From: Pseudorhodobacter ferrugineus DSM 5888
GTDB lineage: Bacteria > Pseudomonadota > Alphaproteobacteria > Rhodobacterales > Rhodobacteraceae
Length of the DNA stretch: 64,000 nucleotides
Direction: 5' to 3'
Assembly (NCBI RefSeq): GCF_000420745.1
Contig: NZ_ATVN01000002.1
Coordinates: 124,001 to 188,000 of the forward strand
The notes below the pieces were generated by a model that made no database searches, was not told the origin of the DNA, and was given only the letters and a program-made list of their open reading frames with translations. Positions 1 to 64,000 of the stretch are shown here, one piece after another. Both the position numbers and the translations under genes were made by a program. Numbering within the stretch: position 1 is the stretch's first letter; each line of letters begins with the position of its first letter.

Positions 1-1
1 C

Positions 2-160
2 GCAGGCGAAGGTATGGGGTTGAAATCCGACCCGCAGGCCGAAATTGTGTCAATGGGCGCGTTACGGGGCAAATCCTGTTCATCTTGCGGCAGCTATGAA
101 TTGCGGATGGTCGAAGGTTGCATGACCTGTGCGGATTGTGGATTCTCGAAATGCGGGTGA
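2..160 (+). CDS. nrdJ: C-terminal end of adenosylcobalamin-dependent ribonucleotide reductase (class II), partial
   Basis: Only the last 52 residues lie in the window; the gene enters from the left edge. The reading frame ends in a cysteine-rich tail with CSSC, then CMTC, then ADCGFSKCG before TGA. This zinc-ribbon-like tail is characteristic of the long class II ribonucleotide reductases of alphaproteobacteria, which reduce ribonucleotides to deoxyribonucleotides with coenzyme B12, and whose C-terminal cysteines re-reduce the active site. The catalytic part cannot be seen. A strong terminator follows about 85 bp downstream, so the gene probably ends its transcription unit here. The identification rests on the tail alone but that tail is distinctive. 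Confidence 0.8.
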   Translation, partial: AGEGMGLKSDPQAEIVSMGALRGKSCSSCGSYELRMVEGCMTCADCGFSKCG

Positions 161-244
161 CGGGTAGGTGGCTTACTGTCAGACACTGTAAATAACTGCC
201 ATTAACCCCACTTTTCTGCCATTGGGGCACATAAAAACTGCCAT

Positions 245-275
245 CGCCCGCCGTCCTGGCGGGCGTTTTATTTTA
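245..275 (+). terminator. Rho-independent terminator after nrdJ
   Basis: A perfect 8-bp stem, CGCCCGCC at 245-252 with GGCGGGCG at 258-265, closes a 5-nt loop and is followed directly by TTTTATTTTAT. It sits about 85 bp after the nrdJ stop codon. Confidence 0.85.
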
Positions 276-643
276 TAATCATAGGCTTAATTGATTATCG
301 CAGACGCGATCGCCAGATGCCCGAACGAGCGGCTAGCGCGACCCGCTCCCATTGACTGGGACGCCCAACCCCGGCAGGTACACGACAGACCCGGGTCTTT
401 TCACACCAACCTCATCACCTGCACCAAAAGCGCGGTGACTTGACGCCGCCTTGTGCGACGCCGGAACGAAAGGCTCACCCATGTCCCAGCAGGCTGGATC
501 GTCGGGGCCGCCAGCAATCAAGATATGATCGACAAGCCAAGACTCCAAGCCACGGCCCTAGGCCCAGATATTGACCTAGATCTGATCCATTTGCACAACG
601 ACGCCAGCGGTCAGGAACAACCCAGCCATCGGGATGTGACACC
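276..643. other. Intergenic stretch with no recognisable gene
   Basis: Short open frames exist on both strands here (for example 333-548 minus and 453-656 plus), but none has a clear ribosome binding site or a family I recognise. The stretch lies between the nrdJ terminator and the first insertion-sequence remnant, so it may be the decayed edge of the mobile-element island. Confidence 0.4.
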
Positions 644-785
644 TAGGGGCTGTTGACGTTAACCTTGTCTGAATGATTGTTGCCGCGATTGGAATGAAGG
701 CTTTGAAGCTCTGGTCTGTTTTGCAGGAACGCATCGCTCTCCCTCTGTTTTCCTTCAGTTTGCCGAAGTAATTTTCGATAAGGAG
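644..785 (-). mobile_element. Remnant of an IS5-family (IS427-like) element, C-terminal transposase end
   Basis: Read on the minus strand the frame gives IENYFGKLKENRG, then SCKTDQSFKAF, then IAATIIQTR, matching the extreme C-terminus of IS5-family transposases, where the glutamate of the DDE triad precedes an F-x-x-LK segment. The element end is probably at GGGGCTGTTGACG near 646, just inside a CTAG, which is the usual target of the IS427 subgroup. Only about 45 residues remain. The rest of the gene is missing to the right, where the IS110-type element begins at about 798, so the IS110-type element may have inserted into this older one. The subgroup is inferred from memory of the family. Confidence 0.6.
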
Positions 786-869
786 TGAACTGATGCGGTG
801 GATGCCCCCACCCAACGGCATCAATTGTGCCAAGATGGTTTTGTTGTAACCACCAAGAGGGAGGCATCC

Positions 870-1883
870 ATGTCGGAGATTAGCATATTGGCGATCGATC
901 TTGCCAAGAACAGTTTTCAGGTTTGCGGCGTCAAGGCCGATGGCGTCGCCGTTTTCAACAGATCAGTGTCGAGAACGCGGCTGATCCAGCTTTTGTCGGA
1001 TCAGAAGGCCTGTATTGTGGCGATGGAAGCGTGTGCCACGTCGCATTACTGGGGGCGGATGGCACAGGCACATGGCCATGAAGTGCGTATTATCCCCGCG
1101 ATTTATGTCAAACCCTTCGTGAAACGGCAGAAGAACGATTTTGCCGACGCAGCGGCAATTGCGGAGGCCGCGTCCCGCCCCAGCATGAGTTTCGTGGCGG
1201 TGAAGAGTGCCGAGAAGCAAGGGCGAGCCGTGGCATTCAGGACGCATCAAAGCTTTGTGCGGTAACGCACGCAGCTGATCAATGCGCTCAGGGGCCATCT
1301 GGCCGAGTTCGGTTTGGTCGCGCCAAAAGGTCCTGCTTATTTGAAGGTTCTGCAATCAGCCTTGAATGGGCCGCAGGTTGATTTGCCCACAGTCGTGCGC
1401 GAGATGGGGCAGCTTTATCTGCGGCAAATAGATCAACTGACAGAGATTATCACGCGTCTGGCCGATGAACTGGAAGCCGCGACAAAAACCGATTGCGAGT
1501 TGCGGCGCCTTTGCACCGTGCCGGGCATCGGTCCAGTAACCGCTGGTGCCATCGCGGCGTTCGCCCCAAACCTTGAGACCTTCGACAGTGGCCGGAACTT
1601 TGCTGCATGGTTGGGTTTGGTGCCGCGACAACACTCGACCGGCGGTAAGACCCGCCTTGGCGCTGTCAGTAAAATGGGTCAATGTGACATCCGTAAGCTG
1701 CTAATCGTCGGGGCCATGAGCGTGATCCGCTGGGTTGTGCGTAGAGGCGGCAGCACTAGCCGGTGGCTGGCCAATATCGTCGCGCGCAAGCCTCGAATGG
1801 TTGCCGCAGTTGCTTTGGCCAACAAGATGGCCCGGATGGTTTGGGCCATGACGACGAAAGGCGAGGACTATAGAATAGCGTAA
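870..1883 (+). pseudogene. IS110/IS1111-family transposase with a premature stop codon
   Basis: The frame starts at ATG 870 (AIDLAKNSF, with the first RuvC-fold aspartate) and includes AMEACATSHYWGR and KNDFADAAA, which supply the other acidic residues of the DEDD site. It is cut by TAA at 1263-1265 after RTHQSFVR. The same frame continues directly with RTQLINALRGHLAEFG and the C-terminal domain: GIGPVTAGAI, then STGGKTRLGAVSKMG, which carries the family's catalytic serine region, ending at 1883. A single CAA-to-TAA change would explain the break, since a glutamine is usual there. Everything else looks intact at about 337 residues, so inactivation is probably recent. An upstream extension to 798 is open but lies over the element end. 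Confidence 0.85.
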
Positions 1884-2149
1884 CCCCGAGTCGCGAGGCG
1901 CGGGGTTACGCTGTAGGCCGCAAGGCCTGGGCAAGGTGATCGACAGACGGAGTAAGCGACACGGACTTCAAAGTTCAAGACAGGAAAACCCAGGCCCGGG
2001 GCTCGAGCGTTACAGCTCTCTGAACCGATGTGGGTCCAGTCTTCCGAACAGCATACTGGCCCGTGGCGTCATAAAGGCCACAATTTTGAGGCCTGACACA
2101 CGACCGATTGAAGCCCAGCAGAAATGTCGAAAAATCAACTTGCAAAACA
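1878..2149 (+). ncRNA. Candidate bridge (seek) RNA region of the IS1111-type element
   Basis: About 270 nt of non-coding sequence separate the transposase stop from the right inverted repeat, while the left non-coding end has only 72 nt. In the IS1111 group the guide RNA that pairs with target and donor DNA is encoded in this downstream region (established for the family). The sequence shows an 11-bp perfect hairpin, GCGTAACCCCG at 1878-1888 with CGGGGTTACGC at 1901-1911, which overlaps the stop codon, followed by AGGCC-GCAA-GGCCT at 1915-1928, a stem with a GNRA-type loop. RNA boundaries and guide loops are inferred only from position and structure. Confidence 0.45.
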
Positions 2150-2465
2150 GGGGGCATCCACACACGCCCCGGGTTTACCGGAGACGTTCAAGCTGATTAA
2201 GGATGAGGGCTATGGAAAAGAGTAAGACATCAAACCGCTATTCACCTGAAATGCGGGCGCGTGCCGTTCGCATGGTGCTGGAGCATCAAGGCTCCTAAGA
2301 AACGCGATCTGCGGCGGCCGCTGCGATTGGCCCCGCTGCCCTGCAGCGTATGTTTACATGCGCGGAGGGGACGATTGGCTGCATCCTTGAGGTATTAAGG
2401 GTCTGGGTTCGGCAGGCCGAAAAGGACACCTACGTCTCAACATGGCAGGGCTTCGTTTACGTTGC

Positions 2466-2510
2466 CTCTCGCCATTGGGCTCGAACCAATGGCGCCTTCA
2501 ATGGCTCGAT
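2466..2510 (-). repeat. Short palindromic unit, copy A, inserted in the IS3 remnant
   Basis: Read on the minus strand the unit has three related arms: GCCATTG (2505-2499), GCCATTGG (2493-2486) and CCAATGGC (2478-2471), so the third arm can pair with either of the others. It interrupts the orfB frame between FVYVA and IDTFANRIV. It is about 85% identical to copy B at 2816-2858, which lies on the opposite strand. Where the two differ inside arms 1 and 3, the changes are complementary, which suggests a maintained hairpin. Confidence 0.65.
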
Positions 2511-2618
2511 GATCGACACCTTCGCCAACCGCATTGTCGCCTGCGTGATTTGCACGCAAATTCCTTCCGTGTAACAGCATGGAGGGCGTCGCGGTCTGCA
2601 AAGACCGACTTCGTTCTC

Positions 2619-2650
2619 CCCTCTCATCGCTGCAAGCAGCGATGAGAGGG
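2619..2650. repeat. Perfect 15-bp inverted repeat inserted in the IS3 remnant
   Basis: CCCTCTCATCGCTGC at 2619-2633 and its exact reverse complement at 2636-2650 are separated by two bases. The hairpin interrupts the transposase frame between KTDFVL and DALEQAL, which are adjacent in intact family members as I recall them. It has no run of T and no gene ends here, so it is not an ordinary terminator. Confidence 0.8.
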
Positions 2651-2815
2651 CAATGGATGCACTTGAACAGGCACTTTACGCCCGCCGTCCGTCTCATCAG
2701 GGCGGGTTGATCCACCACAGCGACAGGGGAAGCCAATGCGTCTCGATCCGATATGCCGAGCGTTTGGGAAAAGTGGGCATTGACCCATCCGTTGGCAGCG
2801 TCGGCGACGCCTATG

Positions 2816-2858
2816 ATCGAGCCAGTGGACGCCATTGGTTCAAGACCACTGGCGAGGG
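2816..2858 (+). repeat. Short palindromic unit, copy B, inserted in the IS3 remnant
   Basis: Arms are GCCAGTGG (2821-2828), GCCATTGG (2831-2838) and CCACTGGC (2846-2853). Arms 1 and 3 pair perfectly over 8 bp. The unit splits the conserved YDNALAETINGL segment of the IS3 transposase. It is homologous to copy A at 2466-2510 but inverted; the shared core includes ATCGAGCCA, CGCCATTGGTTC and TGGCGAG. Confidence 0.65.
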
Positions 2859-2979
2859 CTTTGGCCGAGACCATCAACGGCCTTTACAAAACCGAGGTCA
2901 TCCGGCGGCGCAGTTCATGGAAAACAATGGAGCAGGTCGCCTTGTAATCCCTCAAATGGCCTTACGGCCCCACTCGGCA

Positions 2980-2998
2980 GATTTGGCTAGGCCAAATC
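2980..2998. repeat. 8-bp inverted repeat within a further insertion in the IS3 remnant
   Basis: GATTTGGC at 2980-2987 and GCCAAATC at 2991-2998 flank TAG. They lie in about 95 bp of foreign sequence (roughly 2946-3040) that separates the orfB segment ending MEQVAL from VDWFNNRR, segments that are close together in intact family members. Confidence 0.6.
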
Positions 2999-3182
2999 CA
3001 CCTGCCGGGCAACGGATACAAGCATCGCCCACCGGTTAACAGGTCGACTGGTTCAACAACCGCCGCCTGCTTGAGCCTGTCGGAAACATCCCACCGGCCG
3101 AAGCAGAGGAGGCCTTCTTTGCAAACCTGAACACACTCGATATGGTCGCGTAACACGAACTAATTGGTCTCCGGTAAACGCG

Positions 3183-3683
3183 GCGCAGTTCATTCCTCTG
3201 CTCAAAGCCCCGTTCCGCAAGCGCCTGAAGCAGGTTGAGCGCGATCTCGTGCAAGTCGCTGCGGCCGTTCTGAGCGTAATTGCACAGGATGAAGGCCTGT
3301 CAGAAAGCACGAAAATCCTCAGCAGCATTCGTGGGGTTGCTACAGTGACTGCCTGCGCGATGCTGACAGAGATGCCCGAACTCGGGACGATTTCAGGCAA
3401 GCAGGCGGCATCTCTGGCTGGCTGGGTTCCTATGTCTCGCCAATCTGGAACTTGGCAGGGACGCGAGCACATTCGCGGTGGTCGCGCAGTAATGCGACGA
3501 TCCTTATATTTTCCGGCAGTGGTCGCAACACGCTTCAACCCCGATATGAAGGTGAAATATGATCAGTTCGTTGCATCAGGAACGTGCAAGAAACTGGCGA
3601 TAACTGCAATCATGCGCAAGCTTCTCGTTATGGCAAATTCACTCCTGCGAGATCGCAGAAAATGGGTCGATATGCGTCCCTGA
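3183..3683 (+). pseudogene. Truncated IS110-family transposase (C-terminal part)
   Basis: The frame reads AQFIPLLKAPFRKRLKQVERDL, then ILSSIRGVATVTACAMLTEMPELG, then GKQAASLAGWVPMSRQSGTWQGREHIRGGRAVMRRSLY, and ends at 3683. This is the C-terminal transposase domain of the IS110 family, with the glycine-rich helix-hairpin-helix segment and the catalytic-serine region. The N-terminal RuvC-like domain is missing because the frame begins directly at the right end of the IS3 element. It differs in sequence from the transposase at 870-1883, so it came from a separate element. Confidence 0.8.
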
Positions 3684-4067
3684 TCGATACGGATACTCAT
3701 GGTTTGCCTGCAAACCACTGCCGGGCAGCGGTGCTCTGGACTGTTGCCGATCCAGATCGAGCACGCCTACGAGATGGGCACAGCGGAATTGCTCTTGAAC
3801 CAGCATCATGTTGGCAGCCAACGCGCAGGCCACGGACCGAAGCATGCACTTGGGGTGATCTCAGAAGAGGGCAGCAGAGATAGCAGAACGGCACAGAAAA
3901 AACTGTGATCAAATGCACAATCAGGCGGTCGGCTGCCTATGCCAAAAAGCGCTTGACTGGGACGACCCCGTTACCGAAGTCCTGACGCTAGTAACAATCG
4001 ATAGCAAAGACTGCAGCTGGCGACACGCAGCCAAGATCGGGCGCAGGCCCGGCCAGAACCGGACGCG
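3684..4067. other. Probable right-end non-coding remnant of the second IS110-type element, then featureless spacer
   Basis: No convincing gene lies here. Short frames on both strands overlap each other and lack binding sites. By analogy with other IS110 elements the first 270 bp or so (to about 3970) may be the downstream non-coding end that carries a guide RNA, but I found no second inverted repeat to define it. The remainder is spacer before the convergent rsuA-like gene. Confidence 0.35.
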
Positions 4068-4802
4068 CTACTGAAAGATCAAGGCAATTTCGTCGTCGTT
4101 CAGCAGTTTCCACTGACCGGGGGCCAGGTCATCTGGTAACGAAAGCCCTCCCAAACTTTCACGGTGCAGGTCCTCGACATGGTTGCCCGTGGCCGCAAAC
4201 ATCCGGCGCACTTGGTGGTAACGGCCTTCGGTCACCGACAGCAGGGCTTCGGTGTCTGATACGACTTGCAATGTGGCAGGGGCCAGCGGTTTTTCTTCAC
4301 CCTCCAGCATCATATCGCCCGTGGCAAACAGCGCGGCCTCGTTGCCCGTCAGGGGGCGGGCCAGTTTGGCGCGGTAGGTCTTTGTGACATGGCGCTTGGG
4401 GCTGATGACGCGGTGCAAAAGGTCGCCATCATCGGTCAGCAGCAAAAGCCCCGAGGTCTGCTTGTCCAAACGCCCGATGGTCGAAATTGCAGGCGTGCGC
4501 GACCGCCAGCGCAAGGGCAAAATATCATAAACCAGCGCGCCGACCTCTTTGTGCGAACAGGTCATGCCCAAGGGTTTGTTCAGCAAAATGTACAGGCCTG
4601 CGATCGGGTCCAGCGGTTCCCCCTCGATGGTCATGCGGGTCGGCAAATCTGGCGTCACAGGGATACGCTTGGTGGCATCCATCAGCCTGTTCCCATCCAG
4701 CCGGATCCTGCCCGATTTGCCCAGCCGTGCCACCTCATTACGTGACCCATAGCCCATTGAGGACAAAAGCTTGTCCACGCGAGAGGTTGGAATTTTTGCC
4801 AT
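4068..4802 (-). CDS. rsuA: Small-subunit rRNA pseudouridine synthase, RsuA/RluB/E/F family
   Basis: This 244-residue protein isomerises a specific uridine in rRNA to pseudouridine. An S4 RNA-binding domain occupies about residues 6-55 (SRVDKLLSSMGYGSRNEV), and the catalytic domain contains GRLDKQTSGLLLLTDDG with the nucleophilic aspartate near residue 113. ILLNKPLGMTCSHK and EGRYHQVRRMFAATGNHV are the other family motifs. I chose ATG 4802 because GAGGAC lies at a suitable distance; the frame stays open upstream and ATG 4817 is an alternative. The length and the S4 domain fit RsuA (16S rRNA position 516), but RluE/F-type relatives cannot be excluded. It is convergent with the insertion-sequence island. 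Confidence 0.8.
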   Translation of the reverse strand: MAKIPTSRVDKLLSSMGYGSRNEVARLGKSGRIRLDGNRLMDATKRIPVTPDLPTRMTIEGEPLDPIAGLYILLNKPLGMTCSHKEVGALVYDILPLRWRSRTPAISTIGRLDKQTSGLLLLTDDGDLLHRVISPKRHVTKTYRAKLARPLTGNEAALFATGDMMLEGEEKPLAPATLQVVSDTEALLSVTEGRYHQVRRMFAATGNHVEDLHRESLGGLSLPDDLAPGQWKLLNDDEIALIFQ

Positions 4803-5071
4803 AGCGTCTGTCCTCATCTGGCCCGAGGGGTGCTGTATGGCACGGCGCGCGCCTTGGCGATACCGCTGTTGTGCCCTTGACGGCTGACGCCACCACCCAA
4901 AACGTGGTGGTAACACCTTGATTGCGCGGTCGTTATGGTCTTTTCTGGGGGCCAGAAATCGCGACAGCCTGTGAAAGGGTGGGATGCCCCTTGACGCTGG
5001 CCGCAATAGGCCTGCCTGATGCCGCGACCAACCCAGCCGCAGCTTTGCCGCAACAGCCCCAAGAGGACCTC

Positions 5072-5521
5072 ATGTTCAAAAACTGGCAGCAAGAAAAAGC
5101 AACATCGGCTTTGATCGACGCCGCACAGGCGATGGCGGACAAGTTGGAAACCTCGAAGCCGCATTTCACCGAAAGCCATGCGGCCTTTGCGCAGGTTTGG
5201 GCAGCGACGTATCTTTTGAAAGATCAGGATCTTTACACCCTAAGCCTTTGGAAATCGGACGTTTTGAAGAAATTCATTCGCGCCGCCGAAACCAAAATCG
5301 AAGCCCTGCGCAAAAAACGGGACTATGATAGCAGCGATGGGCTGGCCGTCTGGCTTCATACTGCCCGTGCCATTACCGAACCCCGCATTGCTCCGCCCGT
5401 GCGCCATATCTGGCAAATGCTGATGGATATCGGGCCAAATGCCGATGCGATGGCGGATGATCTGCTGCAAGATGCGGGCCTGCCCGCACGCACGGCCCGC
5501 CGCATCCCGCAAGGGTTTTGA
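5072..5521 (+). CDS. Conserved protein of unknown function, about 149 residues
   Basis: I do not recognise a named family. The protein is mostly helical by composition, with many alanines and charged residues and no signal peptide or membrane segment. Notable stretches are FAQVWAATYLLKDQDLYTLSLWKSD and AETKIEALRKKRDYDSS, which look like packed helices. The start at ATG 5072 follows AAGAGGACC, a good ribosome binding site; the open frame upstream to 4922 overlaps the rsuA upstream region and is not needed. It is convergent with the ABC permease gene, whose stop codon lies only 10 bp away. Codon use resembles the neighbouring genes, so it is probably a real lineage-specific gene. Confidence 0.6.
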   Translation: MFKNWQQEKATSALIDAAQAMADKLETSKPHFTESHAAFAQVWAATYLLKDQDLYTLSLWKSDVLKKFIRAAETKIEALRKKRDYDSSDGLAVWLHTARAITEPRIAPPVRHIWQMLMDIGPNADAMADDLLQDAGLPARTARRIPQGF

Positions 5522-5530
5522 CGGCTGCCG

Positions 5531-6268
5531 TTACCCCCGCTCGTCCGTTTTCATACGCCGTTCCAGCCAGCGCACCCCAGCCGACACGATCAGGATCAGC
5601 ACCAGATATTCCAGCACCAAAACTGTGTAAATTTCCAACGGGCGGTATTCGGATACGACCAGTTCATTCGCCTTGCGCGTCAATTCCTGCATGCCGATCA
5701 CCGACACCAGAGACGACATTTTCAGCATATAAACCAATTGGTTGCCCAACGCGGGCAGAATGCGCCGGATCGCTTGGGGCAAGATCACATAGCGCATCGT
5801 ATCGCGGTAGCCCAAGCTGACGGAATAGGCCGCCTCATACTGCCCGCGCGAAATGCTTTGAATGCCCGCGCGGAAAATTTCCGCCTGAAAGGCACTGTCT
5901 GACAGCGCGAGCGCCAGCACACCCGCCCAAAACACGCCAATCGTGATGCCTGTCACCGGCGGCAACCCGTAGTAAACCCACAAGATCAGCACCAAAATCG
6001 GCACCGACCGCACCACCTCGACATAAGATCGGCTTAACCCTCGCAACCATTTGTTCGGCGACAGGCCGGGCAAGGCCACGAGCAACCCCACCACAATCGA
6101 AATGGCAATCGCCGTGGCCGAAAGCTGCACGGTATACACCAACCCCGACAGCATGAATTTCAGGTTTATCCACCCCTGCGGCGTTGCGGGGTTGACCACA
6201 TACCAGCCCCAATTGCCCGAACAGCCCGACAATAACAAAAGCGACGACAGCAATGTGAAAATGCGCAT
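5531..6268 (-). CDS. Polar amino-acid ABC transporter permease (HisM/GlnP family)
   Basis: A 245-residue inner-membrane permease. Hydrophobic segments near residues 5-20, 35-65, 85-110, 185-200 and 210-235 surround the family's cytoplasmic coupling loop, EAAYSVSLGYRDTMRYVILPQAIRRILPALGNQ, which contacts the ATPase. SYVEVVRSVPILVLI is the usual entry motif of polar amino-acid permeases. The N-terminus has LLSGCSGN, which looks like a lipobox but is more likely part of the first membrane segment. It lies 10 bp downstream of its ATPase gene in the same direction, and the binding protein is encoded divergently. Only one permease gene is present, so the channel is probably a homodimer. The substrate is not evident. 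Confidence 0.85.
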   Translation of the reverse strand: MRIFTLLSSLLLLSGCSGNWGWYVVNPATPQGWINLKFMLSGLVYTVQLSATAIAISIVVGLLVALPGLSPNKWLRGLSRSYVEVVRSVPILVLILWVYYGLPPVTGITIGVFWAGVLALALSDSAFQAEIFRAGIQSISRGQYEAAYSVSLGYRDTMRYVILPQAIRRILPALGNQLVYMLKMSSLVSVIGMQELTRKANELVVSEYRPLEIYTVLVLEYLVLILIVSAGVRWLERRMKTDERG

Positions 6269-6278
6269 GACCGCCCCC

Positions 6279-7037
6279 TTAGTGGTTCAGAATTTTTTGC
6301 AGGAAATCCTGCGCCCGCGCAGATTTAGGCGCGGTGAAAAACGTCTCGGGCGGGGCCACCTCGACAATCTCGCCGAAATCCATGAACACCATGCGGTCGG
6401 CCACACGGCGCGCGAAACCCATTTCATGCGTGACCACCAGCATGGTCATCCCCGTTTCCGCCAGTTCCGCCATCACGTCCAGCACCTCGGAAATCATCTC
6501 GGGGTCAAGGGCGCTGGTGGGTTCGTCAAACAGCATAATCTCGGGTTCCATGCACAAAGACCGCGCAATTGCCACCCGCTGCTGCTGGCCACCCGACAGT
6601 TGGCGCGGGTATTTATCGGCTTGTTCGGGAATGCGCACGCGCGCCAGATAGCGCAGCGCAATCTCGCGCGCCGCAGTGGCAGACATGCCCCGCCCGCGCA
6701 TCGGCCCCAGCATCAGGTTTTCGATCACGGTCAAATGCGGAAACAGGTTGAACTGCTGAAACACCATCCCGACCCGCCCGCGAACCGCCGCAAGGCTGGC
6801 GCGGTCCACACCAACCCGCAGCCCGTTCACAATAATGTCACCACTGCCATAGGCCTCCAGCCCGTTTATGCAGCGGATCAGCGTGGACTTGCCCGAACCC
6901 GACGGCCCGCAAATCACGATCCGTTCGCCCTTGGCCACGTCCAAATTGATGTTTTTCAGCACTTGAAACGCATCGTAATGCTTGGAAACCTGTGCAAACT
7001 GAATAAAGGGGCCTTGTGCGCCCGCGGTTTGGTTCAT
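6279..7037 (-). CDS. Polar amino-acid ABC transporter ATP-binding protein (GlnQ family)
   Basis: A 252-residue ATPase that powers amino-acid import. It has Walker A (GPSGSGKST, about residues 44-52), the Q-loop [15 protein letters not shown], the signature [16 protein letters not shown], and Walker B with D-loop ([14 protein letters not shown]). The H-loop histidine is in [13 protein letters not shown] 7037 is preferred because AAAGGG lies about 8 bp upstream; a GTG at 7070 also opens the frame but overlaps a palindrome that looks like an operator. It heads an ATPase-permease unit divergent from the binding-protein gene at 7161, so the three genes probably form one transporter under shared control. 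Confidence 0.9.
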
Positions 7038-7063
7038 GTTTTGCCCTTTGTTCTGCGCCAACC

Positions 7064-7077
7064 TTGACACGTGTCAA
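7064..7077. promoter_or_regulatory. Perfect 14-bp palindrome between divergent transporter genes, likely operator
   Basis: TTGACACGTGTCAA is a perfect palindrome 27 bp upstream of the ATPase start (7037) and 84 bp upstream of the binding-protein start (7161). Its position in the only divergent promoter region of this transporter fits a repressor or activator site. The regulator is not encoded next to it. Confidence 0.55.
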
Positions 7078-7160
7078 AAGGCCCTACCTAACCTTGCATC
7101 CCCCGCTGGCAACAGCAAGGATCAGCTTTTACACCGATAAGACCCCCAGGAGAGACGAAA

Positions 7161-7937
7161 ATGACCTTTATGAAATCTATGATGCTGGCCGTTACGCTAG
7201 CCACCGCCCCGATCGCTGCATCCGCGCAGTCTATTTTGAACGATGTCCTCTCCTCTGGCGTGTTGAAGGTTGGCACCACGGGCGATTGGAACCCGATGTC
7301 GATGAAGGATGTCGCGACCAACACCTATACCGGCTATGATATTGACGTAATGACGGCGCTTGCCACCGATCTGGGTGTGACCGTCGAGTTTGTGCCAACC
7401 GATTGGAAAACCCTTGTGGCCGGTGTGACCGCAGGCACCTATCACATCACAGGCTCTGCCTCGATCAGTCCGGCGCGCGCCAAGGCGGCAGGTTATTCCA
7501 ACAGCTATTTCAGCCTTGCGACCGTGCCATTGATCAACAAAAAAGACGCGGAATTGTTCAAGGATTGGGCCGATCTGGACAAGCCCGAGGTGACAGTCGC
7601 CGCAACCCTTGGGACCACGCAGGAAAAGCAAGTCAAGGAATTCTTCCCCAATGCGAAATACAGCATTGTCGAAGCGCCTGCGCGTGATTTCCAAGAGGTG
7701 CTGTCTGGCCGCGCCACAGCGCACATCACCTCGAATGTCGAGGCGAACAAGCTGGTCGCGCAATACCTCGAGCTGATGATCGTGCCCGTATCGGCCCCCC
7801 GCGCCAAAACACCCGTGGCGATGCTGATGCCACAAGGCGATCAGGTTTGGATCAACTACGTCAACACATGGATCACGCTGAAGCAAGAAGCCGGCCTGTT
7901 TGACGAGCTGGCCGTGAAATGGCAGCTTTCCAACTGA
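7161..7937 (+). CDS. Polar amino-acid ABC transporter periplasmic substrate-binding protein
   Basis: A 258-residue exported protein. Residues 1-23 form a signal peptide (MKSMMLAVTLATAPIAASA, cut before QS). The mature part follows the bacterial SBP family 3 pattern: GVLKVGTTGDWNPMS at the N-terminus, TGYDIDVMTALATDLGVTVEFVPTDW, then a second-lobe segment near TVAATLGTTQEKQV. It would capture an amino acid or related small solute in the periplasm and pass it to the divergent permease/ATPase pair. AGGAGAG precedes ATG 7161 at good spacing. A clear terminator follows, so it is transcribed alone. The ligand cannot be read from sequence; the usual arginine-glutamate ligand signature is not obvious. 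Confidence 0.85.
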   Translation: MTFMKSMMLAVTLATAPIAASAQSILNDVLSSGVLKVGTTGDWNPMSMKDVATNTYTGYDIDVMTALATDLGVTVEFVPTDWKTLVAGVTAGTYHITGSASISPARAKAAGYSNSYFSLATVPLINKKDAELFKDWADLDKPEVTVAATLGTTQEKQVKEFFPNAKYSIVEAPARDFQEVLSGRATAHITSNVEANKLVAQYLELMIVPVSAPRAKTPVAMLMPQGDQVWINYVNTWITLKQEAGLFDELAVKWQLSN

Positions 7938-7958
7938 CCTGACTACGGCCTAAATTGA

Positions 7959-7983
7959 GGGGCGCCCTGTGCGCCCCCTTTTT
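7959..7983 (+). terminator. Terminator after the substrate-binding protein gene
   Basis: GGGGCGC at 7959-7965 pairs with GCGCCCC at 7971-7977 around a 5-nt loop and is followed by C and five T. Confidence 0.85.
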
Positions 7984-8001
7984 CATATCCGGACCCCTGA
8001 C

Positions 8002-8625
8002 ATGCTAACCCTGTATGCCATTCCCGTCAGCCTCTACTGCGCCAAGCTGCGCATCACCTTGCGCGCCAAGGGTTTGCAATGGCAGGAAATTCCGCCGCCG
8101 GGGGGCTATGGGTCGGCAGATTACAAAACCGTGGTGCCTTCAGGCAACCTGCCCGCCCTGCGCGATGGCGACTTGCTGTTGGCCGATAGCGAGGCAATCG
8201 CGGAGTACCTGAACGACATTCACCCAAACCCGCCGATGCTGCCCGCCACGCCTGCCGCCCGCGCCCGTATGCGCGAACGCGGGCGGTTTCATGATACGCG
8301 GTTGGAACCTGCCGTGCGCGCATTGTTCGGGTCGATCTCGTCGCCTGATCCCGCGCTCAGCGCTGCCCAATCGGCCAAGATCACCGCGCATTTGGCGCAA
8401 CTGGCACAGATGGGCCTTGATGATTTGCCCTTTGGTCTTGGCGATTGCGGTTTTGCCATTACCTTCGCATGGATTGAGGCGCTGACGTCGGTGCTGGGGC
8501 TAGCAATCGACTGGCCCCACGCGGTGCAGGGCTACCGCCGCCGCATCAACGCCGAACCCGCTGTGGCCGCCGAACTTGGCGCGTACCGTCCCATTCTGGC
8601 CGCGTGGTTACAGGCGGCCAGATGA
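8002..8625 (+). CDS. Glutathione S-transferase family protein, first of a tandem pair
   Basis: This 207-residue cytosolic protein has a thioredoxin-fold N-terminal domain: LYAIPVSLYCAKLRITLRAKGLQW, with the catalytic serine/cysteine position in SLYCAK, then SGNLPALRDGDLLLADSEAIAEYLND. The NLPAL and DSEAI segments form the glutathione-binding site in the family. The helical C-terminal domain covers about residues 85-200. It may conjugate or reduce small electrophiles, but the substrate is unknown. It is about half identical to the next gene and overlaps it by ATGA, so the two arose by tandem duplication and are probably translated together. ATG 8002 lies just after the preceding terminator, so the leader is short. 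Confidence 0.8.
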   Translation: MLTLYAIPVSLYCAKLRITLRAKGLQWQEIPPPGGYGSADYKTVVPSGNLPALRDGDLLLADSEAIAEYLNDIHPNPPMLPATPAARARMRERGRFHDTRLEPAVRALFGSISSPDPALSAAQSAKITAHLAQLAQMGLDDLPFGLGDCGFAITFAWIEALTSVLGLAIDWPHAVQGYRRRINAEPAVAAELGAYRPILAAWLQAAR

Positions 8626-9272
8626 TCCTGTTTTCCGTCCCCCACAGCCTTTACTGCGCCAAAACCCGTATCCTGTTGCGGGCCAAAGGCCTTGACTGGC
8701 ACGAACAACCGCCAAGCGCGGACCGCGACCTCTTTGCCAAAGCGTCCCCTTTTGGCAATTTGCCCGCCATCCTCGACGGGGACTTTGCCCTAAGCGACAG
8801 CGAGGCGATTGCCGAGTACCTGAACGAGGCCTATCCCACACCGCCGATGCTGCCCGACGCGCCCGCCGCCCGCGCCCGTATGCGCGAACGCGGCCGTTTT
8901 CACGATACACGGCTGGAACCTGCCGTGCGCGCGCTGTTTCCCTTGGTTGCCGCCCCTAATCCAAACGCCGCCGCACAGGCCGCCACCGCCATCACACAGC
9001 GCTTGGCGCAACTGGCGATCTTGCTAAGCCACCCTTTGCCGTTCGGCCTCGGTGATTGCGGCTATGCGCCCACGTTTTTGTGGATTGATCTTTTGACCAA
9101 AGACATGGGCCTGTCGCTAGATTGGCCCCCCGCCGTGCGCGATTATCGCGCCGGTTTGGACAGCTTGCCCTGTGTTGCTGCCGAACTGTCGGCCTATCAC
9201 CCACATGCCACGGCATGGATGGCCGAGAAACAAACTTTGCGATCCGCCGATGCCCAACCCGCCCGCAAATAA
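8622..9272 (+). CDS. Glutathione S-transferase family protein, second of a tandem pair
   Basis: A 216-residue paralogue of the preceding gene, sharing ARARMRERGRFHDTRLEPAVRALF almost exactly and the SLYCAK, GNLPA and DSEAIAEYLNE motifs. It starts at ATG 8622, which overlaps the upstream TGA, indicating translational coupling. The two differ mainly at the substrate-facing loop after the first strand (GGYGSADYKTV in the first copy, SADRDLFAKAS here) and at the C-terminus, so they could act as a heterodimer or on different substrates. No signal peptide is present. The exact reaction is not known; GST-fold proteins conjugate glutathione or serve as reductases and isomerases. Confidence 0.8.
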   Translation: MILFSVPHSLYCAKTRILLRAKGLDWHEQPPSADRDLFAKASPFGNLPAILDGDFALSDSEAIAEYLNEAYPTPPMLPDAPAARARMRERGRFHDTRLEPAVRALFPLVAAPNPNAAAQAATAITQRLAQLAILLSHPLPFGLGDCGYAPTFLWIDLLTKDMGLSLDWPPAVRDYRAGLDSLPCVAAELSAYHPHATAWMAEKQTLRSADAQPARK

Positions 9273-9278
9273 GCGAAA

Positions 9279-9338
9279 AACCGCACATTGCCCGCCCGTG
9301 AACCCCGCGTGGGGCCATATAACTTGCGGTTGCGGGCG
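9279..9338. other. Structured intergenic sequence after the GST pair
   Basis: AACCGCA (9279-9285) can pair with TGCGGTT (9325-9331), enclosing CCCC-GCGT-GGGG (9303-9314). No T-run follows, so it is not a classical terminator. It may be a stabilising 3' structure or a leader of the histidine kinase gene. Confidence 0.35.
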
Positions 9339-9395
9339 TCGATAGTTCTATACCAAAGGGCGATTTTGGGTTAGCCTTGTATTAATGTATCGGTA

Positions 9396-10790
9396 ATGTG
9401 GGTATTAAGGTTGATTGAATTAGATCATGGAAGCCGTCAAAGGCAATCCGCGTTGAATGAAGCGGCGATTTTGCGCACGCTCAATGCGTTTGCCGTTGAT
9501 GTGATTACCATTCCCAGCGTCGACGATTTGTTCTGGTATGTCGCCCAAAACGTCGTGGGGCCGCTGGGCTTTGTCGATTGCGTGATTTATCAGGCTAACG
9601 AGGCCGGCACAAATCTGGCCCAAGTGGCCGCTTTGGGGGAAAAAAACCCCTATGACCGCAGCATCCTGAACCCGCTTCATATTCCCTTTGGTCAAGGCAT
9701 CACCGGCCAAGTCGCGCAAAGCGGCAAGCCGATGATCGTGGATGACCTTTTGCAGCAGAGAAACTATATCCCCGACATGCAGCCCGCACGTTCAGAAATT
9801 TGCGTGCCTTTGCTGATAAAGGGGCGGGTTGTTGGCGTGATTGACAGCGAACACCCCGACAGCGGTGCCTTTGGGCAGGCCGAATTGGATATTTTGACCA
9901 CCGTCGCCGCCATGACCAGCGCCAAGTTGGAACTGCTGGCCGAGGCGGAACGCTCGCATCAGCGTTACCTTGATCTCGCCACCTCTCATGTGCAGCTCAG
10001 TCAGGAAACCGCAAACCGCAGGGCGCTCGAATCCAAACTGTTCGCGGCCCGCAAGCTTGAGGCGATTGGCCGGCTAACAGGCCGTTTTGCACATGATTTC
10101 AACAATCTGCTGACTGTCATTTCCGGCAACCTTGAATTTTTGGCGGCAGATGTGACCAGTGCGGATGGCCAAGCCAGCCTTGCCGATGCGCAAACGGCGG
10201 CGGGGCGGGGGGCCAAACTTATCCGCGATATGCTGGCCTTTTCCCAACGCACCCGTCTGGCCCCCGAACTGGCCGATTTGAACGAGATTGCGGCGAATGT
10301 CATGACCCACGCAGCTCCAACTTTGCCTGCGAGTATCACGCTGACAAAATCGCTATCTGACAGTCTGGCGCTTGTTGCCGTCGATATCCGTGAAACAGTC
10401 AATGCCCTGCGCAACCTGATATCGAATGCGCGCGACGCGATGTCGGGGGGAGGCATTTTGCATATTTGGACCGAAATGGTGACCCATAGCTGGCACGAAA
10501 ATGCCAGCCTTGTCACCCCGCTGGCCCCCGGCGCTTATGTGTGCATAAGCGTCCAAGACAGCGGCACCGGTATTCCCGAAGACAGCCTGCCGCAACTTTT
10601 TGATCCGTTTTATACCACCAAACCCGTGGGGCAGGGCGCGGGGCTTGGTTTGTCAATGATCTTGGGCTTTATGCAGCAATCGCGGGGCAGTGTTTCGGTG
10701 ACATCCAAGCTGCACGAAGGCAGCCGTTTCAGGCTTTACTTCCCAATCGCGCAGATCGAGAAAAACGATTTGTTAACCATAGATCGTTAA
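9396..10790 (+). CDS. Cytosolic GAF-domain sensor histidine kinase
   Basis: A 464-residue kinase without membrane segments. A GAF sensory domain spans about residues 35-180 (VGVIDSEHPDSGAFGQAEL is typical), followed by a short coiled linker at 185-225. The H-box GRFAHDFNNLL has the phosphoaccepting histidine near 233. The ATPase domain has the N-box (NALRNLISNARDAM), G1 (DSGTGIPE), the F-box (LFDPFYTTK) and G2 (GAGLGLSM). The H-box type is that of NtrB-like hybrid kinases, but no receiver domain follows and no response-regulator gene is adjacent, so its partner is elsewhere. ATG 9396 lacks a strong ribosome binding site; TTG 9411, preceded by AAGG, is a weaker alternative. The signal is unknown. 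Confidence 0.8.
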   Translation: MWVLRLIELDHGSRQRQSALNEAAILRTLNAFAVDVITIPSVDDLFWYVAQNVVGPLGFVDCVIYQANEAGTNLAQVAALGEKNPYDRSILNPLHIPFGQGITGQVAQSGKPMIVDDLLQQRNYIPDMQPARSEICVPLLIKGRVVGVIDSEHPDSGAFGQAELDILTTVAAMTSAKLELLAEAERSHQRYLDLATSHVQLSQETANRRALESKLFAARKLEAIGRLTGRFAHDFNNLLTVISGNLEFLAADVTSADGQASLADAQTAAGRGAKLIRDMLAFSQRTRLAPELADLNEIAANVMTHAAPTLPASITLTKSLSDSLALVAVDIRETVNALRNLISNARDAMSGGGILHIWTEMVTHSWHENASLVTPLAPGAYVCISVQDSGTGIPEDSLPQLFDPFYTTKPVGQGAGLGLSMILGFMQQSRGSVSVTSKLHEGSRFRLYFPIAQIEKNDLLTIDR

Positions 10791-10819
10791 CCAAAGGTTC
10801 AGATCAACTGGAGGGGATC

Positions 10820-11878
10820 ATGGCTAGCTTTTCAAACACACACACCACTGACGCACCGCGCCTGCCACTTATCAGCATTGCGGATTTATCATCGGGCGAT
10901 CCTTTGAAAATAAGTGCCGTAGCCGATGCGATAGGGCTGGCGGCCCGTGAATACGGATTTTTCCGAATCTGCGATCACGGCATCGACCTTGACCTGATCG
11001 AGGCGGTTTATCACACCGCCAAAGGCTTTTTCGCGCTGTCCGATGCACAAAAGCGGCGCTATTACATCGGCGCCAGCCCCAACCATCGTGGCTATGTCCC
11101 TTTCACCGAAAAAGGCGATTACCCCGATGAGGTGCACCGCAGCTATGAGGCCTTTGATCTTGGCCTCGATTTGCCGCGCAACGACCCCGATTTTCTGGCG
11201 GGCAACCGTGTTTTGGGCCCGAATGTCTGGCCCGATTTCCCGGGCTTCAAAAGCACCGTGTCGCAATACTATGGCCATGTCTCGGCGCTGGGGCGCTTGA
11301 TTTGTGGCGCGCTGGAATTGCACCTTGGCCTGCCCAAGGGGGCCATGACCAACCATATGACCAAACCCATCTCGCAGCTGCGCCTTTTGCACTATGTCCG
11401 CCAAGCCCACACATCCGACCACCGCTCGGTCAACATGGGCGCGCATACCGATTATGAATGCCTGACCCTGCTGCACACCCGCAATCAGGGGCTTCAGGTG
11501 ATGACCGCACGGGATGAATGGATCGACGTGCCTGTCGACCCCACAGCCCTTGTCTGCAACATCGGCGACATGCTCGAGGCGTGGAGCAATGGCCTGTTGC
11601 GATCCACCCCGCACCGCGTGGTCAACGCCAGCCCCGAACGGTTCTCGTTGCCCTATTTCGTGGCGGCCAATCATGACACGCTGATCGAACCGTTCCCACA
11701 GCTGGTCACCCCCGACCGTCCGGCCCAGTACGAGCCGTTCTTGGCGGGCGCGCATCTGGAGCGTATGCTGATGCGTGATTTCCCCTATTTCCGCCATCAG
11801 GCACGCCAGCACCCCGCGATTATTCCATCCGTAACCCGTAACCCTTTCGAGGGTCGATTAACCCAAAGTGTGCCCTAA
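10820..11878 (+). CDS. 2-oxoglutarate/Fe(II)-dependent oxygenase, isopenicillin-N-synthase-like family
   Basis: A 352-residue oxygenase that would use iron, oxygen and 2-oxoglutarate to oxidise a small molecule. The N-terminal DIOX_N region includes YGFFRICDHGI. The iron ligands are visible as HTD (His209, Asp211) and His265 in STPHRVVN, and the 2-oxoglutarate-binding Arg274-x-Ser276 is in ERFSLPYF. The length and the GYVPFTEKGD segment match bacterial members often grouped with ethylene-forming or gibberellin-type oxidases, but I cannot assign a substrate. AGGGG lies just upstream of ATG 10820. The next gene, a LysE-type exporter, starts 3 bp after the stop codon, so the two may be co-transcribed and functionally linked. 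Confidence 0.8.
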   Translation: MASFSNTHTTDAPRLPLISIADLSSGDPLKISAVADAIGLAAREYGFFRICDHGIDLDLIEAVYHTAKGFFALSDAQKRRYYIGASPNHRGYVPFTEKGDYPDEVHRSYEAFDLGLDLPRNDPDFLAGNRVLGPNVWPDFPGFKSTVSQYYGHVSALGRLICGALELHLGLPKGAMTNHMTKPISQLRLLHYVRQAHTSDHRSVNMGAHTDYECLTLLHTRNQGLQVMTARDEWIDVPVDPTALVCNIGDMLEAWSNGLLRSTPHRVVNASPERFSLPYFVAANHDTLIEPFPQLVTPDRPAQYEPFLAGAHLERMLMRDFPYFRHQARQHPAIIPSVTRNPFEGRLTQSVP

Positions 11879-11881
11879 CCT

Positions 11882-12538
11882 ATGCCCCCCCTAGACTCCC
11901 TTATCGCCGTCGCCTTTGCCGGGTTTGTCCTTAGCGCAACCCCGGGCCCGTCCATGCTTTACGTCCTGTCGCGCAGCGTGGGGCAAAGCCGTGCGGCGGG
12001 GCTGGCTTCGGCCCTTGGGCTTGCATTGGGGGGGATGATACTGGCCGTCGCCACGGCCCTTGGTCTGGCGGCGGTTTTTGCCCAGTTCGGCTGGCTGGTC
12101 ACGGTGCTGCGCTATGCGGGATCAGCTTATCTGGTGTGGCTGGGGCTGGATATGATTCGCAGCGCGCAGCACAACGCCGCCGTGACGCTGGCGGCCCAGC
12201 GTGTGTCACATTCCAGCCTGTCAAAAATCATCTGGCAAGGTATGGTGGTCGAGGTGTTGAACCCCAAAACCGTGCTGTTTTTCGCGCTGTTCCTGCCACC
12301 GTTTGTGCATGCAAGCGGCGCACAATTTGCTGAAAGCGGCGCACAATTTCAATTACTTATCCTTGGCGCGCTGGTGCCACTCACGGCGTTGCCGTCTGAT
12401 GTGGTCGTCGCGTTCCTAGGCGGCAGCATGACCCGCGCAATCAACGGCAAACAGGCCTTTCGCACGGGCCTGGCATGGGTCGGCGGGGTCATCCTGATCT
12501 TGATCGCGTTGAACCTGCATCTGGGTGTTTTGGGTTAA
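11882..12538 (+). CDS. LysE/RhtB-family amino-acid exporter
   Basis: A 218-residue integral membrane protein with about six hydrophobic segments (near residues 5-25, 40-65, 70-90, 115-145, 155-180 and 195-215). The N-terminal signature SATPGPSMLYVLSRSVGQSRAAGLASALG is diagnostic for LysE/RhtB transporters, which export basic or neutral amino acids and homoserine lactones. LNPKTVLFFALFLPPF is the second conserved segment. A 7-residue in-frame duplication (SGAQFAE, then SGAQFQ) lies in the loop before the fourth hydrophobic segment. The gene follows the oxygenase by 3 bp and is convergent with metR, with the stop codons overlapping. The solute is unknown. Confidence 0.85.
   Translation: MPPLDSLIAVAFAGFVLSATPGPSMLYVLSRSVGQSRAAGLASALGLALGGMILAVATALGLAAVFAQFGWLVTVLRYAGSAYLVWLGLDMIRSAQHNAAVTLAAQRVSHSSLSKIIWQGMVVEVLNPKTVLFFALFLPPFVHASGAQFAESGAQFQLLILGALVPLTALPSDVVVAFLGGSMTRAINGKQAFRTGLAWVGGVILILIALNLHLGVLG
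12313..12349 (+). repeat. Tandem 21-bp duplication inside the LysE-family gene
   Basis: AAGCGGCGCACAATTT occurs at 12313-12328 and again at 12334-12349, a 21-bp period that keeps the frame and duplicates seven residues. It lies in a predicted loop between membrane helices. Confidence 0.8.
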
Positions 12539-13440
12539 CCCCGCTGCAATTTTACCGGCTCGGACCGCCCCAGTTTCAGGAAATGCGCCATGAACGGTTT
12601 GGTCGCATCCTCCTCACGCGTGGCCGCATAAAGCCGCTTGGTAATCACTTCGGGCCCCAAGGGCCGCGTCACATAATCGGCGTTGCTGCGCAAATCCCGC
12701 AGCACCCAATCGGGCAACACCGACACCCCGCGATTGGACCCGACCAGCATCAAGATCACCGCCGTCAGCTCCACTGCCCGCGTGCCGCGCGGCTCTACCT
12801 TGGCGGGGGTCAAAAGCTCGGTAAACACATCCAGCTTGTCGCGCGTCACCGGATAGGTGATCAGCATTTGGTCCTTGAAATCCTCGGCTTCAATCATCGC
12901 TTTTTCGGCCAAGGGGTTTTGCGCGCTGGCCACAAACATCGGGTGGTAATCAAACAAGGGGTTAAACACGACATTGGCCAAGGGGGCAGGATCAGAGGAA
13001 ATCACCAAATCCACCTCTTCGCGTTGCAGGGCTGGCAGCGCCTCAAATGCCAACCCCGCACGAATATCCACATCAATTTCCGGCCACGCCCTGCGAAACA
13101 GTTCCAGCACCGGAAACAGCCATTCAAAACAGGCGTGGCATTCAATCGCAATATGCAGCCGCCCCGATTTGCCCGACCGCAACCCGCGAAATTCCTCCTC
13201 CAGCGCGTCCATTTCGGGCAAAATCCGCTCGGCCAGCCGCAGCATCCGTATCCCCGCCGCAGACAGTTTCAGCGGTTTGGACCGGCGTACGAACAATTCC
13301 ACGCCCGCCTGCTCCTCTAGCCCCTTTACCTGATGCGACAGCGCCGATTGGGTCATGTTCAAAATATCGGCGGCGCGGGCCAGCCCCCCCGCCTGATGAA
13401 TGGCGCGAATGGTCCGCAGGTGGCGAAACTCGATGTGCAT
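12535..13440 (-). CDS. metR: LysR-family regulator of methionine genes, MetR-like
   Basis: A 301-residue LysR-type regulator. The N-terminal winged helix (about residues 3-62) reads HLRTIRAIHQAGGLARAADILNMTQSALSHQVKGLEEQ. The effector domain includes LHIAIECHACFEWLFPVLELFR, which matches the IAIECHSC segment of MetR, a protein that senses homocysteine and controls methionine biosynthesis genes. It is divergent from metF, 91 bp away, and the spacer contains a near-consensus MetR site, so context and sequence agree. I use ATG 13440 because upstream frames would run through the shared promoter region. MetR usually represses itself and activates its targets with homocysteine. Confidence 0.85.
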   Translation of the reverse strand: MHIEFRHLRTIRAIHQAGGLARAADILNMTQSALSHQVKGLEEQAGVELFVRRSKPLKLSAAGIRMLRLAERILPEMDALEEEFRGLRSGKSGRLHIAIECHACFEWLFPVLELFRRAWPEIDVDIRAGLAFEALPALQREEVDLVISSDPAPLANVVFNPLFDYHPMFVASAQNPLAEKAMIEAEDFKDQMLITYPVTRDKLDVFTELLTPAKVEPRGTRAVELTAVILMLVGSNRGVSVLPDWVLRDLRSNADYVTRPLGPEVITKRLYAATREEDATKPFMAHFLKLGRSEPVKLQRG

Positions 13441-13474
13441 TATGCGGTCAACCTCATAAACATGATTAGTATTA

Positions 13475-13487
13475 TGAATTTGTCTCA
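13475..13487. promoter_or_regulatory. Candidate MetR binding site between metR and metF
   Basis: TGAATTTGTCTCA matches the MetR consensus TGAA-N5-TTCA at seven of eight fixed positions. It lies 35 bp upstream of the metR start and 45 bp upstream of metF, where a LysR-type regulator would act on both promoters. Confidence 0.55.
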
Positions 13488-13531
13488 CATCGCGAAATCG
13501 GCGACAAGAGGGCAACGCAGGAGTTTGCAAA

Positions 13532-14401
13532 ATGACCAAGACACCGAATATTTCTTTTGAATTTTTTCCCCCGCAAACTTTGGATGCGTCTTTTCGGCTG
13601 TGGGATACGGTGCAAACCTTGGCGCCCCTGAACCCGAGTTTCGTGTCCGTGACCTACGGCGCAGGCGGCACCACCCGCAAGCTGACGCATGAGGCCGTGG
13701 GCGCAATCGCCAATAACTACGGGCTGAACGTGGCCGCGCACCTGACCTGCGTTGATGCGACACGCGCGGAAACTATGGAAATCGCCGAAAGCTATGCCGC
13801 CGCTGGCGTGACCGAAATCGTCGCACTGCGTGGCGATGCCCCAAAGGGGGCGCAGCGGTTTACCCCTCATGCAGACGGTTTCGCATCTTCGGTGGAATTG
13901 GTCGAGGCGCTGGCCAAAACCGGCAAATTCAAAATCCGCGTTGGGGCCTACCCCGAACCGCACCCAGATTCGGCCGATACCTTGGCCGATGTCCGCTTCC
14001 TAAAGCGCAAGATTGACGCCGGTGCGACCAGCGCCATGACCCAGTTTTTCTTTGAGGCCGAAACCTTTCTGCGTTTCCGCGATGCCTGCGTGCGCGAAGG
14101 TATCACCGCGCCCATCCTGCCCGGCATCCTGCCGATCCAGTCGTGGGACGGCACCAAGAAATTCGCGGCCCGTTGCGGCACAACTGTTCCTGCATGGCTC
14201 GATGATGCTTTCATGGCCGCCAAGCGTGACGGGCGAGAGGAGCTGTTGGCAACGGCCCTGTGCACCGAACTTTGCGACACGTTGATCGGTGAAGGGGTCG
14301 AGGATCTGCATTTCTACACCCTCAACAAACCGCATTTGACCCGCGAAGTGTGCCATGCGCTGGGCGTTACTCCGAATGTCGCCTTGCAAAACGTGGCCTA
14401 G
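13532..14401 (+). CDS. metF: 5,10-methylenetetrahydrofolate reductase
   Basis: A 289-residue flavoprotein that reduces 5,10-methylene-THF to 5-methyl-THF, the methyl donor for methionine synthesis. Diagnostic segments are ISFEFFPPQT with the catalytic glutamate, VSVTYGAGG, AHLTCVD, ALRGDAP and GAYPEPHP. TSAMTQFFFEAETFLRF and PGILPIQSW follow in the expected order, and the length is that of bacterial MetF. GGAG precedes ATG 13532. It is divergent from metR and ends at a terminator shared with the convergent rhomboid gene. Regulation by MetR through the site at 13475-13487 is likely. Confidence 0.95.
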   Translation: MTKTPNISFEFFPPQTLDASFRLWDTVQTLAPLNPSFVSVTYGAGGTTRKLTHEAVGAIANNYGLNVAAHLTCVDATRAETMEIAESYAAAGVTEIVALRGDAPKGAQRFTPHADGFASSVELVEALAKTGKFKIRVGAYPEPHPDSADTLADVRFLKRKIDAGATSAMTQFFFEAETFLRFRDACVREGITAPILPGILPIQSWDGTKKFAARCGTTVPAWLDDAFMAAKRDGREELLATALCTELCDTLIGEGVEDLHFYTLNKPHLTREVCHALGVTPNVALQNVA

Positions 14402-14428
14402 GGCCAAGGCGACAGAATATCTCCAACT

Positions 14429-14454
14429 CGGGCGGCGCAATCCGCCCGTTTTTT
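14429..14454 (+). terminator. Terminator after metF
   Basis: CGGGCGG at 14429-14435 pairs with CCGCCCG at 14442-14448 around six bases and is followed by six T. The stop codon of the convergent rhomboid gene lies in the T tract. Confidence 0.85.
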
Positions 14455-15199
14455 ATTTGCGCCTGCCCACGCGCGGAATACCCGACGGGGCCAGCGGATA
14501 GGTGGCCACCGGATGCGGCGGCACCCCATGTGTGCGGCTCCAAAACGCCGTGCCACCCAAGCCCAACAGCACCGGAACCATCATCAACATCCCCGCGATA
14601 AACCCGCCCGCATGCGCCCAATAGGCCACACCGCCGCCATCGCCGGGCGTGGAAAAGCCGCTGAACAGCTGCATCGCAAACCAAACCCCCAGCATCACCC
14701 AAGCTGGAATCGGGAAAATGCGGAAAAAGATCACGATGATGATCAAAATATCGACCTTGGCGCGCGGGAATAGCAGCAAATACCCGCCCATCACCCCTGC
14801 AATCGCACCCGATGCCCCGACCATCGGCACCCCCGATGACGGGTCGGCAAACACCTGCAACCCCGCCGCGGCCAAGCCTGACAGCAGGTAAAACCCCAAA
14901 TACCGGACATGCCCCAGCACATCCTCTAGGTTGTCGCCAAAAATCCATAAAAACAGCATGTTGCCAGCCAGATGCATAAATCCTGCATGCAGGAACATCG
15001 ACGTGAACAGCGTCTCCCACCCCGTGCCCGCCAGCACATTGCGCGGCACCACACCCCAGTCGACAAAGAACATCGACAGCACGGCTTCATCGGGAATCGC
15101 CCACCAATAGCTGGCAAAAATCCCGATATTGAACAGGATCAGCCCATAGGTCACATAAGGCACACGCCCCGAAGGGTTATGATCGCGGATCGGGAACAT
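14453..15199 (-). CDS. Rhomboid-family intramembrane serine protease
   Basis: A 248-residue membrane protease that would cleave membrane-anchored substrates within the bilayer. Six or so hydrophobic segments are visible. The catalytic pair is Ser130 in MVGASGAIAG and His196 in YWAHAGGF. The L1-loop segment WETLFTSMFLHAGFMHLAGNMLFLWIFGDNLED and the GxxxxHLxxN motif are typical. The C-terminal tail is cytoplasmic and basic. It is monocistronic, convergent with metF and 42 bp beyond the end of putA on the same strand. The substrate is unknown; membership of the family is clear because both catalytic residues are present. Confidence 0.9.
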   Translation of the reverse strand: MFPIRDHNPSGRVPYVTYGLILFNIGIFASYWWAIPDEAVLSMFFVDWGVVPRNVLAGTGWETLFTSMFLHAGFMHLAGNMLFLWIFGDNLEDVLGHVRYLGFYLLSGLAAAGLQVFADPSSGVPMVGASGAIAGVMGGYLLLFPRAKVDILIIIVIFFRIFPIPAWVMLGVWFAMQLFSGFSTPGDGGGVAYWAHAGGFIAGMLMMVPVLLGLGGTAFWSRTHGVPPHPVATYPLAPSGIPRVGRRK

Positions 15200-15241
15200 C
15201 GCTACACGCTTCCCGATCCGCGCTTAGGCGTCAAGACCCTT

Positions 15242-18200
15242 TCAGGCCTCGCCCATTTCAGCCAACAGCTCGGCATTGCCGCCCGATGCCGTGGTATCAA
15301 TGCAGACATGGCGTTCCAGCCGCACATGCGCCGCATCGGGCATCCCGCCAATCAGCGATAAAATGGCCCCATCGCGCGCGGCCAAGGCCAGCGCATAGGC
15401 GCGGCCCTGATCGGCATCCCCCCACCAGATCGCCCCCGAAAACCCGTCCAGTTTGGTCAGGGCCGAGGCAATCAGGCAGGTCGCTTCAACCGCCTCACCG
15501 CCCAAGCCCCGCACCGCCTCGGCCTGTGCCAGCGCTTGCGCGGGGCTTGGCCCAAGGCACAACAGCGGCGGGCGGGCATAGGCCGACAGGCGGTTGCTTT
15601 CGCCCGTTGGCCCCGGCAGGTCCATCACATGCACCACACGGCGCGGGACCGTCTCGGCCGCCAAGGTCCGCGTCACATCGGCAACCGAGCTGGTCCCTGC
15701 ATCCCCCGCCAAAACGGGCGCATCCACCCGCGCAAACCGCACCATATAGTCGGGCCCGCCCGCCTTGGGGCCAGTCCCGGAAAGCCCTTCGCCGCCAAAG
15801 GGTTGGCTGCCGACAACGGCACCAATCTGGTTGCGGTTCACATAGGTATTGCCCACGTTTATCTTTGCCACCACCCGTTCCACGCGGTCATCAATCCGGC
15901 TGTGCAAACCAAAGGTCAGGCCATAGCCCATCGCGTTCACATCCTCGATCACCTTGTTCAACCCGCCTGCACGCCACGGGGCAATGTGCAAAACAGGGCC
16001 AAAGATTTCGCGCGGCATATCGGCAATGCCCCGTACCGCGATCACCGTGGGCGGAATAAACGTGCCACCACTCGGCACTGTGCCTTCTTTCAACACGCGG
16101 CCCTCGGCACGCGCCGCCTCGATATACGCCCGAATATCGGCCTGCGCGCGGGCGTCAATAACCGGCCCCACATCGGTGACCAAATCCCAAGGGTTGCCCG
16201 CCTCCAGATCATCCATCGCGCCGAATAACATGTCCTTAACAGTATCAGAAATATCATCCTGCAAATACAAACAGCGCAGCGCCGAACAGCGTTGTCCCGC
16301 TGATTGGAAACTGGACGCCAGCACATCGCGCACGGCCTGTTCGGGCAGCGCAGTGCTGTCCACAACCATTGCGTTCAAACCGCCGGTTTCCGCGATCAGC
16401 GGCGCCGTTGGGTCCATATGCGCCGCCATATTCTGACGGATGCGCATCGCTGTGGCGGTCGATCCGGTAAAACATACGCCATTGACGCGGGCATCCCCTG
16501 TCAGCCCTGCGCCCACAACCGCCCCTTCGCCAGGCAGCAGTTGCAGCGCCGTGGCAGGCACGCCCGCCTTATGCAGCAAGTCCACCGCAAAGGCCGCGAT
16601 TAACCCTGTTTGTTCGGCAGGCTTTGCCAGCACCGCATTGCCCGCGCCCAAAGCCGCCGCGATTTGCCCCGAGAAAATCGCCAAGGGGAAGTTCCATGGG
16701 CTGATGCAGGTAAACACGCCGCGCGCGGGCGCTGTCAAACCCTCGGCCTGATCGGCATAATAGCGCAAGAAATCAACGGCTTCGCGCAATTCACCCACCG
16801 CATCCAGCAGGGTTTTGCCGGCCTCGCGCGCCAGCAGCGCAAAGATCGGGCCAAACTCGGCCTCATATAAATCCGCCGCACGGCGCAGCACTTGCGCCCG
16901 CTGTGCGGGGGCGGCATCCCACGGGGCCGCCGCGTTCAGCGCCGTTTCAATGTCGGGGGCCGATGCAGGCAGAATATGCCCCACCACAGCACCCGTTGCA
17001 GGGTTGTTCACTGCCCAGCGTTTGCCACCGGCAACGGGGCCCGCCAACATGGGCCGTGCCTCGAACAAATGCTCCAAGAACGGCCCGCGTGCGGCCTCAA
17101 TCGCCGCCAAATCGCCGGCATCGGTCAAATCCCAACCACGGCTGTTGGTGCGTTTGCCAAACAGGCGTGGTGGCGCGCGCAGAATGTGGCTTTCAATCGG
17201 TTGCATTGCCTCCATCGCGTCCAGCGGGCAGGCGGCGACCACCTCCGGCGGCACAGCCTCATCCACAATCTGGTTCACAAAGCTGGAGTTTGCGCCGTTT
17301 TCCAGCAAGCGGCGCACAAGATAGGCCAGCAAATCGCGGTGCGCGCCCACGGGGGCATAAATCCGGCAACGCGTGCCTTTTTCTTCCAAAACAATGTCAT
17401 GCAGGCGTTCGCCCATGCCGTGCAGGCGCTGAAATTCAAAGGCGCGCTTATCGGTGGCCATGTCCAGCACGGCGGCAACGGTATGCGCGTTATGCGTGGC
17501 AAATTGCGGGTAAATCCGGTCAGTCATAGCAAGCAATTTCTTGGCGCAGGCCATGTAGGACACGTCGGTCGCCTGCTTGCGGGTGAACACGGGGAAACTT
17601 TCCAACCCCATGACCTGCGCGCGTTTCACCTCGGCGTCCCAATAGGCGCCTTTGACCAAACGCACCATGATCTTGCGGTCCAGCCGTTCGGCGGTGCCAT
17701 AAAGCCAGTCAATCACCGCGCCCGCGCGGCGCCCGTAGGCCTGCACAACCACGCCAAAACCATCCCAGCCCTTCAGCGCCTTATCCGCCAAAACCGCCTC
17801 GATCACTTGCAAGGACAGCGCCAGACGGTCGGCTTCTTCGGCATCAACATTGAACCCCAAACCAGCCGCCTTGGCCAACGCTGCCAACGCACGCACACGT
17901 GGCACCAGCTCTTCCATCACCCGCTCACGTTTTGCCACCTCATAGCGCGGATGCAGCGCCGACAGTTTCACCGAAATGCCGGGGTTTTCGCGAATGTCCT
18001 TGGATTTGGCCGCCTTGGCAATCGCCGTGATCGCGGCAGTATAGGCCAGATGATAGCGGCGGGCATCATGTTCGGTCCGTGCAGCCTCGCCCAGCATGTC
18101 ATAGGAATAGGTGAAACCCTTGCCCTCCAACTCCCGCGCGCGCTTCATGGCATTTTCAATGGTTTCGCCCAGAACGAACTGCTTGCCCATTTCCTTCATG

Positions 18201-18691
18201 GCACGCGAAACAGCCGTGCGGATCACCGGCTCGCCCAAGCGTTTCACCGCACCCCGTAGGCTTGAGACTATGCTCGGCTTGCGGTCGTCCAGCACCTTGC
18301 CCGTCAGCATCAACGCCCAAGTCGAGGCGTTGACAAGGCTGGACGCCGACTGCCCCAAATGCTTGCCCCAATTGCTCGGCGCGATCTTGTCCTCGATCAA
18401 CGCATCCATCGTCTCGGCATCCGGCACGCGCAACAGCGCCTCGGCCAGACACATCAAGGAAATGCCTTCATCGGTCGACAACCCGTATTCGGCAAGGAAA
18501 ACCTCCATCAGCCCGGGTTTGGCACTGGCGCGAATGGCGCGCACCAGATCGGCCCCGCTGGCGGCGATGCGCGCGCGGTCTTGCGCATTTAACCCAGCCT
18601 CGGCGATCAGGGCGCGGACCAGATCGGCCTCGGGGCGCAGCGCATCACGGTCAACAATCGTCCAAGCAGTGTCAATGGAATCGCGGGGCAT
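15242..18691 (-). CDS. putA: Bifunctional proline dehydrogenase / L-glutamate gamma-semialdehyde dehydrogenase
   Basis: A 1149-residue enzyme that oxidises proline to glutamate in two channelled steps. The FAD-binding proline dehydrogenase barrel covers roughly residues 130-480 (VRLVKGAYWDAEVKRAQVMG, and RLLENGANSSFVNQIVDE). The aldehyde dehydrogenase domain follows at about 530-1000, with TCISPWNFPLAIFSGQ, the general-base glutamate in AETGGLNAMVV and the nucleophile in SAGQRCSALRCLY. A further C-terminal domain of about 140 residues closes the substrate tunnel in long PutAs. No N-terminal ribbon-helix-helix domain is present, as usual in alphaproteobacteria. ATG 18691 has GAGGAG 9 bp upstream. 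The divergent Lrp-type regulator probably controls it. Confidence 0.95.
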   Translation of the reverse strand: MPRDSIDTAWTIVDRDALRPEADLVRALIAEAGLNAQDRARIAASGADLVRAIRASAKPGLMEVFLAEYGLSTDEGISLMCLAEALLRVPDAETMDALIEDKIAPSNWGKHLGQSASSLVNASTWALMLTGKVLDDRKPSIVSSLRGAVKRLGEPVIRTAVSRAMKEMGKQFVLGETIENAMKRARELEGKGFTYSYDMLGEAARTEHDARRYHLAYTAAITAIAKAAKSKDIRENPGISVKLSALHPRYEVAKRERVMEELVPRVRALAALAKAAGLGFNVDAEEADRLALSLQVIEAVLADKALKGWDGFGVVVQAYGRRAGAVIDWLYGTAERLDRKIMVRLVKGAYWDAEVKRAQVMGLESFPVFTRKQATDVSYMACAKKLLAMTDRIYPQFATHNAHTVAAVLDMATDKRAFEFQRLHGMGERLHDIVLEEKGTRCRIYAPVGAHRDLLAYLVRRLLENGANSSFVNQIVDEAVPPEVVAACPLDAMEAMQPIESHILRAPPRLFGKRTNSRGWDLTDAGDLAAIEAARGPFLEHLFEARPMLAGPVAGGKRWAVNNPATGAVVGHILPASAPDIETALNAAAPWDAAPAQRAQVLRRAADLYEAEFGPIFALLAREAGKTLLDAVGELREAVDFLRYYADQAEGLTAPARGVFTCISPWNFPLAIFSGQIAAALGAGNAVLAKPAEQTGLIAAFAVDLLHKAGVPATALQLLPGEGAVVGAGLTGDARVNGVCFTGSTATAMRIRQNMAAHMDPTAPLIAETGGLNAMVVDSTALPEQAVRDVLASSFQSAGQRCSALRCLYLQDDISDTVKDMLFGAMDDLEAGNPWDLVTDVGPVIDARAQADIRAYIEAARAEGRVLKEGTVPSGGTFIPPTVIAVRGIADMPREIFGPVLHIAPWRAGGLNKVIEDVNAMGYGLTFGLHSRIDDRVERVVAKINVGNTYVNRNQIGAVVGSQPFGGEGLSGTGPKAGGPDYMVRFARVDAPVLAGDAGTSSVADVTRTLAAETVPRRVVHVMDLPGPTGESNRLSAYARPPLLCLGPSPAQALAQAEAVRGLGGEAVEATCLIASALTKLDGFSGAIWWGDADQGRAYALALAARDGAILSLIGGMPDAAHVRLERHVCIDTTASGGNAELLAEMGEA

Positions 18692-18744
18692 GGGCAAACT
18701 CTCCTCTTTCTCCTAATATATGCTGGAATCAAAAGCCATTCGTC

Positions 18745-18762
18745 CCGATTAACGGTAATCGG
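18745..18762. promoter_or_regulatory. Palindromic operator candidate between putA and putR
   Basis: CCGATTA and TAATCGG form a perfect 7-bp inverted repeat around ACGG, in the 105-bp spacer between the divergent putA and putR starts. A further half-site, CCGATT, lies at 18775-18780. The arrangement suits an Lrp-type regulator, which binds several spaced sites. Confidence 0.5.
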
Positions 18763-18796
18763 CAGTCGTTTTGGCCGATTGCAGGGGGAAAACCGC

Positions 18797-19261
18797 ATGT
18801 CGTCAGAACCATTTGATCTGGACCGCTTTGATCAAGCGATTTTGCGGGTGCTGGCCACCGAAGGGCGCATTTCCGCGACCGAACTGGCGCGCCGCATCGG
18901 CCTGTCCAAATCGCCCACCCAAGCGCGGATGAAGCGGCTGGAAGAAACCGGTGTTATCACCGCCTACCGCGCCCAACTTGACCCGATCAAAATGGGTCAG
19001 GCCCATGTGGCCTTTGTCGAGGTGCGGCTGTCAGACACCCGCGAGGCGGCGTTGCAAGCCTTCAACAAGGCGGTGCTGGCGATCCCCGAGGTGGAACAAT
19101 GCCACATGATGGCCAGCCGTTTTGACTATCTGCTCAAGGTGCGCACAGGCGATATCCAAGATTACCGCCGCGTCTTGGGCGAACGGATTTCGGCGCTGCC
19201 GCATGTGGCGTCAACTTCCACCCATGTGGCGATGGAATCGGTGAAGGAGGCGGGGGTTTAA
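18797..19261 (+). CDS. putR: Lrp/AsnC-family transcriptional regulator of proline catabolism
   Basis: A 154-residue regulator with an N-terminal helix-turn-helix (residues 10-60, FDQAILRVLATEGRISATELARRIGLSKSPTQARMKRLEETG) and a C-terminal ligand-binding domain (about 70-150, including EVEQCHMMASRFDYLLKVR). It is divergent from putA, the standard arrangement for PutR, which activates putA when proline is present. GGGGGAA precedes ATG 18797. The assignment to PutR rather than another Lrp paralogue rests on this position. The stop codon of the convergent thiolase-like gene overlaps its end. Confidence 0.85.
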   Translation: MSSEPFDLDRFDQAILRVLATEGRISATELARRIGLSKSPTQARMKRLEETGVITAYRAQLDPIKMGQAHVAFVEVRLSDTREAALQAFNKAVLAIPEVEQCHMMASRFDYLLKVRTGDIQDYRRVLGERISALPHVASTSTHVAMESVKEAGV

Positions 19262-20334
19262 GCCTCTAACACCAAGGCCGACCCGATCCCCCCTGCCGCC
19301 GCAATTGCACACAACCCGTGACCGCGCTGCAGATCGGCAAACAGCCGCGCCACCAGTACAGCACCCGATGCCCCCACCGGATGCCCGCGCGCCAAAGCGC
19401 CCCCGCCAATATTAACCCGCGCGGGGTCCAACCCTGCGCCTTGAATGCAGGCCATCGCTTGCACCGCATAAGCCTCCATAATCTCGGACCGGTCCAATAC
19501 CAACGGGGGGGAAAGAACCCGGGCAATCGCCCCTAAAGGGGCAAGCCCGGGTTCTTGTGGGTTGGCCCCAAGGGTGGCCCCCGCAATAATCCGCATGGCC
19601 CTTGTGGCCCGTGCGGCGACCTGCGCCGATACCACAAGGCAAAACGCAGCCCCATCGGCCGCCACTGCCGCATTGGCCGGGGTGACAGTTCCCACAATCG
19701 CGCGCGCCCGCGCCGCCACCGCAGGCGTCAGGCCCCGCGTGAACCCGTCCCGCAGCACGCCCTCAATTCCTACAATCTCGCGATGCACCGCCGCCCGCGC
19801 CCGCGCGTGCGATGCCACGGCAAAGGCATCCTGCGCGGCCCGCGTAATCCCCAACCGATCCGCCAACGCCGCCGCCGCCATGTGCATGTCGGGGTCCCTG
19901 TCACGCCAAGGCGTAAACGGCGGCGCATCATAGGCCACCGCCGCCCCGCCCGCAGGGTCCGTCCGCAACCGCAACGGGCGGCGGGAATAGCTTTCCGCCC
20001 CACCCGCCAACACCACTTGCGCCGCGCCGCTTTCTACCAGCGCGCGCGCCAAAATCACCGCGTCCAAACCACCCGCACATTGCCGGTCAATACTCAGCCC
20101 CGCCACATGCTCTGGCAATCCCGCCGCAAGGGCCGCCACCCGCGCAGGGTTGCCGCCCGCGCCTAAAGCGTTGGATAAAATCACCTCATCGACCTGGGCC
20201 GCATCAATCCCCGCATCCGCCAAACAGGCCAGCATCACGGGCGCCGCCAACGCGTGCACCTCCAGCCCCGCAAAGGCCCCGCCCGCAGGCATCACCGCCG
20301 TCCGCCGCGCGGCAATAATAAACGCTCCGCTCAT
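19258..20334 (-). CDS. Thiolase-family protein lacking the second catalytic cysteine
   Basis: A 358-residue thiolase-fold protein. The nucleophilic cysteine is at about 86 in IDRQCAGGLDAV, and the catalytic histidine is in GGGALARGHPVGASGA. Ordinary acetyl-CoA acetyltransferases end with GLATLCIGGGxG; here the matching region reads GLCAIAAAGGIG, so alanine replaces the second cysteine and a cysteine appears three residues earlier. It is also shorter than the usual 390 residues. It may therefore carry out an acyl transfer or condensation other than classical thiolysis. It overlaps the upstream AMP-ligase-like gene by ATGA, so the two probably act together on an acyl substrate. The preceding in-frame extension to 20403 is ignored because it lies in that gene. 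Confidence 0.7.
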   Translation of the reverse strand: MSGAFIIAARRTAVMPAGGAFAGLEVHALAAPVMLACLADAGIDAAQVDEVILSNALGAGGNPARVAALAAGLPEHVAGLSIDRQCAGGLDAVILARALVESGAAQVVLAGGAESYSRRPLRLRTDPAGGAAVAYDAPPFTPWRDRDPDMHMAAAALADRLGITRAAQDAFAVASHARARAAVHREIVGIEGVLRDGFTRGLTPAVAARARAIVGTVTPANAAVAADGAAFCLVVSAQVAARATRAMRIIAGATLGANPQEPGLAPLGAIARVLSPPLVLDRSEIMEAYAVQAMACIQGAGLDPARVNIGGGALARGHPVGASGAVLVARLFADLQRGHGLCAIAAAGGIGSALVLEA

Positions 20335-21491
20335 GCAGTCCCCTGCGCAATCGCCGCCAAATCCACCTTGCCCGATGGCAAAACCGGCCAATCCTCGCGC
20401 CAATGCACCCGCTTCGGTGCAATCAGCGGCCCAAACTGTGCCCGCAACGCCCCCAGCACATCCGCAGCGCCAGATCCCATCACAACTGCCTCCAAGACTT
20501 GCCCGCGCAATGCGTCTGCGCGCGGCACCACTGCCGCCCGTGCCACACCCCTCAGGCCCAATAAAAACAGCTCCATCGCTTCAGGATAGGCGTTTTGCCC
20601 CGCCACTGTCACCATCCGGTCAATACGGCCCCGCAGCACCAATTGGCCGGCCTCTATCCGGCCAACCTCGCCCAGCCCCAACCAGCCATCCCGCCATTCG
20701 GCCACACCCGCATCGGCGCCGGCATAGCCCGCGAACAGATATGGGCTGCGCACCCAAACCCGCCCCTCGGCCTCTGTGCCAAACGGCCCGCCAATCCCGA
20801 TCTCAACCCCGGGATAGGCGCGCCCCACAGCATGCGCAGGCGTGGCATCATCGGCCAAAGTGATAAAGCTCGCCTCTGCCGCCCCGTAAAACTCGCGCAC
20901 CACGGCGGCAGGGCACAGCGCGGCCAGCCCCGCGCGCAAACCTGCATCCAGCTTGGCCCCGCCCACCAGCACAAACCGCAAGTCGGGCAAGTCCGCACCG
21001 CCCGCCTCAACCAACAACTGCACCTGCGGCGGCGACGCCCATAAAACCTGCACGCGCCGCACCGCCAAAGCCGCGCGCTGCCGGTCCGGCCGCATCCCGT
21101 CCAACACATGAACATCCGCCCCAAGGCTCAATCCCTCGACCGCACCATACAGCGACAAGGATTGCACCAACCGCCCTAACACGGCGACACCCACCCCCGG
21201 CCCAATACCGAACAAACCCGCATTCACTGCAAAACTGCGCTGCCACGACAAAACATCCCGCGCAATCCGGCGCGGCACCCCCGTACTGCCTGACGTTAGA
21301 GTCTCAAACCCCGCCAATGGGGCAGGGGCCTCTACCGCGCCAATCCGAAACGGCCCCGCGCCAAACGCTGCCTCCAGTGCCGCCGCCACAGGCCTGTCCG
21401 CACATACCCCCAAAACGTCAAAAGGGCGCAGCAGCGCTACGCCCTCACTTCCAAAAACCCTTGCCTCAGAATGCCAGCGAAACCCGTCCAT
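20331..21491 (-). CDS. Short acyl-CoA synthetase/AMP-ligase-like protein
   Basis: A 386-residue member of the ANL adenylating superfamily, much shorter than the usual 500 or more residues. The phosphate loop is ETLTSGSTGVPRR (near residues 64-76), the adenine-binding motif is FYGAAEASF (usual YGxTE), a hinge-like RIDRMVTVAGQNAYPEAMEL lies at about 290, and the C-terminal catalytic lysine is in LPSGKVDLAAI. The aspartate of the usual TGD motif is replaced within LGLGEVGRI. It would activate a carboxylic acid as an adenylate and perhaps a CoA thioester for the coupled thiolase-like protein. Such short forms resemble o-succinylbenzoate ligases. The substrate is unknown. Confidence 0.65.
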   Translation of the reverse strand: MDGFRWHSEARVFGSEGVALLRPFDVLGVCADRPVAAALEAAFGAGPFRIGAVEAPAPLAGFETLTSGSTGVPRRIARDVLSWQRSFAVNAGLFGIGPGVGVAVLGRLVQSLSLYGAVEGLSLGADVHVLDGMRPDRQRAALAVRRVQVLWASPPQVQLLVEAGGADLPDLRFVLVGGAKLDAGLRAGLAALCPAAVVREFYGAAEASFITLADDATPAHAVGRAYPGVEIGIGGPFGTEAEGRVWVRSPYLFAGYAGADAGVAEWRDGWLGLGEVGRIEAGQLVLRGRIDRMVTVAGQNAYPEAMELFLLGLRGVARAAVVPRADALRGQVLEAVVMGSGAADVLGALRAQFGPLIAPKRVHWREDWPVLPSGKVDLAAIAQGTA

Positions 21492-21588
21492 CCAGCCGCT
21501 CCTCGCAAGGCCTAATTACACCGCAGATTTCATCTTTGCTCAAATACTCAAAACCCGCCAGCGGCGCAAAGGGCCCGCCGCAGCAAGA

Positions 21589-22377
21589 TCATTCCCCGCG
21601 AATAACCTTGCGGAACCCGTCAAACAGCGGCGTATTGGCGCAAACAATAGACCCTTTTTCCAAAGGCTCGTCGCCCTCGCGAATACCCGAAACCTGACCG
21701 CCCGCTTCACGCACCAAAACGATGCCTGCCGCGATGTCCCAAGGCTGCACACCGCGCGCCCAATAACCGTCAAACCGCCCTGCGGCGACATAGGCCATGT
21801 TCAGCGCAGCCGATCCCCAGCTGCGCACGCCCGCCGTGACCGGCGACAAACGCGCCAAATCTTGCAGCGTCGCGGGCAAAGTGCCTTTGCCACCAAACGG
21901 AATAGCCGTGGCAAAAATGCTCTCAATCATCCGGCCACGCCCTGACACGCGCAAGCGGCTTTCGTTCATCCAGGCGCCGCCGCCTTTTTCGGCCCAGAAC
22001 ATCTCGTCCTTGGCCGCGTCAAAGATCACACCGGCAATAATCTCGCCCTTATGCTCCAGCGCGATTGATACAGCCCAATGCGGCAAACCGTGCAAAAAGT
22101 TTGTGGTCCCGTCCAGCGGGTCCACAATCCAGCGGCGTGTCGGGTCGGACCCTTCGGTTTCGGCACTCTCTTCGCCCAAAAATCCATAGGTTGGGCGCCC
22201 GCCCAGCAATTCCTCGCGCAGCACTTTTTCCGCCTCGCGGTCGGCGCGCGTCACAAAATCTCCGGGCCCCTTGGCGGAAACCTGAAGGTTTTCCACCTCG
22301 CGGAAATCCTTGACCAACGCCCGCCCAACTTTGCGGGCTGCCTTCTTCATCAGGTTGAGGTTCGCGCTGCCTTGCAT
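21589..22377 (-). CDS. suhB: Inositol-1-monophosphatase family protein
   Basis: A 262-residue magnesium-dependent, lithium-sensitive-type phosphatase. The metal-binding motifs are GEESAETEG, DPLDGTTNFLHGLPHWAVSIAL and WDIAAGIVLVREAGG, in order. TRADREAEKVLREEL is the N-terminal signature. It removes phosphate from inositol monophosphate or related sugar phosphates; SuhB in other bacteria also affects rRNA transcription. ATG 22377 is selected; the frame is open a further 27 bp. It lies about 100 bp beyond the start of the AMP-ligase-like gene on the same strand and has its own promoter region upstream. The family is certain, the physiological role less so. Confidence 0.85.
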   Translation of the reverse strand: MQGSANLNLMKKAARKVGRALVKDFREVENLQVSAKGPGDFVTRADREAEKVLREELLGGRPTYGFLGEESAETEGSDPTRRWIVDPLDGTTNFLHGLPHWAVSIALEHKGEIIAGVIFDAAKDEMFWAEKGGGAWMNESRLRVSGRGRMIESIFATAIPFGGKGTLPATLQDLARLSPVTAGVRSWGSAALNMAYVAAGRFDGYWARGVQPWDIAAGIVLVREAGGQVSGIREGDEPLEKGSIVCANTPLFDGFRKVIRGE

Positions 22378-22404
22378 GCCGTGGCTCCATTCGTGTCCGG
22401 CCAA

Positions 22405-22909
22405 AGCCTATACGCGCGGCCCGACCGGATGCCAAGGGGGGGCAGCCCGCGCCGCCCATGCGGCACTGCCTGCAGGGCGAAATGGGGTGTCCCTGCATCA
22501 GATTGGCCGAATAGACCTAAAGCATGTGAAAATGAGGTTATAATAATCGTTTCAATCCACAAATTCGGTCGATATTCCTTTCTGAAATGGCGCATTATGT
22601 CGCAGGCAGGCCGAAAGGCGGAAATTCGCTACCTATGGGCCTTGCCGAAAACACGTAGCCCCACCGCAAAGGGAAAGACTCACTGTATGCCTGCCGCTAA
22701 TTGGTGGAAAGTTGCGCCATAAAGCACTCTTTATAGTAATTCTTCGCATAATGGCGTAAAATGTCGAATAAATCCTGTTTTTCTTCGATGTCCCCGCCAG
22801 ATAAAGGACCACCTGCGACCAGATGCCGCGCATATTTAAGTCGTAGGGGCGGCACCACGCGCCCCCACAAAACCGGCCAAACCGGCCAGACCAAAAGAGG
22901 GAGAGAAAA
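22405..22909. other. 505-bp divergent intergenic region upstream of the stress-protein gene
   Basis: No convincing gene is visible between the inositol monophosphatase and the universal stress protein gene. The part from about 22500 on is clearly AT-richer than the flanks, as expected of promoters. ATAAAG-CACT-CTTTAT at 22719-22734 is a perfect 6-bp palindrome, and GGCCAAACCGGCC lies just before the stress-protein gene. No tRNA or known RNA was found here. Confidence 0.45.
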
Positions 22910-23344
22910 ATGCCTGACACAATCGTCGTGGCCTGTGATGGCTCGGATGCATCCGCCCGCGCGCTTGATTTTGCCCATGCAAGGGCCAAGCAAATCGGCG
23001 GCGACCTGCTCGTTGTTCATGTCTTGGAATGGTCGCCCTACAGCTTCCTGACCCCCGATGAAATCGCCGAACGCCATGTGCGCCGCAAAGAGGAACTGGC
23101 CCGCGCCGATGCCGCGATCATCGGCCCGATCATCGCCAAATACAAAGACAAAGGCGTGAAAATTGAAACAGCGGTCAAATACGGCCATGTCATTGACACG
23201 CTGATCGACGCGGCAACAACCGCCAATGCGGTCGAAATCATCTCGGGGCGTACCGGCAATTCGGGCGTGATGACACGGGTCTTCGGCTCGGTCGCGGGCA
23301 CCTTGGCCCAAGTCTCGCCAGTGCCTTGCACCATCGTTCCATAA
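22910..23344 (+). CDS. Universal stress protein (UspA family)
   Basis: A 144-residue single-domain Usp. The fold is marked by IVVACDGSDASARALDFAHARAKQ at the N-terminus and by the nucleotide-binding SGRTGNSGVMTRVFGSVAGTLAQVSPVPCTIV at the C-terminus, close to the usual G-2x-G-9x-GS pattern of ATP-binding Usps. GAGGGAGAG precedes ATG 22910. The gene lies 22 bp upstream of a sodium:amino-acid symporter gene in the same direction, so the two are probably co-transcribed; a Usp next to a transporter gene is a common arrangement in which the Usp may regulate the transporter. It is cytoplasmic with no signal peptide. Confidence 0.85.
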   Translation: MPDTIVVACDGSDASARALDFAHARAKQIGGDLLVVHVLEWSPYSFLTPDEIAERHVRRKEELARADAAIIGPIIAKYKDKGVKIETAVKYGHVIDTLIDAATTANAVEIISGRTGNSGVMTRVFGSVAGTLAQVSPVPCTIVP

Positions 23345-23366
23345 GTAATCCTACAGGGAGAGTAGA

Positions 23367-24902
23367 ATGAAAATCATACCCCGCGTGGCCACCACGCTGG
23401 CGGCACTGGCTGCTGCATCCAGCGCAAGTGCCCAATCCATCGACGAAACCGTCAACGCTGTCTTTGCCAGCTCGACCGGCTGGTTCGTCAACTTTATCTT
23501 TGCCCCGATCCCCGGCACCGGTTTTCCGTGGATCGTGGCATGGCTTGTCATCGCGGCCAGCCTGTTCACCCTCTATTTCGGCTTTATCCAGTTCCGCGTG
23601 ATCCGCCATTCGCTGCAAATCGTGTCGGGCAAATACTCCGACCCGAATGATGCCGGCGAAGTTTCCCATTTCCAAGCGCTTGCGACAGCCCTTTCGGGCA
23701 CCGTGGGTCTTGGCAACATCGCAGGCGTGGCCGTGGCCGTTGGCATCGGCGGTGCAGGGGCAACCTTCTGGATGATCCTCGCAGGCCTTTTGGGCATGGC
23801 GTCGAAATTCACCGAATGTACCTTGGGTGTGAAATACCGCAACGAATTCGCCAATGGCACCGTGTCCGGTGGCCCGATGTATTACATGACCAAAGGCTTT
23901 GCCGAACGCGGCCTGCCGGGTGGCAAATTCCTTGCCATTCTGTTCTCCATCTTCTGCGTCTTGGGCGCATTGGGCGGCGGCAATATGTTTCAAGCCAACC
24001 AAGCGCATGAACAACTCGCAGGTGTCTTTGGTGCATATCCTGGCTGGATCACAGGCGTTGTCTTTGCGGGCATCGTGTTTGCGGTCATCGTCGGCGGTCT
24101 GAAATCCATCGCCCAAGTCACCGAAAAGGTCGTCCCCTTCATGGGCATCCTGTACGTTGGCACAGCTTTGGTCATCCTGCTGATGAACGTCCAACACATC
24201 GGCCCGGCTTTTGGCCAAATCATCGACGGTGCCTTTACCGGCGCAGGCGTGGCGGGCGGCGTGGTTGGCGCGTTGATCCAAGGCTTCAAACGCGCGGCCT
24301 TTTCAAACGAGGCTGGCGTTGGTTCCGCCGCCATCGCCCACTCGGCAGTGCGCACCAAGGAACCCATCACCGAAGGTTTCGTATCGCTTTTGGAACCCTT
24401 CATCGACACGGTCGTCATCTGCACCATGACGGCGCTGGTGATCATCATCACAGGTCAGTTGATGATTGATCCAACAACCGGCGACTATATCCTGAATGAG
24501 GCGGGCCGCATCGTCACCCTCGACGGCTCCTCTGGCGTTGGCCTGACCTCGGCAGCCTTTGCATCGGCCTTCTCATGGTTCCCATATGTGCTGATGGTTG
24601 CCGTGTTGCTGTTCGCCTTTTCCACCATGCTGTCTTGGTCCTACTACGGGCTAAAGGCATGGACCTATATGTTCGGCGAAGGCAAAAATCAGGAACTGTC
24701 GTTCAAGATCCTGTTCTGCCTGTTCATCGTCATCGGTGCCTCGGCCAATCTTGGCCCCGTCATCGACTTTTCGGATGCGGCAATCTTTGCGATGGCCGTG
24801 GTGAATATCACCGCGCTCTACTTCCTGATGCCAATCGTAAAGCGGGAATTGAACAGCTACCTGACCCGTCTGCGTTCGGGTGAGATCAAGCGCTTTCACT
24901 GA
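23367..24902 (+). CDS. Alanine/glycine:cation symporter (AGCS family)
   Basis: A 511-residue inner-membrane transporter that would import alanine, glycine or similar amino acids with sodium. About eleven hydrophobic segments are visible. Family signatures include ALATALSGTVGLGNIAGVAVAV, SGGPMYYMTKGF, FKRAAFSNEAGVGSAAIAHSA and FAFSTMLSWSYYGLKAWTYMFG. The first 22 residues (ATTLAALAAASSASA, cut before QS) look like a cleaved signal peptide, a feature seen in some members with an extra N-terminal extension. Large loops are hydrophilic around residues 370-395. AGGGAGAG precedes ATG 23367. It is paired with the universal stress protein gene upstream and ends at a terminator. Confidence 0.9.
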   Translation: MKIIPRVATTLAALAAASSASAQSIDETVNAVFASSTGWFVNFIFAPIPGTGFPWIVAWLVIAASLFTLYFGFIQFRVIRHSLQIVSGKYSDPNDAGEVSHFQALATALSGTVGLGNIAGVAVAVGIGGAGATFWMILAGLLGMASKFTECTLGVKYRNEFANGTVSGGPMYYMTKGFAERGLPGGKFLAILFSIFCVLGALGGGNMFQANQAHEQLAGVFGAYPGWITGVVFAGIVFAVIVGGLKSIAQVTEKVVPFMGILYVGTALVILLMNVQHIGPAFGQIIDGAFTGAGVAGGVVGALIQGFKRAAFSNEAGVGSAAIAHSAVRTKEPITEGFVSLLEPFIDTVVICTMTALVIIITGQLMIDPTTGDYILNEAGRIVTLDGSSGVGLTSAAFASAFSWFPYVLMVAVLLFAFSTMLSWSYYGLKAWTYMFGEGKNQELSFKILFCLFIVIGASANLGPVIDFSDAAIFAMAVVNITALYFLMPIVKRELNSYLTRLRSGEIKRFH

Positions 24903-24941
24903 AGCGCCCGTGGTTTTGTAACCAGTGATCTGTTGAAACGC

Positions 24942-24966
24942 CGGGCTGTCATGGCCCGCCGTTTTT
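24942..24966 (+). terminator. Probable terminator after the symporter gene
   Basis: CGGGCT at 24942-24947 pairs with GGCCCG at 24953-24958 (one G-U pair), followed by CC, G and five T. The stem is short but the T-run and position are right. Confidence 0.6.
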
Positions 24967-24978
24967 CTATGTGCGGCC

Positions 24979-25602
24979 CTATACGGGTCTGCGCGCCACC
25001 AAATCTATCAAGGCCGCTGCCCCGTGATGCCCCGGTCCCTCTGTTAGATCTGCCTCGTACGCCTCCAGCCGCAAAATCTCAAAATCGTCAAACGCCCCTG
25101 CCAACATTTCTGGGGTATACAGATGCGCCTCAATCCGCGGCCCGCCAGATGTGTAGTGCATTTGCGCAGGCGTAAACCCGTGCAGCAAGATAAGGCCGCC
25201 CGGTTTCACCGTCCGCTTCATCCCCTCAAAAATCGCCGCACGAAATTCAGGTTCGGCAAATTGGATAAACACCGCGACCACCACGTCAAACGCCGCCTCC
25301 TGCCAGTCCCACGCCCGCAAATCTGCCAGCTGTAAGGTCAGGCTAACGTTGCGGCTGTCAGCCAGCGCACGCGCCTTGGCCAACCCGTTTTCCGCCGCAT
25401 CCATCGCCGTGACGTGCAAGCCCTGCTGCGCCAACCAAACCGAATTGCGCCCTTCGCCATCGGCAACCACCAAGGCCGATTGTCCGGCAGTCAGATGCTG
25501 GCGCTGGTCCAGCAAAAACTGTGCAGGTTCGGTGCCAAACAGATAATCCGTCCGGTCATATCGCTGGTTCCACATCGCGCCGCTCCATTTTGTATCGGTC
25601 AT
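24979..25602 (-). CDS. Class I SAM-dependent methyltransferase
   Basis: A 207-residue cytosolic methyltransferase. Motif I is degenerate but recognisable as ALVVADGEGRNSVWLAQQG, where S-adenosylmethionine would bind. It is followed by VTAMDAAENGLAKARALA, then LADLRAWDW and FDVVVAVFIQFAEPEFRAAIF, and RTVKPGGLILLHGF, which are motifs II to VI in order. The layout resembles TehB and thiopurine-methyltransferase-like enzymes that act on small molecules such as tellurite, but the target cannot be assigned. It is convergent with the symporter gene and separated by 36 bp from the VOC-family gene on the same strand. Confidence 0.8.
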   Translation of the reverse strand: MTDTKWSGAMWNQRYDRTDYLFGTEPAQFLLDQRQHLTAGQSALVVADGEGRNSVWLAQQGLHVTAMDAAENGLAKARALADSRNVSLTLQLADLRAWDWQEAAFDVVVAVFIQFAEPEFRAAIFEGMKRTVKPGGLILLHGFTPAQMHYTSGGPRIEAHLYTPEMLAGAFDDFEILRLEAYEADLTEGPGHHGAAALIDLVARRPV

Positions 25603-25638
25603 AAAATTCGTAGGTCGGGGTTCACCCCCGACTCCTCC

Positions 25639-26055
25639 CTATCCGTCCCGCCCCGGCTCATTCGGATCACTCGAAAACAACGCAATCTTGTTGCCCGTTG
25701 GGTCGCGCAAATAACCCACGTAAAACTGCGGCCCATACGCTGCGCGAAAGCCGGGTTTTCCCTCATCCAACCCGCCTGCGGCCACTGCGGCGGTGTGCAG
25801 CCTGCGGACCTCGTTTTGGCTGCCAGCCTCAAAGGCCACCATCGCGCCATTGCCGGATGAGGCGGGATGCCCGTCAAACGTCGGTTTCACATAGAAATCA
25901 GGCGAAACGGCGCGCTGGCCAACCGCAACTGGCACCGCAAAACTAAGCCCCTCGGCCCCTTCGGTCAGCCCATAGCCAAGCGCGGGCAGAAAGGCCGTAT
26001 AAAACCGTTTCGCGCGGGCAATATCATCGGCGCCGACAGTGACATAGGCAATCAT
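25639..26055 (-). CDS. VOC-family (glyoxalase/bleomycin-resistance fold) protein
   Basis: A 138-residue single-domain protein of the vicinal-oxygen-chelate fold. MIAYVTVGADDIARAKRFYTAFLPALGYGL is the typical first beta-alpha-beta module, and GPQFYVGYLRDPTGNKIALF is the characteristic C-terminal strand with a metal-ligand glutamate position here replaced by lysine (usual DPDGNxIE). HTAAVAAGGLDEGKPGFRAAYG fits the middle. Such proteins may be lyases, dioxygenases or binding proteins; none can be assigned. ATG 26055 is chosen since the upstream extension runs through AT-rich promoter-like sequence and a hairpin. Confidence 0.75.
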   Translation of the reverse strand: MIAYVTVGADDIARAKRFYTAFLPALGYGLTEGAEGLSFAVPVAVGQRAVSPDFYVKPTFDGHPASSGNGAMVAFEAGSQNEVRRLHTAAVAAGGLDEGKPGFRAAYGPQFYVGYLRDPTGNKIALFSSDPNEPGRDG

Positions 26056-26164
26056 GCTGGCGTGTCCCTTTCCCCTTGCTTGTGGCAAGGCGTTGCCCTG
26101 CGTCCGCGTTAAAATTTGGTTAACAAAAACAGCAAAATATATTAGAATCAGTGGTTTGCGAAAA

Positions 26165-26190
26165 TGTCCGCGCGCGAACACGCGCGGACA
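26165..26190. repeat. Perfect 10-bp hairpin containing a TGT-N10-ACA motif
   Basis: TGTCCGCGCG at 26165-26174 and CGCGCGGACA at 26181-26190 pair perfectly around six bases. The first 16 bases, TGTCCGCGCGCGAACA, recur with one change at 45485-45500. It lies between the bioY stop codon and the VOC gene on the same strand, with no T-run. Confidence 0.6.
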
Positions 26191-26211
26191 AATCGCTTAA
26201 ATCGCGCTGTT

Positions 26212-26754
26212 TCAGCCCCGCGATAAAACCGCCTCGGGCCGCAGTTTTGCCAGCCCTTGGGTGATGAATCCGGCCATCCCTGCCTTGATCAAATCGCCGG
26301 GAATATAGGCCCCAACCAGCAAAGATGCCGCAACCCAGCCTTTGCCCAGAACCAGCGCCATGCCGGTGATTCCGAACAGATACAGCACCAAAACCCCACC
26401 AATCAAAGCGCCGCCAAAGGCCGCGACCCCAATCGCCGCGCGGGTCTTTTCGACGATCAATCCTGCCACAAAAGCCGCGATTGGAAAGCCGATCACAAAG
26501 CCAACAGTCGGGCTGGAAAACACCCCCAACCCACCACGCCCGCCGCTGAGCAAGGGCAGGCCAAGGGCAACCAATCCAACAAACAAAAGCGCGGCAAGAA
26601 ACCCGCGTTTCGCCCCCAAAACCGTCCCACACAGCATCACACCCAAACTTTGCGCCGTGATCGGCACCCCGCTGGCAAGGCTGATTTGTGGCACCAAACC
26701 CAGCACCGCGATCAAGGCCGCAAACAGCGCGATATAGGTTACATTTTTTTCCAT
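26212..26754 (-). CDS. bioY: Biotin ECF transporter substrate-binding component
   Basis: A 180-residue membrane protein with about six hydrophobic segments. It has the BioY features LASGVPITAQSLGVMLCGTVLGAKRGFLA and LGLPLLSGGRGGLGVFSSPTVGFVIGFPIAAF, which form the biotin pocket. It is the specificity (S) component that binds biotin at the membrane, working with the BioM ATPase and BioN coupling protein encoded immediately upstream on the same strand, the standard bioMNY operon. ATG 26754 is used; the stop codon of bioN lies 19 bp upstream of this start. I see no BioR box near the operon. Confidence 0.92.
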   Translation of the reverse strand: MEKNVTYIALFAALIAVLGLVPQISLASGVPITAQSLGVMLCGTVLGAKRGFLAALLFVGLVALGLPLLSGGRGGLGVFSSPTVGFVIGFPIAAFVAGLIVEKTRAAIGVAAFGGALIGGVLVLYLFGITGMALVLGKGWVAASLLVGAYIPGDLIKAGMAGFITQGLAKLRPEAVLSRG

Positions 26755-26773
26755 CAGTTCCGTTCCATTCCTG

Positions 26774-27370
26774 TTATAACCCGCCCCGCGCCCGAATAGC
26801 CTCGGCCACGCGGTCGGCATCATCCAGCGCCATCAAACTGATTGGCAGCACAATCCGCCAGTTCACCCGCCGTGCCGATCTTGCCCGCCATGCCTGCCCC
26901 AACTGCCCCGCCTTGTCCATCAAAACCGGGGTGAACCGGATCACCAAAGCCACCGCCACCGCCAACACCCGCGGCTTAACCCCGAACCGTGCCAAAGGGA
27001 CGGCGAGCCGTTCGACCACGCCAATCATATCATCCAGCCGCGTGGTCATAGTGACCAGATTTGCCAGCGCCACCGCGACCATCATCTTACCACCAATCGC
27101 CGCCCCAAGCGCCCAGTCGCTGGTCCAAGCATGCCACAGCACCAAGATCGCCAAAAACGGCCAAAGCGGGCGCAGCATGGCGGCACCATAGCGGGCGAAG
27201 GTCAGTCCAAAAGCAAGATAGACACCGCACACCAACGCGCCCGCACCCAAGATGAACCAAAGGTTCTGCAAGCTGAAGATGACAACGCTCAGCCCCGCAA
27301 GGGCCGCCAGTTTCGGCCCCGCACCCAGCTTGTGCAAGGGCGTTTCAGTTGGTGAGGTCAGTGTCAGCAT
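26774..27370 (-). CDS. bioN: Biotin ECF transporter transmembrane coupling component
   Basis: A 198-residue T-component. Hydrophobic segments lie near residues 20-40, 45-65, 70-90 and 100-125. The cytoplasmic coupling motifs are visible as RRSARRVNW (A-R-x, near residue 165) and AIRARGGL at the C-terminus, where ECF T-proteins carry paired Ala-Arg-Gly signatures that contact the ATPase. It overlaps bioM by 26 bp, indicating coupled translation, and precedes bioY. With these it forms the complete biotin importer. It is shorter than T-components of other ECF systems but normal for BioN. Confidence 0.9.
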   Translation of the reverse strand: MLTLTSPTETPLHKLGAGPKLAALAGLSVVIFSLQNLWFILGAGALVCGVYLAFGLTFARYGAAMLRPLWPFLAILVLWHAWTSDWALGAAIGGKMMVAVALANLVTMTTRLDDMIGVVERLAVPLARFGVKPRVLAVAVALVIRFTPVLMDKAGQLGQAWRARSARRVNWRIVLPISLMALDDADRVAEAIRARGGL

Positions 27371-28091
27371 CAGTGCCCCCCAATCGGGCCATCTCGGCCG
27401 TGAACGCCTCAACAATCGGCCCCGCGTGCCCATCGGCCCGCACGCGCCCTCCTTCAATCCAGATCACACGATCATAGCCAGCCAATGTCTTTGGATCATG
27501 GGTGATCAAAATCAGGCGCTGCGGCAAAGCCGCCAATTCGCGTGCTAGACGGGCCTGGGTTGGCAAATCAAGACCTGCAAAGGGTTCGTCCAGCAAGATC
27601 GTTTGCGGCTGCATCGCAAGAACGGCCAAAAGGCACAGGAAATGCCGCTGGCCTTGCGAAAGGGCGGTGACAGAATGGTCCTCCCAGTGGCTGCGACCGT
27701 GACGGGCCAAAAGGTCTGTAACGGCTTGGGCAGAGGCCACTTTGTCCATGCCTTGTTGGCGCAGGCCAAAGGCCAGTTCCTCGGCGACAGTTGGAAAGAT
27801 GATCTGATGGTCGGGGTTTTGAAACAAGATCCCGATGCGCGACAGCATGGCCTTGCGGTCGCTTGCAGGCACATGGCTGCCCAGCCGCACAGTGCCTGTT
27901 GTGGGGGCAATCAACCCCGCCACCAGCCGCAGGAATGTAGACTTGCCCGACCCGTTGCGTCCGATAATGCCGATGCGGCGTTCAACCAAATGCAAATCCA
28001 ATCCCGACAGAATGGGCCGGCTAGCAACGGCATAGCCTGCATTCACCAGCACAGGGCCGTCGATATCGGCAAAGGGGGGGCTATCTGGCAT
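27345..28091 (-). CDS. bioM: Biotin ECF transporter ATP-binding component
   Basis: A 248-residue ATPase that drives biotin uptake. Walker A is GRNGSGKST (near residues 39-47), the Q-loop is LFQNPDHQIIFPTV, which matches the ECF-type NPDxQ motif, the signature is SQGQRHFLCLLA, and Walker B is TILLDEPFAGLDL. THDPKTL holds the H-loop. It is the first gene of bioM-bioN-bioY. Upstream lies a 165-bp region shared with a lipoprotein terminator. No BioR site was seen. Confidence 0.92.
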   Translation of the reverse strand: MPDSPPFADIDGPVLVNAGYAVASRPILSGLDLHLVERRIGIIGRNGSGKSTFLRLVAGLIAPTTGTVRLGSHVPASDRKAMLSRIGILFQNPDHQIIFPTVAEELAFGLRQQGMDKVASAQAVTDLLARHGRSHWEDHSVTALSQGQRHFLCLLAVLAMQPQTILLDEPFAGLDLPTQARLARELAALPQRLILITHDPKTLAGYDRVIWIEGGRVRADGHAGPIVEAFTAEMARLGGTDADTDLTN

Positions 28092-28157
28092 AGGCTCGCA
28101 AATAAAGGAACGCGTTGCGCGCTTTTAGCGGGTTCGCGCCGCGCTGTCAAGCAAGCA

Positions 28158-28197
28158 TAAAAAAGGCCGGATCGCCCCGATTTGAGAGGATCCGGCC
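28158..28197 (-). terminator. Terminator of the glycine-zipper lipoprotein gene
   Basis: GGCCGGATC (28165-28173) and GATCCGGCC (28189-28197) form a perfect 9-bp stem. Read on the minus strand it is followed by a run of six T (28164-28159), about 60 bp after the lipoprotein stop codon. Confidence 0.85.
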
Positions 28198-28256
28198 AAG
28201 TGGGACACGGGGAAATGTGTCGAGAGGGAACAACAGGACTTAATCGTCAGGCGCAC

Positions 28257-28517
28257 TTAGCAGGCGGCGATGAAACGTTCGCCACGGCTGTTGCGGTAGT
28301 AGCATTGGTTTGGACGGGGGGCTGTACCGATCAAGGTCGATGCGGCAACGCCTGCGGCGGCTCCCAAAGCGGCCCCTGCAAGACGGTTGTCGCTGTCAGA
28401 GACAGCAGCACCGAGAACGCCACCAGCAACGGCACCGGCCGCAGCGTTTTGATTACCGGTTTGGCACCCAGAAAGTGCGAGCGCGGCAAGGGGAAGAACG
28501 TATAGCAGCTTTGTCAT
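28257..28517 (-). CDS. Small glycine-zipper lipoprotein
   Basis: An 86-residue exported protein. Residues 1-18 form a lipoprotein signal peptide with lipobox LSGC, so the mature protein starts at Cys18 and is membrane-anchored. Residues 25-65 form a glycine-zipper segment of alternating Gly/Ala (AAAGAVAGGVLGAAVS, AGAALGAAAGVAAS) that is thought to insert in or associate with membranes. The C-terminus ends in CYYRNSRGERFIAAC with two cysteines. A ribosome binding site (GAGGAT) and its own terminator make it monocistronic. The fold is like the OmpA-linked 17-kDa antigen group; no function is established. Confidence 0.8.
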   Translation of the reverse strand: MTKLLYVLPLAALALSGCQTGNQNAAAGAVAGGVLGAAVSDSDNRLAGAALGAAAGVAASTLIGTAPRPNQCYYRNSRGERFIAAC

Positions 28518-28614
28518 TTTATCCTCGCATTATGTGATTTCGAGGAGGAAACGCTGGCGCTGATCAAAAGGTTCCCGTTCGATGCGGTTTTTTTCTGCCC
28601 GCGTGGGGGGGGAT

Positions 28615-28641
28615 GAGAAAAAAGGGGCCTTTCAGCCCCTT
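28615..28641 (-). terminator. Terminator of the gabT-like gene
   Basis: AAGGGGC (28622-28628) and GCCCCTT (28635-28641) form the stem. On the minus strand it is followed by a T-run (the A-run ending at 28622). It lies 22 bp after the gabT stop codon. Confidence 0.8.
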
Positions 28642-28663
28642 TCTGTATCAGTGCTTTATTGCT

Positions 28664-29944
28664 TCATGCCTTGCGGGCTGCGGCGACAGAGGCTTCGAGG
28701 ATATCCATTGCTTCGGCAAAATGGTCATCGGGAATGGTGATCGGCGCGAGGAAGCGGATGACGTTGCCGTAGACACCACAGGTCAGCAAAATCAGATTGC
28801 GCTTCAACGCCTCCAACCGCACGCGGTTGGTGAAATCGGCGTCTGGTTCATGTGTGTTGGGATTGCCGAATTCGACCGCGACCATAAAGCCGGGGCCGCG
28901 GATATCAATTACCTCGGGCGTGATGGACCGGATCGCCTCCAGCTTTTGGCGCAGACGGCTGCCCAGTTCATTGGCGCGGTCACAAAGTTGTTCTTCCTCG
29001 ATCACATCAAGCACGGCATTGGCCGCTGCAATGCCAAGCGGGTTGCCGGCATAGGTGCCACCAAGCCCACCGGGGCGGGCGGCGTCCATCAGATCGGCGC
29101 GACCAGTTACAGCAGCAAGTGGCAAGCCACCAGCCAAGCCTTTGGCCATGCAGGTCATATCGGCGGCCACGTCATATCCATGCATTGCAAACATCGTGCC
29201 GGTGCGGGCAAAACCTGTCTGCACTTCATCCGCGATCATCAGGATGCCATGTTCATTGCAGAACGCCCGCAAGCTGCGTAGCAGATCCGGCGGCGCAGGG
29301 TAAAAGCCGCCTTCGCCTTGGACAGGTTCAAAGATGATGGCAGCCACGCGGTCTGGGTCGAGGTCGGATTTGAACAGTTTGTTCAGCGATGACATTGCAT
29401 CGGCGGTTGAAATGCCGTGGACATCTTGCGGGAAGGGGACGTGATAGACATCGGGCATCATCGCGCCAAAGCCCTTTTTATAGGGTTCAACCTTGCCCGT
29501 CAGGGACATGCCCATGAAGGTACGGCCGTGGAACGCGCCGCCAAAGGCGATGATTGCGGGACGATTGGTCGCAATGCGGGCAATTTTAATCGCATTTTCA
29601 ACAGATTCCGCGCCCGTGGTGACAAAGATCGTCTTTTTCGGGAAATCGCCGGGGACCAGTTCGTTCAGGCGTTCGGCCAAGCGCACATAGGGTTCATAGG
29701 GCATCACCTGATGGCAGGTGTGGGTAAAACGGCCCAGCTGTTCGGTGACGGCCGCCATCACTTTGGGGTGGCAATGGCCTGTGTTGACCACGGCGATGCC
29801 TGCGGCAAAGTCGATATAGCGGTTGCCTTCGATATCCCAGACCTCGGCGTTCAGGGCGCGGTCGGCGTAGATCTGGGTCATCATACCCACACCACGCGAA
29901 ATCGCCTCGTCCCGCCGCTTGGCCACTTCTGCATTCAACATCAT
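28664..29944 (-). CDS. gabT: 4-aminobutyrate aminotransferase
   Basis: A 426-residue class III pyridoxal-phosphate aminotransferase that moves the amino group of GABA (or 5-aminovalerate) to 2-oxoglutarate. Motifs include ATNRPAIIAFGGAFHGRT, EPVQGEGGFYPAP, LMIADEVQTGFARTGT and TCMAKGLAGGLPLAAV, which holds the lysine that binds PLP. GLGGTYAGNPLGIAAANAVLDVI and the overall length match GabT. Two adjacent ATG codons (29944 and 29941) follow GGGG; GTG 29950 is a less likely start. It is a single gene with its own terminator and no linked semialdehyde dehydrogenase. The exact donor amine is inferred from similarity. Confidence 0.88.
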   Translation of the reverse strand: MMLNAEVAKRRDEAISRGVGMMTQIYADRALNAEVWDIEGNRYIDFAAGIAVVNTGHCHPKVMAAVTEQLGRFTHTCHQVMPYEPYVRLAERLNELVPGDFPKKTIFVTTGAESVENAIKIARIATNRPAIIAFGGAFHGRTFMGMSLTGKVEPYKKGFGAMMPDVYHVPFPQDVHGISTADAMSSLNKLFKSDLDPDRVAAIIFEPVQGEGGFYPAPPDLLRSLRAFCNEHGILMIADEVQTGFARTGTMFAMHGYDVAADMTCMAKGLAGGLPLAAVTGRADLMDAARPGGLGGTYAGNPLGIAAANAVLDVIEEEQLCDRANELGSRLRQKLEAIRSITPEVIDIRGPGFMVAVEFGNPNTHEPDADFTNRVRLEALKRNLILLTCGVYGNVIRFLAPITIPDDHFAEAMDILEASVAAARKA

Positions 29945-30157
29945 CGTCACCCCGATTGGAAATTTTGCTGATTTGACATTGTTTTTGGGCCCGCTTCAAC
30001 CTGTCTTTGTTGTTAGATGTAAGCAGACACCAATGGATGCAGCGTGTCAGAGAGAGCTGCGATAGAATATTGCTCTGTTTTTGGGAATGGCAGGGGAATA
30101 TTCGAACGAAGATGCGATTTCGGCGTGACATGCGTAGAATATTTGCGGGCACGCCGC

Positions 30158-30574
30158 TCACTCTTCGCCGCCAGCCGCTTTCATCAGGCGATCAGCCTTT
30201 TTGCGGACAAGAACGGTGCGCAGATCATGCATTGCCAGCAGCAAGGTGTCTGTGACCTGGTCTAATTGTTCTTCATTAGCGCGGGTTTGCACCCATTGGG
30301 CCGTCAGGTTCATATGGTCGACGGCGCGTAAGATGTCGTCTACCTCGCGCTCGGCCAATTGGTGGGACCGGTGCGCGATCCAGCCTTGGATTTCGGCCAG
30401 ATCTTCGGCGGTCAAGGCGCGGTCGCCATGCGGCTTTACCTCGCCGTTACGGATGTTGATGGTGGCGATCTGGTCCATTTCAATGCGGCGTTGGCGATTC
30501 TCGGTATCAACCCGAAACACCAACGCGCCATTTTCGCGGATCCTGAAGTAATAATCCGGCAGATCGCCCGCCAT
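30158..30574 (-). CDS. Conserved protein of unknown function, 138 residues
   Basis: I do not recognise a named family. The N-terminal part (PDYYFRIRENGALVFRVDTENRQRRIEMDQIATINIRNGEVKPHG) looks like a small beta-rich domain, and the C-terminal half (TAEDLAEIQGWIAHR, VDDILRAVDHMNLTAQWVQTRA, TDTLLLAMHDLRTVLVRKKADRL) is helical and probably coiled. No membrane segment or signal peptide is seen. It lies 10 bp downstream of the aspartate aminotransferase on the same strand, so it is probably its operon partner. It has the codon use of its neighbours and is likely a genuine lineage-specific cytosolic protein. Confidence 0.65.
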   Translation of the reverse strand: MAGDLPDYYFRIRENGALVFRVDTENRQRRIEMDQIATINIRNGEVKPHGDRALTAEDLAEIQGWIAHRSHQLAEREVDDILRAVDHMNLTAQWVQTRANEEQLDQVTDTLLLAMHDLRTVLVRKKADRLMKAAGGEE

Positions 30575-30584
30575 AATGCCCCCG

Positions 30585-31856
<1,272 letters not shown>

Positions 31857-31910
31857 TTAGGGTGCGCTGCAAGTGCGATCAAGTACTAAGAATCCCAAAG
31901 GAGTGATGGA

Positions 31911-32306
31911 ATGACCGATATGGACATGTCTGATTGGTACAGCGCTGAAGCCGCAACCTTTGGCGACCGTTTGGCCGGCGCGCGCGAGGCGGCAAATCTG
32001 ACCCAAGAGGCGCTGGCGCGGCGTTTGGGCGTTAAGCTGGTGACTATCCAGAATTGGGAAAACGATCATTCCGAGCCGCGTGCCAACAAGTTGCAGATGG
32101 TTTCTGGCATGTTGAACGTATCCATGCGCTGGCTGCTGACCGGCGAAGGTGACGGAATCGAAAGCCCAGTTGAGGCGGGCAGCGGTGATCTGCTGAAGGC
32201 TCTTGCCGAAATGTCGCGGATGCGCGCACAAATGCTGGCGTTGTCTCAAGATATGGGGCATCTGGAAAAGAGGATGCGGGCATTGATGCGAGAGACCACA
32301 GTATGA
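31911..32306 (+). CDS. XRE-family helix-turn-helix regulator
   Basis: A 131-residue regulator. The helix-turn-helix occupies about residues 16-72 (FGDRLAGAREAANLTQEALARRLGVKLVTIQNWENDHSEPRANKL), with RWLLTGEGDG closing the domain. The C-terminal part (about 85-128) is a heptad-like, methionine-rich helix, probably for oligomerisation. Its stop codon overlaps the start of sdhE by ATGA, so the two are translationally coupled, an arrangement whose reason is not known. The gene is divergent from the aspartate aminotransferase. Ligand and targets are unknown. Confidence 0.85.
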   Translation: MTDMDMSDWYSAEAATFGDRLAGAREAANLTQEALARRLGVKLVTIQNWENDHSEPRANKLQMVSGMLNVSMRWLLTGEGDGIESPVEAGSGDLLKALAEMSRMRAQMLALSQDMGHLEKRMRALMRETTV

Positions 32307-32572
32307 GCGAAACAGCAGAGGCGCGGTTGAAGCGCATGGCAATGCGGTCTTGGCGGCGTGGCACCAAGGAAATGGATATGATTCTTGGTCCCTTTGGTGA
32401 TCTGCATCTGGCCGGGATGGGCCCGCAGACACTTGATCTTTACGATCAGCTGCTATGGGAAAATGATCAAGAGCTGTTGCCTTGGGTTTTGGGCCAGGTC
32501 GCACCGCCCCCTGCCTATGACGAGCTGATTGCCGAGATCGGGGCTTTCGCCCGTGCGCGGTTGCAAGCCTGA
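32303..32572 (+). CDS. sdhE: FAD assembly factor for succinate dehydrogenase (SdhE/SDHAF2 family)
   Basis: An 89-residue cytosolic protein that helps attach FAD covalently to SdhA. The family motif RRGTKEMDMILGPF (RGxxE) is at about residues 19-32, and the rest (LDLYDQLLWENDQELLPWVLGQ) matches the second conserved segment with the acidic and tryptophan positions. Its length is normal for the family. It overlaps the XRE regulator gene and is not next to sdh genes in this window. Confidence is high because the motif is specific. Confidence 0.9.
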   Translation: MSETAEARLKRMAMRSWRRGTKEMDMILGPFGDLHLAGMGPQTLDLYDQLLWENDQELLPWVLGQVAPPPAYDELIAEIGAFARARLQA

Positions 32573-32682
32573 CCCCCGCACAGCTTATTTTGACAAATTC
32601 GTGACGAAACTGCCGTGAGTTTACGGAATGTTTGTGTTTTGTGCTGATTCTGTCCCTATCAATTCTTGGGGCGGAGACGACA

Positions 32683-33180
32683 ATGACAGTACATACAAAC
32701 CTACTCGATGGCTCGCACAAGGCACTTATGGCCAGTTATCTGGAAAGCCTTGCGCTGGTCGAACGGCTGCACAGATTGCTGCTGGATGTGGTCAAGGATG
32801 AGTTTGAGCGTGTGGGCGTGCTAGAGATCAACTCGGTTCAGGCGCTGCTGCTGTTCAATATCGGCGAGAATGAGGTAACGGCGGGCGAGTTGAAATCGCG
32901 TGGCTATTATCAAGGATCCAACGTCAGCTATAACCTGAAAAAGCTTGTGGAACTGGGCTATATGCACCATCAGCGGTCTGAAATTGACCGCCGGTCCGTG
33001 CGGGTGCGGCTGACGGAAAAGGGACGCAATGTGCGCACATTGCTGAATGATCTGTTCGCACGCCATACCGAAGGCTTTGAAAAACGCGGAATTATTGATG
33101 CGACTGGCATGGAAGATATCAACCAATCGCTGAAGCGGATGGAACGGTATTGGGCAGACCAGATCCGCTATATTTACTGA
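32683..33180 (+). CDS. MarR-family winged-helix regulator, LdtR-like
   Basis: A 165-residue regulator. The winged helix spans about residues 45-125, with VQALLLFNIGENEVTAGELKSRGYYQGSNVSYNLKKLVELGYMHHQRSEIDRRSVRVRLTEKG. The N-terminus SYLESLALVERLHRLLLDVVKDEFERVG is the dimerisation helix. It resembles the alphaproteobacterial regulator LdtR, which controls genes for L,D-transpeptidases and stress tolerance, but that link is by similarity only. I chose ATG 32683 because the open frame upstream runs through the promoter region. It is convergent with the kpsC gene, with 6 bp between stop codons. Confidence 0.75.
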   Translation: MTVHTNLLDGSHKALMASYLESLALVERLHRLLLDVVKDEFERVGVLEINSVQALLLFNIGENEVTAGELKSRGYYQGSNVSYNLKKLVELGYMHHQRSEIDRRSVRVRLTEKGRNVRTLLNDLFARHTEGFEKRGIIDATGMEDINQSLKRMERYWADQIRYIY

Positions 33181-33186
33181 TCTCTG

Positions 33187-35250
33187 TCAGCGCCACAAAC
33201 CGGCATAGCTTGCGAGTTGGCCTTGCAGTTTTGCAAGCAGGCGGTTGGCAAGCGAAGCCTGCGGGACCGTGCCATCACGCAAGCGGTCCAGCACTACCTC
33301 GGGCGGGCAAGGCAGGGCGCTGATCGGATCGAAGTAGCGCGGATAGGCGATCAGCGTCGCATAGGCGAGGTCGGTGAGCGTTGGGCGGATTTGCGGCGTG
33401 TCATCCGGGCGTTTGAGGCGGCGTTGGGGAATTGGGCCCAAATCGTGGGTCAGGCCCCAGCCTGAATAAAACGGCGCGCCAAGGCAGGTAACGGCCTTGC
33501 CGCGAAGCAGCGCCTCGAACCCCAATAGCGATGTCATGGTCCACACGGCATCAACTGCGTCGAGCAACGCGATGGGGTCAGCATGGATCGCGACGTGCTG
33601 GACCAACGGGGCGAGGGTTGCAGAGTCAATTCTGCCTGGCCTCAGCCCCACCTCGACATCGGGGTGGGGTTTGTAAATCAGTATGGCATCGGGATTGGCG
33701 GCTCGCACGGCGCGGATCAGGCCAAGATTGGTGCGCACATCGCCCGCGCCGAGTTTGATCGAGGCGTCATCCTCGACCTGACCGGGGATCAGAATGCGAT
33801 GGCCTGCGGGCAAGTCGGGCAGCGCCGCGCCGCCGAGATTGTATTTTGACAAACGGCTCTGAATGATTGCCGCAACCAAGGCGCAGGTTCTTTCAAGGCC
33901 GCCGGGCGGGGCAGGACTAAGGATAAGCTGTTCGAGGCGACTTTCGCGGGTCGGGTCATAGTAGATCCCAAGATCATCGGTCACAAGGCTGAGCGGCGGA
34001 ATAAGATCTGCGCCAAGCCCGCGCGAGCGAAGAAAGCCATCCTCTACCCGTCGGATGGGGCCGGAATGTTCGAACGGAGCAGAAAGCACCTGCGCCTCTT
34101 TGCCTGCCCAAACCAGCAGGCCTTTGCCTGCTGACTTGCCCTCGACCTGCGCGGCGGTGCTTGCAAAGCGCAGCGGTGCGTAGCGGCCAAAGACCTTTTG
34201 CAACCGCCCGCGTTTCCACAGCCGCATGCCAAGCGCGATATGTCCCGCATAATCCTCGCGGTAGGCGCGGGTTTCCGCCTCAAGCTGATCCACGGCCTGT
34301 TCAAAGCTGCACAATTGGTCACGGCAAGGGTCATACCAAGTAGGGGCAAGAATCATTGCAGCGGCGAAAAGCTGTTCAGGGGTGCGCGTGCGGGTGCGAC
34401 GGGGTGCTGGTAAATCATCGTCGGACAAGCCCCAGCCTGCGTAAAAGGGCAGGCCAAAAACTCGGGGGCGGTGGCCTGCCAAAATCGCCTCGAACCCCAG
34501 TTGCGACGATACGGTGTAAACGGCGGCAGCGTTTTCCAAAAGGGCCCAAGGCGACACGGGATCGGTCAGCAACGCATAACCTTCGCCTGCGCCGAAATGA
34601 CCGGCGCGCAGGTTCAAGGTGGTTTCAGGGTGGGATTTGACGATGATGCGTTTGCCGGGATGTTCAGCCTTGGCAGAGACAAGCATCCGGTCAAAAACAT
34701 CGGGACCAGCACCACTATAGCGCACGGACGCATCGCCTTTGGTCTGGTCAATCACCAAGACATAGCCGGGCGCGGGCGCGGCAAGCCCCGTTTGGTGCAT
34801 GTTGTATTTAGACAAATTCAGCGCCGTGAGCCGCGCGATACCAGCGGAGGCGCGGGCCAAAAGGGTTGAACCATCCAGATCAGAGGTTTCCAACAGGGTT
34901 TCCAAAAGCGATGGGCTGCCCGCATCAAAATGGATGCCTGTCGGGTCAATCAGCAAGCCGAGCGGGGCATCACCTGCGCGACCTGGCCGGACGGACCGCA
35001 AGAACGCGTCCTCAATGCGAAGCAGGTTGGCACCACGCCGCCGTGCCACCGTTTCACCGCGCCACGCGAAGGGGCTGCGCCCCCAAACGACGACGGAATC
35101 ACCAGCCGAGGGCACGCCTAGCGTAAGGTCAAAGCCCGCAAGCCGTAGAATGCGGCGCAAACGGCGGCCGCGCAGAAAGCCCGCGTTGTAATAGAAAAGC
35201 CGCCGAGGGTGTGCCCCGGCGGCTTGAAGAGTTTGGACCTGTTCGGTCAT
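33187..35250 (-). CDS. kpsC: Capsule glycolipid synthase, beta-Kdo transferase (KpsC)
   Basis: A 687-residue protein with two repeated halves, each a Kdo-transferase-like module. Each half has an ED motif (RIEDAFLRSVRPG in the first, RVEDGFLRSRGLG in the second), an SKYN segment (LSKYNMHQTG and LSKYNLGGAA), a KSHPE or YKPHPDVE motif, and an FGLPFYAGWGLSDDD or LGAPFYSGWGLTHD motif. KpsC builds the poly-Kdo linker on lyso-phosphatidylglycerol on which group-2-type capsules are assembled. It lies 7 bp downstream of the export lipoprotein gene and in the same direction as kpsS. Kdo is 3-deoxy-D-manno-oct-2-ulosonic acid. Confidence 0.88.
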   Translation of the reverse strand: MTEQVQTLQAAGAHPRRLFYYNAGFLRGRRLRRILRLAGFDLTLGVPSAGDSVVVWGRSPFAWRGETVARRRGANLLRIEDAFLRSVRPGRAGDAPLGLLIDPTGIHFDAGSPSLLETLLETSDLDGSTLLARASAGIARLTALNLSKYNMHQTGLAAPAPGYVLVIDQTKGDASVRYSGAGPDVFDRMLVSAKAEHPGKRIIVKSHPETTLNLRAGHFGAGEGYALLTDPVSPWALLENAAAVYTVSSQLGFEAILAGHRPRVFGLPFYAGWGLSDDDLPAPRRTRTRTPEQLFAAAMILAPTWYDPCRDQLCSFEQAVDQLEAETRAYREDYAGHIALGMRLWKRGRLQKVFGRYAPLRFASTAAQVEGKSAGKGLLVWAGKEAQVLSAPFEHSGPIRRVEDGFLRSRGLGADLIPPLSLVTDDLGIYYDPTRESRLEQLILSPAPPGGLERTCALVAAIIQSRLSKYNLGGAALPDLPAGHRILIPGQVEDDASIKLGAGDVRTNLGLIRAVRAANPDAILIYKPHPDVEVGLRPGRIDSATLAPLVQHVAIHADPIALLDAVDAVWTMTSLLGFEALLRGKAVTCLGAPFYSGWGLTHDLGPIPQRRLKRPDDTPQIRPTLTDLAYATLIAYPRYFDPISALPCPPEVVLDRLRDGTVPQASLANRLLAKLQGQLASYAGLWR

Positions 35251-35257
35251 GTAACCG

Positions 35258-36397
35258 TTATTCGGTCGTGGCGGCCGAGGACAGCGATGTCGCGGCACCG
35301 GCTGTACCTGTCACGGCCGAAATGGTTCTTTGCCATTGAACGAACGGTGCTTCGGTCACGTAAACCGTATCGCCATCGCGGATCAAGAAATCGCGGGCCT
35401 CAAACATGCCCGTTGGTTGGGTCAAGTCCAGCACATAGACAAAGCGCTGATCCCCCGTCAGATCCGAGCGCCCCAAGACGGAATTTGCGATTTCCGCAGG
35501 TTCGTTGCGGAACACGAAAACGCCGGTCGGATCGGCCAAGGTGCTGTTAAGGCCGCCAACCTGCGCAATCGCCTCAATCGCGGACAGATTTTGCGTTTCA
35601 AATGGCACGCGGTTTTGAGCGCCCGTCGCACCCAAAGCGACAAAGGCGCGTGTGTCATTTTCCACTACAATCCGGTCACCGCCGCGCAAAGCGATGTCCA
35701 GCGACGGGTTTGCATATAGGTCTTCTAGCCAGATTTTTCCGGTTTTACTACCACGTGTTACACGCACAATTGCAACGGCGGGTTCAATTGCCACGCCGCC
35801 AGCCCGTGCGATCATAGCCGTCAAAGTACGGGTCGGGCGTTCAATTGGATAGACGCCTTGGCCGGAAACCGCCCCCGAAACCGACACGGTAGAGCCGTCA
35901 CCTGCGACACGCTGCACGCTGACTTGTGGGTCAGGGGTCTGTGTATCAAGTTTGCGGGTGATGGCGCGGCGCAGGCCGTCAGGGGTTTGGCCTGCGGCCT
36001 TGATGCGCCCTGCATAGGGCACAAAGATAAAGCCGGATCCATCGACTTGCACTTGTTCTAGTGCCGAGACACGTTGCCCCGTATTGCCTAAAAGCGGATC
36101 ATCCTTGACGTTTTCAAACACGGTCAATGCCAATGTATCGCCAGGAGAAATGGTGTCAGAGCCTACAACGCCCGCGTTGCGGAAGTTGGACCCAAAGCCC
36201 AGTGCAGGGGTCACCGAAGTTGCGCGCGTCACGCGGCTGTTCACCGAGACGATATATGCGTCACCTTCTTTGAGAACCGAGCCTGCGAAGATTTCTTTTT
36301 TGTTAGGACCAGATCGCGGCAAGCCGCAGGCTGCCAATGCCCCAACAAGAATAACAAGGGCCAAGCCTTTGGCCCCTTTTGATACCGATAGTTTCAC
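35258..36397 (-). CDS. Outer-membrane polysaccharide export lipoprotein (Wza/KpsD family)
   Basis: A 379-residue exported lipoprotein. Residues 1-24 form a signal peptide with lipobox LAAC. Two or more SLBB/soluble-ligand-binding beta-grasp repeats are visible after the polysaccharide-export domain (ISPGDTLALTVFENV, then VQVDGSGFIFVPYAGRIKAAGQTPDGLRRAITRKL, VSGAVSGQGVYPI, and VALGATGAQNRVPF). It would form the periplasmic and outer-membrane channel for the capsule whose lipid linker is made by KpsC and KpsS. The stop codon is 7 bp from the kpsC start, and kpsS lies upstream. No ABC exporter genes are present in the window. Confidence 0.88.
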   Translation of the reverse strand: MKLSVSKGAKGLALVILVGALAACGLPRSGPNKKEIFAGSVLKEGDAYIVSVNSRVTRATSVTPALGFGSNFRNAGVVGSDTISPGDTLALTVFENVKDDPLLGNTGQRVSALEQVQVDGSGFIFVPYAGRIKAAGQTPDGLRRAITRKLDTQTPDPQVSVQRVAGDGSTVSVSGAVSGQGVYPIERPTRTLTAMIARAGGVAIEPAVAIVRVTRGSKTGKIWLEDLYANPSLDIALRGGDRIVVENDTRAFVALGATGAQNRVPFETQNLSAIEAIAQVGGLNSTLADPTGVFVFRNEPAEIANSVLGRSDLTGDQRFVYVLDLTQPTGMFEARDFLIRDGDTVYVTEAPFVQWQRTISAVTGTAGAATSLSSAATTE

Positions 36398-36486
36398 TGC
36401 CCGGGCTCCTTTTTTGGATATTGCCTCAGAATTTTTTTACAACGCTATATGCGCATGTCAGAAAATTCCAGCTTTCCGGACCTTTA

Positions 36487-37776
36487 TCAGTTTACGACGC
36501 GCAACTGTTGCCGTGGTGCCGCGCTTCCTTTGGTTAGGGCGTCGTAGGGATCGTCGGGTAAAAGCATCATATCTACTACCTGTCGTAGGAGCTCGCGTCT
36601 GCCACGCGAGGAGTAGAAGCCGCCGGGCACTTGGCTGGTTTCCAGCAGGTAGTGCCGATAATCGCGGTAAGCGCGGCTGTCAGGGCGGGTAGGATGCGAA
36701 AAAAACGCGTCGAGTGGCTGAGAAGACACAAATTCCGGCTTGGCATAGACTGCGGCGCCGAACACTTTTAGCGGCAAGCCGCGCCACAGAACCTGCTGGG
36801 CAGCGGTCGAGTTCACGGTCACGGCAGACCGCGCGTGGTTCAAAAGGGCGGCCAATTTGCCCCCCCGCACGAAATGCACGCGGCCTGTTACGCCATGCAA
36901 TTTCGCCAGACGCTGGATTTCACGGGCTACGGGAACACGACCATCTTCCAGCGGGTGCGCCTTGAACACGAGGTGGTGATGGGGCGCGGCACCTTTGGCA
37001 AAACCGTCCATCACAAGTGCCAGAAATTCGGTCATTGTGGAAAAGGGCGAGTGCATTTGAAAGCTGCTGTCATGTTCTAGTTGCAAAAGCACAAGATGGT
37101 AGGGAAAACCACCATGTTTGATGCGAAAGCTGGCCAGCATCCGTTCCCAGCGGTGAAAGGGGAGCAGAAGCAGGCGTTTGCAATAGAGCATGAACTCTTG
37201 CCCCACGGTCAGCGCGCGGTGGGGGCGATAGGTGCGGTAATCCCAAAAGCCGGTCATCACGAACCAATGGTAAAGCGCGCCCCATGTCATGTGCTGGCGC
37301 ATGTCGCCCCATCGGGCCGGGGCATCGGGCAGATCCATATCACAATGGGCAAGGTCGGTTTGCATTTGGGCCAGTGTCAGGTCCATCAGGCGCGAGTTGC
37401 CATTGGACCCGCCGCGTTCATACGTCACCCAATGCGGGCGCATGTAACCCTCTTCAAACACATGCACACAAATGCCTGCTTTTTTGGCGATATGGACCGC
37501 ATAGGCATGGATCGGGCGCGTATCGCCATAAAGCACGATATCCGTGATCTGCATTGTGTCGATCAAGGCGGAAAAGGTGGCGGGCCATTCCTCGGCGGTG
37601 CCTTTGTAGGGGATGTAATTGGCCGGATTGGGCCAAAACGCACGGTCGCCGCGGTTAAAGCCTACACGCCAGACCTGCGCGCCCGATTGCCCCAACATTG
37701 CGCCCAATTGCCCAAAGAACGGGCCATGCGGGCCTTGCAGCAATAAAAACCGACGATTTTCACCAGATACGCGCAT
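36487..37776 (-). CDS. kpsS: Capsule polysaccharide initiating Kdo transferase (KpsS)
   Basis: A 429-residue protein (from ATG 37776) of the capsule-synthesis family that adds the first Kdo to the lipid acceptor. RRFLLLQGPHGPFFGQL at the N-terminus is a KpsS signature. Other conserved parts are YGDTRPIHAYAVHIAKKAG, FEEGYMRPHWVTYE, FKAHPLEDGR and TVNSTAAQQVLWRGLPLKVFG. AAAGGG lies 6 bp upstream of ATG 37776; ATG 37833 gives 19 more residues but has no good binding site. It heads the minus-strand capsule unit kpsS-export lipoprotein-kpsC. Confidence 0.85.
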   Translation of the reverse strand: MRVSGENRRFLLLQGPHGPFFGQLGAMLGQSGAQVWRVGFNRGDRAFWPNPANYIPYKGTAEEWPATFSALIDTMQITDIVLYGDTRPIHAYAVHIAKKAGICVHVFEEGYMRPHWVTYERGGSNGNSRLMDLTLAQMQTDLAHCDMDLPDAPARWGDMRQHMTWGALYHWFVMTGFWDYRTYRPHRALTVGQEFMLYCKRLLLLPFHRWERMLASFRIKHGGFPYHLVLLQLEHDSSFQMHSPFSTMTEFLALVMDGFAKGAAPHHHLVFKAHPLEDGRVPVAREIQRLAKLHGVTGRVHFVRGGKLAALLNHARSAVTVNSTAAQQVLWRGLPLKVFGAAVYAKPEFVSSQPLDAFFSHPTRPDSRAYRDYRHYLLETSQVPGGFYSSRGRRELLRQVVDMMLLPDDPYDALTKGSAAPRQQLRVVN

Positions 37777-37952
37777 CACAACCCTTTTTGGCCTTTGCAG
37801 TGCATTTTGCGCCTTTGGTAAAGGGGAAATCATCTGCTAGGTTTCTTATGACGCTAAAGGCTGGCTAAAATATGGCAGTGTGCCGATGCTGGTCGCTTGC
37901 AAGGCGCGTGCGGCGCGGCTAGGCCTTTGGCGACCAAAAAAGGGGAATGCGC

Positions 37953-38555
37953 ATGTTTACGGGTATCGTTACAGACATTGGCCGCGTGTTGGAGTTGGAG
38001 CAAAAGGGCGATTTGCGGGCCCGTATAGGCACCAGCTATGATGTTGCGGGCATAGACATTGGGGCGTCGATTGCCTGTGACGGGGTGTGTTTGACGGTTA
38101 TCGCCTTGGGTGCGGCGCCGCAAAACTGGTTTGACGTACAAATCAGCGCGGAATCGGTCAGTAAGACCAATATCAGTCGCTGGGCTTTGGGCAAACGGCT
38201 TAACCTTGAACGGGCGTTGAAGGTGGGTGATGAATTGGGCGGGCATATTGTGTCAGGCCATGTCGATGGGCTGGCCGAGGTGGTGGGTCTGCGCCGCGAA
38301 GGCGACAGCACACGCGTGACCTTTCGCGCACCGCATGCTTTGGCGGGTTTTATAGCCCCCAAGGGGTCGGTTGCGCTGAACGGCACATCGCTGACGGTGA
38401 ATGAGGTGGACGGGACTGATTTTGGGATCAATTTCATTCCCCATACCCAAGTCGCGACCACTTGGGGTGAGGTGGCGCTGGGCGACCGTGTGAATTTGGA
38501 AATTGATACAATGGCCCGCTATGTGGCGCGGTTGCGCGATTGGTCGCGGGAATAA
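37953..38555 (+). CDS. ribE: Riboflavin synthase alpha subunit
   Basis: A 200-residue enzyme that dismutates two 6,7-dimethyl-8-ribityllumazines into riboflavin. It has the duplicated barrel: MFTGIVTDIGRV, with SIACDGVCLTV, in the first half, then HIVSGHVDGLAEVV and SVALNGTSLTVNEVDG in the second. I use ATG 37953 because AGGGG lies 7 bp upstream; ATG 37947 is too close to it. The other riboflavin genes in the window (ribBA, ribH) lie about 5 kb downstream, separated by a phn-type transporter. No FMN riboswitch was found. Confidence 0.92.
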   Translation: MFTGIVTDIGRVLELEQKGDLRARIGTSYDVAGIDIGASIACDGVCLTVIALGAAPQNWFDVQISAESVSKTNISRWALGKRLNLERALKVGDELGGHIVSGHVDGLAEVVGLRREGDSTRVTFRAPHALAGFIAPKGSVALNGTSLTVNEVDGTDFGINFIPHTQVATTWGEVALGDRVNLEIDTMARYVARLRDWSRE

Positions 38556-38557
38556 CA

Positions 38558-39103
38558 ATGATGATTGGGCATAATAACGGCCCGACGATGGACGCTGGGG
38601 GCGCTTGGCGGACCCATTGCTGGGGCGCTGCCCGCAAGGCGCTGTTGCCACATCTGCCGATTGAGGTGCTGCGGGGGCGGTTGAAACGGGCGGGTGAATT
38701 GGGGCTGGATTACCGCACCTATGCCGGCATTCGGGCCACAACGGGGCGCGATATCGTGGCGGTTTTGTTTTCGTCCAACGCTTTGGAATTGCGCAAAGGG
38801 CAGTTGGAATTTGCCGCTAAGAAAATCGAAAAGCTTATGCAAACAGAGGCTTGGCGCCAAGGACTTGCCACGCAACCTTTGCAACCTTGTGACATGCTGC
38901 GCGCCGCACCTTTGGACGGCGCAAGCGCAGCGCCAGCGGCTTTCGCGCCGTTTCGCGTTCAAAGGCTCGCGTTACAGCAAGCGCTGAGCGGTTTTGCCAG
39001 TGATGAGACGATTCTTGTCGGCGCGTATGGTGCCGAGGCCGAGTGGTGCGCCACGGCTCGCTTGGCCGGATACGTGCCCACACAGGTGTTTTTCGCTGAA
39101 TAG
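38558..39103 (+). CDS. Conserved protein of unknown function with a GHNNGPTM start
   Basis: A 181-residue protein that begins MMIGHNNGPTMDAGGAWRTHCWGAARKALLPHLPIEVLRGRLKRAGELGLDYRTYAGIRATTGRDIVAVLFSS in shortened form: an N-terminal G-H-N-N-G-P motif followed by a helical segment. The C-terminal part has LQQALSGFASDETILVGAYGAEAEWCATARLAGYVP, which is typical of an alpha/beta nucleotide-like segment, but I recognise no family. It starts 3 bp after the ribE stop codon, so it is probably its operon partner. No signal peptide or membrane segment is seen. Function unknown. Confidence 0.65.
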   Translation: MMIGHNNGPTMDAGGAWRTHCWGAARKALLPHLPIEVLRGRLKRAGELGLDYRTYAGIRATTGRDIVAVLFSSNALELRKGQLEFAAKKIEKLMQTEAWRQGLATQPLQPCDMLRAAPLDGASAAPAAFAPFRVQRLALQQALSGFASDETILVGAYGAEAEWCATARLAGYVPTQVFFAE

Positions 39104-39190
39104 TCGCGCGCAGATTTCTGCGTTTGTTTAAAATTCAATCAGTTAGTCAAAGCAGTTGACGGGGTGGTCTTTTATCGCCCAGTCTTAAAC

Positions 39191-39208
39191 TTGTTATAAA
39201 CCTGTCGC
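39191..39208 (+). promoter_or_regulatory. Candidate Pho box upstream of the phosphonate transporter
   Basis: TTGTTATAAACCTGTCGC matches 14 of 18 positions of the PhoB consensus CTGTCATAAATCTGTCAC. It lies about 65 bp upstream of the phnD start, in an AT-rich promoter region. Control by PhoB during phosphate shortage is inferred. Confidence 0.6.
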
Positions 39209-39273
39209 AAAAAAAATGACGTGACCGACATAGGGAAAAAACTGTGTCCGACAGAAACAAGGGAGAAGACATT

Positions 39274-40221
39274 ATGAAACATTTTATGCTTTCGGCTGCG
39301 GCCGTGGTTTTGTGTGCCACTGCGGCGCAGGCGGAGTTTACGCTCGACAGCCGCTATACCGATGCAGACGGCGATATGATTGCCGATATTCCAACCGATC
39401 CGGCGCAGTTGGTCGACCCTGACACCCTGATTTTTGCCTATACCCCTGTCGAAGATCCGGCGGTTTATGCGACCGCTTGGTCCGATTTCCTGACCCATAT
39501 GGAAAAGGAAACCGGCAAAAAGGTGCAGTTTTTCCCAGTTGGTAACAACGCCGCCCAGATTGAAGCAATGCGTGCGGGCCGTCTGCATATCGCGGGCTTT
39601 AACACAGGCTCCAACCCCTTGGCCGTGGCGTGTGCGGGCTTTCGCCCCTTTACGATCATGGCCGCCAAGGATGGTAGCTTTGGCTATGAGATGGAGATTA
39701 TCACCTATCCTGGTTCGGGGATTGACGATGTCGCAGGCATCAAGGGCCGCAAAATGGCCTTTACGTCCGAGACATCCAACTCAGGCTTCAAGGCCCCTTC
39801 GGCACTGCTGAAGGCGGAATTTGGCATGGTTGCAGGTACGGATTTTGAGCCTGTGTTTTCGGGCAAGCACGACAATTCGATTCTTGGTGTGGCGAACAAA
39901 GACTATGACGCCGCAGCAATCGCCAATTCGGTGAAAACCCGAATGATTGACCGCGATGTGGTTAAGGCCGATCAGTTCAAGGTGCTGTATACCTCGCAAA
40001 CTTTTCCGACCACAGGGTTTGGCACGGCCTATAACCTGACGCCGGAATTGCAGGAAAAGATCAAGAATGCGTTCTACAATTTCGATTGGGAAGGCACGAC
40101 CTTGCAGACCGAGTTTTCCAAATCGGGTGAGGAATCATTTATTCCGATCACGTTTAAGGACAACTGGGCCGTCATCCGCCAGATTGATGAGGCGAACGGC
40201 GTTTCCTACGCTTGCCAGTAA
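39274..40221 (+). CDS. phnD: Phosphate/phosphonate ABC transporter substrate-binding protein
   Basis: A 315-residue periplasmic protein. Residues 1-20 are a signal peptide (LSAAAVVLCATAAQA). The PhnD-family fold is shown by DTLIFAYTPVEDPAVYATAWSDFLTHMEKETGKKVQFFPVGNNAAQIEAMRAGRLHIAGFNTGSNPLAVACAG in part, and by SGKHDNSILGVANKDYDAAAIANSV. It would bind phosphonates, phosphite or a related anion and feed the PhnC/PhnE transporter. GGGAGAAG precedes ATG 39274. It is the first gene of phnD-C-E-E and lies behind a Pho box. No C-P lyase genes are present nearby, so the exact substrate is uncertain. Confidence 0.88.
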   Translation: MKHFMLSAAAVVLCATAAQAEFTLDSRYTDADGDMIADIPTDPAQLVDPDTLIFAYTPVEDPAVYATAWSDFLTHMEKETGKKVQFFPVGNNAAQIEAMRAGRLHIAGFNTGSNPLAVACAGFRPFTIMAAKDGSFGYEMEIITYPGSGIDDVAGIKGRKMAFTSETSNSGFKAPSALLKAEFGMVAGTDFEPVFSGKHDNSILGVANKDYDAAAIANSVKTRMIDRDVVKADQFKVLYTSQTFPTTGFGTAYNLTPELQEKIKNAFYNFDWEGTTLQTEFSKSGEESFIPITFKDNWAVIRQIDEANGVSYACQ

Positions 40222-40242
40222 GCATCTGAAAACACACTGAAA

Positions 40243-40265
40243 CCGGGGCCAATCTTTGGCCCCGG
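40243..40265 (+). terminator. Strong intergenic hairpin between phnD and phnC (partial terminator or mRNA stabiliser)
   Basis: CCGGGGCCAA at 40243-40252 and TTGGCCCCGG at 40256-40265 form a perfect 10-bp stem with a 3-nt loop, 22 bp after the phnD stop. The sequence that follows is not T-rich. Such hairpins often lower expression of the downstream transporter genes relative to the binding protein. Confidence 0.6.
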
Positions 40266-40289
40266 ATACCCTTATTGTGCGGAGATGCC

Positions 40290-41111
40290 ATGTTAAGCGT
40301 CGAACATTTGACCAAAACCTACAAGACCGGCGACAAAGCGTTGTCGGACGTGTCCTTTACCGTGGAAAAGGGTCAGGTTGTCGGGCTGATCGGGCCATCG
40401 GGGGCGGGGAAATCGTCGCTTATCCGTTGTGTGAACCGGCTGGTGGAACCTACATCAGGCGCGATCAAACTGAACGGCACTAATTTGGTTGGTCTGGGGG
40501 CAGGGGATCTGCGCCGCGCACGCCGCCGCATTGGAATGATTTTTCAGGAATACGCGCTTGTTGAACGGCTGACGGTTATGGAAAACGTGCTGTCGGGACG
40601 GCTGGGTTATGTGTCGTTTTGGCAAAGTTTTTCAAGACGTTATCCTGCCACCGATGTGGAACGTGCTTACCGCTTGCTGGACCGCGTTGGTCTTATTGAC
40701 CACGCAGACAAGCGCGCCGATGCGCTGTCGGGTGGGCAGCGTCAGCGTGTGGGGATTGCGCGCGCGTTAAGCCAAGAACCCGAGCTTTTGTTGGTCGATG
40801 AACCGACCGCCAGCCTTGACCCCAAAACCAGCCGCCAGATCATGCGCCTTTTGATCGAGATTTGCCAAGAACGCGATTTGCCCGCGATTGTGAACATCCA
40901 TGACGTGCCACTGGCCCAGCAATTTATGCAGCGGATCATTGGGTTGCGCGCTGGGGCCGTGGTGTTTGACGGCACCCCCGACCAGTTGACCGAAGACGTG
41001 CTGACCACGATTTACGGTGCCGAAGATTGGACCGCGATGCGCACAGGTGCCGCAGAAGACGAACAGGCCGAACGTGACGCCGCGCGCGAAATGGCAAGGC
41101 TTGGCGCATGA
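40290..41111 (+). CDS. phnC: Phosphonate ABC transporter ATP-binding protein
   Basis: A 273-residue ATPase of the PhnC family. Walker A is GPSGAGKSS, the Q-loop is [24 protein letters not shown], which is typical of PhnC, the signature is [16 protein letters not shown], and Walker B is [14 protein letters not shown]; the H-loop is in VNIHDVPLA. The C-terminus carries an extra charged tail ([18 protein letters not shown]). It overlaps phnE1 by ATGA and follows phnD after a hairpin. With two permease genes downstream it forms a complete importer. Confidence 0.9.
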
Positions 41112-41908
41112 CCAGCTATCCGACCACATGGAAGCGCCCGCCGCAGATTTTCAAGCACCGAGGCTGGCGCATTGGCTTGCAAATTGCCGTACTGGCCTGG
41201 TTTGTACTGGCAATTGGCAGCATTGACGCCAATTGGGAACGCATCATTGCGGGCGGCGAGCGCGGCCTACGCTTTGTTCAAGGGTTCTTGCAACCGGACT
41301 TCACCTCGCGTTGGTCGGATATTCGCGGCGGGCTGATCGAAAGCCTGACGATGACGTTTACATCCACCATCGTCGGTATCGCCATTTCCATTCCTATCGG
41401 CATCGGGGCCGCCCGCAACCTTGCGCCCCGCCCCGTTTATTACGTTTGCCGGTCCATCATCGCCGTCAGCCGTGCGCTGCAAGAGGTGATTGTGGCGATC
41501 TTCTTTGTCGCCATGTTCGGCTTTGGTCCCTTTGCAGGCTTTCTGACGCTGACCTTTGCGACCATCGGCTTTATCGCCAAACTATTGGCCGAAGATATTG
41601 AAGGCATTGATGAATCCCAAGCCGAAGCCGTGCGGGCCACAGGCGCAAGCTGGTTGCAATTGATCAATTACGCCGTGCAGCCGCAGGTCATGCCACGCTT
41701 GATTGGCCTGTCGCTTTATCGGTTCGACATCAACTTTCGGGAAAGTGCTGTAATCGGGATTGTGGGTGCGGGCGGCATTGGTGCCACGCTGAACACCGCG
41801 ATTGACCGTTATGAATATGACAGTGCAGGCGCGATTTTGCTGATCATTATCGGCATCGTTCTGATCGCTGAATATGGCTCCTCTTATCTGCGGAAGTTTT
41901 TGCAATGA
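41108..41908 (+). CDS. phnE: Phosphonate ABC transporter permease, first subunit
   Basis: A 266-residue inner-membrane permease with about six hydrophobic segments. The PhnE-type loop [32 protein letters not shown] is the ATPase-coupling segment, and [20 protein letters not shown] is the conserved C-terminal segment. It overlaps phnC by 4 bp and phnE2 by 4 bp (41905-41908), so translation is coupled. It is about 30-40% identical in pattern to the next gene, and the two probably form a heterodimeric channel. Confidence 0.88.
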
Positions 41909-42711
41909 CGGGTGATTTTCCGAAAGAGTGGCAGTACCGTACACCGAAAACCAAGCTGCTGATCTGGGCTTTTTGGCTGTGTATGGTGGCTGGATTTGTC
42001 TATTGCTGGCAGGTGATGACCGAAGGCACGATTTGGTATTTCGTGCAGGATGCGCCGCGCCAAGCCGCCGATATTGGCGGGCGGATGTGGCCGCCAAAGC
42101 TGTCTTATGTGCCGGAATTGATGATCCCGCTGTGGGATACGCTGAATATGGCCACGCTAGGCACCATGCTGGGTGTCATTCTGGCGGTGCCTGTCGCGTT
42201 TATGGCCGCGCGCAACACCACGCCTTCTGCGACATTCCTGCGCCCGCTTGCGCTGTTCATCATCGTGGCGTCCCGGTCGATCAATTCGTTGATCTGGGCA
42301 CTTTTGCTGGTCGCCATCCTTGGGCCGGGCATTTTGGCGGGCATTATCGCGATTGGCCTGCGGTCGATCGGCTTTGTCGGCAAGCTGCTGTATGAGGCGA
42401 TTGAAGAAACCGATGTCACGCAAATTGAGGCGATCCGCGCCACGGGGGCAAGCCCTGCACAGGTGCTGAACTATGCCATCGTCCCGCAAATTATGCCGGC
42501 ATTCTGGGGCATTACGGTGTTTCGCTGGGATATCAATATCCGTGAAAGCGCGATCTTGGGCTTGGTCGGTGCGGGCGGTTTGGGGCTAAAGCTGCAAGCG
42601 TCCCTCAATGTCTTGTCCTGGCCACAGGTCACCACGATCTTGCTTTTGATCCTGATAACGGTGGTTATTTCAGAATGGGTTTCGGCACGGGTTCGCGCCG
42701 CGCTCATCTAA
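41905..42711 (+). CDS. phnE: Phosphonate ABC transporter permease, second subunit
   Basis: A 268-residue permease, paralogue of the preceding gene. Hydrophobic segments lie near residues 17-38, 75-100, 110-150, 210-230 and 240-265. The coupling loop is EETDVTQIEAIRATGASPAQVLNYAIVPQIMPAFW, and RWDINIRESAILGLVGAGGLG is the family segment. It overlaps phnE1 by ATGA and ends the phn unit. The N-terminus is longer and more hydrophilic, with a periplasmic loop at about 40-70. Two permeases per operon are common in alphaproteobacterial PhnCDE systems. Confidence 0.88.
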   Translation: MTGDFPKEWQYRTPKTKLLIWAFWLCMVAGFVYCWQVMTEGTIWYFVQDAPRQAADIGGRMWPPKLSYVPELMIPLWDTLNMATLGTMLGVILAVPVAFMAARNTTPSATFLRPLALFIIVASRSINSLIWALLLVAILGPGILAGIIAIGLRSIGFVGKLLYEAIEETDVTQIEAIRATGASPAQVLNYAIVPQIMPAFWGITVFRWDINIRESAILGLVGAGGLGLKLQASLNVLSWPQVTTILLLILITVVISEWVSARVRAALI

Positions 42712-42787
42712 CGGGTCGCTGTCGCGGCCTCTGGCATTCATCTGCAAGGCGCGGTATGGGCTGGGCAAGCAAGCACGAGGCCAAGAG

Positions 42788-43888
42788 ATGACCGATACCG
42801 AATATTCCAAAGACATATCTTCGATTGAGGAGATTATCGCGGATGCGCGCGCAGGCCGCATGTTTATTCTGGTCGATCACGAAGACCGCGAGAATGAGGG
42901 CGATCTGGTGATCCCCGCGCAGAAATGCACTCCTGCTGCGGTGAATTTTATGGCGACCCACGGGCGTGGCCTGATTTGCCTGACATTGACCGAGGCGCGC
43001 ATCGACGCGCTCGGTTTGACCTTGATGAGCCCCAAAAACTCCAGCCGCCATGAAACCGCCTTTACCACCTCGATCGAGGCGCGCGATGGTGTGTCCACAG
43101 GCATTTCGGCTGCTGACCGCGCGCTGACTGTGGCCGTGGCGATTGATCCTGCCAAGGGTCCGCAAGATATAGCTACACCTGGCCATGTGTTCCCCCTGCG
43201 CGCCCGCAATGGTGGCGTTTTGGTGCGGGCAGGACATACCGAGGCGGCGGTGGACGTGTCGCGCCTTGCAGGCCTCGACCCGTCGGGTGTGATTTGCGAG
43301 ATTATGAACGATGATGGCACGATGGCGCGTTTGCCAGACCTTATCGGTTTCGCCAAAAAGCATCAGATGAAAATCGGCACGATTTCCGATTTGATCGCCT
43401 ATCGCCGCCGCAATGACAACCTTGTGCGCGTCAGTTCCGAGGCGACCGTGACATCTGAATTTGGTGGCGATTGGGTCATGCGGGTTTACACCGATGATAC
43501 CGAAGGCGCCGAGCATGTGGTGCTGATCAAAGGCGATCTGTCGACGACTGGTCCGGTTTTGGTGCGGATGCATACGATGGACCCACTTTTGGATGTTGTG
43601 GGCCTTGGTCCCGTTGGCCGGACGGGCGAATTTGGCGATGCCATGCGCCTTATCGCGGCCGAGGGGCGCGGTGTGTTGGTGCTTTTGCGTGATCTCCATT
43701 CCAAGATGGTTTCGGATACCGAGGCCAGCCCGCAAACCTTGCGGCAATACGGCTTGGGCGCACAAATTCTGTCAAGTCTTGGGATCAAGGACTTGGTTTT
43801 GTTGACCAACTCCCCCCGTCCGAAGGTCGTTGGCCTTGATGCTTACGGTCTGACCATCACTGGCACCCGTGCCATTCCGAAAGGGTAA
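42788..43888 (+). CDS. ribBA: 3,4-dihydroxy-2-butanone 4-phosphate synthase with degenerate GTP cyclohydrolase II domain
   Basis: A 366-residue riboflavin-pathway enzyme. The N-terminal domain (about 1-205) makes 3,4-dihydroxy-2-butanone 4-phosphate from ribulose 5-phosphate and has FILVDHEDRENEGDL, THGRGLICL and VLVRAGHTEAAVDVSRLAGL with acid and metal residues in place. The C-terminal domain (about 210-366) has the fold of GTP cyclohydrolase II, but the zinc-cysteine cluster is absent: where the CxxGDxFxSxRCDCGxQ pattern should be, the sequence reads GLGPVGRTGEFGDAMRL. This second domain is therefore probably inactive, as in many alphaproteobacteria, and a separate RibA must exist. It starts the ribBA-ribH-nusB run. 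Confidence 0.9.
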   Translation: MTDTEYSKDISSIEEIIADARAGRMFILVDHEDRENEGDLVIPAQKCTPAAVNFMATHGRGLICLTLTEARIDALGLTLMSPKNSSRHETAFTTSIEARDGVSTGISAADRALTVAVAIDPAKGPQDIATPGHVFPLRARNGGVLVRAGHTEAAVDVSRLAGLDPSGVICEIMNDDGTMARLPDLIGFAKKHQMKIGTISDLIAYRRRNDNLVRVSSEATVTSEFGGDWVMRVYTDDTEGAEHVVLIKGDLSTTGPVLVRMHTMDPLLDVVGLGPVGRTGEFGDAMRLIAAEGRGVLVLLRDLHSKMVSDTEASPQTLRQYGLGAQILSSLGIKDLVLLTNSPRPKVVGLDAYGLTITGTRAIPKG

Positions 43889-43891
43889 AAT

Positions 43892-44413
43892 ATGGCCAGT
43901 TTAGAGTCACACTACACCTTGCCACTGCCAGAGTTTGACAAGCCGGTAAAGCTGTTGATCGTGGTCGCCCCTTATTACCGCGCCATTGCCGATCAGATGA
44001 TCGCAGGGGCCACCGCCACCGCCGAGGCGTGCGGCGCGAGTTTTGAAATTGTCGAGGTTCCAGGCGCTTTGGAAGTGCCGACCGCGATTGCGATGGCCGA
44101 ACGTCAAAGTAATTTTGACGGTTATGTTGCCCTTGGCTGCATCATCCGCGGTGAAACCACGCATTACGATACGGTCTGCAATGACAGCAGCCGCGCCTTG
44201 TCCTTGATGGGGCTGCAAGGGGCTTGCATCGGCAATGGCATTTTGACCGTTGAAAACATGGATCAGGCGCAAGTGCGTGCCAATCCTGCTGCCCAGAACA
44301 AAGGTGGCGGTGCCGCTGCCGCCGCCCTTCATCTGATCGCCTTGTCGCGCCGCTGGTCCAGCGCCCGCAAAGGCATCGGTTTTCGCCCGCCCGAGGATAG
44401 CTTTCGCGCATGA
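43892..44413 (+). CDS. ribH: 6,7-dimethyl-8-ribityllumazine synthase
   Basis: A 173-residue enzyme that condenses the four-carbon unit from RibB with the pyrimidine to form the lumazine precursor of riboflavin. Signatures include IVVAPYYRAIADQMIAGA, VPGALEVPTAIAMA, GYVALGCIIRGETTHYDTVC with the catalytic histidine, and GNGILTVENMDQAQVRANP. NKGGGAAAAALHLIALS follows. It begins 3 bp after ribBA ends and overlaps nusB by ATGA. The order ribBA-ribH-nusB is conserved in alphaproteobacteria. Confidence 0.95.
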   Translation: MASLESHYTLPLPEFDKPVKLLIVVAPYYRAIADQMIAGATATAEACGASFEIVEVPGALEVPTAIAMAERQSNFDGYVALGCIIRGETTHYDTVCNDSSRALSLMGLQGACIGNGILTVENMDQAQVRANPAAQNKGGGAAAAALHLIALSRRWSSARKGIGFRPPEDSFRA

Positions 44414-44886
44414 CCAAGCCTGACCCCAAAAAAGACCTGAAAAAGCAAATGAAATCCGCGGCGCGGCTTTATGCGGTACAGGCGCTGTTTCAAATGGAAA
44501 GCTCAGGCCAAACGGTAGAGGCCGTGCAGGCCGAGTTTGAAACCCATCGTTTTGGTGCCGTTTATGATGGCGACGAGATGGCCGAAGGGGACGCGACCCA
44601 TTTTCGGGCCGTGCTGAACCATGCCGTGAACCGGCAGGCGCGGATCGACCAGATGACCGACCGTGCGTTGGCGGCGGCTTGGCCGATTGACCGGATCGAT
44701 CCGGTTTTGCGCGCGCTTTTCCGCGCGGCGGGGGCTGAATTGGTGGAGATGGTGACGCCGCCCAAGGTGGTGATCAATGAATATGTGGACCTCGCCAAAG
44801 CCTTTTTTCCGGACGGCAAGGAACCGAAATTCGTGAACGCGGTTTTGGACCACATGGCGCGCGAGGCCAAGCCCGAGGCGTTTTAG
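44410..44886 (+). CDS. nusB: Transcription antitermination factor NusB
   Basis: A 158-residue all-helical RNA-binding protein that, with NusE (ribosomal protein S10), binds boxA and prevents early termination in rRNA operons. Conserved parts are AARLYAVQALFQMESSGQ, IDQMTDRALAAAWPIDRIDPVLRALFRAAGAEL and PPKVVINEYVDLAKAFFPDGKEPKFVNAVLDHM. It overlaps ribH by 4 bp. The N-terminus is lysine-rich (KPDPKKDLKKQMKSA), common in this order. It closes the riboflavin operon; a small membrane-protein gene follows. Confidence 0.93.
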   Translation: MTKPDPKKDLKKQMKSAARLYAVQALFQMESSGQTVEAVQAEFETHRFGAVYDGDEMAEGDATHFRAVLNHAVNRQARIDQMTDRALAAAWPIDRIDPVLRALFRAAGAELVEMVTPPKVVINEYVDLAKAFFPDGKEPKFVNAVLDHMAREAKPEAF

Positions 44887-44961
44887 GGTTGCGACAAAAA
44901 AACCGTGTCGTAAACTGTTCTTCGCGTGCTACGTTGGGTTGAATAGCATCTGGGGGCCGCC

Positions 44962-45264
44962 ATGCCAAAACTGATCCGTCTTTATATTATCAATGTCGCC
45001 ATTGGCTTTGCCTTGGCCCTCGCTTTTGTGTCGCTGATTGTCTGGCTGGATGTGGGTGGGTTGCGCCATCTTGTGACCGAAACGGAAATGGGCTGGCTTG
45101 CCTTTACGATGATGGTTGTTTTCAATGGCGTGGTCTTTGCTGGCGTTCAATTTGCCTATGCGGTGATGAGCCTGGCCGCGCCGGATGACGAACCGAAGGG
45201 CGGCAAAAAGCAAGGTGTTACGGCTGAACTGGCCCCTGTTCATGTGGGCGCCAAGCGGCGGTAA
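44962..45264 (+). CDS. Small inner-membrane protein of unknown function
   Basis: A 100-residue protein with two hydrophobic segments, at about residues 8-30 (IINVAIGFALALAFVSLIVWL) and 43-68 (MGWLAFTMMVVFNGVVFAGVQFAYAVM). The C-terminal 30 residues are hydrophilic and basic (EPKGGKKQGV, HVGAKRR). I recognise no family, although small two-helix proteins of this sort occur beside nusB in related genomes as far as I recall. It faces the probable 6S RNA gene, which ends just after its stop codon. Function unknown. Confidence 0.65.
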   Translation: MPKLIRLYIINVAIGFALALAFVSLIVWLDVGGLRHLVTETEMGWLAFTMMVVFNGVVFAGVQFAYAVMSLAAPDDEPKGGKKQGVTAELAPVHVGAKRR

Positions 45265-45265
45265 A

Positions 45266-45429
45266 GGTGGCGGGAACCGCAGCAGCCGTGTTTGCGTGAA
45301 TTTCCCGAGAGCCTGAGTTTTCAGGTGGTCGCCAGGTACTTGGACCAGGATCCAAACAGAGCCAGCTCCCTCGGAGATGCTTATGGGCCACTGGAAATGT
45401 GCGACGCACGAACCGAGCAGAACCCGCCT
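45266..45429 (-). ncRNA. ssrS: Probable 6S RNA
   Basis: On the minus strand about 160 nt can fold into one long hairpin with internal bulges: GGCGGG (45423-45428) with CCCGCC (45269-45274) at the base, then TGCGT with ACGCA and CCGAG with CTCGG further in, and a terminal stem CCTGA-TCAGG in the apical part. This open-promoter-like architecture, the length, and segments such as GGCCCATAAGCATCTCCGAGGGAGC fit alphaproteobacterial 6S RNAs, which bind sigma70 RNA polymerase in stationary phase. A sigma70-type promoter places the start at the base of the stem. Assignment rests on fold, promoter and remembered sequence pattern. Confidence 0.6.
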
Positions 45430-45435
45430 TTCTGA

Positions 45436-45464
45436 AAGATAGGGCTTGAGGGGGGGTAAAGCAA
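45436..45464 (-). promoter_or_regulatory. Sigma70-type promoter of the probable 6S RNA
   Basis: On the minus strand TTGCTT (45464-45459) and TATCTT (45441-45436) are separated by exactly 17 bp. The expected start, about 7 bp on, falls at 45429-45428, the first base of the long hairpin. Confidence 0.6.
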
Positions 45465-45484
45465 GGCCCCCCGTGCTCGCAGAA

Positions 45485-45500
45485 TGTCCGCGTGCGAACA
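45485..45500. repeat. Second copy of the TGT-N10-ACA motif
   Basis: TGTCCGCGTGCGAACA differs at one position from 26165-26180. It is imperfectly palindromic and lies about 20 bp upstream of the -35 box of the probable 6S RNA promoter, so it could be a regulatory site or a dispersed repeat. Confidence 0.5.
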
Positions 45501-45501
45501 T

Positions 45502-45865
45502 TTGTGTAAGCATCTGATATTTATTGATACTCCGTTTTTTCTTAACCAAATTTTAACGTGGACAGGTGGCGATTTTCGTTCCCCTAGGCCGCGATCTGCT
45601 TTGTGATTGGGCGATGGGACCGGATTTGAGGTGCTGGGCGTCCGTCCGTCGCCGAGATTGCAAAACCCCTTCAACACCGGCTTTGGTTTGGCGACGTTTT
45701 TTTGGGCGCGGACCCTTCGGAGTTTTTTGCCTCTGCCTAGAAGGGAGGATTTGTGGCGCTGCGCCTTTTCAAAGCTGCCGTTCGTGGGTCTTGCATGAAC
45801 GGTCTGGTTTGAGCCCAAAGTGCACAAAGCTGCCTGACGCAGGAACGACGGCTAAGCAGGTCGTG
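45502..45865. other. 364-bp intergenic stretch with no convincing gene
   Basis: Overlapping open frames occur on both strands (for example 45607-45798 plus) but none has a ribosome binding site or known domain. The stretch is AT-rich at its left end, where promoter elements for the minus-strand RNA may begin, and includes several T-runs. I have a weak impression that similar sequences recur between genes in related genomes, so it may be an intergenic repeat. Confidence 0.35.
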
Positions 45866-46438
45866 TCAAAGCTTAGTCAAACCGTCTGCTATCTCTGCTG
45901 CGATTGCCTTGGCGTCGACACCCTCGCGTTCGGCAGAGACCCTTAAACCCAAAAGATCAGACTGATACCTGCGGGCAAGCACCTTAGGATCATGCGAAAC
46001 ATCAATGTCGCCCGCGTATTGAGCCTGCTGAAATAGGTCTGCAAAATGTGCCTCCATCTTTAAAAGATGCAGATTCGCTTCGTGCGCTAAAGGGTGGTTG
46101 TGTGCGTGAAGTTCAAGAAGCGTCTTTGATAGCATGCAGGCCTTGGCGGGAGCGGCATCGTTCCCGACGACCATCTCCGGGAAACGCTGAAGGGCTTTGA
46201 TCGGGCCGTGTTTTTCCGCCAACGTTTTCAGGCGTTCCCGCCCGTCAGTCGCATACTTTTCCATGGCCAGTGCAAACAGAGCATCTTTAGAGCCAAACGC
46301 AGCATAAAAGCTGCCCGGCTTCACCTGCAACACAGCTTCGAGGTCTTTCAGCGAAGTACCCGCCCATCCACGTTTCCAAAATAAATCGCGGGCGCGTTCG
46401 ATCAGTTCATCTCGGTCATAATTCGGTTTGGGTGGCAT
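45866..46438 (-). CDS. TetR-family transcriptional regulator
   Basis: A 190-residue repressor. The N-terminal helix-turn-helix (about residues 8-55) reads RDELIERARDLFWKRGWAGTSLKDLEAVLQVKPGSFYAAFGSKDALFALAM. The ligand-binding part includes ACMLSKTLLELHAHNHPLAHEANLHLLKMEAHFADLF. ATG 46438 is preferred; a TTG at 46468 would place the start inside a palindrome that is probably the operator. It is divergent from an AhpD-like gene, with two inverted-repeat sites between, so it probably represses both. The inducer is unknown; similar pairs respond to reactive electrophiles. Confidence 0.85.
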   Translation of the reverse strand: MPPKPNYDRDELIERARDLFWKRGWAGTSLKDLEAVLQVKPGSFYAAFGSKDALFALAMEKYATDGRERLKTLAEKHGPIKALQRFPEMVVGNDAAPAKACMLSKTLLELHAHNHPLAHEANLHLLKMEAHFADLFQQAQYAGDIDVSHDPKVLARRYQSDLLGLRVSAEREGVDAKAIAAEIADGLTKL

Positions 46439-46452
46439 TGGATCACCAGTTC

Positions 46453-46468
46453 TTGAATGAACATTCAA
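46453..46468. promoter_or_regulatory. TetR-type operator, main site
   Basis: TTGAATGAACATTCAA has perfect 7-bp arms (TTGAATG and CATTCAA) around AA. It lies 15 bp upstream of the regulator start and 73 bp upstream of the AhpD-like gene. Confidence 0.65.
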
Positions 46469-46475
46469 TTATATA

Positions 46476-46493
46476 CTTGAGTGATTGATCAAG
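46476..46493. promoter_or_regulatory. TetR-type operator, second weaker site
   Basis: CTTGA and TCAAG flank GTGATTGA, a related inverted repeat 7 bp from the main site. Two adjacent sites in a divergent promoter are typical of self-regulating TetR proteins. Confidence 0.45.
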
Positions 46494-46540
46494 AAAGCCT
46501 AAAAGACACATATTGCAGTTTAAAAAAAGGACGCACCGAT

Positions 46541-47107
46541 ATGAATTTCCCTTCGCATGATCTGGACACGGCTCCAGAAGCCTCCAAGCCGCTTTTGGAG
46601 ACGTCGCAAAAAGCCTTTGGCCGTTTGCCCGGGTTGCACAAAGTTCTGGCGGAAAGCCCACAGGCGTACGAGGCATATCAACTTCTTCATAAACTCTTCA
46701 CTGAAACAGACTTTGACGCCGACGAGCTAACTGTTGTGTGGCAAGCAATCAATGTTGAGCATTCATGCCATTACTGCGTACCGGCCCACACAGGCATCGC
46801 AAAGATGATGAAGGTTTCGGACGATATCACAGATGCCCTGCGCAACGAGACGCCGCTGCCAACGGCAAAGCTTGAGGCTCTGCGATCTTTCACAATCCAG
46901 ATGGTGCGCGAGCGCGGAAACGCCGCTGATGCTCAGATCGAAACTTTCTTTGCTGCCGGTTACAGCCATCGCGCTGTGTTAGATGTCATCTTGGGCATCG
47001 CCCAGAAAACGATGTCCAATTATATTAACCATGTGGCGGTAACGCCAGTTGACGAAGTGTTCCACCCGTTGAAATGGGAGCGCAGCGCTTCACCTCTCGA
47101 AGTTTGA
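46541..47107 (+). CDS. Carboxymuconolactone-decarboxylase/AhpD-like protein
   Basis: A 188-residue helical protein of the AhpD-like superfamily. The redox motif HSCHYCVPAH (E-x-x-CxxC-x-x-x-H type) is at about residues 72-83, preceded by ELTVVWQAINVE, and the C-terminal half has SHRAVLDVILGIAQKTMSNYINHVAVTPVDE. Proteins with the CxxC and histidine act as alkylhydroperoxidases or disulfide reductases. AAAAAAAGG precedes ATG 46541 at a fair spacing. The gene is divergent from a TetR regulator with shared operators, so it probably belongs to a small oxidative or electrophile response unit. Confidence 0.8.
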   Translation: MNFPSHDLDTAPEASKPLLETSQKAFGRLPGLHKVLAESPQAYEAYQLLHKLFTETDFDADELTVVWQAINVEHSCHYCVPAHTGIAKMMKVSDDITDALRNETPLPTAKLEALRSFTIQMVRERGNAADAQIETFFAAGYSHRAVLDVILGIAQKTMSNYINHVAVTPVDEVFHPLKWERSASPLEV

Positions 47108-47308
47108 AACACTGAAGGCGCGCTTTTATGAAAAAGTGGAGCGTGCCTTCGTTCGTCGCAAGAGTTGAACCGGACATCCGAGTTAAGATTGCTATTGACC
47201 GCAAAGTCCGCCAAGCGGAAGGTCATGCACGTCGCCGCGAGCGGCCGCTCTGGGGTGTTTGGCGCGGCAGAAAAGCGGTTATTTTGGCACGGTCGGGGCT
47301 GCGGCGGC

Positions 47309-48730
47309 TTATGCCGCCGAGCCGCCCACCGTCAGCCCCCCGATTAGCAACGTAGGTTGCCCCACACCGACCGGCACCCATTGGCCTGCCTTGCCGCAAT
47401 TGCCGATGCCGGGGTCCATGGCCATGTCGTTGCCGATGGCGCGGATGTGTTGCAGGGCGGTGGCCCCGTCACCGATCAGGGTAGCACCTTTGACTGGGGC
47501 GCCGATTTTGCCGTTTTGGACGCGGTAGGCCTCGGTGCAGGAAAACACGAATTTGCCGTTAGTGATGTCGACTTGGCCGCCGCCAAAGCCTACGGCATAG
47601 ATACCGTCTTTGAGGGACGCCACGATTTCTTGCGGGTCGGTGTTGCCGCCCAGCATATAGGTGTTGGTCATACGGGGCATGGGGATATGCGCGTGGCTTT
47701 CGCGGCGGCCGTTGCCGGTGGGGGCGACACCCATCAGGCGCGCATTCTGGCGGTCTTGCATGTAGCGGACGAGTTTTCCGTCTTCGATCAGTACGTTGCG
47801 TTGGGAAGGGGTGCCTTCGTCATCGAAGCTGATCGATCCGCGCCGGTCGGGCATGGTGCCATCATCCAGCACGGTGACGCCTTTGGCCGCGATTTGTTGG
47901 CCCATAAGACCCGCGAACGCCGATGTTTTCTTGCGGTTGAAATCGCCTTCCAACCCGTGACCAATCGCCTCATGCAGCAAAATGCCTGGCCAGCCTGCAC
48001 CAAGAACGACATCCATCATGCCTGCGGGGGCAGGGACGGCATCAAGGTTAACAAGGGCGATGCGCAGAGCCTCACGCGCAAGGCCTTGCCAATGGGCGGG
48101 GTCCATCAGTCGGGCAAGACCGTAGCGGCCACCGCCGCCCATGCCGCCTTGTTCGCGGCGGCCGTTCTGTTCGATGATGACCGAGATGTTCAACCGCGCC
48201 ATGGGGCGGATGTCGGACAGGCGCAGCCCTTCGGGGCGCAAAATTTCCACCTCTTGCAGGCCTGCGGCGATGGTGGCGCTGACTTGCACGATGCGCGGAT
48301 CAAGCGCGCGGGTATAGGCATCAATTTCGCGCAGAAGGTCGATTTTGCCTGCAAATGTGGCATCTGCCATTGGGTCGGCATCGGTGTAGAGTTTCTGGTT
48401 GGTGCCTTTGGGGGCATCGGCCAAGGTGCCGCCGCCTGCGCCCACGGCAAGGCGGGTAGTGTCCATCGCGCGTTTGAGGGCGGATTCGGAAATTTCGGTC
48501 GAATGGGCATAACCTGCCACCTCGCCGCGCACGGCGCGCAGGCCAAACCCTTCGGAGGCGTCATAGCTGGCGGTTTTGACGCGGCCATCATCCAAAACGA
48601 TGGCTTCGGAGCGTTTTCGTTCCAAAAACAGCTCTCCGTCATCGGCGCCATGTGTGGCCTGGCGCAGCAAATCAAGGGCGCGTTGTTCGTCGAGATGCGA
48701 GTCAAACGGGCGGAACGGGGCATCGGTCAT
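47309..48730 (-). CDS. tldD: Metalloprotease TldD
   Basis: A 473-residue protease of the TldD/PmbA family that, with TldE (PmbA), cleaves short unfolded peptides and processes modified peptides. The zinc motif HEAIGH is at residues 253-258 in GAGWPGILLHEAIGHGLEGDFNRKKTSAF, and the third ligand region FVFSCTEAYRVQNGKIGAPVKGATLIGDG is near the C-terminus. VRGEVAGYAHSTEI lies at the N-terminus. TldE is not in this window. The gene is divergent from the cytochrome oxidase cluster, and a perfect FNR box lies 11 bp upstream of its start. Confidence 0.93.
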   Translation of the reverse strand: MTDAPFRPFDSHLDEQRALDLLRQATHGADDGELFLERKRSEAIVLDDGRVKTASYDASEGFGLRAVRGEVAGYAHSTEISESALKRAMDTTRLAVGAGGGTLADAPKGTNQKLYTDADPMADATFAGKIDLLREIDAYTRALDPRIVQVSATIAAGLQEVEILRPEGLRLSDIRPMARLNISVIIEQNGRREQGGMGGGGRYGLARLMDPAHWQGLAREALRIALVNLDAVPAPAGMMDVVLGAGWPGILLHEAIGHGLEGDFNRKKTSAFAGLMGQQIAAKGVTVLDDGTMPDRRGSISFDDEGTPSQRNVLIEDGKLVRYMQDRQNARLMGVAPTGNGRRESHAHIPMPRMTNTYMLGGNTDPQEIVASLKDGIYAVGFGGGQVDITNGKFVFSCTEAYRVQNGKIGAPVKGATLIGDGATALQHIRAIGNDMAMDPGIGNCGKAGQWVPVGVGQPTLLIGGLTVGGSAA

Positions 48731-48740
48731 GTAAAAGTCC

Positions 48741-48754
48741 TTGATTTACATCAA
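48741..48754. promoter_or_regulatory. Perfect FNR box (FnrL type)
   Basis: TTGATTTACATCAA matches TTGAT-N4-ATCAA exactly. It lies 11 bp upstream of the tldD start and about 147 bp upstream of the ctaC start, in the shared divergent promoter region. Oxygen-dependent control of one or both units is inferred. Confidence 0.75.
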
Positions 48755-48900
48755 ACGGCGTCGGTTTGCCGCAATGGTTTCTCTTGTCGTTACGGTCTTA
48801 ATATGGTTTCACCAAGAGTAGAAACAACGGGATTCTGCCCAAGAGTCGGGCAAACCTAAAATGCAGGCTGAAAGAGCCGCGTAACGAACGGGATTTGCAC

Positions 48901-49776
48901 ATGCGCATGAAGACGGGTTTTTTCGGTATCACCGCAGGTTTTGGAACAGTGATGGGGGCCGGTTTGGCCCTTGCGCAAGACGCGGCCTCGGGGCGGCCTG
49001 TGGACGGGGCGACCGGATTTCAGGTGGCAGCAACGGAATTGGCGCGTGACATCCATTGGCTGGATCAGTTTATTCTGGTGATCATCACTGCGATCACCGT
49101 GTTTGTAACGGGGTTGCTGCTGTATGTTTTGTGGCGCTTTAACGAAAAGCGTAACAAGGTGCCTGCGACATTCACCCATAACAGCCCGCTGGAGGTCGCT
49201 TGGACGATTGTGCCGATCGTAATCTTGGTGTTCATAGGCGCGTTTTCTTTGCCGGTTTTGTTTAAGCAGTTGGAAATTCCCGAAGCGGATATCACTATTA
49301 AGGTGACTGGCAACCAGTGGTACTGGAGCTATGAATACCCTGATGAGGGTGTGGCGTTTGATAGTTTTCTGATCGGCGATGGCAAGGTTATGAATGCCGA
49401 GGTTGAGGCCGAGCTGGTTGATGCCGGTTACACCAAGGAAGATTTCTTGTTGGCGACGGATACGGCGATGGTGATCCCTGTCGGCAAGGTGATTGTTGTG
49501 CAGCTGTCGGCGGCGGATGTTATTCATGCCTGGATGGTGCCCGCGTTTGGGGTGCAGAAATCGGCAGTTCCCGGTCGTTTGAACACGTTGTGGTTCAAGG
49601 CCGAGGTTGAAGGCACATTCTTTGGCCAGTGCACCACGCTGTGCGGCAAGGACCATGCCTATATGCCGATCACCGTGAAGGTGGTTTCGCAAGAAGCCTA
49701 TGATACGTGGTTGGCGGGTGAAAAGACTGCTGCTTTGATTGGTGCGGCCCCTGTTCAAGTGGCGGCGGCGGACTAA
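48901..49776 (+). CDS. ctaC: Cytochrome c oxidase subunit II
   Basis: A 291-residue subunit of aa3-type oxidase. It has a signal peptide (about residues 1-26, cut near LALA-QDAA), two transmembrane helices (about 58-85 and 98-120), and the periplasmic cupredoxin domain with the CuA ligands in ADVIHAWMVPAFGV and GQCTTLCGKDHAYMPI. GNQWYWSYEYPDEG is the cytochrome c docking region. TTG 48895, ATG 48901 and ATG 48907 are close together; ATG 48901 has the better spacing to ACGGGA. It is the first gene of the ctaC-ctaB-small gene-ctaG-ctaE-surf1 run. Subunit I is encoded elsewhere. Confidence 0.93.
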   Translation: MRMKTGFFGITAGFGTVMGAGLALAQDAASGRPVDGATGFQVAATELARDIHWLDQFILVIITAITVFVTGLLLYVLWRFNEKRNKVPATFTHNSPLEVAWTIVPIVILVFIGAFSLPVLFKQLEIPEADITIKVTGNQWYWSYEYPDEGVAFDSFLIGDGKVMNAEVEAELVDAGYTKEDFLLATDTAMVIPVGKVIVVQLSAADVIHAWMVPAFGVQKSAVPGRLNTLWFKAEVEGTFFGQCTTLCGKDHAYMPITVKVVSQEAYDTWLAGEKTAALIGAAPVQVAAAD

Positions 49777-49832
49777 TTTTTTAGGTGGGGACCGTAATTG
49801 GCCCCTGCCGTTCTGGCTTGGGAAGACATGTG

Positions 49833-50765
49833 ATGAGCGACACGGATACTATCGGGCAAGCAGGTGAGGCGGGGTTCGGCGATTACGTCGCCCTGTTGAA
49901 GCCGCGTGTCATGTCGCTGGTGGTGTTTACAGCGCTGGTCGGCGTTTTGGTGGCGCCCGGGGCTGTGCATCCGTTTATTGCCATGACGTCGATTTTGTTC
50001 ATTGCGCTGGGGGCTGGGGCCTCGGGGGCGCTGAACATGTGGTGGGATGCCGATATTGACGTGATCATGAAGCGGACCGCCAAGCGGCCCATCCCTGCTG
50101 GGCGTGTGCAGCCCGGTGAGGCGCTGGGGTTTGGTGCGGCGCTGTCTGGAATTTCGGTTGTGATGCTGGCGCTGACGGCAAATATGCTGGCGGCGGCCTT
50201 GCTGGCGTTTACGATCTTTTTCTATGCCGTGGTCTATTCGATGTGGCTTAAACGGTCGACACCGCAGAATATCGTGATTGGCGGGGCGGCAGGTGCGTTC
50301 CCCCCGATGATCGGTTGGGTTGCGATGACCGGCAGCGTTTCGATTGAAGCGGTGCTGATGTTCATGCTGATTTTCATGTGGACGCCGCCGCATTTCTGGG
50401 CGTTGGCCTTGTTCATGAACGAGGATTACAGCAAGGCCGGTGTGCCGATGCTGACCGTGACGCACGGCAAGAAGGTGACGCGGAACCACATTTTGGTCTA
50501 TACGATCGCCTTGGTGCCGTTCGCGCTGGCGGCTGGGTTTACGTCGATTGGCGGGCCGCTGTATCTGACGGTTTCCGTAGTGTTGAACGCAGGGTTTCTG
50601 TGGGGCGCGTGGAAGATTTGGCGGCGCGATGAAGTGCAGGCCGAGGCGGATAAATACGCGGTTGAGCGGCAGGTTTTCAAATTCTCGCTGCTATATCTGT
50701 TCTTGCATTTTGGGGCGTTTTTGGCCGAGGCCGCGCTGAAACCTTATGGGCTTGGGGGCTGGTAA
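49833..50765 (+). CDS. ctaB: Protoheme IX farnesyltransferase (heme O synthase)
   Basis: A 310-residue membrane enzyme of the UbiA superfamily that adds a farnesyl group to heme B to make heme O for the oxidase. About eight hydrophobic segments are seen. The two aspartate-rich motifs are [21 protein letters not shown] and [46 protein letters not shown] is the N-terminal motif. GGAAGA precedes ATG 49833. It follows ctaC by about 56 bp and is followed one base later by the small gene at 50767. Confidence 0.93.
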
Positions 50766-50766
50766 C

Positions 50767-50976
50767 ATGGCGTTTGACGTAGAACATGAGCTGCACAAGC
50801 GCCGTTTGGGCCGCAATGTGGGCCTTGGCGCTGTGCTGGTGGCATTTATCGCCTTGGTGTTTGGGCTGACGGTGGTCAAAGTGACCGATGTGGGCCAGAT
50901 GCAGGGGTTTGACCACGTGCTACGGCCAGAATTGGTTCCATTAGACGCGCAAACAACCGTGGGGACAAAACCATGA
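50767..50976 (+). CDS. Small single-helix cytochrome oxidase accessory protein
   Basis: A 69-residue protein with one membrane helix at about residues 20-42 ([22 protein letters not shown]) and short hydrophilic ends. It starts 1 bp after the ctaB stop codon and overlaps ctaG by ATGA. A small gene in just this position, between ctaB and ctaG, is conserved in Paracoccus and Rhodobacter cta operons (sometimes called CoxF). Its role in oxidase assembly is inferred only from that context. Confidence 0.7.
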
Positions 50977-51545
50977 CTCCGATTCAGAAAACCGCAGCTC
51001 AGCTTTGCTTTGTGGCGGCAACGATGGCCTCTTTGTCTTTTGCGGCAGTGCCGTTTTATGACTGGTTTTGCCGCGTAACCGGCTTTGGCGGAACTACGCA
51101 AGTTGCCGCAACCGCGCCCGACCAAATTTTGGACCGCACCATGAAAATCCGGTTCGATGCATCGTTGGAACGCGGGATGCCGTGGAAATTCACGCCGATG
51201 CAAAACACGATGGACGTGCGGATCGGCGAGACCGGCCTTGCGTTTTACGAGGCCTATAACCCGACCGACCAACCGATTGCAGGCACTGCCAGCTATAACG
51301 TTACGCCTGACAGCGCTGGTGGATATTTTACCAAGATCGCCTGTTTCTGCTTTACCATGCAAGTGCTGCAGCCAGGTGAGCGGATCCAGATGCCTGTTAC
51401 GTTTTTCGTCGATCCAGACATTATTAACGACCGCGAAGGCAAGTATGTGCGTGAAATCACGCTGTCGTATACCTTTCACGTGACCGATATTCCGGCAGGC
51501 GAGCAAGCAGCGCTTGCCCCAGCCACACCCAAGACACTAAACTAA
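50973..51545 (+). CDS. ctaG: Cytochrome c oxidase assembly protein Cox11 family
   Basis: A 190-residue copper chaperone for the CuB site of cytochrome oxidase. It has one N-terminal membrane helix (about residues 9-27), then [20 protein letters not shown], and a periplasmic immunoglobulin-like domain with the copper-binding motif [15 protein letters not shown] (CFCF) and FFVDPDI. Overlap with the small upstream gene by 4 bp indicates coupled translation. The next gene, ctaE, starts 52 bp on. Confidence 0.93.
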
Positions 51546-51597
51546 GAAAGCTGCCAAGCGCAAAGCGCGGTATACCAAAAACGAGGGAACGACCACC

Positions 51598-52398
51598 ATG
51601 GCCCACGCCAAGAACCACGATTATCATATTCTACCGCCATCCGTCTGGCCGTTCATGGCTGCTGTTGGGGCGTTTATCATGCTGTTTGGCGCGGTGCTGT
51701 GGATGCACGGTTCCGGACCCTGGATGGGCCTGATCGGCCTTGCGATGGTGCTGTATGTCATGTTCGCATGGTGGTCGGATGTGGTGCATGAAAGCATGGT
51801 TGGAGACCATACGCCGGTGGTGCAGATTGGCCTGCGGTACGGGTTCATCATGTTCATCATGTCCGAAGTCATGTTCTTTGCCGCATGGTTCTGGTCGTTT
51901 TTCAAACACGCGATGTACCCGATGGGGCCACTGTCGCCAGCGGTTGACGGTCCTTGGCCACCTGTTGGAATTGAGACGTTTGACCCGTGGCACCTGCCGC
52001 TGATCAACACTCTGATTTTGCTATGTTCCGGTGCAGCAGCAACTTGGGCGCACCACGCGCTGGTACATGAAAACAACCGCAAGGACATGAAGAACGGCCT
52101 GATTTTGGCGGTTGTCTTGGGCGCGTTCTTTACCTTGTTGCAGATCTATGAGTATAGCCACGCGGCATTCGGGTTTGCGGGCAATATCTATGGCGCAAAC
52201 TTCTTTATGGCGACGGGGTTCCACGGGTTCCACGTGCTTATCGGTACGATCTTTTTGCTGATCTGTTTGGCGCGTGTCTATAAGGGCCACTTTACCCCGC
52301 AGCAGCATATCGGCTTTGAGGCGGCATCGTGGTACTGGCACTTTGTGGATGTTGTGTGGCTGTTCTTGTTTGCTTCAATCTATGTCTGGGGCCAATAA
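51598..52398 (+). CDS. ctaE: Cytochrome c oxidase subunit III
   Basis: A 266-residue integral membrane protein with seven hydrophobic segments. Signatures are [26 protein letters not shown]-like segments near 35, [36 protein letters not shown] and [21 protein letters not shown], ending in [21 protein letters not shown]. It stabilises subunit I and proton uptake. GAGGGAACGACC precedes ATG 51598. It follows ctaG and precedes surf1, with a small hairpin after its stop codon. Confidence 0.93.
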
Positions 52399-52433
52399 TC
52401 TGATCCGACTTGGATGAAGGCAAAATGACACAG

Positions 52434-52460
52434 GGCGCGGGTCGAAAGGGCCGCGCCTTT
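52434..52460 (+). terminator. Weak terminator or attenuator hairpin after ctaE
   Basis: GGCGCGG (52434-52440) and CCGCGCC (52451-52457) pair perfectly around ten bases, followed by only three T. It lies in the leader of the surf1 gene and may lower readthrough from ctaE. Confidence 0.5.
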
Positions 52461-52478
52461 GGTATTGGACGGGATGAA

Positions 52479-53159
52479 ATGGGTTTGACGATGCGGCGGA
52501 TGATTGTGCCTGTACTGTTTGGATTGTGCGGGATGGCTGTGCTGGTGTCGCTTGGGGTTTGGCAGTTGCAGCGGCTGGCGTGGAAAGAGTCGGTTCTGGC
52601 CGAGATTGACGCGCGGATCGGGTCAGCGCCTGTGGGATTGCCTGCCATGCCGGATGCAGAAGCGGACAAGTTTTTGCCTGTCGTGGTAGCGGGCCGCTTT
52701 ACCGGCGATCAGTTGGATGTTTTGGTGAGCCGCAAGCAAATTGGCCCCGGCTTTCGGGTGATTGCCGTGCTGGAAACCGATGCAGGCCGCCGTGTGATGG
52801 TAGACCGCGGTTTTTTGACTGATGAGGCGCGGGGCCTGCCGCGGGATGTTGTGGTAGTCGAGGTGACGGGCAATCTGGTGTGGCCCGAAGAGGTGGACGG
52901 GTTTACACCCGCGCCGGATTTGGGGCGCGGCATGTGGTTTGCCCGTGATGTGCCCGCGATGGCCGAGGCATTGAACACCGAGCCTGTGCTGATTGTGGCG
53001 CGGTCGCTGACCGGAGATGGAATCGAGCCGATGCCGGTGGACAGTTCGGCGGTGCCGAATGATCATATGAACTATGCGATCACGTGGTTTTTGCTGGCCT
53101 TCGTCTGGGCGGGGATGACAGGCCTCTTGCTGTGGCGTATGAGGCGGAATGTTGAATAA
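52479..53159 (+). CDS. SURF1-family cytochrome oxidase assembly protein
   Basis: A 226-residue membrane protein that assists heme insertion into oxidase subunit I. Two membrane helices flank the family domain: IVPVLFGLCGMAVLVSLGVW at about residues 8-27 and NYAITWFLLAFVWAGMTGLLL near the C-terminus. LGVWQLQRLAWKESVLAEI, GPGFRVIAVLETDAGRRVMVDRGFL and PNDHMNYAITWF are the signatures. ATG 52479 gives a normal N-terminus after the hairpin; ATG 52425 and TTG 52410 are upstream alternatives. It ends about 15 bp before thrC, closing the cta cluster. Confidence 0.85.
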   Translation: MGLTMRRMIVPVLFGLCGMAVLVSLGVWQLQRLAWKESVLAEIDARIGSAPVGLPAMPDAEADKFLPVVVAGRFTGDQLDVLVSRKQIGPGFRVIAVLETDAGRRVMVDRGFLTDEARGLPRDVVVVEVTGNLVWPEEVDGFTPAPDLGRGMWFARDVPAMAEALNTEPVLIVARSLTGDGIEPMPVDSSAVPNDHMNYAITWFLLAFVWAGMTGLLLWRMRRNVE

Positions 53160-53172
53160 GGGGGGCGTGACG

Positions 53173-54558
53173 ATGCGCTATATCTCGACACGGGGTCAGG
53201 CCCCGGTTTTGAGCTTTTCCGAGGCGATGATGACGGGGCTAGCGCGCGATGGCGGCCTGTATGTGCCCGAATCCGTGCCGGTGATGACGCAGGCCGACAT
53301 CGCGGCGCTGGCCGGATTGCCCTATGAAGAGGTGGCGTTTCGGGTGATGTGGCCGTTTTTGGGCGACACCTTTTCCAAGGATGAGTTTCGCGGGTTGATT
53401 GCCAAGGCCTATGCGGGGTTCGGCCATGCGGCGCGCGCGCCTTTGGTGCAGTTGGGGCCGAACCACTTTTTGCTGGAGCTGTTTCACGGGCCGACCTTGG
53501 CGTTCAAGGATTTTGCCATGCAGTTGATTGGCCAGATGATGCAGGCCGCCTTGGCCAAATCGGGTGAGCGGATCACGATTGTGGGCGCGACCAGCGGCGA
53601 TACAGGGTCGGCCGCAATGGAGGCGTTTCGCGGGTTGTCGAATGTGGATCTGTTTATCCTGTATCCGCATGGCCGCGTGTCCGAGGTGCAGCGCCGCCAG
53701 ATGACCACACCGGCTGAGGCAAATGTGCGGGCGATTGCGATGGACGGCGATTTTGATGATTGTCAGGCGCGCGTGAAGGATATGTTCAACGACTTGGCGT
53801 TCCGCGATGAGGTGCGGCTGGCAGGGGTGAACAGCATCAACTGGGCGAGGATTTTGTCGCAGGTGGTGTATTATTTCTCGTCCGCGGTGTCCTTGGGCGC
53901 GCCGCAGCGTGAGGTGAGTTTCACTGTGCCGACGGGTAATTTCGGTGACATTTTCGCAGGCTATATTGCGAGGGCGATGGGGTTGCCGATTGCGCAATTG
54001 GTGATCGCGACGAACCAGAACGACATTCTGGACCGCGCTTTGCGGTCGGGGGAATACCGGACGGATGGGGTAAAACCGTCGATCAGCCCGTCGATGGATA
54101 TTCAGGTGTCGTCGAATTTCGAGCGGGTTTTGTTTGATGCCTATGGGCGTGATGGGGCGGCCGTTTCGGCGTTGATGGCTGAATTGCGCGGCGGTGGGTT
54201 CAATATCTCTCAAGGTGCGTTGGAGATGTTGCGTGATACTTTTGCGTCGGGTCGCTGTTCCGAGGCAGAGACACAGGCCACGATTCGCAGTGCGTTTGCA
54301 GATACGGGCGAAGTGTTGTGCCCGCATTCGGCTGTTGGCGTGAAGGTGGCCGAGGGGCATTTGGGCACGGTCCCGATGATCACGCTGGCCACCGCACATC
54401 CGGCGAAATTCCCCGATGCGGTTGAGGCGGCGATGGGCACCCGCCCCGGTTTGCCGGACCGTATGGCCGACTTGTTTGACCGCCCTGAGCGTGTGACGCG
54501 TATGCCCAATGATCTTGCCGCACTTCAAGCCCATATCCGCGAAGGGATTGCCAATTGA
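53173..54558 (+). CDS. thrC: Threonine synthase
   Basis: A 461-residue PLP enzyme that converts O-phosphohomoserine to threonine. RYISTRGQAPVLSFSEAMMTGLARDGGLYVPE is the typical start of class II (long) forms. The PLP lysine is at 112 in GPTLAFKDFAMQLIG, and IVGATSGDTGSAAMEAFRG and TVPTGNFGDIFAGYIARAMGLP bind the cofactor phosphate. AAGGGGG lies 7 bp before ATG 53173; ATG 53149 is not needed. The stop codon overlaps the TTG start of the M16 peptidase gene, a pairing (thrC-M16 peptidase-acetyltransferase) that recurs in Rhodobacteraceae. Confidence 0.93.
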   Translation: MRYISTRGQAPVLSFSEAMMTGLARDGGLYVPESVPVMTQADIAALAGLPYEEVAFRVMWPFLGDTFSKDEFRGLIAKAYAGFGHAARAPLVQLGPNHFLLELFHGPTLAFKDFAMQLIGQMMQAALAKSGERITIVGATSGDTGSAAMEAFRGLSNVDLFILYPHGRVSEVQRRQMTTPAEANVRAIAMDGDFDDCQARVKDMFNDLAFRDEVRLAGVNSINWARILSQVVYYFSSAVSLGAPQREVSFTVPTGNFGDIFAGYIARAMGLPIAQLVIATNQNDILDRALRSGEYRTDGVKPSISPSMDIQVSSNFERVLFDAYGRDGAAVSALMAELRGGGFNISQGALEMLRDTFASGRCSEAETQATIRSAFADTGEVLCPHSAVGVKVAEGHLGTVPMITLATAHPAKFPDAVEAAMGTRPGLPDRMADLFDRPERVTRMPNDLAALQAHIREGIAN

Positions 54559-55814
54559 CCAGCCGCCTGACGACCTTGCCAAACGGATTTCGCATTGTGA
54601 CCGAGGCGATGCCCGGCCTTAAATCGGCCAGCGTCGGTATCTGGATCACGGCGGGCGGGCGGCATGAACGGGCCGAGCAGAACGGCATTGCGCATTTTCT
54701 GGAGCATATGGCGTTTAAAGGCACGGAAAAGCGCAGCAGCCTGCGAATTGCCGAGGAAATTGAGGATGTTGGTGGCTATATCAACGCCTATACATCCCGC
54801 GAGATGACCGCCTATTACGCGCGTGTGCTGCAAGATGACGTGGCGCTGGCGCTGGATGTGATTGGCGATATTGTGTTGAACCCCGTGTTCGACCCAAAGG
54901 AAATTGAGACCGAACGCCATGTGATTTTGCAAGAAATCGGGCAGGCCTTGGACACGCCCGATGACATCGTATTCGATTGGCTGCAAGAGGCGTGCTATCC
55001 TGACCAACCCTTTGGCCGCACGATTTTGGGGCCTGCGGAACGCGTGAGCAGCTTTAGCCGTGCCGATTTGACGGGATTTGTGGCGGAACATTACAGCCCT
55101 GACCGGATGATCCTGTCGGCGGCGGGGGCTGTGGACCATGATGCGATTGTGGCGCAGGCCGAAGCGCTGTTTGGCGACCGCCGCGCAGGCGTTGGTGGGT
55201 TGATCCAGCCTGCGCAATTCAAAGGCTCGGAACGCCGCGAGACGAAGACGCTGGAGCAGGTGCATTTCGCGCTGGCCTTTGACGCGCCGGGGTATCGGTC
55301 TGCCGATGTGTATATCGCGCAGATTTACGCGATGGCGTTGGGCGGCGGCATGTCGAGCCGATTGTTCCAGAAAATCCGTGAGGAACGCGGGCTGTGCTAT
55401 ACGATTTTCGCGCAATCGGGGGCCTATGAGGATGCAGGGCAGATCACGATTTATGCTGGCACATCCGAGGAAGAAATCGGCGATTTGACAGCGATCACGG
55501 TGGAAGAATTGAAGCGGGCCAGCGGCGATATGGCCGAGGCCGAAGTGGCGCGTGCGCGTGTGCAGCTAAAGGCGGGGATGCTGATGGGGCTGGAAAGCCC
55601 GTCGAGCCGTGCGGAACGCCTTGCGCGGCTGCTGGCGATTTGGGGCCGTGTGCCATCACCCGAAGAAGCTGTTGCCAAGATTGATGCCGTGACCACCGCC
55701 GATGTGCGCCGCTATGCCGGTGAAATGATCGGCGCCGATGTGGCGCTGGCGTTGTACGGTCCGGTCGCCCAAGCGCCGAGCCTTGAGGAGATCCGGCGCG
55801 GGCTTGTTGCCTGA
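54555..55814 (+). CDS. M16-family zinc metallopeptidase (processing-protease type), TTG start
   Basis: A 419-residue peptidase related to the mitochondrial processing peptidase beta subunit and PqqL. The inverted zinc motif HFLEH is at residues 47-51, and the third glutamate lies in IETERHVILQE. The active-side domain is at about 1-215 and a second domain at 220-410 has the family RY/glycine-rich segment GGGMSSRLFQKIREERGLCYTI. The start codon is TTG 54555, which overlaps the thrC TGA by 4 bp; no ATG gives the conserved N-terminus TTLPNGFRIVTEAMP. It may process exported or membrane peptides. Confidence 0.9.
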   Translation: MTSRLTTLPNGFRIVTEAMPGLKSASVGIWITAGGRHERAEQNGIAHFLEHMAFKGTEKRSSLRIAEEIEDVGGYINAYTSREMTAYYARVLQDDVALALDVIGDIVLNPVFDPKEIETERHVILQEIGQALDTPDDIVFDWLQEACYPDQPFGRTILGPAERVSSFSRADLTGFVAEHYSPDRMILSAAGAVDHDAIVAQAEALFGDRRAGVGGLIQPAQFKGSERRETKTLEQVHFALAFDAPGYRSADVYIAQIYAMALGGGMSSRLFQKIREERGLCYTIFAQSGAYEDAGQITIYAGTSEEEIGDLTAITVEELKRASGDMAEAEVARARVQLKAGMLMGLESPSSRAERLARLLAIWGRVPSPEEAVAKIDAVTTADVRRYAGEMIGADVALALYGPVAQAPSLEEIRRGLVA

Positions 55815-56398
55815 TGCTGGGCTTTCGCCGCAAGATCCGGATTGAAACCGAGCGGATGACGCTGCGCCTGCCCATGCATGGCGACTGGCATCCTTGGGCC
55901 GAGTTGCGCGAGGAAAGTGCCGCGTTTTTGACCCCTTGGGAACCTGTTTGGTCAGATGATCATTTGTCACGGCGGTCGTTCACCAACCGTGTTTATTGGG
56001 CCGCGCGGGCGCAGACCCAAGGGACGGCCTTGCCGATGTTGATGATCCGGCGGTCGGATGCACAGCTTTTGGGCGCGATCACGCTGGATAACGTGCGCCG
56101 TGGCCCTGCGCAGGCGGCAACTGTGGGCTATTGGATCGGCCAACCTTTTGCGCGGCATGGATATATGCGCGAGGCGATACAGGCCATGGTGCATCATGCC
56201 TTTACCCATCTGGACCTAAGTCGGGTCGAGGCGGCTTGTTTGCCGGAAAACACGGCATCGCGCGGGGTGCTGGAAAAGACGGGTTTCAAATACGAAGGTG
56301 TTGCGCAAAGCTATTTGCAAATCTCGGGGCGGTGGCGCAACCATGTGCTGTATGCCAATTTGCGCCATGACCGGCGGGGGCGCACGGCAGTCGGCTAG
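55814..56398 (+). CDS. GNAT-family N-acetyltransferase, RimJ/RimL type
   Basis: A 194-residue acetyltransferase of the ribosomal-protein-alanine type. ETERMTLRLPMHGDWHPWAELREES is the N-terminal segment; the acetyl-CoA motif A is VGYWIGQPFARHGYMREAIQAMVHHAF, followed by VEAACLPENTASRGVLEKTGFKYEG, typical of RimJ. It would acetylate a protein N-terminus, probably of a ribosomal protein, but the target is not certain. It overlaps the M16 peptidase stop codon by 1 bp, so it belongs to the thrC unit. Confidence 0.85.
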   Translation: MLGFRRKIRIETERMTLRLPMHGDWHPWAELREESAAFLTPWEPVWSDDHLSRRSFTNRVYWAARAQTQGTALPMLMIRRSDAQLLGAITLDNVRRGPAQAATVGYWIGQPFARHGYMREAIQAMVHHAFTHLDLSRVEAACLPENTASRGVLEKTGFKYEGVAQSYLQISGRWRNHVLYANLRHDRRGRTAVG

Positions 56399-56459
56399 GC
56401 GCGTGACTTTTGGTTTGGCGGCGCTAGTCTTATTTCCACTGGGAAATTGGGGGCTGCTA

Positions 56460-57251
56460 ATGATCCGCTATATTTTGCTGTTGATGCTTGCCACGCCTGC
56501 GATGGCGCAAGACCGCGTCCCAAGCCATTGCATTGCGTTGGCCGATGCGGGCACGCCTGTGCATCGGGTGGCCTTTGCAGATCCGGTGGCAATGGGCGAC
56601 GTGCGTATCCGCTATCTGGATCATGCAAGTTTCGCGCTGCGCACGCCGCAAGGTAAGGTGTTGGTGACCGATTACACCGGATTTATCGGTGGCGATGATA
56701 CGGTGCCCGATGTGGTGACGATGAACAATGCGCATGGCACGCATTGGACCGCGCGCCCCGATCCGCGCGTGCCGCATGTCTTGCCCGGTTGGGGCGATGG
56801 GGCGGCGGCCGAGCATTATCTGGATCTGGGCGAGGTGTTGGTGCGCAATGTGCCGACCGATGTGATGAATCGCGGGGTTTTGCGCAAGGACGGCAACTCG
56901 ATTTTTATCTTTGAGGTGGCGGGCCTGTGCATCGGGCATTTGGGCCATTTGCATCATATTCCCGATGCCGCGCAATTTGCGGCTATTGGGCGGCTGGACG
57001 TGCTGATGGTGCCGGTGGATGGCGGCTATACCCTTGATTTGCCATCCATGATGACGGTGGTGCGGCGGTTGCGGTCATCGGTCGTGTTCCCGATGCATTG
57101 GTTTTCAGGCGCGTCCCTGTCGGCATTTTTGGCCGAGATGGGGGATCAATTTCAGGTGGTGGAACCCGGGATCAGCCAGATTGATCTGTCCTTGGCGCGC
57201 CTGCCGAAAACGCCAACGATCATTGTGCTGGAGCCGGAGTATTTGCCCTAG
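56460..57251 (+). CDS. Exported MBL-fold metallohydrolase-like protein
   Basis: A 263-residue protein with a signal peptide (MIRYILLLMLATPAMAQ) and a metallo-beta-lactamase-like fold of the UlaG type. Histidines lie in RYLDHASFALRT, NNAHGTHW, IGHLGHLHHI and VVFPMHWF, and VLVTDY supplies an aspartate position. The pattern is not the full HxHxDH motif (AHGTHW stands near it), so metal binding may be unusual. ATG 56460 follows TTGGGGG. It is probably periplasmic; substrate unknown. Confidence 0.7.
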   Translation: MIRYILLLMLATPAMAQDRVPSHCIALADAGTPVHRVAFADPVAMGDVRIRYLDHASFALRTPQGKVLVTDYTGFIGGDDTVPDVVTMNNAHGTHWTARPDPRVPHVLPGWGDGAAAEHYLDLGEVLVRNVPTDVMNRGVLRKDGNSIFIFEVAGLCIGHLGHLHHIPDAAQFAAIGRLDVLMVPVDGGYTLDLPSMMTVVRRLRSSVVFPMHWFSGASLSAFLAEMGDQFQVVEPGISQIDLSLARLPKTPTIIVLEPEYLP

Positions 57252-57299
57252 AACAGGAAGGACAGGGCGGGGTAACATGGGGTGATAACAGGAGGCGCC

Positions 57300-58718
57300 A
57301 TGCTGAACCCCGCTGATACCGCATTTTTGGAAACGCTGGCCGCCGCTTTGCCAGACGGCACGATAGGGGCGGTGGAACCCCGCTATCTGGCCGATCCGCG
57401 CGGGCGGGTTGGCGGCCATGCCGGTGGTGTAGCGCGGCCGCGTTCGGTGGCGGAGGTCTCGCAGGTTATTGCGGCCTGTCATGCGGCGCGCGTGGGCGTT
57501 GTGCCCTTTGGCGGCGGTACGGGGCTGGTGCTGGGGCAGGTGATGGATGGAGGGCCGATGCCGTTAGTCCTGTCGCTGGAACGAATGCGGGCGGTGCGGT
57601 CGGTTCATCCATCCGAGAATGTTGTGGTGGTTGAGGCGGGCGCGACCTTGGCCGAGGTGCAGGCGGCGGCGGATAGCGTGGGGCGGTTGTTTCCGTTGTC
57701 GCTGGCCAGTCAGGGAACCGCACGGATTGGCGGCAATTTGGCGACCAATGCGGGCGGGGCGAATGTGCTGCGCTATGGCAACGCGCGCGATTTGTGCCTG
57801 GGGCTAGAGGCGGTTTTGCCTGACGGTAGCATTTGGCACGGGCTGAAACGGCTGCGCAAAGACAATACAGGCTATGATTTGCGCAATCTATTGGTGGGGT
57901 CCGAAGGGACGCTGGGGGTGATTACGGCGGCGAGCCTTAAACTTGCGCCTATTCCGGCGGCGATGGGCACGGCGTTTATGGTGGTTCCGAGCCCTGCCGC
58001 GGCGCTCGAGTTGCTAGCCTTGGCTCAGGCGCAGTTGGGCGGGCTTGTTTCTGCGTTTGAGCTCATTGCAAAGATGGGGTTGGCGTTTCTGGCAGAAAAG
58101 ATGCCTGAACAGCGCCAACCCTTTGCTGAAGCACCGGATTGGATGGTGCTGATCGACGTGGGTCTGCCCGATGGTTTGGACCCGCAGCAGGCGCTGGCAG
58201 CGGTGTTTGAAGCGGGGGCCGAGGCGGGTTTGGTGCTGGATGGGGTGATCGCGCAATCACAGGCGCAGCGGGCCGAATTTTGGGCCTTGCGCGAAAACAT
58301 CCCCGAAGCGAACCGCCGGATCGGTGCGATTTCCAGCCATGATATTTCGCTGCCCTTGGGCGAGGTGGCTGGATTTATCACTGATGCAGGCCCTGCACTG
58401 GCAGGTTTGGGGGATTGGCGGATCAATTGTTTCGGGCATTTGGGCGATGGCAACCTGCATTACAACGTGTTCCCGATGCCCGGCGAAGCCCGCGCACAGC
58501 ATGAAAACAGCCGCGCGGCGATAAAAACCTTGGTGCATGACATGGCCCACGCGCGCGGTGGGTCTGTCAGCGCCGAGCATGGAATTGGGCGGCTGAAGGT
58601 GGATGATCTGGAAAAATACGGCGATCCGGCGAAACTGGCGGCGATGCGCGCGATCAAATCAGCCCTTGATCCGCATGGCATTATGAACCCCGGTGCTGTT
58701 TTGCGCGCCGCCCGCTGA
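57300..58718 (+). CDS. FAD-binding oxidoreductase, GlcD/D-2-hydroxyacid dehydrogenase family
   Basis: A 472-residue flavoenzyme of the vanillyl-alcohol-oxidase fold. The FAD-binding half (about 30-215) includes GVVPFGGGTGLVLGQV, ASQGTARIGGNLATNAGG and YDLRNLLVGSEGTLGVITAASL. The substrate-binding half (about 220-470) has HLGDGNLHYNVFP and the C-terminal VSAEHGIGRLKVDDLEKY with metal- and substrate-binding histidines. Such enzymes oxidise D-2-hydroxyglutarate, D-lactate or glycolate. GGAGG lies 5 bp before ATG 57300. It stands alone after the MBL gene and is convergent with the salvage operon. Confidence 0.85.
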   Translation: MLNPADTAFLETLAAALPDGTIGAVEPRYLADPRGRVGGHAGGVARPRSVAEVSQVIAACHAARVGVVPFGGGTGLVLGQVMDGGPMPLVLSLERMRAVRSVHPSENVVVVEAGATLAEVQAAADSVGRLFPLSLASQGTARIGGNLATNAGGANVLRYGNARDLCLGLEAVLPDGSIWHGLKRLRKDNTGYDLRNLLVGSEGTLGVITAASLKLAPIPAAMGTAFMVVPSPAAALELLALAQAQLGGLVSAFELIAKMGLAFLAEKMPEQRQPFAEAPDWMVLIDVGLPDGLDPQQALAAVFEAGAEAGLVLDGVIAQSQAQRAEFWALRENIPEANRRIGAISSHDISLPLGEVAGFITDAGPALAGLGDWRINCFGHLGDGNLHYNVFPMPGEARAQHENSRAAIKTLVHDMAHARGGSVSAEHGIGRLKVDDLEKYGDPAKLAAMRAIKSALDPHGIMNPGAVLRAAR

Positions 58719-58785
58719 TTTAATCTTAACAAAAATGCCTAATCCAGCCTGTGCGGCAAACATTGGCGCGCGCAATCATAAGACC

Positions 58786-58822
58786 AAAAAAGTTAGCCCC
58801 ACCGGGGTGAACCGGCGGGGCT
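58786..58822 (-). terminator. Terminator of the apt operon
   Basis: AGCCCCACCGG (58795-58805) and CCGGCGGGGCT (58812-58822) form an 11-bp stem with one mismatch. On the minus strand it is followed by AAC and six T (58791-58786). It lies about 118 bp after the apt stop codon. Confidence 0.75.
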
Positions 58823-58940
58823 GGGGTCTGGGGTAAAGTGGTCACGTGTTTCGCAAGCAGCGACCGGTTATCCCGGTTCCATACGTTTAGGGCGAATCCG
58901 TTACTAAATGGTTACCGTCCATCCTGTTTCTGGCAAAATC

Positions 58941-59471
58941 TCAAAAGCCTTCAAAGGAACACAGGGCATGAACCTCCATCCCCATCTTTTCAAGCTTGGT
59001 GCGCCCGCCCAGATCGGGCAGATCGACGACAAAAGCGCAGCCGACCACCTCGGCGCCCAAGCGTTCGATCAGCTTGATCCCTGCTTCGGCCGTGCCGCCG
59101 GTGGCCAAGAGGTCATCAACCAACAGCACCTTTTCACCGGCCAAAAACGCGTCGTCATGGACCTCGACCACCGCCTCGCCGTATTCCAGCTTGTAATCCT
59201 GCGCGATGGTGCGGCCCGGCAATTTGCCCTTTTTACGTATTGGCACAAAGCCTGTGGAAAGTTGATGCGCCACCGCCCCGCCAAGGATAAAACCCCGCGC
59301 CTCAAGGCCCGTCACCTTGTCAATCCGCAGGCCAGCATAGGGCGATAACAGTTGGTCAATCGCCATGCGAAAGCCGCGCGGGTCGGCAAACAGGGTGGTC
59401 ACATCGCGAAACAGGATCCCTTCGTGCGGGAAATCAACGATGGTGCGGATGTAGTCTTTGACGGTTTTCAT
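58941..59471 (-). CDS. apt: Adenine phosphoribosyltransferase
   Basis: A 176-residue salvage enzyme that makes AMP from adenine and [32 protein letters not shown] is the N-terminal hood, [17 protein letters not shown] is the adenine-binding segment, and the PRPP loop is [17 protein letters not shown]. It overlaps nadR by ATGA and is the last gene of mtnP-pnuC-nadR-apt. The adenine released by MtnP in the same operon is its natural substrate. Confidence 0.95.
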
Positions 59472-60463
59472 AACACGCTCCTTTGGGGTGCGGACAAGGT
59501 GGGGAAAGCGAATGTAATGGCGGCGATGGCGGTTTTCAGGCGCGCAGGGCCGGTGTCGGTGATCGGGATGACATTGGCGTTTTGCGCTGTCAGTTGCGCG
59601 GTCAAGCGGGTTTGGAAGGCCTCGCGCGCCACCGGATCGCCCAGATAGCGGGTGCCGTCATCTTGCCATGCTAGCCCCGTGTCAAGCAGCAGGTACAGAT
59701 CTGCCAAGGGCAAGGGGGTGGTCGTGATCTGGTCGGTGTTCAGCAAGGTTTGTTCCCAGATGCCGGTTTGCAGCGGATCAGTGTCTTCAATCAGCAAGGG
59801 GCCAGCTTGGGGCGCAAGGGCGTTGCGCATGGCGGTGTGAACGGTCGCGATACGTTGGAAATCATGGGGTTGCCAGCCGATATGGCGCTGCATGGTATCA
59901 TAGCTGCGGCCATATTCGGGCATGTAGACCGTGCCAAAATGCGTGGCCAGTGCAGCGGTCAGCGTGGTTTTTCCCGTGCTTTCCGCGCCAACCACCGCAA
60001 TCCGCTTTTGGTAGTATGCGCGCACAGGGCCGGGGATCATCGCCCAATGGGCGGCGGGATCGGTGCGGATGGCGGTGGCTGAGGTGGGAAAGGCCAGCCG
60101 GTCGGCGTCTAGAATTACCGGTCGCGTCTTCAGACAGGCTGCAAGCCGGGTAACATAGGGTTCCGAGCCAAAGACGAAATCCAAAGGCTCGGGGTGGGCG
60201 GTTTGGCAGATGTTTTGCCAGATGGGCCAGAAATCGGGGTGATCGGCGGGGGCTTGGGGGACGACCTTGTCAAAATGGATGATGCGGGCGTGTGGCAGCA
60301 GTTGCATCATCCATGCCGCGCGGGCAGGGCCAGGGACCGGATCATCGGGCAAGGTGCAGACCAGCACGGTGAGGTGATCGACCAAAGCCGCTGCGGTTTG
60401 GCACATGAACAGGTGCCCCTGATGCGGCGGCATGAATTTGCCCAGCAAGAACCCGCGTGTCAT
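59468..60463 (-). CDS. nadR: Bifunctional NMN adenylyltransferase / nicotinamide riboside kinase
   Basis: A 331-residue enzyme for NAD salvage. The N-terminal adenylyltransferase domain has [13 protein letters not shown] with the HxGH motif, and the C-terminal kinase domain has Walker A at about 159-166 ([12 protein letters not shown]) and [13 protein letters not shown]. It lacks the N-terminal helix-turn-helix of the enteric NadR repressor. It overlaps pnuC and apt by 4 bp each, so the four-gene unit is tightly coupled: PnuC brings in nicotinamide riboside, and NadR phosphorylates and adenylates it to NAD. Confidence 0.9.
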
Positions 60464-61074
60464 GCGACGGCCGTACCGTTTCGCCATGCGCGCTGCCACG
60501 TGAGCAAACCCGTCACGGCCAGCACGAGGAACAGCGCGTAAAGCGTGGCCGTGGGGACCAAGCTTTTGGTGGCAAAGACCCCGATTGCCAGCACATCAAC
60601 CGCAATCCAGACATACCAGTTTTGCAAGAAGCGGCGGGCGAGCAAGGTTTGCGCCACCACACTGAGGGCGGCCACGCTGGCATCGGCGAAGGGCAGGCTT
60701 GCATCGGTATAACGGTGCATCAACAGGCCAAGGATGCCCGCGCCAACTGTCCCTGCGGCAAGGACCATTCCGAACTGCGCGGGCGGCATAGAGCGGACGA
60801 TAACCTGGCCTTGGGCATTGCGGCCCGACAGCCACCAAAACAGGCCAAACACCTGAATAACCAAAAAGAATACTTGCAACAGCGCATCGCTGTAGAGGCG
60901 GTAGTCATAGAAGATCCATGCATAGAGGATGACCATGAGGATGCCGAATGGATAGTTCCAGATGCTACGCCGGATGATCAGGGCGACATTGATAAACCCG
61001 CAAGTAGCGGCGATGATTTCAATGGCGCGGCTGCCAAACATGCTGGCAAAGAACTCGGTAATTGTGCTGTCCAT
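60460..61074 (-). CDS. pnuC: Nicotinamide riboside transporter
   Basis: A 204-residue inner-membrane protein with about seven hydrophobic segments. Signatures are EIIAATCGFINVALIIRRSIWNYPFGILMVILYAWIFYDYRLYSDALLQVFF in shortened form, and VQTLLAR-like and NWYVWIAVDVLAIGVFATKSL segments typical of PnuC, with the WxxxN-W substrate residues. ATG 61074 is chosen as the best start. It overlaps nadR, which supplies the trapping kinase, and follows mtnP by 16 bp. It would allow facilitated uptake of nicotinamide riboside. Confidence 0.92.
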   Translation of the reverse strand: MDSTITEFFASMFGSRAIEIIAATCGFINVALIIRRSIWNYPFGILMVILYAWIFYDYRLYSDALLQVFFLVIQVFGLFWWLSGRNAQGQVIVRSMPPAQFGMVLAAGTVGAGILGLLMHRYTDASLPFADASVAALSVVAQTLLARRFLQNWYVWIAVDVLAIGVFATKSLVPTATLYALFLVLAVTGLLTWQRAWRNGTAVA

Positions 61075-61090
61075 TGGTTGGGCCTGTGAG

Positions 61091-61951
61091 TTATAATACC
61101 CGCCCTGCGACGACATCCAGCTTGGCCAGAAGATCGGTGTCGCGGGCGGTGGGGGCTGTCATGATGGCGTGGTCCAGCGCGCGGTCGCAGCCGTGGGGGC
61201 AAGGCGCGCGGGTATGGTCGAGCAGCGCAGGCAAGCCTGCGATCATCGCTTTGGCGTGGCCGGAGTTGGCGGTAAGTGTGGCGATGACCTGGGCCACATC
61301 GACCGCGCCGTGGTCGGGGTGCCAGCAGTCGAAATCGGTGACCATCGCGATCGAGGCATAGCAGAGTTCGGCCTCGCGGGCCAATTTCGCCTCGGGCATA
61401 TTGGTCATGCCGATCACATCGGCGCCCCACGCGCGGTACATCTGCGATTCTGCGAGGGTGGAAAATTGCGGTCCTTCCATGGCCAGATAGGTGCCGCTCT
61501 TGTGGACGCGCACGCCTGTGGCCGCTTGCGCGCAAGCCGCCCCAAGGCGGGGGCAGGTGGGGTGGGCGACCGACACATGTGCCACGCAGCCTGCACCGAA
61601 GAAGGATTTCTCGCGGGCAAAGGTGCGGTCAATGAATTGGTCAACGATCACAAAATCACCGGGCGCGTAGTCTTCGCGCAGCGACCCGCAGGCCGAGACA
61701 GAGATGACATCGGTGCAGCCCAGCCGTTTCAGCGCATCAATATTGGCGCGGTAGGGCACATCGGTTGGCGACAGGCGGTGACCGCGTCCGTGGCGGGGCA
61801 AAAAGGCAATTGGCATGGCATGCAAGCGGCCCACCAAAATGTCATCGGACGGTTGGCCCCACGGGGTTGTGACCGTGACCCAAGACGCATCTTGCAGCCC
61901 GTCGATGTCATAAAGGCCCGAGCTGCCAATCACGCCGATCATGGTTTTCAT
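61091..61951 (-). CDS. mtnP: S-methyl-5'-thioadenosine phosphorylase
   Basis: A 286-residue nucleoside phosphorylase (PNP/UDP family 2) that splits methylthioadenosine into adenine and methylthioribose-1-phosphate. IGVIGSSGLYDIDGLQ, LPRHGRGHRLSPTDVPYRANIDALKRLGC and SACGSLREDYAPGDFVIVDQFIDRT are the N-terminal signatures, followed by MEGPQFSTLAESQMYRAWGADVIGMTNMPEAKLAREAELCYAS with the purine site. ATG 61951 is used; a longer frame to 62122 overlaps the next gene upstream. It heads the mtnP-pnuC-nadR-apt operon, feeding adenine to Apt. Confidence 0.92.
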   Translation of the reverse strand: MKTMIGVIGSSGLYDIDGLQDASWVTVTTPWGQPSDDILVGRLHAMPIAFLPRHGRGHRLSPTDVPYRANIDALKRLGCTDVISVSACGSLREDYAPGDFVIVDQFIDRTFAREKSFFGAGCVAHVSVAHPTCPRLGAACAQAATGVRVHKSGTYLAMEGPQFSTLAESQMYRAWGADVIGMTNMPEAKLAREAELCYASIAMVTDFDCWHPDHGAVDVAQVIATLTANSGHAKAMIAGLPALLDHTRAPCPHGCDRALDHAIMTAPTARDTDLLAKLDVVAGRVL

Positions 61952-62116
61952 CGCAGCCCCCTGTTGCGCGCCGACATGCAGGATAGGCGGCAAGTTGCGG
62001 TTGCGAAAGGGCAAAAACGGGTTGCGAATGGTGCGGGTTTGGGGTTTTGATGCAAAGCCCTTTGGATGGTCAAACGGGTGATTTTCGCATAGCGGAGGGT
62101 GGCGCCCTTGTACCAA

Positions 62117-62596
62117 ATGCACGACGAGACCGAAGCGGACTTGTGGGAGGTCGAGGCGCTTTATGACCTGTGCTTTGCGCCGGGGCGGACGGCGTTGTCA
62201 TCGTACCGTTTGCGAGACGGGGTGCCAACAATTGGGCCCTTGTGTGTGGTGTTGCGGGATGCAGACGGTGTTTTGGCCGCCGCCATCCGGTTTTGGCCTG
62301 CCAAGGTTGGCGGTTTGGACATATTGCTTTTGGGGCCGATTGCAGTGCATCCGACACGGCAAGGCGAAGGTTTGGGCGCGCTTTTGATCACTGAGACGCT
62401 GGAGCGGGCGCGGAATTTGGGTTGGGCGCGGGTTTTGTTGGTGGGGGATGCGCCCTATTACAAGCGGTTCGGTTTTGCCAAGCTGGAGGGCGTGGTGATG
62501 CCTGCCCCAACCAACCCCGACCGTGTGTTGGGGATTGAATTGCAAACGGGTGCGTGGAACGGAGTTGCGGGCGAGGTGGTGCGCGCGATGGCTTGA
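62117..62596 (+). CDS. GNAT-family N-acetyltransferase
   Basis: A 159-residue acetyltransferase of the YhbS-like group. Motif A is LLLGPIAVHPTRQGEGLGALLITETLERARNLGW, followed by LVGDAPYYKRFGFAKLE, which is typical of small-molecule or protein acetyltransferases with an APYYxRFGF motif. The start is uncertain: GTG 62099 and TTG 62108 lie in frame, and GGAGGG is at 62094-62099, so TTG 62108 would be best spaced; I list ATG 62117 as the conservative choice. It is divergent from mtnP with about 160 bp between. Target unknown. Confidence 0.78.
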   Translation: MHDETEADLWEVEALYDLCFAPGRTALSSYRLRDGVPTIGPLCVVLRDADGVLAAAIRFWPAKVGGLDILLLGPIAVHPTRQGEGLGALLITETLERARNLGWARVLLVGDAPYYKRFGFAKLEGVVMPAPTNPDRVLGIELQTGAWNGVAGEVVRAMA

Positions 62597-62635
62597 CCGC
62601 TTGTTTTGGCGATTGGGGCGCATTATCTTTGGGGG

Positions 62636-63409
62636 ATGGACCAAGATGTGACCCACCCTTTGCCTGCCTTGCCCACCCCTGATCCGGGGTTGGAGATTGC
62701 TGTGTTGGCCGCGCGGCAGTTAAAGGCGCATGGGCCGCTGATGCGGATTATCAACAAGTTTGGGGGCAAAATCGAAGGGCAGATGGCACATTTGCCCGAT
62801 GGGGTTCGGGCCCAGATTGAACGGATCACCGCCGATGCGCTGACCCGCGCTGTGAAGGTTGCAGAACATGGGCGCCATGCGCCCGATTTTGGACCCAAGG
62901 GCGCGCCTGCACTGGCGGCGCTGACGGGGGCGGTTGGTGGTGCGGGGGGGATTGTGACCGCATTGGCCGAATTGCCGATCACCATCACTGTGATTTTGCA
63001 CGCCATTTTGCGCGCGGCCGAGGAGGAGGGGTTTGACACCACCTTGCCCGAAGTGCGGGCCGAGGCGCTGCGCGTGCTTATGGCCGGCGGGCCTTTGGCC
63101 GATGATGACGGGATTAACACGTCCTTTATCGGCGCGCGGATGACCCTGACGGGGCCTGCACTGCACAAGTTGCTGGCGAAAATTGTGCCGGGGTTTGCCG
63201 CTGTTTTGGGGCAGAAACTGGCGGCGCAGACGGTGCCGGTTTTAGGTGCCTTGACGGGGGCGGGGCTGAATGCAGCGTTTTTAACCCATTACCGCGAGCT
63301 GGCGCATATCCGCTTTGGCCTGTTGCGGCTGACGGTGCTGCATGGCGCAGAGCCTGTGCGCCGCGCGTTTGAAGCGGAAATGAAGACGCTGAAGATCGGA
63401 AAAACCTAA
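62636..63409 (+). CDS. EcsC-family protein
   Basis: A 257-residue protein matching the EcsC family in pattern: an N-terminal helical part (GLEIAVLAARQLKAHGPLMRIINKFGGKIEGQMAHLPDG), a glycine-rich hydrophobic region (ALAALTGAVGGAGGIVTALAELPITITVILHAILRAAEE), and a second one (LGQKLAAQTVPVLGALTGAGLNAAFLTHYRELAHIRFGLLRL). It may be membrane-associated but has no clear signal peptide. The founding EcsC lies beside an ABC transporter in Bacillus, but its function is not established. GGGGG precedes ATG 62636. It overlaps the stop codon of the convergent sigma-54 activator by 4 bp. Confidence 0.7.
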   Translation: MDQDVTHPLPALPTPDPGLEIAVLAARQLKAHGPLMRIINKFGGKIEGQMAHLPDGVRAQIERITADALTRAVKVAEHGRHAPDFGPKGAPALAALTGAVGGAGGIVTALAELPITITVILHAILRAAEEEGFDTTLPEVRAEALRVLMAGGPLADDDGINTSFIGARMTLTGPALHKLLAKIVPGFAAVLGQKLAAQTVPVLGALTGAGLNAAFLTHYRELAHIRFGLLRLTVLHGAEPVRRAFEAEMKTLKIGKT

Positions 63410-64000
63410 CCCTTGATCCCGTAGCGGGTCATTTTGTCGGCCAAAGTGCGGCGCGGGATGCCCAGTGACTGCGCCGCGCGTTCCACCGATTGCGGATAGC
63501 GCGCAAGGGCTGCGGTGATTTCACGAACCTCATATTCCGCCACGCGGTCGGGCAGGGTGTCACCTTTGGGCGCATCATCTGGCAGCGACAGGCCAAGCCC
63601 AAGGGCAAAGCGTTCGGCGGCGGTTTTCAACTCGCGGATATTGCCGGGCCAGTCGTGGCGTTGCAGATCACGGCGCAGCGATATGGTGATATCGGGGGCG
63701 GCGCGGCCATAGAGACGGGCGGCGAGCGTGGCGTAATGGGCAAATATCAGCGCGATATCGGGGCCAAGGCCGCGCAGGGGGGGCAGGCGGAGTTCGGCCC
63801 CTGCAAGGCGGTAAAACAGATCGGCGCGAAAGGTTTTGTCAGCGATGCATTGCCGGAGATCGGTTTTGGACGTGGTGACGATGCGCAGATCCAGTGGGCG
63901 GAGGTGGTTTTCACCCAAGCGTTCGACTTGGCGTTCCTGCAACGTGCGCAAAAACTTGGCCTGCACGGGCAAGGGCATCGATTCCACCTCGTCCAGCACC
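63406..64000 (-). CDS. Sigma-54-dependent response regulator, DctD/NtrC family, C-terminal part
   Basis: The gene continues beyond the right edge; 198 codons are seen. The part present is the AAA+ domain from Walker B (VLDEVESMPLPVQAKFLRTLQERQ) through the arginine-finger region FRADLFYRLAGAELRLPPLRGLGPDIALIFAHY, then the C-domain (HDWPGNIRELKTAAERFALGL), and a Fis-type helix-turn-helix at the end (SVERAAQSLGIPRRTLADKMTRYGIKG). It would activate sigma-54 promoters, most likely for dicarboxylate uptake if it is DctD, but the receiver domain and neighbours are out of view, so the exact role is uncertain. Confidence 0.8.
   Translation of the reverse strand, partial: VLDEVESMPLPVQAKFLRTLQERQVERLGENHLRPLDLRIVTTSKTDLRQCIADKTFRADLFYRLAGAELRLPPLRGLGPDIALIFAHYATLAARLYGRAAPDITISLRRDLQRHDWPGNIRELKTAAERFALGLGLSLPDDAPKGDTLPDRVAEYEVREITAALARYPQSVERAAQSLGIPRRTLADKMTRYGIKG

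Follow-up and report, generated by a model that had tools for sequence, protein, structure and literature searches.

Small palindromic repeats are common in bacterial genomes, and their means of movement is mostly obscure. Bacterial group II introns insert without target duplication and are often found in other mobile DNAs; they measure kilobases, carry a reverse transcriptase gene and splice themselves. Among shorter repeats, RUP is reported to lie within, and to inactivate, the transposase genes of over six IS families, and the same text asks whether RUP limits transposases (PMC2229807). REPs of the GTAG and CGTC types appear in the relevant excerpt of a second paper as palindromes of 20-40 bp with many copies, some of them intragenic (PMC3733652). 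Here we report that at least two families of hairpin elements of about 40 bases are present in many relatives of Pseudorhodobacter ferrugineus, mostly inside genes of other mobile DNAs. No description of these elements was found in open-access full text, outside which most subscription journals lie, and they apparently represent an undescribed, very small element that may be a parasite of transposons.

The window, that is, the whole 64,000-nucleotide stretch of P. ferrugineus DSM 5888 DNA that was analysed, contains an IS3-family remnant in which the original prediction placed two inverted palindromic units, at 2466-2510 and 2816-2858. Both are present there, and we refer to them as copies A and B of family F1. 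A second family, F3, which is commoner than F1 and occupies the same remnant, consists of 5′-CCCTCTC, a stem of variable sequence and TGCCGGGYAACG-3′. A covariance model, R1, was made from 14 aligned F3 copies of the own genome (G000), F3 having been traced from short patterns in neighbouring sequence; a second, R2, was built from four F1 copies (A, B, one at C26 of the own genome and one from G007, a genome matching Pseudorhodobacter turbinis). The features of the region are as follows.

2165..3192, plus strand: IS3-family remnant holding the insertions; its orfB is without several hundred bases
about 2334..2369, minus strand: F3 element; R1 26.7 bits, E 0.0021; site empty in the relative L008, with no gap
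2467..2509, minus strand: F1 copy A, 43 nt in place of 4 nt of target; site empty in the relative L007; R2 61.4 bits (in the training set)
2540..2577, plus strand: F4, borders approximate; a 43-bp repeat, 93% identical, lies at G000:C3:22326-22368
2619..2655, plus strand: F2, which looks like a fully paired F3 variant; clean 37-bp insertion at TTCTC^GATGC; site empty in L007 and L008
2817..2857, plus strand: F1 copy B, 41 nt in place of 4 nt of target; site empty in L007; R2 61.6 bits (in the training set)
2960..3041, plus strand: older, decayed F3 copy with outer parts 2960-2968 and 3015-3041, by eye split by the element at 2969..3014
2969..3014, plus strand: F3 element lying inside the older copy, inserted at C^GAT; R1 30.4 bits, E 0.00037
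3696..3730, plus strand: F3 element just past an IS110 remnant; R1 23.7 bits, E 0.0086

By blastn, the remnant aligned to L008, an IS3 element with open orfA and orfB, over 2165-2329, 2373-2428, 2654-2816, 2858-2959 and 3042-3192, and it also aligned to L007, an intact IS3 relative that is 94% identical over the query; both came from an IS3 fragment search that yielded 80 loci. An rve domain at 2653-3036 of the remnant scored 28.9 bits, under the Pfam cut-off of 32.6. L007 is without copies A and B, the palindrome at 2619-2655 and the insert of ~82 nt at 2960-3041, and L008 is without copy B, the same palindrome and the same insert; F4 is by eye absent from both. The outer parts of the decayed copy resemble, by eye, an F3 copy at L109 (1672-1709). 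Further along, a Transposase_20 domain (Pfam, 3249-3680) lies ahead of the F3 element at 3696..3730, and another R1 match in the window, at 3715, is on the opposite strand to that element (E 0.42). Eight elements, two of them recognized by eye only, thus lie inside ~1.4 kb of the window (F1 A, F1 B, F2, F4, the decayed copy and the R1 matches at about 2333, 2969 and 3696). F2, in which the internal loop TCTC/TGCC of F3 is changed to full pairing, has four copies in its own genome and a DNA fold z of -7.05; F4, likely a relative of F3 by eye, is perhaps also a variant of it. Elsewhere in the window, positions 798-1883 hold a transposase frame that is IS110-like by eye and has an early stop at ~1263; no element was noticed in it.

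Copies A and B had been put forward as a small hairpin-forming element inserted in IS3 and occurring elsewhere. Alignment with intact IS3 relatives supports this: since L007 has neither segment, both are inserts, and the unit recurs in other genomes, with R2 matching 21 of 61 at E<=0.01, all of them members of the family (0 of 24 from other families). The finding of the two units is sound, and it was understated, the commoner family in the same remnant and the intergenic relatives of F1 having gone unmentioned. In the own genome, positions 2400-2900 gave six matches, including the query itself, the matches between A and B and a self-palindrome. A third F1 copy lies at G000:C26:1576-1622 within another IS3 orfB, where it is in frame and encodes NCFD-RAIGATGSSPMARA-AAVQSFFK, and a fourth was found in G007, in what is by eye an IS21-type transposase gene. 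Copy A adds a net 39 nt and keeps the frame; copy B adds a net 37 nt and shifts it. We read F1 borders and footprints by eye, against an empty-site relative for 9 of the 15 copies tried (none was in hand for the other 6). In six of these nine (A, B, the G008 and G030 copies, and two G015 copies at one site) the element stands in place of 4 nt of target, and the copies of G029, G003 and G001 gave no clear footprint. These six replacements represent five distinct sites and are not six independent events, because B and the G030 copy share a place in related transposases.

A compensatory change had also been taken to suggest that a stem between arms 1 and 3 is kept. This compensation is real but thinner than claimed: among 15 F1 copies assigned by eye to transposon loci, in all of which the core is conserved, nine have U-A at this pair, copy B and L330 have G-C, and the other four have lost the pairing. 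In 10 intergenic relatives, on the other hand, arm 1 pairs with arm 3 in a stem of 11 pairs, five of which are changed on both sides. Covariation between the two arms is therefore clear in the intergenic relatives and weak in the transposon-locus copies; across F1, of which 24 sequences were aligned in all, the conserved core GCGCCAYTGGTTCRAGC is held by a covarying stem. Single-strand DNA folds of A, B and the C26 copy all favour pairing of arm 2 with arm 3, which counts against the 1-3 stem; A and B fold better than shuffled sequences (3/200 and 1/200 shuffles reached the native fold), and the C26 copy folds no better (72/200). The F1 loop, GGTTCRAGNCC, is one that we take to resemble a tRNA T arm. 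A tRNA origin of F1 was considered and dropped, short of exclusion; the own genome contains the exact stretch CCATTGGTTCRAG at three places, namely A, B and one in C12.

By eye, F1 copies of G008, G015, G030, G003, G029, G001 and other genomes lie in transposon genes, and those of G018, G026, G005, G014, G019 and G006, one G008 locus and C12 of the own genome are intergenic, near gene ends. Given this intergenic branch, not every element here is a transposon parasite. Its members read CGTCGCCATTGG on the opposite strand, and CGTC adjoins their stem, a feature absent from the IS copies. We also observed composite units of the form AAATATCCTCGGGGG-hairpin-GGGGCAGACAGCCCCC at L093 (G000:C12 ~41540) and L096 (G000:C2 ~109500), the slot being filled by an F1-like or another hairpin; a search for this composite pattern in the window found none.

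The F3 stem covaries in the 14 aligned copies. Pairing is kept in 93.5% of cells, 9 of 12 pairs have changes on both sides, and 27 cells are changed on both sides against 9.1 in shuffles, a figure that column shifts of 1-3 come nowhere near; the result is descriptive, since the 14 copies themselves chose the structure. Insert lengths range from 31 to 46 (partial matches included) and are mostly 37-41. At E<=1, R1 matched the own genome at least 37 times (the 14 training copies among them), and at E<=0.1 it matched G007 at least 118 times; 150 candidates were scored in each, and the counts may be lower bounds. At E<=0.01, R1 matched 22 of 61 genomes, comprising 9/9 of the genus, 13/28 of the rest of the family and 0/24 from other families. 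In a survey of 390 genomes drawn from the order, with few candidates scored per genome, 139 matched at E<=1e-4, and these fell in 65 of 139 genera. Among 74 of the 80 IS3 loci, mostly from outside Rhodobacteraceae and with second loci from one genome left out, R1 matched strongly in L068 (Labrenzia) and L037 (uncultured Rhizobiaceae) and weakly in L012 (Bosea). A plasmid search for named occupied copies gave one, on P. turbinis NZ_CP039965.1, 99.4% identical to the query, the other matches being mainly relatives of the host IS. At the Rfam 15 gathering score there was no match in window positions 2200-3900 or in six loci; sub-threshold matches were to mir-320 (20.5 of 55.5 bits) and to two sRNAs (23.2 and 20.3 of 137). 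Two further sub-threshold matches were seen on the minus strand of other loci, one to a fluoride riboswitch at L185 2017-2084 (28.5 of 34 bits) and one to an ALIL frameshift pseudoknot at L188 2161-2220 (36.9 of 50 bits), which adjoins an F3 element at 2221-2258.

F3 inserts cleanly as a rule. By comparing joined flanks with all loci, we found a relative without the element for 63 of 123 elements, representing 55 distinct sites. The junction is clean and free of duplication at 47 of these; at the other eight there is a gap, of 1 nt in the relative (four sites) or of 1 nt (three) or 2 nt (one) in the query, and one gapped row, L236_1163, looks by eye like an occupied copy. The bases that follow the insert are usually GAT (G 0.76, A 0.66 and T 0.70 at 108 distinct sites). 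Elements lie in both directions relative to the gene (42 with it, 50 against it and 9 discordant), and insert lengths at the 108 sites leave remainders of 0, 1 and 2 on division by three in 27, 35 and 46 cases, so that the frame is not kept. The footprints of the two families differ, F3 being clean as a rule and F1 replacing 4 nt in most copies compared, so that the two need not share a single mechanism.

Most F3 elements lie within transposase genes, and these genes come from many IS families. In the own genome, all 37 R1 matches fell within 17 loci (16 and the window), every one of which is a transposase remnant by eye; the same was seen by eye for 40 of the 40 G007 loci examined, a set that takes in part of the 118 matches. 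Pfam assigned a transposase-type family to 40 of 50 ORFs (e.g., DDE_Tnp_1, rve, IS66, IS110, IS91 Y2, IstB, Mutator, Tn3 and DUF772; IS family names were inferred from these labels). Eight had no family at E<=0.001 (L183, L185, L187:1963-2388, L188, L198, L230, L208 and L173:1379-1603) and, apart from the last, are transposases by eye only; of the remaining two, L205 had only helix-turn-helix families and the other was a RelE. The surroundings of 123 elements (36 from G000 and 87 from G007), out to 350 nt, were translated in six frames, and the fragments were matched to labelled transposases with the same locus excluded; this Pfam-labelled comparison was used instead of an earlier blastp clustering of flanks, which had chained into one group of 97. 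Transposase homology was present on a flank of 101 of the 123 elements (both flanks in 56, one in 45, none in 22) and at 1 of 118 control points taken from this window outside the IS region, a contrast rather than a genome-wide rate, since the reference set comes from the same kinds of loci and the controls from one window. In other genomes, 26 of 27 loci (one per genome, top-scoring rather than random) were by eye in transposon genes, with Pfam support for 10, and L297 was intergenic. Among 24 loci from ten other genera, 13 were transposon loci by eye, five were ambiguous (L177, L269, L273, L283 and L288) and six lay outside transposons, namely L173, L181 and the weak G019 matches L182, L276, L282 and L287. 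The clearest of the non-transposon sites is L173 (~1500-1545, in G011), where F3 lies within a RelE-like toxin-antitoxin gene.

Several observations indicate that element-bearing IS copies have multiplied. In G007, four IS110 copies (99-100% identity) have an element at one site that is empty in seven others (89-91%). An IS110 of the own genome (~82%) has an element at the same place, so that either the site was hit twice or one branch has lost the element. Three places of G007:C2 hold three elements each, with centres 347 and 227 apart at every place, and on C1 there are two places with two of the three, which shows that an IS carrying several elements was copied.

We consider it probable that these are non-autonomous hairpin elements of ~36-46 nt that insert exactly, reside mostly in transposase genes and travel as passengers of IS elements. 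F3 goes in exactly, in most cases neither duplicating nor removing target bases, and usually before GAT. The combination of conserved ends with a stem that changes freely yet remains paired suggests that a folded single strand, of DNA or RNA, is what a mobilising enzyme recognises. Elements in transposase genes probably persist and multiply as passengers of the transposing host IS, element-free IS copies presumably helping in trans. The data themselves show the insertion, the clean borders, the covariation, the residence in transposases and the multiplication of element-bearing IS copies, from which the single-strand intermediate, the help in trans and the enzyme are inferred. A bolder reading, that minimal structured elements are aimed at unrelated transposase genes (DDE, DEDD and HUH) via a folded single strand and act as a brake on transposons across Rhodobacteraceae, seems to us rather doubtful.

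Transposase residence might also arise passively. If insertion occurred anywhere, with no targeting, and elements were purged from genes, they would be seen mainly in dispensable, self-copying transposases, and we regard the chances of this account as about even. The multiplication of IS copies with elements fits it, as do the occurrence of elements in both directions and all frames and the existence of non-transposon sites. It may be less easily reconciled with the own genome, where 37 of 37 matches are in transposase remnants and none is intergenic (as judged by eye), and with the crowding of eight elements, two of them seen by eye only, into ~1.4 kb of the window.

It is improbable, in our view, that we are dealing with a system of the REP/RAYT type, in which REP-like palindromes are moved by a Y1 tyrosine transposase and F1 is a CGTC-like REP. 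Size, hairpin and absence of duplication would fit, as would CGTCGCCATTGG on the other strand of the intergenic F1 relatives, and CGTC REPs are reported to occur mostly in alphaproteobacteria and to have no dedicated transposase (PMC3733652). However, Y1_Tnp, the candidate mobiliser, was found in only 3 of 32 genomes (G015, G023 and, with a score barely above the cut-off, the own genome) and was absent from G007 with its at least 118 copies; four loci holding Y1_Tnp had no R1 match, and the F1 loop is 7 nt long versus 4-5 reported for CGTC REPs.

The original prediction likened the units to the palindromes that invade Rickettsia genes. The likeness holds insofar as palindromes lie within genes, and in-frame read-through occurs in copy A, the C26 copy, the G030 copy and the IS21-type gene of G007. 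It fails for F3 in frame (length divisible by three at 27/108 sites) and in direction (42 with the gene and 50 of 92 against it), and copy B shifts the frame as well. A protein-coding palindrome of the Rickettsia kind, inserted in frame into a transposase that still works, is thus largely refuted for F3 and, as a general explanation, very unlikely. Removal of the element at the RNA level, or skipping by the ribosome, so that the transposase works, would suit the multiplication of element-bearing IS lineages, and we find it scarcely credible given that elements lie in both directions even in one gene (three plus and two minus in L185), that element-free relatives are present and could help in trans, and that the IS110 copy of the own genome has stops elsewhere too.

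The borders are clean, empty sites are numerous, the stem covaries and residence is strongly biased, all within one bacterial family, which makes the mechanism testable. If insertion is aimed, the elements would be a transposon-specific control system; if it is not, they would be a clear case of parasites persisting within parasites. The frameshifts of some broken transposases in Rhodobacteraceae are due to these elements, a point of relevance to annotation.

Group II introns share with F3 a duplication-free insertion, often in mobile DNA, and differ from it in their kilobase length, reverse transcriptase and self-splicing. The target duplication of MITEs and RUP is absent here (no gap at 47 of 55 F3 sites; 4 nt replaced in 6 of 9 F1 copies). 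As far as the portion of the source on RUP goes, RUP is like F3 in being a small non-autonomous repeat in transposases of several IS families, but it is 107 bp long, is repeated intergenically, targets TA and has ends in common with IS630-Spn1, whereas the elements reported here are of 36-46 nt and F3 prefers GAT (PMC2229807). REPs, as presented in the excerpt on the GTAG and CGTC types, are likewise short, many-copy palindromes, and the CGTC type is found mostly in alphaproteobacteria and has no dedicated transposase; they are extragenic by name, their intragenic cases lie in varied genes, their ends differ from those described here, and the F1 loop is longer (PMC3733652). REP hairpins have a GTAG or CGTC tag at one end; F3 begins with CCCTCTC and finishes with CAACG, and CGTC stands beside the stem in the intergenic F1 relatives but not in the IS copies. 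The resident RAYT/Y1 of GTAG REPs is not matched (Y1_Tnp in 3/32 genomes and 0 in G007). Finally, RPEs resemble these elements as palindromes inserted in alphaproteobacterial genes, but in the passages that treat them they are 105-146 bp long, in frame and in many cases in conserved genes (PMC2229807), whereas F3 (31-46 nt) and F1 (43 nt in copy A and 41 nt in copy B) are far shorter, and F3 does not keep the frame and sits mostly in transposases.
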